A stretch of DNA of 20,381 nucleotides, taken from positions 1 through 20,381 of IMG/VR virus record IMGVR_UViG_3300046011_011965. One strand, given 5' to 3'. Below the pieces are notes generated by a model. That model saw only the letters and a program-made list of their open reading frames with translations. It made no database searches and was not told where the DNA came from. A program made the position numbers and the translations under genes. Positions 1-20,381 of this stretch are shown piece after piece. Each line of letters begins with the position of its first letter. Position 1 is the stretch's first letter. This DNA is from a virus.

Positions 1-111
1 ACTGAGTTCCACCGTGATCAAGGGCACGGACAAATGATCCCGGAACACTCGATATTTGGCAAGATGATTTTGGAATCCGGCTGGATTAAAGTAGGAAGTT
101 ATTGCATATAA
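1..111 (+). CDS. C-terminal end of an unidentified phage protein (partial)
   Basis: An open frame enters from the left edge and ends at TAA 109-111, giving the last 36 residues. The visible tail is polar with two short hydrophobic patches (around HSIFGKMILESGW) and ends in SYCI. It is too short to assign to a family. It runs in the same direction as the virion genes that follow, so it may belong to the same structural block, but that rests on position alone. A 105-base gap with a late promoter box separates it from the next gene. Confidence 0.55.
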   Translation, partial: TEFHRDQGHGQMIPEHSIFGKMILESGWIKVGSYCI

Positions 112-190
112 CATTGATCAAATATTTACTCTGCATTGCCAGGGTGTGCCGACAATCTGCTGGTGCGGAATCTAAACTGCCAAAAACTCG

Positions 191-197
191 CTAAATA
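191..197 (+). promoter_or_regulatory. T4-like late promoter box (CTAAATA)
   Basis: CTAAATA begins 26 bases before the ATG at 217 and is followed by a GAGGT Shine-Dalgarno. T4 late promoters use TATAAATA, read by the gp55 sigma factor. The same heptamer recurs at the same spacing before the lysis cassette and, on the minus strand, before phoH. Nothing else in the otherwise gene-free 112-216 gap looks functional. Confidence 0.6.
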
Positions 198-216
198 CTC
201 AAAAGCGAGGTAGAAC

Positions 217-477
217 ATGGCATTAGAAGTCATCAACGTAGGCACAGCACCCAATGACGGCACGGGCGACCCGCTACGCACGGCTTACATCAAGTGTAAC
301 AACAATTTCGCAGAAATCTATAGTCGATATCAGGAAAACCCGCCCACAGCAGGTACCGGCACCATAGGTGACCTGGCCGGCATGTATGCCGCGGACGCAG
401 GATTTTTCTACTACTGTTTCCAGGACTATGATGGCTCCTCCATCATCTGGCGGAAGATAGCAGGATCTGCGATCTAA
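217..477 (+). CDS. Small virion/tail-fibre-associated structural protein
   Basis: This is an 86-residue protein, probably a minor structural or fibre component. Its N-terminal motif (INVGTAPNDGTGDPLR, then a CNNNFAEIYS-type stretch, residues 6-36) is typical of short modules at the start of structural proteins in T4-like marine phages. The C-terminal part ends in an aromatic stretch (FFYYCFQDYDG, then IIWRKIA). A similar N-terminal pattern (NDSQGFRDNFTNTKTNF) occurs in the 293-aa protein two genes downstream, which suggests a shared attachment or oligomerisation element. The start has a GAGGT Shine-Dalgarno eight bases upstream. The stop abuts the next start codon (TAA-ATG), so translation of the large protein is probably coupled to this one. 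The family reading is from memory of phage structural proteins. Confidence 0.65.
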   Translation: MALEVINVGTAPNDGTGDPLRTAYIKCNNNFAEIYSRYQENPPTAGTGTIGDLAGMYAADAGFFYYCFQDYDGSSIIWRKIAGSAI

Positions 478-3123
478 ATGGCACAGCCACAGTGGATCAC
501 TCCTGCCGGTAGCTTGGGAACCATACCCGAGGGTGTGTTCTATTCCACTCCAGTGCAGGCCGTGGCCAATGGCGAGGATGTGTACTTCCGTCTCATAGCC
601 GGGCAACTACCCGACGGTGTTCAGGTCACTGCCAATGGCACAGTAGAGGGCGTGCCCAAGAACGTTGTGAGGGTACAGGGCGTGCCCACGGAAGTCTCAG
701 AAGACGTCACCACCAGATTCGCCATACGTGCGTTCACACGCAATCCCAATGGCACAGTCAATCGCCTGGCCGATCGTACTTTCACCATCACTGTCACCGG
801 ACAGGATGTTCCAGAATTCGTCACACCCGCAGGCAACGTGGGCACGTTCTACGATGGTACTGAAGCCAGTGTACAGATAGAATTCACCGACACTGATCCT
901 GACGACACTGTACGCATTCTGTTGCTGTCAGGAGCCTTGCCTCCGGGCATGGTTTTAGATCCTCGCACTGGATTGATATCTGGCGTGATTGCACCCTTGG
1001 TAGGACCTGCAGGCACGGCCACTCCTGGCTATGACGCCACGCAATACGATCAATATCCCTTTGACTTCTCCACCAGATCCGCCAGCAAGAACTACCAGTT
1101 CACTCTAGAGATCACCGACGGCAAAGATTCCAATGCACGCACGTTTGAGATTTTTGTCTACAGCAAAGACTCCATGAGTGCGGATACCACCGACTTCACT
1201 GCGGACAACACTTTCATTACAGCGGATGTGGTGCCCACACGCACACCTGTGTTGCTCACACCACCCGGCGATCTTGGCCGTGTGCGGGCTGACAATTTTT
1301 ATGCCTTCAAGTTTGATGCCATTGATTTTGATGGCGATCCCATAGAATACTCAATAACAGTGGGTGCAGGTGTGGGATTTGATGCTGCGGGTACCACCTT
1401 TGACGAAACTGGTATAGGTTTCGATCGCGGTGCATTTAGTTTGCCTCCAGGACTAACGATCAATCCCGACACCGGTTGGTTCTATGGCTACATACCCGAT
1501 CAAGGTGCCACGGAACAGACTTACAGATTTGCGATCCGGGTATTGAAAGCCAATAATCCTTCCATCATTTCGGGATTTTATTATTTCACCATAACCATCA
1601 CTGGCGATATCAATACCGAAGTGACCTGGCTCACTGAACCTGATCTTGGTGTGATCAACAATGGGGCCATCAGCACCCTGGCCGTGGAGGCAGTGAATCG
1701 TGGAGGTCGCAGTCTGGAATATAAATTGGTATCAGGCAGCAATAGTCGACTGCCTCAGGGACTGACCCTGCAGCCTACAGGACACATCACTGGTCGCGTG
1801 AGTTTCAATACTTTTGCCGTAGACTCGGGCACCACCACATTTGATGTGGATCTCAACACCCGGCTCAACATCGACGAAACCACGTTTGACAGCAAATTTG
1901 ATTTCACTGTGAATGCGTTTTCAGCGGCCACTGAACAGGTAGGTTACCAACTAGGTGCCATCACGATCACAGCAGGAGGATCGGGATATATCAGCCAGCC
2001 CACAGTGACCATATCCGCTCCCCCGGCCACGGACACGGCCATACAGGCCACGGCCGGTGTTGTGACCATCATAGGTGGTGTGATCACTGCCATAGCCATC
2101 GGCAATCCCGGACGTGGTTATGTCACGCCTCCCACTGTCACAATCACCGGTGGCGGAGGTTCCAACGCCACGGCCACCACCAGCATCATCGAAGTGGACC
2201 TCATCAATGCTGTGAGCGTGTTCCGCAGATTCACTGTGACAGTGAACCGAGCATTCAATGAACCCTATGAGACCCTGTACATCAAGGCCATGCCCCCTGA
2301 AGCAGATCGAGCCCTGGTAGATCAGTTGTTACAGAATCAAGACATCATTCCTGAAAGCGTGTTGTATCGTGCAGATGATCCCAACTTTGGCATTGCCTCA
2401 AGCGTGATCTATGATCATGCCTATGGACTCACGGCATCCAGCCTGGATCTCTATGTGTCCAGTCTGGACATCAACCATTACTGGAAAAATCTCACCCTGG
2501 GCGAGATACGCACGGCCCGGGCCTTGGACGCACAAGGTAACGTGCTGTATGAAGTAGTATACAGTGCTGTGATAGACAATCTCGTGAACAATGACGGTGT
2601 CAGTGTGGGCAAAGAGGTTACCTTGCCTTACCCTGTGAATGAAGGCGACAGCACTGAAATCGACGTGGTGTATCCCAACAGTTTGATCAACATGCGTGAT
2701 CAGGTCATTGATACCGTGGGGCAGATCACCCCAGCACTGCCACTGTGGATGCTGAGCAAACAGGTCAATGGTCAAGTCTTGGGATTCATACCGGCCTGGG
2801 TCATAGCCTACGTGTTGCCCGGAGAAAGTGGTAGAGTGGCCTATAATATACGCACACAGTTTGGTGATCAGCTTAATCGCGTAGATTTCAAGGTGGATCG
2901 CTATGAGATCGATCGCAGCCAGACCTATGACTGGCTGCCTTATGACGATAGCACCAGTGCGGGTAAATGGATACCATATCCGCCTGCGGCCACCACATTT
3001 GACAGCGATACCACAGTTTTTGATGGCGGCAGCACTGAGTTTATCACTCCGGCATTTGTATGGGCCGGGGATGACCAACACGATAAATACCTCGTGTTCC
3101 CCCGAACAAACATATTAGACTAG
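478..3123 (+). CDS. Large virion structural protein with repeated putative-Ig (He_PIG-like) domains
   Basis: This is an 881-residue beta-rich virion protein, expected on the outside of the particle or tail. Four similar units start near residues 6, 115, 258 and 383. Each opens with a W/F/L-x-T-P-x-G-x-L/V-G type sequence. Each also carries the putative-Ig signature 'LPxG(L/M/V)...TGxIxG', for example LPPGMVLDPRTGLISG (154-169) and LPPGLTINPDTGWFYG (322-337). Residues 488-565 hold two GxGY-x(3)-PTVTI repeats linked by Gly/Ile-rich sequence. The C-terminal 300 residues have no repeat I can see; they include an LDINHYWKNLTLG stretch and end in an aromatic, Asp-rich tail. Close relatives are standard structural proteins of T4-like cyanophages. 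The gene directly follows the 86-aa gene with no gap. Its exact role (fibre, decoration or baseplate) cannot be decided here. Confidence 0.8.
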   Translation: MAQPQWITPAGSLGTIPEGVFYSTPVQAVANGEDVYFRLIAGQLPDGVQVTANGTVEGVPKNVVRVQGVPTEVSEDVTTRFAIRAFTRNPNGTVNRLADRTFTITVTGQDVPEFVTPAGNVGTFYDGTEASVQIEFTDTDPDDTVRILLLSGALPPGMVLDPRTGLISGVIAPLVGPAGTATPGYDATQYDQYPFDFSTRSASKNYQFTLEITDGKDSNARTFEIFVYSKDSMSADTTDFTADNTFITADVVPTRTPVLLTPPGDLGRVRADNFYAFKFDAIDFDGDPIEYSITVGAGVGFDAAGTTFDETGIGFDRGAFSLPPGLTINPDTGWFYGYIPDQGATEQTYRFAIRVLKANNPSIISGFYYFTITITGDINTEVTWLTEPDLGVINNGAISTLAVEAVNRGGRSLEYKLVSGSNSRLPQGLTLQPTGHITGRVSFNTFAVDSGTTTFDVDLNTRLNIDETTFDSKFDFTVNAFSAATEQVGYQLGAITITAGGSGYISQPTVTISAPPATDTAIQATAGVVTIIGGVITAIAIGNPGRGYVTPPTVTITGGGGSNATATTSIIEVDLINAVSVFRRFTVTVNRAFNEPYETLYIKAMPPEADRALVDQLLQNQDIIPESVLYRADDPNFGIASSVIYDHAYGLTASSLDLYVSSLDINHYWKNLTLGEIRTARALDAQGNVLYEVVYSAVIDNLVNNDGVSVGKEVTLPYPVNEGDSTEIDVVYPNSLINMRDQVIDTVGQITPALPLWMLSKQVNGQVLGFIPAWVIAYVLPGESGRVAYNIRTQFGDQLNRVDFKVDRYEIDRSQTYDWLPYDDSTSAGKWIPYPPAATTFDSDTTVFDGGSTEFITPAFVWAGDDQHDKYLVFPRTNILD

Positions 3124-3133
3124 GACAAAAAAG

Positions 3134-4015
3134 ATGGCATCCAATATCAATCCGCAGAACATCGATGGAGCCTACCCAGTAGCAGGGCAGGACAACGATT
3201 CACAGGGTTTTCGTGATAATTTTACCAACACCAAGACCAATTTTGAATATGCATCCGCAGAGATCACGGATCTGCAGAACAAAGCAGTTTTGAAGGCTGC
3301 ACTCACAGGCAGCACCCTCAACAACGACATGAGCGGCAGCATACTTTCTAATGCTCAGTTACAGGACATGAGCGAGACCCGCGTGGCCCTGGGCACAGTT
3401 TCCGGCAACCAAACCATTAACTATGCAGCAGGATCGTACTACACGGTGACCACGTCGGGGAGCATAACTCTCGCATTTTCTAACTTTTCTGCAGCCGGTA
3501 CCACCAGCCGTGTGCGACTGCAGATCACAGTGGCATCCACTGCTCATACCCTGACCCTGCCCGCTGCTGTGAGTGTGGGTACCAGCAACATCCAAGGCAT
3601 CGCCAGCAACGTGATCACGTTCAACAAGACCGGCACCTATGAATTTGAGTTTGAAACATCAGACGGTGGTACAACCATCACCGTGATCGACCAGAATCGC
3701 AATCTGGATCCCATCTATCTGCCCAGTGCTGAAGATCTAGCCGCATCGGCTGCTGCCAACGTAAACCTTACCACTTCCTATTTCTCCACTGGGTCCGCCG
3801 AAACGGCCACCTTGGCCGCAGGTGTCACAGGACAGATCAAGGTGTTTGCCATGTTCGCCGATTCTGGAGACATGGTAATAACTGTGAGCAACGCTGGTTG
3901 GAAAACTTCAGGCACAGGTACCATCACGTTCTCTGCCATAGGCCAAGCCTGTACCTTGATGTACATCAATGCCAAATGGTTTGCCATCGGCAACAATGGT
4001 GCGGTGTTCGCCTAA
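3134..4015 (+). CDS. Virion structural protein, 293 aa
   Basis: The N-terminus (NINPQNIDGAYPVAGQDNDS, then GFRDNFTNTKTNFEYA and LQNKAVLKAALTGSTL) is characteristic of a conserved structural protein of marine T4-like phages. Residues 90-200 are Thr/Ser/Gly/Val-rich and look like beta sandwich. The C-terminal part repeats that style (ITVSNAGWKTSGTGTITFSA) and ends in NGAVFA. No enzyme motif is visible. The start has an AGGAC Shine-Dalgarno eight to ten bases upstream and lies 10 bases after the large structural gene, so the three genes 217-4015 form one unit ending at the terminator at 4042. An assembled fibre or sheath-associated role is inferred from context. Confidence 0.75.
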   Translation: MASNINPQNIDGAYPVAGQDNDSQGFRDNFTNTKTNFEYASAEITDLQNKAVLKAALTGSTLNNDMSGSILSNAQLQDMSETRVALGTVSGNQTINYAAGSYYTVTTSGSITLAFSNFSAAGTTSRVRLQITVASTAHTLTLPAAVSVGTSNIQGIASNVITFNKTGTYEFEFETSDGGTTITVIDQNRNLDPIYLPSAEDLAASAAANVNLTTSYFSTGSAETATLAAGVTGQIKVFAMFADSGDMVITVSNAGWKTSGTGTITFSAIGQACTLMYINAKWFAIGNNGAVFA

Positions 4016-4041
4016 ATTTGCCGGAGTCATTGACATTTCTG

Positions 4042-4075
4042 GCCCTTGATGCTACTATTAGCACAAGGGCTTTTT
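4042..4075 (+). terminator. Rho-independent terminator after the virion module
   Basis: GCCCTTG (4042-4048) pairs with CAAGGGC (4064-4070). After a bulged A, TGCTA pairs with TAGCA around a CTAT loop. Five T residues follow directly. It ends transcription from the structural genes only five bases before the next start codon. The AAGGG in its 3' arm is the only Shine-Dalgarno-like sequence for that gene. Confidence 0.85.
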
Positions 4076-4080
4076 AATCC

Positions 4081-4320
4081 ATGGAACATCCGTTAATCAA
4101 CAACATAGATCATCTCACCCTGGACGAGTTGTCCACCAAGGTCACCGAACTGACCAAAAAGATCGGTCAGGCACATCGCATGGGCAACGCACATCTCCGT
4201 GCCCAGGTGGAAATGGCCTTGGCCACGTATCAGAACAAACTCAGGGAAAAACAACAAGCCGCCTATGATGCTGCCAAAAAAACCGGTCCGGATTTTTCGG
4301 ATAAGATTGACGTGTCATGA
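4081..4320 (+). CDS. Conserved small phage protein, helical, 79 aa
   Basis: This is a short, charged and probably all-helical protein. A coiled-coil-like segment covers residues 12-66 (heptad-like LDELSTKVTELTKK, then MALATYQNKLREKQQAA), and the end is acidic (DFSDKIDVS). I recognise the pattern as a conserved hypothetical of T4-like cyanophages but know no function. There are no membrane segments or catalytic motifs. The start lies five bases after the T-run of the terminator, and no Shine-Dalgarno exists outside the hairpin arm. The stop overlaps the next start (ATGA), so the downstream gene is probably translationally coupled. Confidence 0.7.
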   Translation: MEHPLINNIDHLTLDELSTKVTELTKKIGQAHRMGNAHLRAQVEMALATYQNKLREKQQAAYDAAKKTGPDFSDKIDVS

Positions 4321-4919
4321 ACGTTAGATTGCGAACCATCCTTGGTTGGAGTTCGGGCCTGGTACATGGTGACCGGTTCTGTGTAAATCAATATCAGGCA
4401 CAGATAGACATGCTTACTGTGACTGAAGACCATCACGAGCAAAATGTCGCGTATGAACGTGTGAAATACATCACGCATCATGTATTTGAAGATGCCATCA
4501 TGATATCGCGGGACCATGACAAACTCAGTTTATATCAGCAGACCAATGCTCGTGTGATTGTATTGCCCGATGAACCGGTTGACCAGATCATGGGGATAAT
4601 GTTATATTTGAAATTTAATGCTGTGATGGAAAATCGCATGGTGGTCACTGATGTTGAAATATCCAGTGTGCAGGGAGACAATATGGGCTACCTACATAGT
4701 CACGGTGAAAATCTCAGCACAGGGTTGAGCAGGGATGGTTGGTGGGTTGACGCAGGACCCACATGGTATGATATGCCGATAACACACACCAGAGACAAAG
4801 TGGTCAGTCTCAGCTCACGCCCAGAATGGGCGGATCATGGGCTGGCCTGGACTGATGCCACTGACAAAGGATCCAACAGTGTGGTTTTCGCAGATTTTGG
4901 TCGAAATGCTGACAAATAA
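4317..4919 (+). CDS. Conserved phage protein of unknown function, 200 aa
   Basis: This is a soluble protein with no signal peptide or membrane helix. Distinct segments are a His/Glu-rich stretch (TEDHHEQNVAYERVKYITHH, residues 36-55), a central LPDEPVDQIMGIMLYLKFNA region, and a polar C-terminus with LHSHGENLSTGLSRDGWW and WYDMPITHTRD. The His/Asp/Glu content could bind a metal, but no recognised metal motif is present. The ATG overlaps the preceding stop by four bases, and the following gene starts inside its last 14 bases, so it sits in a coupled string. I place it among conserved hypotheticals of T4-like marine phages without a functional claim. Confidence 0.7.
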   Translation: MNVRLRTILGWSSGLVHGDRFCVNQYQAQIDMLTVTEDHHEQNVAYERVKYITHHVFEDAIMISRDHDKLSLYQQTNARVIVLPDEPVDQIMGIMLYLKFNAVMENRMVVTDVEISSVQGDNMGYLHSHGENLSTGLSRDGWWVDAGPTWYDMPITHTRDKVVSLSSRPEWADHGLAWTDATDKGSNSVVFADFGRNADK

Positions 4920-5427
4920 ATTTGGTGAAGTAGTTCTCACAGAGCAGGATCTGTGTGATGCTGTGATGCAGGGACGACCAGTATGGACTTTGCCCAAGAT
5001 CACTGTGGACTCAAATGTAGACATTGAACGCTTGGTGAGCAGGCTGGAAGACCCAGCGGCTGTGCTGACCTGGACTTTTCCCGAGAACAGTGATATCAGT
5101 GTGCCAGAATTTGATCATGTGCGACAGAACCGCTGGTTCATGCCCGATGAATACAAAAACATGGACATAGCCAAACATGTGTTGGAACTGTGTGTCACTG
5201 ATGCCGAACTGCAAAGGGTAGGAGAGGAACTGCTGCTGTACCAAGAGCACGGTCTATTCGATCTCTTGAGGTATATGAAGTATCTCGTGGATGTCATGCA
5301 TGAAAATCGCGTGATCTGGGGAGTGGGTCGAGGATCAAGTGTGGCCAGTTATGTGCTGTATCTCTTGGGCGTGCATCGCATCAACAGCATGTACTATGAT
5401 TTAGACCTCAGAGAATTCCTGCGTTAA
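4906..5427 (+). CDS. DNA polymerase III alpha-like stand-alone fragment (NTPase/palm-entry region)
   Basis: This is a 173-residue protein. Its C-terminal 90 residues follow bacterial DnaE: a helical ELQRVGEELLLYQEHG run, a LVDVMHENRVIWGVGRGSS segment, and SYVLYLLGVHRINSMYYDLD before FLR at the end. In DnaE the equivalent GPGRGSxAGSLVAYxLGIT segment directly precedes the catalytic PDFDxDF aspartates. This protein stops just before them, so it cannot be a polymerase. GRGSS is at residues 141-145. I chose the ATG at 4906 (MLTNKFGEVV) over an upstream in-frame ATG at 4837 because it matches the start I recall for cyanophage relatives and overlaps the previous gene less. T4-like phages replicate with a family-B polymerase, so the role is unknown; nucleotide binding, clamp contact or regulation are guesses. 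Confidence 0.7.
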   Translation: MLTNKFGEVVLTEQDLCDAVMQGRPVWTLPKITVDSNVDIERLVSRLEDPAAVLTWTFPENSDISVPEFDHVRQNRWFMPDEYKNMDIAKHVLELCVTDAELQRVGEELLLYQEHGLFDLLRYMKYLVDVMHENRVIWGVGRGSSVASYVLYLLGVHRINSMYYDLDLREFLR

Positions 5428-5430
5428 ATA
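5424..5430 (+). promoter_or_regulatory. Late-promoter-like box (TTAAATA)
   Basis: TTAAATA begins 30 bases before the ATG at 5454 and differs by one base from the CTAAATA boxes. It overlaps the stop codon of the preceding gene, and an AAGGA Shine-Dalgarno follows. The spacing to the start matches the other boxes. Confidence 0.45.
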
Positions 5431-5453
5431 CCTGATCCAACAAGGAAATCAAC

Positions 5454-5876
5454 ATGACCAGAAAAGTATATCGCACAGCTCAGGGCAAGATGGTGGATCT
5501 TGGTTCCCTGCAATTACGCAACGAAACTGTTCGTGCAGTGGGCAACATGAAAGTTAATGCCCGTGGCGACCTCATCGACAGCAACAATCGTGCCATCAAC
5601 AGCCGCAACCAACAGGTAGATCGGCAGTATCGCCGCCAGACCAGTAATGTGTCAAACACACCGGTACAGCATGGACGGACAGAGGCTGCCGCGGCAGATA
5701 TTCCTACACCACCAGAGGATTTCCAAGACGATTTCGTAAAACCTGCAGACGATGCTGCACCCGCAGCTTCGGGAGGATTGGCAGCTGCCATAGCCCGAGC
5801 ACGCCAGGTCAGGCAAGAACCACTTAAGACTCCGCGAGAAATAGCACAACATCAGGAAGGTGTAAAAAAACTCTAA
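5454..5876 (+). CDS. Conserved phage protein, disordered C-terminus, 140 aa
   Basis: The N-terminal half is basic and polar (KVYRTAQGKMVDLGSLQLRN, then GNMKVNARGDLIDSNNRAIN and an Arg/Gln-rich QQVDRQYRRQT). The middle is Ala/Pro/Asp-rich (PTPPEDFQDDFVKPADDAAP), which indicates a flexible linker. The end contains an Ala-rich helix (GLAAAIARARQVRQ). This layout matches a conserved structural or assembly-associated hypothetical of T4-like cyanophages. No enzymatic motif is visible. It has an AAGGA Shine-Dalgarno and a TTAAATA box upstream, and its stop abuts the start of the GroES-like gene (TAA-ATG). That coupling, together with the flexible tail, would fit a virion component or assembly factor expressed with the co-chaperonin, but this is inference. 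Confidence 0.7.
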   Translation: MTRKVYRTAQGKMVDLGSLQLRNETVRAVGNMKVNARGDLIDSNNRAINSRNQQVDRQYRRQTSNVSNTPVQHGRTEAAAADIPTPPEDFQDDFVKPADDAAPAASGGLAAAIARARQVRQEPLKTPREIAQHQEGVKKL

Positions 5877-6242
5877 ATGAAAGCCGCATACGCACCACAT
5901 CGCATCACTCGTTTGCGTGCCTTGAACGATTCAGTGTTGGTCAAGGACATGCAGTTCAAAGATCGGCAGCTCAGTTCAGGCATCATCTTGCCCGCTGACA
6001 ATGGCAAGGCCACGGGCATCCGTGCTCGATGGGGCCAGGTCTATGAAATCGGTCCTGAACAAAAGGACGTTCGCCCCGGACAATGGATCTGTGTGGCACA
6101 TGGTCGCTGGACCCGCGGACTTGACATCGAAGACGACCAAGGTACCAAGACCATACGCAGAATCGATCCCAAAGATATCTTGCTGGTATCAGATGAACAT
6201 CCTGGCACAGATGACACCATAAGCGATGCTGTATCTGGCTAA
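5877..6242 (+). CDS. GroES/gp31-like co-chaperonin
   Basis: This is a 121-residue Hsp10-type protein. In T4 the equivalent gp31 replaces host GroES as the lid of GroEL so that the large capsid protein fits and folds. The core starts at LRALNDSVLVKD (residues 13-24). The mobile loop carries GIIL (35-38), equivalent to the GIVL tripeptide region of GroES that docks on GroEL. It continues with WGQVYEIGPEQKDVRPGQWI (52-71) and closes with IDPKDILLV (96-104), as in GroES-fold barrels. A 12-residue N-terminal extension and an acidic 15-residue tail are extra compared with GroES (97 aa) and resemble the longer gp31 class. The start abuts the previous stop. The stop overlaps the next ATG (TAATG). Confidence 0.85.
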   Translation: MKAAYAPHRITRLRALNDSVLVKDMQFKDRQLSSGIILPADNGKATGIRARWGQVYEIGPEQKDVRPGQWICVAHGRWTRGLDIEDDQGTKTIRRIDPKDILLVSDEHPGTDDTISDAVSG

Positions 6243-6466
6243 TGGGATTTCAAAAACCCGATCTTGAACTGGCCTATCGAGCCATTGGGGCCAATCTAAT
6301 CGAGATCGCTTCATCTCACAATGATGGTTGGACAGCCCGTGCTTGCAAACATGATCTTTATCTGTTAAAATGTTGGTTAGAAGATCGATATAATCAATTG
6401 CCCACATTTGCGGGAGAATCAGAGTGGGAACAAGAACGACTAATCAAGATATTAAAAAAGGACTGA
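6242..6466 (+). CDS. Small phage protein of unknown function, 74 aa
   Basis: This is a short soluble, probably helical protein with two Cys (residues 35 and 44), several Trp (30, 45, 62) and a basic end (IKILKKD). I do not recognise a family. It is coupled to the GroES-like gene through a TAATG overlap and ends two bases before the GTG start of the clamp loader, whose AAGGA Shine-Dalgarno lies inside this gene's last codons. Position alone would suggest co-expression with replication and chaperone functions. It is too small and different to be the gp62 clamp-loader partner. Confidence 0.65.
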   Translation: MGFQKPDLELAYRAIGANLIEIASSHNDGWTARACKHDLYLLKCWLEDRYNQLPTFAGESEWEQERLIKILKKD

Positions 6467-6467
6467 T

Positions 6468-7394
6468 GTGAAAGACCTCTGGGCAGAAAAATATCGACCA
6501 AGAACCATCGAGGACTATGTGTTCCGCGATGAAGCACAGCGTGAACAGGTCAAGAGCTGGATCGACTCCGGTGCCATCCCCCATCTGCTGTTTTCAGGGG
6601 CACCGGGTGTGGGCAAGACCACACTGGCCCGGATCCTGATACATCAACTGGATATCAATGAATATGATGTGCTGGAGATCAATGCCAGCAGAGAGAATTC
6701 CGTGGATACCATCCGCGACAAGATCACCGGTTTCGTGCAAACCATGCCCTTTGGTAGTTTCAAAGTGGTGTTGCTAGACGAAGCCGATTACATATCACCC
6801 AACGGACAGGCCGCACTGCGTGGAGTGATGGAAACATATCACGCTTCGGCTCGATTTATACTGACCTGCAACTATCCTAACCGTGTTATTCCTGCATTAC
6901 ATTCAAGATGCCAAGGTTTCCATATCGAGCGAGTGGATGTCACAGAATTCACAGCAAGGATGGCCACCATACTCGTGGCAGAAAACGTGGTGTTTGATCT
7001 AGACACTCTTGATACCTATGTCAAGGCCACTTATCCTGATCTCCGCAAATGCCAGAACATGTGCCAGATGAACTCCGGTCAAGGCTCGCTGCGAGCACCC
7101 AGCGGCGATGAAGGTGGCACCCGAGAATGGAAACTGGATGTGGTAAATCTCTTCAAAGCCGGCCGGGTGCTGGAAGCTCGCAAGTTGATGTGTTCATCAG
7201 TGCGTCCCGAGGAAATGGAAGATGTGTTCCGTTGGATGTATGACAATCTTGGTCTGTGGAGTGCTGATCCGGAGAAGCAGGATCAGGCCATAGTAATCAT
7301 ACGCAATGGTATAGCCAATGTTCCCTTGGTCACCGATCAAGAAATCAATCTGTCAGCTACCTTGATAGAATTGTCTGGATTGATTCGTGCCTGA
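6468..7394 (+). CDS. 44: Sliding-clamp loader large subunit (T4 gp44-like AAA+ ATPase)
   Basis: This is a 308-residue AAA+ protein of the replication-factor-C small-subunit type. It uses ATP to open the DNA clamp and load it at primer ends for the replicative polymerase. In order: RFC-like N-terminus LWAEKYRPRTIEDY (4-17), Walker A GAPGVGKT (44-51), Walker B VLLDEAD (101-107), sensor 1 TCN (133-135), and the SRC arginine-finger box (146-148) diagnostic of clamp-loader subunits. Length is close to T4 gp44 (319 aa). The start is GTG at 6468 with an AAGGA Shine-Dalgarno; MKDLWAEKYRP fits the family N-terminus. In T4 the genes for gp62 and gp45 flank it, but neither is recognisable here. Its last eight bases overlap the radical-SAM gene. 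Confidence 0.93.
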   Translation: MKDLWAEKYRPRTIEDYVFRDEAQREQVKSWIDSGAIPHLLFSGAPGVGKTTLARILIHQLDINEYDVLEINASRENSVDTIRDKITGFVQTMPFGSFKVVLLDEADYISPNGQAALRGVMETYHASARFILTCNYPNRVIPALHSRCQGFHIERVDVTEFTARMATILVAENVVFDLDTLDTYVKATYPDLRKCQNMCQMNSGQGSLRAPSGDEGGTREWKLDVVNLFKAGRVLEARKLMCSSVRPEEMEDVFRWMYDNLGLWSADPEKQDQAIVIIRNGIANVPLVTDQEINLSATLIELSGLIRA

Positions 7395-13751: not shown

Positions 13752-14588
13752 ATGACAGCACGACGCATCTTGATCATGGGCCTGCCCGGTGCAGGCAAGA
13801 CCTACATGGCTGAAGCCTTAAAAAAGCACTTGGAAAGCCACAGTGTGTTGTTCCATCCCAGGGCAGAAACAGTACACAGCAGTCAAGCCCGTGTGGAATG
13901 GTTCAATGCCGATGATGTGCGGAAACGATTCAACGACTGGGACTTCAGCCAGGAAGGTCGCATTCGCCAGAGCCACAGGATGCGTGAACTGGCCGATGCC
14001 AGTGCAGCCGACTTTGTCATAGTGGATTTCGTGGCACCCTTGCCGGAAATGCGATACAACTTCAAGGCCGACTGGACCATCTGGATGGATACCATAGATC
14101 AGGGCCGTTATGAAGATACAAACAAGATGTTTACCGCACCTGATGTGTATGACTTCCGCATCACAGAACAGGCTGCTGACAAGTGGGCAGAATTCATCGG
14201 CACACACATCCTGGAGAATCGTCGTAGGCCGGTATTTGATTGGCAGAAGGAAACTGTGCAGATGCTGGGTCGCTGGCAGCCGTGGCATGCAGGTCATCGT
14301 GCCTTGTTCGAGCGTGCCATAGCCAAGACCGGTCAGGTCGCAATCATGATCCGCGACTGCCAGGGCTGGCAAGGTTCCAATCCCTTTGAGATCAGCCAGG
14401 TCAAGGATCGCATACGCCGAGATCTAGATCCTTTGTATCAAGGGCAATATGACATACAGGTAGTGCCCAACATCGTGAATATCACCTATGGTCGTGACGT
14501 GGGATATCGCATCGAACAAGAAGTGTTTGATGATGCCACACATGCTATTTCTGCGACTAAAATCCGCAGGGAAATGGGCCTGGAATAA
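13752..14588 (+). CDS. Adenylylsulfate-kinase-like domain fused to an HxGH nucleotidyltransferase
   Basis: This is a 278-residue two-domain protein. Residues 1-155 form a P-loop kinase with Walker A GLPGAGKT (10-17), FNADDVRKRFNDWDFSQEGR (51-70) and DFVIVDFVAPLPEMR (87-101). These resemble APS kinase (CysC) motifs for nucleotide and acceptor binding. Residues 165-278 are a nucleotidyltransferase with LGRWQPWHAGH (172-182, HxGH at 179-182), NPFEISQVKDRIR and ISATKIR (266-272). GRxQPxHxGH is closest to NMN-adenylyltransferase-type enzymes, while the kinase-first order recalls PAPS synthetase. Roles could be sulfate activation, NAD salvage or activation of a sugar or lipid precursor. I chose the ATG at 13752 because it follows the TctC stop by one base with an AGGAAA site and begins right at the kinase fold. 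Confidence 0.8.
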   Translation: MTARRILIMGLPGAGKTYMAEALKKHLESHSVLFHPRAETVHSSQARVEWFNADDVRKRFNDWDFSQEGRIRQSHRMRELADASAADFVIVDFVAPLPEMRYNFKADWTIWMDTIDQGRYEDTNKMFTAPDVYDFRITEQAADKWAEFIGTHILENRRRPVFDWQKETVQMLGRWQPWHAGHRALFERAIAKTGQVAIMIRDCQGWQGSNPFEISQVKDRIRRDLDPLYQGQYDIQVVPNIVNITYGRDVGYRIEQEVFDDATHAISATKIRREMGLE

Positions 14589-14590
14589 AA

Positions 14591-14597
14591 CTAAATA
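14591..14597 (+). promoter_or_regulatory. T4-like late promoter box (CTAAATA) for the lysis cassette
   Basis: CTAAATA starts 29 bases before the endolysin ATG, directly after the stop of the preceding gene, and an AGGAG ribosome site follows. Lysis genes are expected to be late, which agrees with the assignment. Confidence 0.65.
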
Positions 14598-14619
14598 GAG
14601 TTGATAATAGGAGCATATT

Positions 14620-15084
14620 ATGCAACTCACGGAAAATTTCAGCCTTTCAGAGATGGTCAAGAGCGAGACTGCTCTGCGACAGGGTCTAGACAACACACCA
14701 GGCGATGTGGAGATCGAAAATCTGCGTATGTTATGTGAGCAGGTGCTGCAGCCTTTGCGTACAGCTTATGGTCGTGGCATCAAGGTCAATTCTGGGTTCC
14801 GACACCCCAATGTCAATGCAGCCGTGGGTGGTAGCCGTACCTCAGATCACTGCAAAGGTCAGGCCGCTGACATCGAGATACCTGGTGTGGCCAATTATGA
14901 TCTGGCCCTGTACATCAGCCAGTATTTCAATTTTACACAGTTGATCCTGGAATTCTACACTCCCGGCGTGCCAGATTCGGGCTGGGTGCATGTGAGTTAT
15001 GATCCAGCCAATCTCAAACGCCAGGTCATGACTGCCATGCGTGAAAACGGCAAGACTGTTTACAAACAGGGACTCATAGCCTGA
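14620..15084 (+). CDS. Endolysin, M15-type zinc peptidase
   Basis: This 154-residue peptidoglycan peptidase is related to D-Ala-D-Ala carboxypeptidase (VanY/M15). It should cut peptide cross-links at the end of infection. The zinc-site signature SxHxxGxAxD is SDHCKGQAAD (75-84), giving ligands H77 and D84. The third ligand is H124 in SGWVHVSY. NSGFRHPNVNAAVGG (57-71) is the family's substrate-side motif. There is no signal peptide, so it needs a holin to reach the wall. The start has AGGAG seven bases away and a late promoter box 29 bases upstream. It opens a coupled cassette with the spanins and a holin candidate, and its TGA overlaps the next ATG (TGATG). Confidence 0.9.
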   Translation: MQLTENFSLSEMVKSETALRQGLDNTPGDVEIENLRMLCEQVLQPLRTAYGRGIKVNSGFRHPNVNAAVGGSRTSDHCKGQAADIEIPGVANYDLALYISQYFNFTQLILEFYTPGVPDSGWVHVSYDPANLKRQVMTAMRENGKTVYKQGLIA

Positions 15085-15578
15085 TGTTTGGTATTGGAGC
15101 TTCCATCAAGGCCATAGTGACCTTGATCATTGTAGCCATCATCGCGGCCGGGGGTTGGTACTTGATAAATCTCAAGGCTGACCTGGCCATCAGCGAAGAG
15201 AACAGCAAACGTCTGCAGGAAGGTGTGCGAGAACAGCAGGCCTTGATGAAGCAGATGACCGACGACATAGCCAAGATACAAGATATCAATCGCGAACTGG
15301 CCGAGGCCACAGGCCGCCATCGTGCAGAAGTAGATGCCTTGACCCGGAAATTCAGCCAAGACGCCAAGGGACAGCCCAGAGACTTTGGCCAGTTCGCCAA
15401 GGAAAAACCCGAACTGGTAGAACGCCTAGTCAACCGCGGCACTCGTAATGCCATGCGTTGCCTGGAGATAGCATCAGGAGCTCCACGCACCACAGAAGAG
15501 ATAGCGGCCAAGTCAGCCTCAGAGATCAACAAAGAGTGTCCGGCTATAGCCAATCCCAACTACAAGGCACAGCAATGA
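15084..15578 (+). CDS. Inner-membrane spanin (Rz-like)
   Basis: This 164-residue protein has one N-terminal membrane helix (about residues 8-28, IKAIVTLIIVAIIAAGGWYL). A long charged, coiled-coil-prone segment follows (about 30-95, with SEENSKRLQEGVREQQALMK and DDIAKIQDINRELAEATG). That is the Rz i-spanin layout: anchored in the inner membrane, with a periplasmic rod that pairs with an outer-membrane lipoprotein to fuse the membranes. Two Cys (about 130 and 153) near the end could form disulfides. It starts in a TGATG overlap with the endolysin and ends in an ATGA overlap with the lipoprotein gene. Sequence identity to named Rz proteins cannot be judged; the call rests on architecture and position. 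Confidence 0.75.
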   Translation: MFGIGASIKAIVTLIIVAIIAAGGWYLINLKADLAISEENSKRLQEGVREQQALMKQMTDDIAKIQDINRELAEATGRHRAEVDALTRKFSQDAKGQPRDFGQFAKEKPELVERLVNRGTRNAMRCLEIASGAPRTTEEIAAKSASEINKECPAIANPNYKAQQ

Positions 15579-15955
15579 AATCTGTCATCGCCATCATCAT
15601 CACTTCTTCCATGCTACAAGGCTGTGCCCTCCTGGGCTGGAAGGCCTTGGAAGGCATAGAGATCAAGAAAAAAGCCGTGGATCGCACGCCGTTGAATCTT
15701 GTAGATCCTCAACCATTGAAACCCACTGCTCCACAATGGCGAGTGATTACTCCAGAGAACCAAGCACAGGTATTCGCAGAGTTGAAATCAAAAAACATCG
15801 ACCAGGTGCTGTTCGCACTCACTGATGATGGCTACGAAGAACTTGCCATCGACATAGCACAGATCCGGGCCTTGATCGCACAGCAACGTGACATCATCAT
15901 CAAGTATCGCGAATACTACGAACCCAAGAAAAAAGATGAGCAGCTCAGCAAATGA
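15575..15955 (+). CDS. Outer-membrane lipoprotein, o-spanin (Rz1-like) candidate
   Basis: This 126-residue protein has a lipoprotein signal: a hydrophobic run VIAIIITSSM and the lipobox LQGC, so C17 would be lipidated after cleavage. The mature part is Pro-containing at first (LVDPQPLKPTAPQW) and then helical and charged (LIAQQRDIIIKYREYY), longer than classical Rz1. Its place directly after the i-spanin with an ATGA overlap supports an o-spanin role in joining inner and outer membranes during lysis. The frame is open upstream to 15458, but the lipobox fixes the start at 15575. The gene's last 20 bases overlap the next small gene. Confidence 0.75.
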   Translation: MKSVIAIIITSSMLQGCALLGWKALEGIEIKKKAVDRTPLNLVDPQPLKPTAPQWRVITPENQAQVFAELKSKNIDQVLFALTDDGYEELAIDIAQIRALIAQQRDIIIKYREYYEPKKKDEQLSK

Positions 15956-16163
15956 CATTCCGGATGTGGGCTGGTGGCGGGGCATGTTCCGCAGCCGCAG
16001 TTTCCTGCAGTACTGGCTGGGCAGCGAGATCCGCCAGGCCTGGGTGATGAGATTTGTAGAAAAAGCCGACAACTGCATCGTGTACCAGGACTATGTCACC
16101 AAAAAGATCACCGTGATCAAGAGTGACAGGCCCATAACCTATACCTTGACGGAGGTGCGATGA
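15936..16163 (+). CDS. Small protein of the lysis cassette, 75 aa, unknown function
   Basis: This is a soluble, aromatic-rich protein: DIPDVGWWRGMFRSRSFLQY, then LGSEIRQAWVMRFVEKADNC and a beta-like IVYQDYVTKKITVIK stretch. I recognise no family. It has no membrane helix or signal sequence, so it is neither holin nor spanin. It starts inside the last 20 bases of the lipoprotein gene (ATG 15936; ATG 15954 is an alternative that avoids most of the overlap). It ends in an ATGA overlap with the holin candidate. Its place inside the cassette suggests a lysis-timing or regulatory role, such as an antiholin-like partner, but this is only positional. Confidence 0.6.
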   Translation: MSSSANDIPDVGWWRGMFRSRSFLQYWLGSEIRQAWVMRFVEKADNCIVYQDYVTKKITVIKSDRPITYTLTEVR

Positions 16164-16531
16164 AAGAAATCCTGAGCCACATGCAGGCCAACCATTACAT
16201 GAACATGGTGATCATCATAGTGGCCTTGGTGGCCTTGCTGATAGCCTGGAACATCCAAAGAGACAAAAACAATCAGATCGATCTTAAAGATCTGGTTTGC
16301 ACGGATGGACGCATCAATGAAGCCAAGTTTATGCGTTTTACCACTTTCGTTGTAAGTACCTGGGGATTCGTTTATCTCATCGTGGATCAGCGTTTTTCCG
16401 AATGGTACTTTGCCGGATACATGGCGGCTTGGACTGGCAATGCCTTGGTTAACAAATGGTTGTCCATCAAAGAACAAAACACTGCTAATCCGGCAGAACC
16501 TCCACCACTGCCTGCCAAACCTCAGTATTGA
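16160..16531 (+). CDS. Holin candidate, multi-pass membrane protein, 123 aa
   Basis: Three hydrophobic segments are predicted by eye: residues 15-32 (NMVIIIVALVALLIAWNI), 57-76 (FMRFTTFVVSTWGFVYLIVD) and 83-99 (YFAGYMAAWTGNALVNK). A polar tail ends PAEPPPLPAKPQY. Size, topology and position at the end of the lysis cassette fit a holin that forms inner-membrane lesions to release the endolysin, which has no signal peptide. No family-level sequence signature is recognised, so the call is by architecture. The start is in an ATGA overlap with the preceding gene. A strong host-type promoter begins at the base after its stop codon. Confidence 0.6.
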   Translation: MKEILSHMQANHYMNMVIIIVALVALLIAWNIQRDKNNQIDLKDLVCTDGRINEAKFMRFTTFVVSTWGFVYLIVDQRFSEWYFAGYMAAWTGNALVNKWLSIKEQNTANPAEPPPLPAKPQY

Positions 16532-16560
16532 TTGACCGGCTGTGACGACCATGTTATAAT
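16532..16560 (+). promoter_or_regulatory. Sigma-70-type promoter before dnaJ
   Basis: TTGACC (16532-16537), a 17-base spacer and TATAAT (16555-16560) preceded by TG (16552-16553, extended -10). The predicted transcription start, seven bases after the -10, is position 16567, the first base of the dnaJ GTG start. It separates the late lysis cassette from a probably early or constitutive chaperone cluster. Confidence 0.75.
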
Positions 16561-16566
16561 TACACA

Positions 16567-17352
16567 GTGAAAGACTATTACAGCATTCTGGGTGTGGCAC
16601 GCACAGCCACTGATAATGAGATCAAGCGGGCATACAGAAAGTTAGCCAGCCAGCATCACCCTGACAAAGGCGGAGACAAAGCCCAATTTCAAGCAGTACA
16701 AGAAGCTTACTCTGTGTTGAGCGATGCACAACGTCGACAAGAGTATGACAATCCTCGCAGCCAAGCACATTTTGCCGCAGGCCCGGGATTTAACTTTGAC
16801 GACATATTTGGCATGTTTGGTGTGAACATGCGTCAGCACCAGGCCCGCAGTCCCCGACTGAACATCTGGATCGGTCTAGAAGATGTGGCACGTGGCGGTG
16901 CCAGGGTCATAGCCCTGCAGATGAACAACACCGTGAGCAACGTGGAAATCAACATACCTGTGGGCATCTCAGACGGCGACACCATACGCTATCCGCAACT
17001 CAGTCCCGACGGTGGCGATCTAGTGATAACATTCCGTGTGAAGCCGGATCCACGATGGCATCGAGATGGCCGAAATCTCACTGTGGATCAAGATGTGGTG
17101 ATCTGGGATCTGATCTTGGGCACTGACATCATCATCAGAGACATCACGGGCACGGAACTGAGACTGACCATCCCTCCACGCACACAGCCCGGAAGCCTGT
17201 TGCGTCTGCGGGGACGCGGATTGCCAGGCAGTGCCATGCCAGGACGGCACGGTGGACCTGCTGGGGATCTCATGGTACGTGTGCAGGCCCGCATACCCAA
17301 TGACATAGATCAAGAATTATTAAACGCCATTCGGCTTAGCAAAAAACAATAA
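16567..17352 (+). CDS. dnaJ: DnaJ/CbpA-type co-chaperone without zinc finger
   Basis: This 261-residue J-domain protein stimulates the ATPase of DnaK and hands it clients. The J domain covers residues 1-62 (KDYYSILGV at the start, catalytic HPD 31-33 in HHPDKGG), and a short Gly/Phe-rich linker ([14 protein letters not shown], 72-85) follows. The Cys-rich zinc-binding region of class A DnaJ is absent. The rest is the beta-rich client-binding C-terminal domain ([18 protein letters not shown], then [20 protein letters not shown]). This is the class B, CbpA-like layout. No DnaK is encoded here, so it should work with the host one. The GTG start at 16567 has no Shine-Dalgarno and coincides with the predicted transcript start. 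Confidence 0.9.
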
Positions 17353-17355
17353 ATA
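17349..17355 (+). promoter_or_regulatory. Late-promoter-like box (ATAAATA) before the deformylase gene
   Basis: ATAAATA ends five bases before the ATG at 17361 and overlaps the dnaJ stop. It repeats the offset seen at 9658. No Shine-Dalgarno is present, so a transcript from here would be leaderless. Confidence 0.4.
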
Positions 17356-17360
17356 TTCCA

Positions 17361-17807
17361 ATGAAACTCACCCGCAGGGTTTTGCACAATCGGGCCCGGC
17401 CCGCGGATTTCCGATCGCCCCACAGCAATCAAAAAATGGCTGATACCATGCTGTGTCTGATGCGTGAAAACAATGCCATTGGTCTGGCAGCCACACAGAT
17501 CGGACACAGCCGCAGGATATTCGTGATGTGTATCAGTGGCCGGATTCGGTTGTGTTTCAATCCAGAGATCACAGAATTCAGCACAGTGTTTGCCGATTAT
17601 GACGAGGGCTGCTTGAGTTTTCCTGGAGATCAGTGTACAATAACAAGACCGGACTGGATTCGAGTAAAATATCAAGATCCTTCTGGTGCAGTCACCGAAG
17701 ATACTTTGGTGGCCCTAGAAGCCAGATGTTTCCAGCACGAACTGGATCATCTGGATGGCATCACCATGTGGGACCGACACAAGGAGCAACATGCAGAACA
17801 ATCCTGA
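17361..17807 (+). CDS. def: Peptide deformylase
   Basis: This 148-residue metalloenzyme removes the formyl group from the N-terminal methionine of new proteins. Motif 1 is AIGLAATQ (39-46; the first Gly of the usual GxGLAAxQ is Ala). Motif 2 is EGCLS (82-86) with metal ligand C84. Motif 3 is HELDH (126-130) with ligands H126/H130 and catalytic E127. Length is slightly short compared with bacterial enzymes (about 165-170 aa), mainly at the C-terminus, as in phage deformylases. All catalytic residues are intact. It lies nine bases after dnaJ and overlaps the ClpA-like gene by 17 bases, making a chaperone/processing cluster. The start has no Shine-Dalgarno. Confidence 0.92.
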   Translation: MKLTRRVLHNRARPADFRSPHSNQKMADTMLCLMRENNAIGLAATQIGHSRRIFVMCISGRIRLCFNPEITEFSTVFADYDEGCLSFPGDQCTITRPDWIRVKYQDPSGAVTEDTLVALEARCFQHELDHLDGITMWDRHKEQHAEQS

Positions 17808-20085
17808 GATAGAACAGATCATAGAAAACGCAGTACACATTGCTCGTGACAGACATCACAAGTATGTGTTGACGGAGCACCTCATGCTCAGCATGTTGAA
17901 GCACGCACCTTTCCGTGCGGTGCTGGAAAAATTTGGCACAGATGTCGCATTTTTAGAAACGGATGTTGCTGCCTATCTAGATGGTCTTACCAACATGACC
18001 ACGGATGTGGCCAATCTCCAGCCACGCAAGACCAATGCTCTGGAACGCACGTTCAATCGAGCACTCACCCAGGTCTTGTTTACTGGTCGCAGGACCATGA
18101 CCACTGCGGATCTGTATCTGGCCATCATGGCCGAGACCAACAGCCATGCACATTATTTTTTCCTCAAGCACGGTGTGACCAAACAGGAATTCGTCAAATT
18201 CTGGGAAGTAAAATACAATCACAAAGATGCCCGCATCACTGATCAGCAGGCCACAGAGATACTGGAAGAGCACTGTGTGAATCTCACTGAAATGGCCCGA
18301 AAAGACAGCCTGGAGCCCGTGATCGGCCGCGACACCGAAGTGGATGAGATGGTGACAGTGCTGGCCCGGCGATTCAAGGCCAATGTGCTCATGGTAGGTG
18401 ATCCCGGTGTGGGCAAAACTGCCATCGTGGAAGGGCTGGCCCAACGCATCGCTACCAATACCGTGCCCGAATTCCTTAAAGATCACGAAGTGTGGAGCCT
18501 GGAGATCGGCAGTCTCCTGGCAGGATCAAAGTACCGTGGCGAGTTCGAAGAAAAACTCAAGGACGTGATCACTGCCTTGGAGACCAAGAAGAATTGTGTG
18601 CTGTTCATCGACGAAGCACACACCATGCGTGGTGCGGGGGCTAGTGGCAACTCCAGCCTGGACTTTGCCAACATGATCAAACCTGCCATCACCAAGGGCA
18701 TGCTCAAGGTAGTGGCCTCTACCACCTGGGAAGAATACTATGAATCATTTGAAAAAGACCGTGCTCTCATGCGGCGTTTCCACAGGCTCAGCATTGACGA
18801 ACCCACTCAGGACACCACGGAACGGATCTTGATAGGTCTCAGCCCTCGCTTGGAGAAGTTCCACAATGTGTTAATCGACACAGCAGCCATGACTGCAGCA
18901 GTGGAACTGTCGGCTCGCTACATACACGACAAAAAGAATCCCGACAAATCAATAGATCTCTTGGATGGTGCCTGTGCTCGGCAGCGTGTGCGAGATGCCG
19001 GCACTGTAGCAATCACACCAGACATGATCATGGCCCAGGTCAGCCGAGTGGCCGGTGTGCCCATGGATCGCTTGCAGAACAACAACAGCAAAAAGATCAT
19101 GGAACTGGAAAGCAACATCAAACAACAACTGCATGGACAGGATGCCGCAGTGGATGCAGTGCTGGAACGTGTGTATGTGAACTTTGCCGGCATCGGCAAT
19201 GGTCGCAAACCCATGGCGTCTTTTCTGTTCTTGGGACCCACTGGCACCGGCAAGACCGAACTGGCACGACTATTGAGCCAGCACCTGGACATGAAATTAT
19301 TGAAGTACGACATGAGCGAATATCAGGAGAAGCACACGGTATCCAGCCTGATAGGTGCACCTCCAGGCTATGTGGGCTTTGAGGATGGCAACGTGGGCGG
19401 CGGCAAGCTCATATCCGATCTCAGCAAGCATCCTTTCTCCATCATCTTGTTTGATGAGATCGAGAAAGCACATCCTGATGTGTCTAACATCCTGCTGCAG
19501 ATGCTGGACGAAGGCCGCGTCACTGGCAGCAATGGCAAGACTGTGGACTGCAAAAACACCATAGTGATCATGACATCTAACCTTGGTGCCCGAGACAATG
19601 AAAACAACAACATCGGTTTTGCACAGGACTTAGAAAAAACCGGTGAAGAAGATCGTGCCATGAAGGATTTCTTCCGCCCGGAACTTCGCAACAGGATCGA
19701 CCAGATCTGCAAGTTCCAGAAATTGGATACCTTGGCCATTAAGAAGATCGTGATCAAATTCTTGGACGAACTCAAAGCCAGCACCGCGGACAAAAACATC
19801 AGGTTAAACTTTGCTGAAACTGCTGTGAGATATCTTGCTGACCAAGGCTATGACTCAAAGATGGGTGCCCGGCCATTGAGCCGCAAGATCGACGAGATCA
19901 TACGTGTGCCATTGAGCAAGAAGATCTTGTTTGATCGCTTGAGAGACTGCGTGATCGACATCACTGTGCGTGACGGCAGGGTAGATTTCGCCATACGCAA
20001 CAACGAAGATGATGCCACAGCCATGACACCCAAGATCGACGAAAAAGGCTACATCATTCTGGATCAATTCAAGCCCCGACAGTGA
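17791..20085 (+). CDS. clpA: ClpA-like double AAA+ unfoldase
   Basis: This 764-residue Hsp100 ATPase is close to E. coli ClpA in length (758). An N-domain-like region (5-140) is followed by AAA1 with Walker A GDPGVGKT (203-210), Walker B VLFIDEA (270-276) and a conserved pair of Arg after ALM (328-329). AAA2 has Walker A GPTGTGKT (482-489), Walker B IILFDEIE (551-558) and sensor-2 GARP (692-695). The long coiled-coil middle domain of ClpB is missing, so this is not a disaggregase of that type. The AAA2 loop carries IGF (608-610), matching the [LIV]G[FL] tripeptide by which ClpA and ClpX dock on ClpP. No ClpP gene is in view, so a host ClpP partner is likely. The ATG at 17791 has an AAGGAG ribosome site; the stop overlaps the next ATG (TGATG). 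Confidence 0.9.
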   Translation: MQNNPEIEQIIENAVHIARDRHHKYVLTEHLMLSMLKHAPFRAVLEKFGTDVAFLETDVAAYLDGLTNMTTDVANLQPRKTNALERTFNRALTQVLFTGRRTMTTADLYLAIMAETNSHAHYFFLKHGVTKQEFVKFWEVKYNHKDARITDQQATEILEEHCVNLTEMARKDSLEPVIGRDTEVDEMVTVLARRFKANVLMVGDPGVGKTAIVEGLAQRIATNTVPEFLKDHEVWSLEIGSLLAGSKYRGEFEEKLKDVITALETKKNCVLFIDEAHTMRGAGASGNSSLDFANMIKPAITKGMLKVVASTTWEEYYESFEKDRALMRRFHRLSIDEPTQDTTERILIGLSPRLEKFHNVLIDTAAMTAAVELSARYIHDKKNPDKSIDLLDGACARQRVRDAGTVAITPDMIMAQVSRVAGVPMDRLQNNNSKKIMELESNIKQQLHGQDAAVDAVLERVYVNFAGIGNGRKPMASFLFLGPTGTGKTELARLLSQHLDMKLLKYDMSEYQEKHTVSSLIGAPPGYVGFEDGNVGGGKLISDLSKHPFSIILFDEIEKAHPDVSNILLQMLDEGRVTGSNGKTVDCKNTIVIMTSNLGARDNENNNIGFAQDLEKTGEEDRAMKDFFRPELRNRIDQICKFQKLDTLAIKKIVIKFLDELKASTADKNIRLNFAETAVRYLADQGYDSKMGARPLSRKIDEIIRVPLSKKILFDRLRDCVIDITVRDGRVDFAIRNNEDDATAMTPKIDEKGYIILDQFKPRQ

Positions 20086-20381
20086 TGATTGAACATAGAT
20101 CACAACCATGGCACGGACGCTTTGATCACTGCGTGCGTTTCGTCATACCCGAAGCCGGCGTGCTGAGATATCTCGATCATAGACGCATCGATAAAGCTAT
20201 CAAGGTGCGTCGTGAGTGGGGCAAAAGGATGATGAGCAACCCTGGATCATGGGTGCTGGCCTGGCACAGAACACAGATCACCGATCAACATGTGGCAGAT
20301 CTGCATGCCATGTGCGATTTCTTGATCGCAGACTCTAGAGATCGCAAGATCATGATATCCGGGGACGTAGTACATGTCTAC
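20085..20381 (+). CDS. Conserved-looking phage protein, N-terminal part (runs off the window)
   Basis: The first 99 codons are open to the window edge. The start is in a TGATG overlap with the ClpA-like gene, so it is translationally coupled. The visible protein is basic and aromatic: HRSQPWHGRFDHCVRFVIPE, then a helical RRIDKAIKVRREWGKRMM, ITDQHVADLHAMCDFLIADS and a beta-like KIMISGDVVHVY. I recognise the style of a conserved T4-like phage hypothetical but no function. The segment is extremely rich in GATC (10 by my count). Confidence 0.65.
   Translation, partial: MIEHRSQPWHGRFDHCVRFVIPEAGVLRYLDHRRIDKAIKVRREWGKRMMSNPGSWVLAWHRTQITDQHVADLHAMCDFLIADSRDRKIMISGDVVHVY

Follow-up and report, generated by a model that had tools for sequence, protein, structure and literature searches.

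A phage dnaJ-clpA gene pair and its probable place in a virus-borne Clp protease

Do the chaperone and unfoldase genes of a phage serve the machines of its host, or do they belong to a machine that the virus brings itself? The question is raised by a 20,381-base linear virus fragment (IMG/VR record IMGVR_UViG_3300046011_011965; here called the window), in which genes for a DnaJ protein, a peptide deformylase and a ClpA-type unfoldase lie in a row (Table 1). A preliminary description, made from the window alone, took each of these parts, together with a GroES-like protein, for an adapter to a host machine. We favor, with moderate confidence, a different account: dnaJ and clpA, to which the deformylase gene is a lineage-specific addition, would form a separately promoted and probably early operon that supplies the unfoldase end of a phage ClpA-ClpP-ClpS protease.

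Genes of the window

Table 1. Features of the window discussed in the text.
Feature	Position	Strand	Description
GroES/gp31-like co-chaperonin	5877..6242	+	PF00166 weak; judged outside the dnaJ-clpA operon
Predicted sigma70-type promoter	16532..16560	+	TTGACC-17-TATAAT, extended −10 (TG); 11/12 matches; upstream of dnaJ
dnaJ	16567..17352	+	HPD-bearing J-domain, short G/F stretch and C-terminal substrate-binding domain; zinc finger absent
Peptide deformylase, 148 aa	17361..17807	+	Catalytic motifs GLAATQ, EGCLS and QHELDH all present
Shine-Dalgarno-like AAGGAG for clpA	17781..17786	+	Read from sequence; inside the end of the deformylase gene
clpA, 764 aa	17791..20085	+	ClpA-type unfoldase; N-domain followed by two AAA+ rings with both pore loops; middle domain absent
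IGF tripeptide	19612..19620	+	Site of the IGL loop of E. coli ClpA, by alignment with 1ksf

Profile searches confirmed that the three genes stand in a row as first described. The DnaJ protein matches PF00226 (83 bits) and PF01556 (92 bits) and has the domain plan of class B, CbpA-like proteins; it scores below the NCBI equivalog cut-offs for DnaJ and for CbpA, and its best solved relatives are the DnaJ 2 chains 4j80 and 6psi. HPD is present in 83 of 84 DnaJ rows, the sole miss being L032, which is cut off, and the zinc-finger pattern CxxCxGxG occurs in none of the 84. The deformylase exceeds the Pfam cut-off (PF01327, 127.7 vs. 22.8 bits) and falls just under two NCBI cut-offs (TIGR00079, 100.7 vs. 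103.95 bits; NF001159, 113.7 vs. 125 bits). Its motifs recur in 13 deformylase rows: EGCLS in all 13, HExDH in 12 by script and in Sinorhizobium phage Phosso by eye (QHELDHI), and GLAAxQ visibly in 13/13, six of which, the window included, failed a scripted pattern that required a G two places before the G of GLAA.

For the unfoldase, the best-scoring model is TIGR02639 (796 bits; phrog_4871, 786 bits), yet this score lies below the NCBI ClpA equivalog cut-off of 993 bits, and we therefore call the protein ClpA-type rather than a certified equivalog. The ClpB profile reaches 657 bits. The protein contains an N-domain (PF02861, 35.7 bits) and two AAA+ modules, D1 and D2, with Walker motifs and the pore loops KYRG and GYVG. 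It aligns with E. coli ClpA without a break from the N-domain to D2, whereas ClpB chains align in two separate pieces, and alignment with solved chains shows no ClpB/Hsp104-type middle domain, the contact of those proteins to Hsp70. Domain plan, pore loops and docking-loop position are common to the window protein and the ClpA of E. coli ClpAPS. The start of clpA is most likely the ATG at 17791, which follows AAGGAG and overlaps the deformylase stop, and not 17755.

Two further proposals fared less well. The order of action first suggested for the set (N-terminal processing, delivery to DnaK, unfolding) does not agree with the gene order DnaJ, deformylase, ClpA. Membership of the GroES-like gene is not supported either. 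Its gp31-type product is only just above the Pfam cut-off for Cpn10 (PF00166, 22.2 vs. 21.1 bits), is under the NCBI GroES cut-off (17 vs. 109 bits) and matches the PHROG ‘head morphogenesis’ (5.5e-11).

Linkage and promoter of dnaJ and clpA

Among the 80 IMG/VR loci nearest to the window (the best 80 of 374 ClpA relatives), DnaJ is encoded directly upstream of ClpA in 79, which hold 64 distinct ClpAs, some loci being near-copies; the lone exception is cut by a contig end. The gap between the genes is 9–78 bases in all 71 loci that have no deformylase, if the first ATG of the clpA frame is taken. The genes also adjoin in Agrobacterium phage Atu_ph07, Phosso and Pseudomonas phage PA5oct. In a bacterial control of 80 Clp ATPase loci, DnaJ adjoins the Clp ATPase in 2; upstream sequence of 1 kb or more was available in 73 of the 80. 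Unlinked occurrence in relatives had been named in advance as what would refute a common module; for dnaJ and clpA the linkage holds within this lineage, and with the predicted promoter described below they stand as a linked unit. The linkage is lineage-specific: Vibrio phage 2.275.O lacks a DnaJ beside ClpA, and so do 10 further phage records, of which nine are named and one is the uncultured LR756503.

The divergence of DnaJ is congruent with that of ClpA (r = 0.86, n = 67, 0/999 permutations as high; out of 82 rows with both genes, 68 entered the tree). PhoH also diverges in parallel with ClpA (r = 0.82, n = 27), and we therefore attribute the congruence to shared descent and not to interaction. 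An NMNAT-like neighbor, considered as a member of the unit, was rejected, as its divergence bears no relation to that of ClpA (r = −0.015, n = 30).

The deformylase gene had been presented as a core member of the set. It proved to be a patchy insert between dnaJ and clpA, found in 10 of the 80 loci (best 80 of 374) and in Phosso, with a match in 11 of 50 whole records, and its gains and losses on the ClpA tree amount to at least four changes, two of them forced by starred branches. Such coming and going, like the phages in which no DnaJ adjoins ClpA, would fit a shared promoter and compact packing that hold the genes together with no joint biochemical role. We think this very unlikely, because the dnaJ-clpA pair persists across ClpA divergence to about 38–40% identity and is kept in L018 and L019 despite small ORFs inserted between the promoter and dnaJ.

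A predicted sigma70-type promoter before dnaJ is conserved in the IMG/VR lineage. At least 10 of 12 positions match at the same place in 37 of 54 distinct upstream stretches, compared with 34 of 2000 random 80-mers. This count covered 70 of the 84 DnaJ rows, as the pattern for the dnaJ start missed 14 and misplaced some starts; when the 14 were rescored, L032 was cut off, and six of the other 13 reached at least 10/12 and seven, Atu_ph07 and PA5oct among them, did not. No promoter is evident before dnaJ in Phosso (6/12 matches), Atu_ph07 (8/12) or PA5oct (9/12). In the window, 6 bases separate the −10 box from the GTG start codon of dnaJ, which probably places the start of the transcript at this codon or within a base or two of it. 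A gap of 5–7 bases and a GTG start recur in all 10 rows examined from the deformylase lineage, nine loci plus the window.

At loci without deformylase, the −10 box often lies within a terminator-like hairpin. The 22 different arm pairs vary in sequence and keep their complementarity, which was part of hairpin selection, so that only the excess near dnaJ counts as evidence; a T-run follows. We favor less the reading of this palindrome as a DNA-level operator, since arms that vary yet stay complementary, with a T-run after them, point to RNA. A hairpin-embedded promoter would be a compact insulation device, notable in its own right. A regulon shared by dnaJ-clpA and clpP2 was considered and dropped: no shared element was seen ahead of clpP2 in 13 of 15 clpP2 rows, and of the others G004 has a hairpin with TATAAT just before clpP2 (−35 absent, 1/6) and G009 has one about 2 kb ahead.

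ClpP, ClpS and the docking loop

None of the window proteins scanned matches DnaK, GroEL or ClpP, which the preliminary description had called absent, and ClpS is likewise absent among them. However, ‘adapters to host machines’ was concluded because only a 20-kb fragment was visible; the phage of the window, which we infer to carry both ClpP and ClpS, would encode them outside it. In whole records of relatives, a phage ClpP is found in 27 of 50, with at least two matches in 21 of these 27. Among ClpA-bearing records, ClpP is present in 15/16 of at least 200 kb (a line drawn after the results were known), and among IMG/VR records in 11/19 of 100–200 kb and 1/15 below 100 kb. ClpS exceeds the Pfam cut-off in 24/50 whole records, and again in 15 of the 16 that reach 200 kb. 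Both are absent from G008 (160 kb, deformylase-bearing), G022 (200 kb), G026 (192 kb) and G031 (177 kb), which may be fragments. Of the sizeable relatives with a deformylase, the two closest, L003 and L005, encode two ClpPs each, and L005 also ClpS. HSP70 is found in 3/50 whole records and GroEL in 8/50.

The Ser-His-Asp positions are kept in 42/42 ClpP-type rows (27 ClpP1 from 23 records and 15 ClpP2). The one ClpP1 scanned, that of L097, passed the NCBI subfamily cut-off NF001368 (313 vs. 249 bits) and missed the equivalog TIGR00493 (294 vs. 309 bits). All six ClpS proteins read contain the Asn, Asp and His that we take to form the pocket of E. coli ClpS.

The tripeptide IGF is found in 84 of 86 ClpA rows, which comprise the 80 IMG/VR loci (best 80 of 374 ClpA relatives), the window with its copy L081, and four named phages; like IGL in E. 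coli, this loop is presumably the dock to ClpP. IGF is missing only from L081, where the sequence ends before the loop, and from Vibrio phage 2.275.O, which has IGV. The DnaJ-linked lineages have IGF. In contrast, the loop has drifted to IGV, IGM, LGM, MGM or MNM in Vibrio phage 2.275.O and the RaK2-like jumbo phages (RaK2, GAP32, CBB, slurp01, XbC2, SE_PL and Kaldavass), where ClpP scores 138–156 bits. Of 14 phage records, LR756503, whose Clp protein is only a putative ClpA, alone lacks a ClpP match, and it has no docking loop. We count these comparisons as support for a docking loop that tracks phage ClpP, and predict that ClpA unfolds proteins and activates ClpP in the window phage. On the other side stands qdvp001: its VGF loop is good, yet its ClpP match reaches only 30 bits and it has no ClpS. 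The RaK2-like phages encode their own ClpA, ClpP and ClpS, with clpA alone among structural or hypothetical genes and no DnaJ match; DnaJ is therefore not required for such a protease.

These data bear on two alternatives. DnaJ and Hsp70 might extract proteins that ClpA, as a ClpB-like unfoldase, would return for refolding with no protease, an idea in keeping with the linkage of clpA to dnaJ and with a DnaK gene in the ClpX-Hsp20-ClpS locus of two relatives. The kept IGF dock, the ClpPs of relatives, the missing middle domain and the higher ClpA than ClpB score make it unlikely. Alternatively, DnaJ and ClpA could couple to the DnaK and ClpP of the host and redirect both; the partners are absent among the scanned window proteins, several 100–200 kb records have neither ClpP nor ClpS, and IGF could fit a host ClpP as well. 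We set this aside as the main account after searching whole records for ClpP, ClpS, HSP70 and GroEL: relatives encode their own ClpP and ClpS, each in 15/16 large records, and some HSP70 or GroEL, and in the RaK2-like phages a different docking loop goes with a different phage ClpP. As a whole it is quite unlikely, but for DnaJ alone the adapter claim may be right; with no HSP70 match in 47/50 whole records, the phage DnaJ probably serves host DnaK.

ClpP might instead be the head protease of the IMG/VR lineage, which we count against a ClpA-ClpP-ClpS protease. Both ClpP kinds carry the PHROG label ‘head maturation protease’, and the prohead protease PF03420 was not found in 8 of 12 IMG/VR records tested. 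It exceeds its cut-off in 16/26 records; 12 of the 16 are named phages with a ClpP as well, and in those phages ClpP therefore need not be the head protease. Finally, Aat, which makes N-degrons, was found in 0/50 whole records, as was tmRNA over the gathering score; short tmRNA matches at E ≤ 0.001 in 29/50 are taken to be tRNAs. N-degrons or tags would therefore come from the host or from cleavage.

A phage-borne protease and a possible wider network

In the protease that we propose, ClpA hexamers would take substrates via the N-domain, with phage ClpS supplying those that bear N-degrons, unfold them through the conserved pore loops and pass them through the IGF dock into the phage ClpP chamber. 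The class B DnaJ would bind unfolded or aggregating proteins and deliver them to Hsp70 (the host's, or in a few relatives the phage's own), or alternatively keep them soluble for ClpA; from linked and presumably co-transcribed genes, refolding and degradation would be provided together. The deformylase would deformylate phage proteins as they are made in a burst and possibly fix which N-termini are exposed. The virus thus probably brings its own protein-disposal machine and does not use only the host's. Should ClpAPS sets travel complete, along with a promoter-bearing, linked DnaJ, proteolysis would be a phage-controlled process, and one could ask when large phages destroy proteins, which ones of host or phage origin they destroy, and whether they can do without host clpP.

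Unlike in E. coli, where the gene order is clpS-clpA, the phage parts are spread over several loci, clpA is paired with dnaJ and there are usually two ClpP types. Phosso shares the order dnaJ-pdf-clpA with the window and has two ClpP matches and ClpS, although its ClpA is only 39.5% identical. The jumbo phage Atu_ph07 has ClpX, ClpA (gp292), DnaJ (gp293), ClpP (gp676), ClpS (gp708) and a further Clp-protease-like gp128 by its authors' account (Attai et al., 2018; PMC6102473), of which one ClpP matched at our threshold; unlike the window, it has no deformylase match. Among the roles proposed there are proteolysis and the clearance of aggregates, and the text available to us does not present dnaJ-clpA as a conserved unit (PMC6102473). 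Phage Clp proteins have also been discussed, in what we have of these sources, as possible helpers of virion assembly, replication or aggregate clearance, or as tools acting via host ClpAP and host HSP70 (PMC6102473, PMC7824862).

We regard these genes as one arm of a network of Clp protease and chaperones carried by the phage, the parts of which are known (Attai 2018; Iyer 2021) and the arrangement of which is little described. More tentatively, and as less likely than not, this network may be self-contained and run partly from host-type promoters. It would join the dnaJ-clpA operon, shielded from late read-through by a hairpin terminator with the operon's −10 box inside, to a two-type ClpP core and a second locus with an interchangeable folding machine, and the phage would run N-degron-capable proteolysis and disposal independently of the host Clp system. 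In the few records read, the order at this second locus is clpX-S21-[DnaK, GroEL or neither]-Hsp20-clpS. PA5oct, in which dnaJ and clpA adjoin as in the window and which differs in having no deformylase match, is annotated with ClpP, ClpS, ClpX, S21, a heat-shock protein and FtsH, and its record notes tag ClpP and FtsH ‘ESI-MS/MS’.

The dnaJ–clpA pair and its deformylase insert

The row of dnaJ, peptide deformylase and clpA in the window, a linear virus record of 20,381 bases, was correctly observed in the preliminary description, with strong HMM support for all three genes. The DnaJ has the HPD motif and the C-terminal domain but lacks the zinc finger; the deformylase retains all three motifs, and ClpA retains both Walker sets and both pore loops. 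Where E. coli ClpA has its IGL dock for ClpP, the window ClpA has IGF at the equivalent place. The most likely clpA start overlaps the deformylase stop, which suggests that translation of the two is coupled. The GroES-like co-chaperonin, previously included in the module, was left out; its match is weak and gp31-like.

Coordinates of features in the window and in L097, a ClpA-bearing relative
Feature	Coordinates	Remarks
dnaJ	16567-17352	right end of window; strong HMM support
peptide deformylase	17361-17807	right end of window; strong HMM support
clpA	frame given from 17755; ATG 17791 is the likeliest start	right end of window; strong HMM support
AAGGAG	17781-17786	ahead of clpA ATG 17791
GroES-like gene	5877-6242	weak match, gp31-like
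two overlapping frames	4317-5427	second resembles a piece of DNA polymerase III alpha-type protein (by eye); possibly a single gene split in two
radical-SAM-like gene	7387-8514	under Pfam cut-off (17.1 vs 29.5 bits)
secreted-looking protein	12776-13750	no PHROG match; resembles tripartite tricarboxylate (Bug/TctC) binding proteins (by eye)
kinase-like and nucleotidyltransferase-like protein	13704-14588	weak KTI12, APS_kinase and CTP_transf_like matches
divergent second ClpP (in L097)	6457-7062	catalytic triad retained, as in 14 more rows

A scan of IMG/VR with the window ClpA protein gave 374 relatives. Among the best 80 of these, DnaJ lies directly upstream of ClpA on the same strand at 79/80 loci (64 distinct ClpA sequences among the 79), versus a DnaJ match directly upstream at 2/80 bacterial Clp ATPase loci from genome_contigs (unsorted among ClpA, ClpB and ClpC; 73 with at least 1 kb upstream). 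Within this lineage, the relatives bear out the linkage of dnaJ and clpA. At the single exception, L041, the contig starts 98 bases ahead of the ClpA frame. Without deformylase, 9–78 bases separate dnaJ from the earliest ATG in frame for clpA (71/71 loci). The pair was also found in Agrobacterium phage Atu_ph07, Sinorhizobium phage Phosso and Pseudomonas phage PA5oct, whose ClpA proteins are ~38–40% identical to that of the window. DnaJ is absent beside clpA in RaK2, GAP32, slurp01, CBB, XbC2, SCTP-2, SE_PL, Kaldavass, qdvp001 and Vibrio phage 2.275.O, and none of these records has a J-domain match anywhere (0/10); the uncultured phage record LR756503 has a J-domain, but distant from its Clp gene. 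Linkage belongs to a sub-lineage. Distances of DnaJ and ClpA correlate (r = 0.86, n = 67; 0/999 permutations as high), but because PhoH also tracks ClpA (r = 0.82, n = 27), this congruence reflects shared descent rather than interaction.

The deformylase did not prove to be a fixed member of the row. It occurs in only 10/80 loci (best 80 of 374 IMG/VR relatives) and 11/50 whole records, as a single match sited between dnaJ and clpA. On the ClpA tree (68 rows), its presence requires at least four changes, two of them forced by starred branches. The gene is an optional insert.

A promoter-like site and hairpin ahead of dnaJ

In the window, TTGACC-17-TATAAT stands directly ahead of dnaJ; two more sites of like strength both fall within genes. 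At least 10/12 promoter positions were matched in 37/54 distinct stretches upstream of dnaJ in relatives, against a background of 34/2000 random 80-mers from the same loci, and in 6/13 further upstream rows outside the first count. Three named phages fall below 10/12 (Phosso 6/12, Atu_ph07 8/12, PA5oct 9/12), so the site characterizes the IMG/VR lineage.

Rows of the deformylase lineage have the dnaJ GTG 5–7 bases after the −10 box (10/10), so that the transcript would begin approximately at the start codon. Lineages lacking deformylase often have the −10 box within the left arm of a hairpin, with a T-run behind it. Hairpin-embedded TATAAT makes up 26/45 distinct sites near dnaJ versus 6/909 elsewhere in the same loci, 16/20,000 with random flanks and 0/10 in the deformylase lineage; the hairpins near dnaJ have 22 different arm pairs. 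In G009, a 353-kb record, 2/276 sites are of this type, one of which lies at the head of the dnaJ operon, with two small ORFs separating it from dnaJ. The simplest reading is that upstream read-through would end at the hairpin and the operon would restart from its own host-type promoter. The nearest family-matched genes upstream of dnaJ in the window are lysis-type (M15 peptidase, Rz-like spanin); we infer early timing for the operon.

Such a −10 box within a terminator-like hairpin just upstream of dnaJ (loci L057, L012, L009 and others) is almost confined to this operon. Upstream of clpP2 at three loci (L110, L111 and L112), TATAAATA immediately precedes small hairpins; it resembles T4 late promoters, in contrast to the sigma70-type promoter at dnaJ–clpA.

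ClpP, ClpS and chaperones in whole records

We searched 50 of 84 records whole, many of them fragmentary. ClpP was matched in 27/50 (at least two matches in 21/27), ClpS in 24/50, GroEL in 8/50 and HSP70 in 3/50; Aat, and tmRNA above cut-off, were each found in 0/50. With a 200-kb line set after the results were known, the 16 records of at least that size (12 IMG/VR, 4 named) carry ClpP in 15/16 and ClpS in 15/16, G022 being the exception for both, and ClpP occurs in 11/19 IMG/VR records of 100–200 kb and 1/15 below 100 kb. The closest sizeable deformylase-bearing relatives, L003 and L005, each have two ClpPs, L005 also ClpS; deformylase-bearing G008 (160 kb) gave no ClpP or ClpS match. Phage-collection records with a ClpA-type gene (n = 14) matched ClpP in 13/14, weakly in qdvp001 (30 bits), and ClpS in 12/14. 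The reported absence of ClpP is therefore best explained by the window spanning just 20 kb.

In L097, ClpP1 scores above NCBI subfamily cut-offs NF001368 and NF009205 and below equivalog TIGR00493, and the divergent ClpP2 falls below every listed cut-off. The catalytic-triad positions of E. coli ClpP (Ser, His and Asp) are retained in 27 rows of ClpP1 type, from 23 records, and in 15 of ClpP2 type. ClpP2 frequently lies ~2–4 kb from canonical ClpP, and the two may form a mixed ClpP1P2 core. ClpS retains the Asn-Asp and the His of the N-degron pocket in 6/6 sequences read.

The ClpA dock tripeptide varies together with ClpP: IGF occurs in DnaJ-linked lineages (canonical ClpP, where found, 202–273 bits) and IGY in SCTP-2 (234 bits); Vibrio 2.275.O and the RaK2-like phages (138–156 bits) carry IGV, IGM, LGM, MGM or MNM. 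LR756503 has no recognisable dock in its Clp-type protein and no ClpP match in the record; qdvp001, with VGF and its 30-bit match, runs counter to the trend. PHROG labels such ClpPs head maturation protease. Prohead protease PF03420 was above cut-off in 16/26 records, of which 12 are ClpP-bearing named phages, and was not found in 8/12 IMG/VR records tested, where ClpP may thus have a head role.

A second locus, clpX–S21–slot–Hsp20–clpS, has DnaK, GroEL or nothing in the slot in five records read: G024 (clpX, S21, HSP70, Hsp20, clpS; by Pfam, which confirmed S21 here only), G016 (clpX, HSP70, an Hsp20-like frame, and ClpS from the whole-record search), G010 (clpX, GroEL, Hsp20, clpS), G003 (clpX, Hsp20, clpS; neither HSP70 nor GroEL), the last three by script patterns and eye, and PA5oct (clpX, S21, two hypothetical genes, heat-shock protein, ClpS; by annotation). 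By coordinates, GroEL also adjoins ClpS in G011 and G013, and lies away from it in G004, G006, G007 and Vibrio 2.275.O.

Attai et al. (2018; PMC6102473) list ClpX, ClpA, ClpB, ClpP, ClpS and DnaJ in Atu_ph07, propose that these may serve assembly, replication and the clearing of aggregates, and note that most RaK2-like phages have a conserved ClpA. Iyer et al. (2021; PMC7824862) describe some jumbo phages with ClpP and several others having "instead" ClpS for host ClpAP, and interpret DnaJ as a recruiter of host HSP70. Co-occurrence of ClpP and ClpS here argues against a general "instead". Literature searches, confined to open-licence papers, turned up no description of dnaJ–(pdf)–clpA as an operon, of its promoter or of a slot for DnaK or GroEL. 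The proposal that the window proteins are adapters to host machines probably does not hold for ClpA and may hold for DnaJ; the better reading is of dnaJ–(pdf)–clpA as an arm of a network of Clp protease and chaperones carried by the phage.

Elsewhere in the window, divergence of the kinase-like and nucleotidyltransferase-like protein does not track ClpA (r = −0.015, n = 30), as if its gene were swapped between phages.
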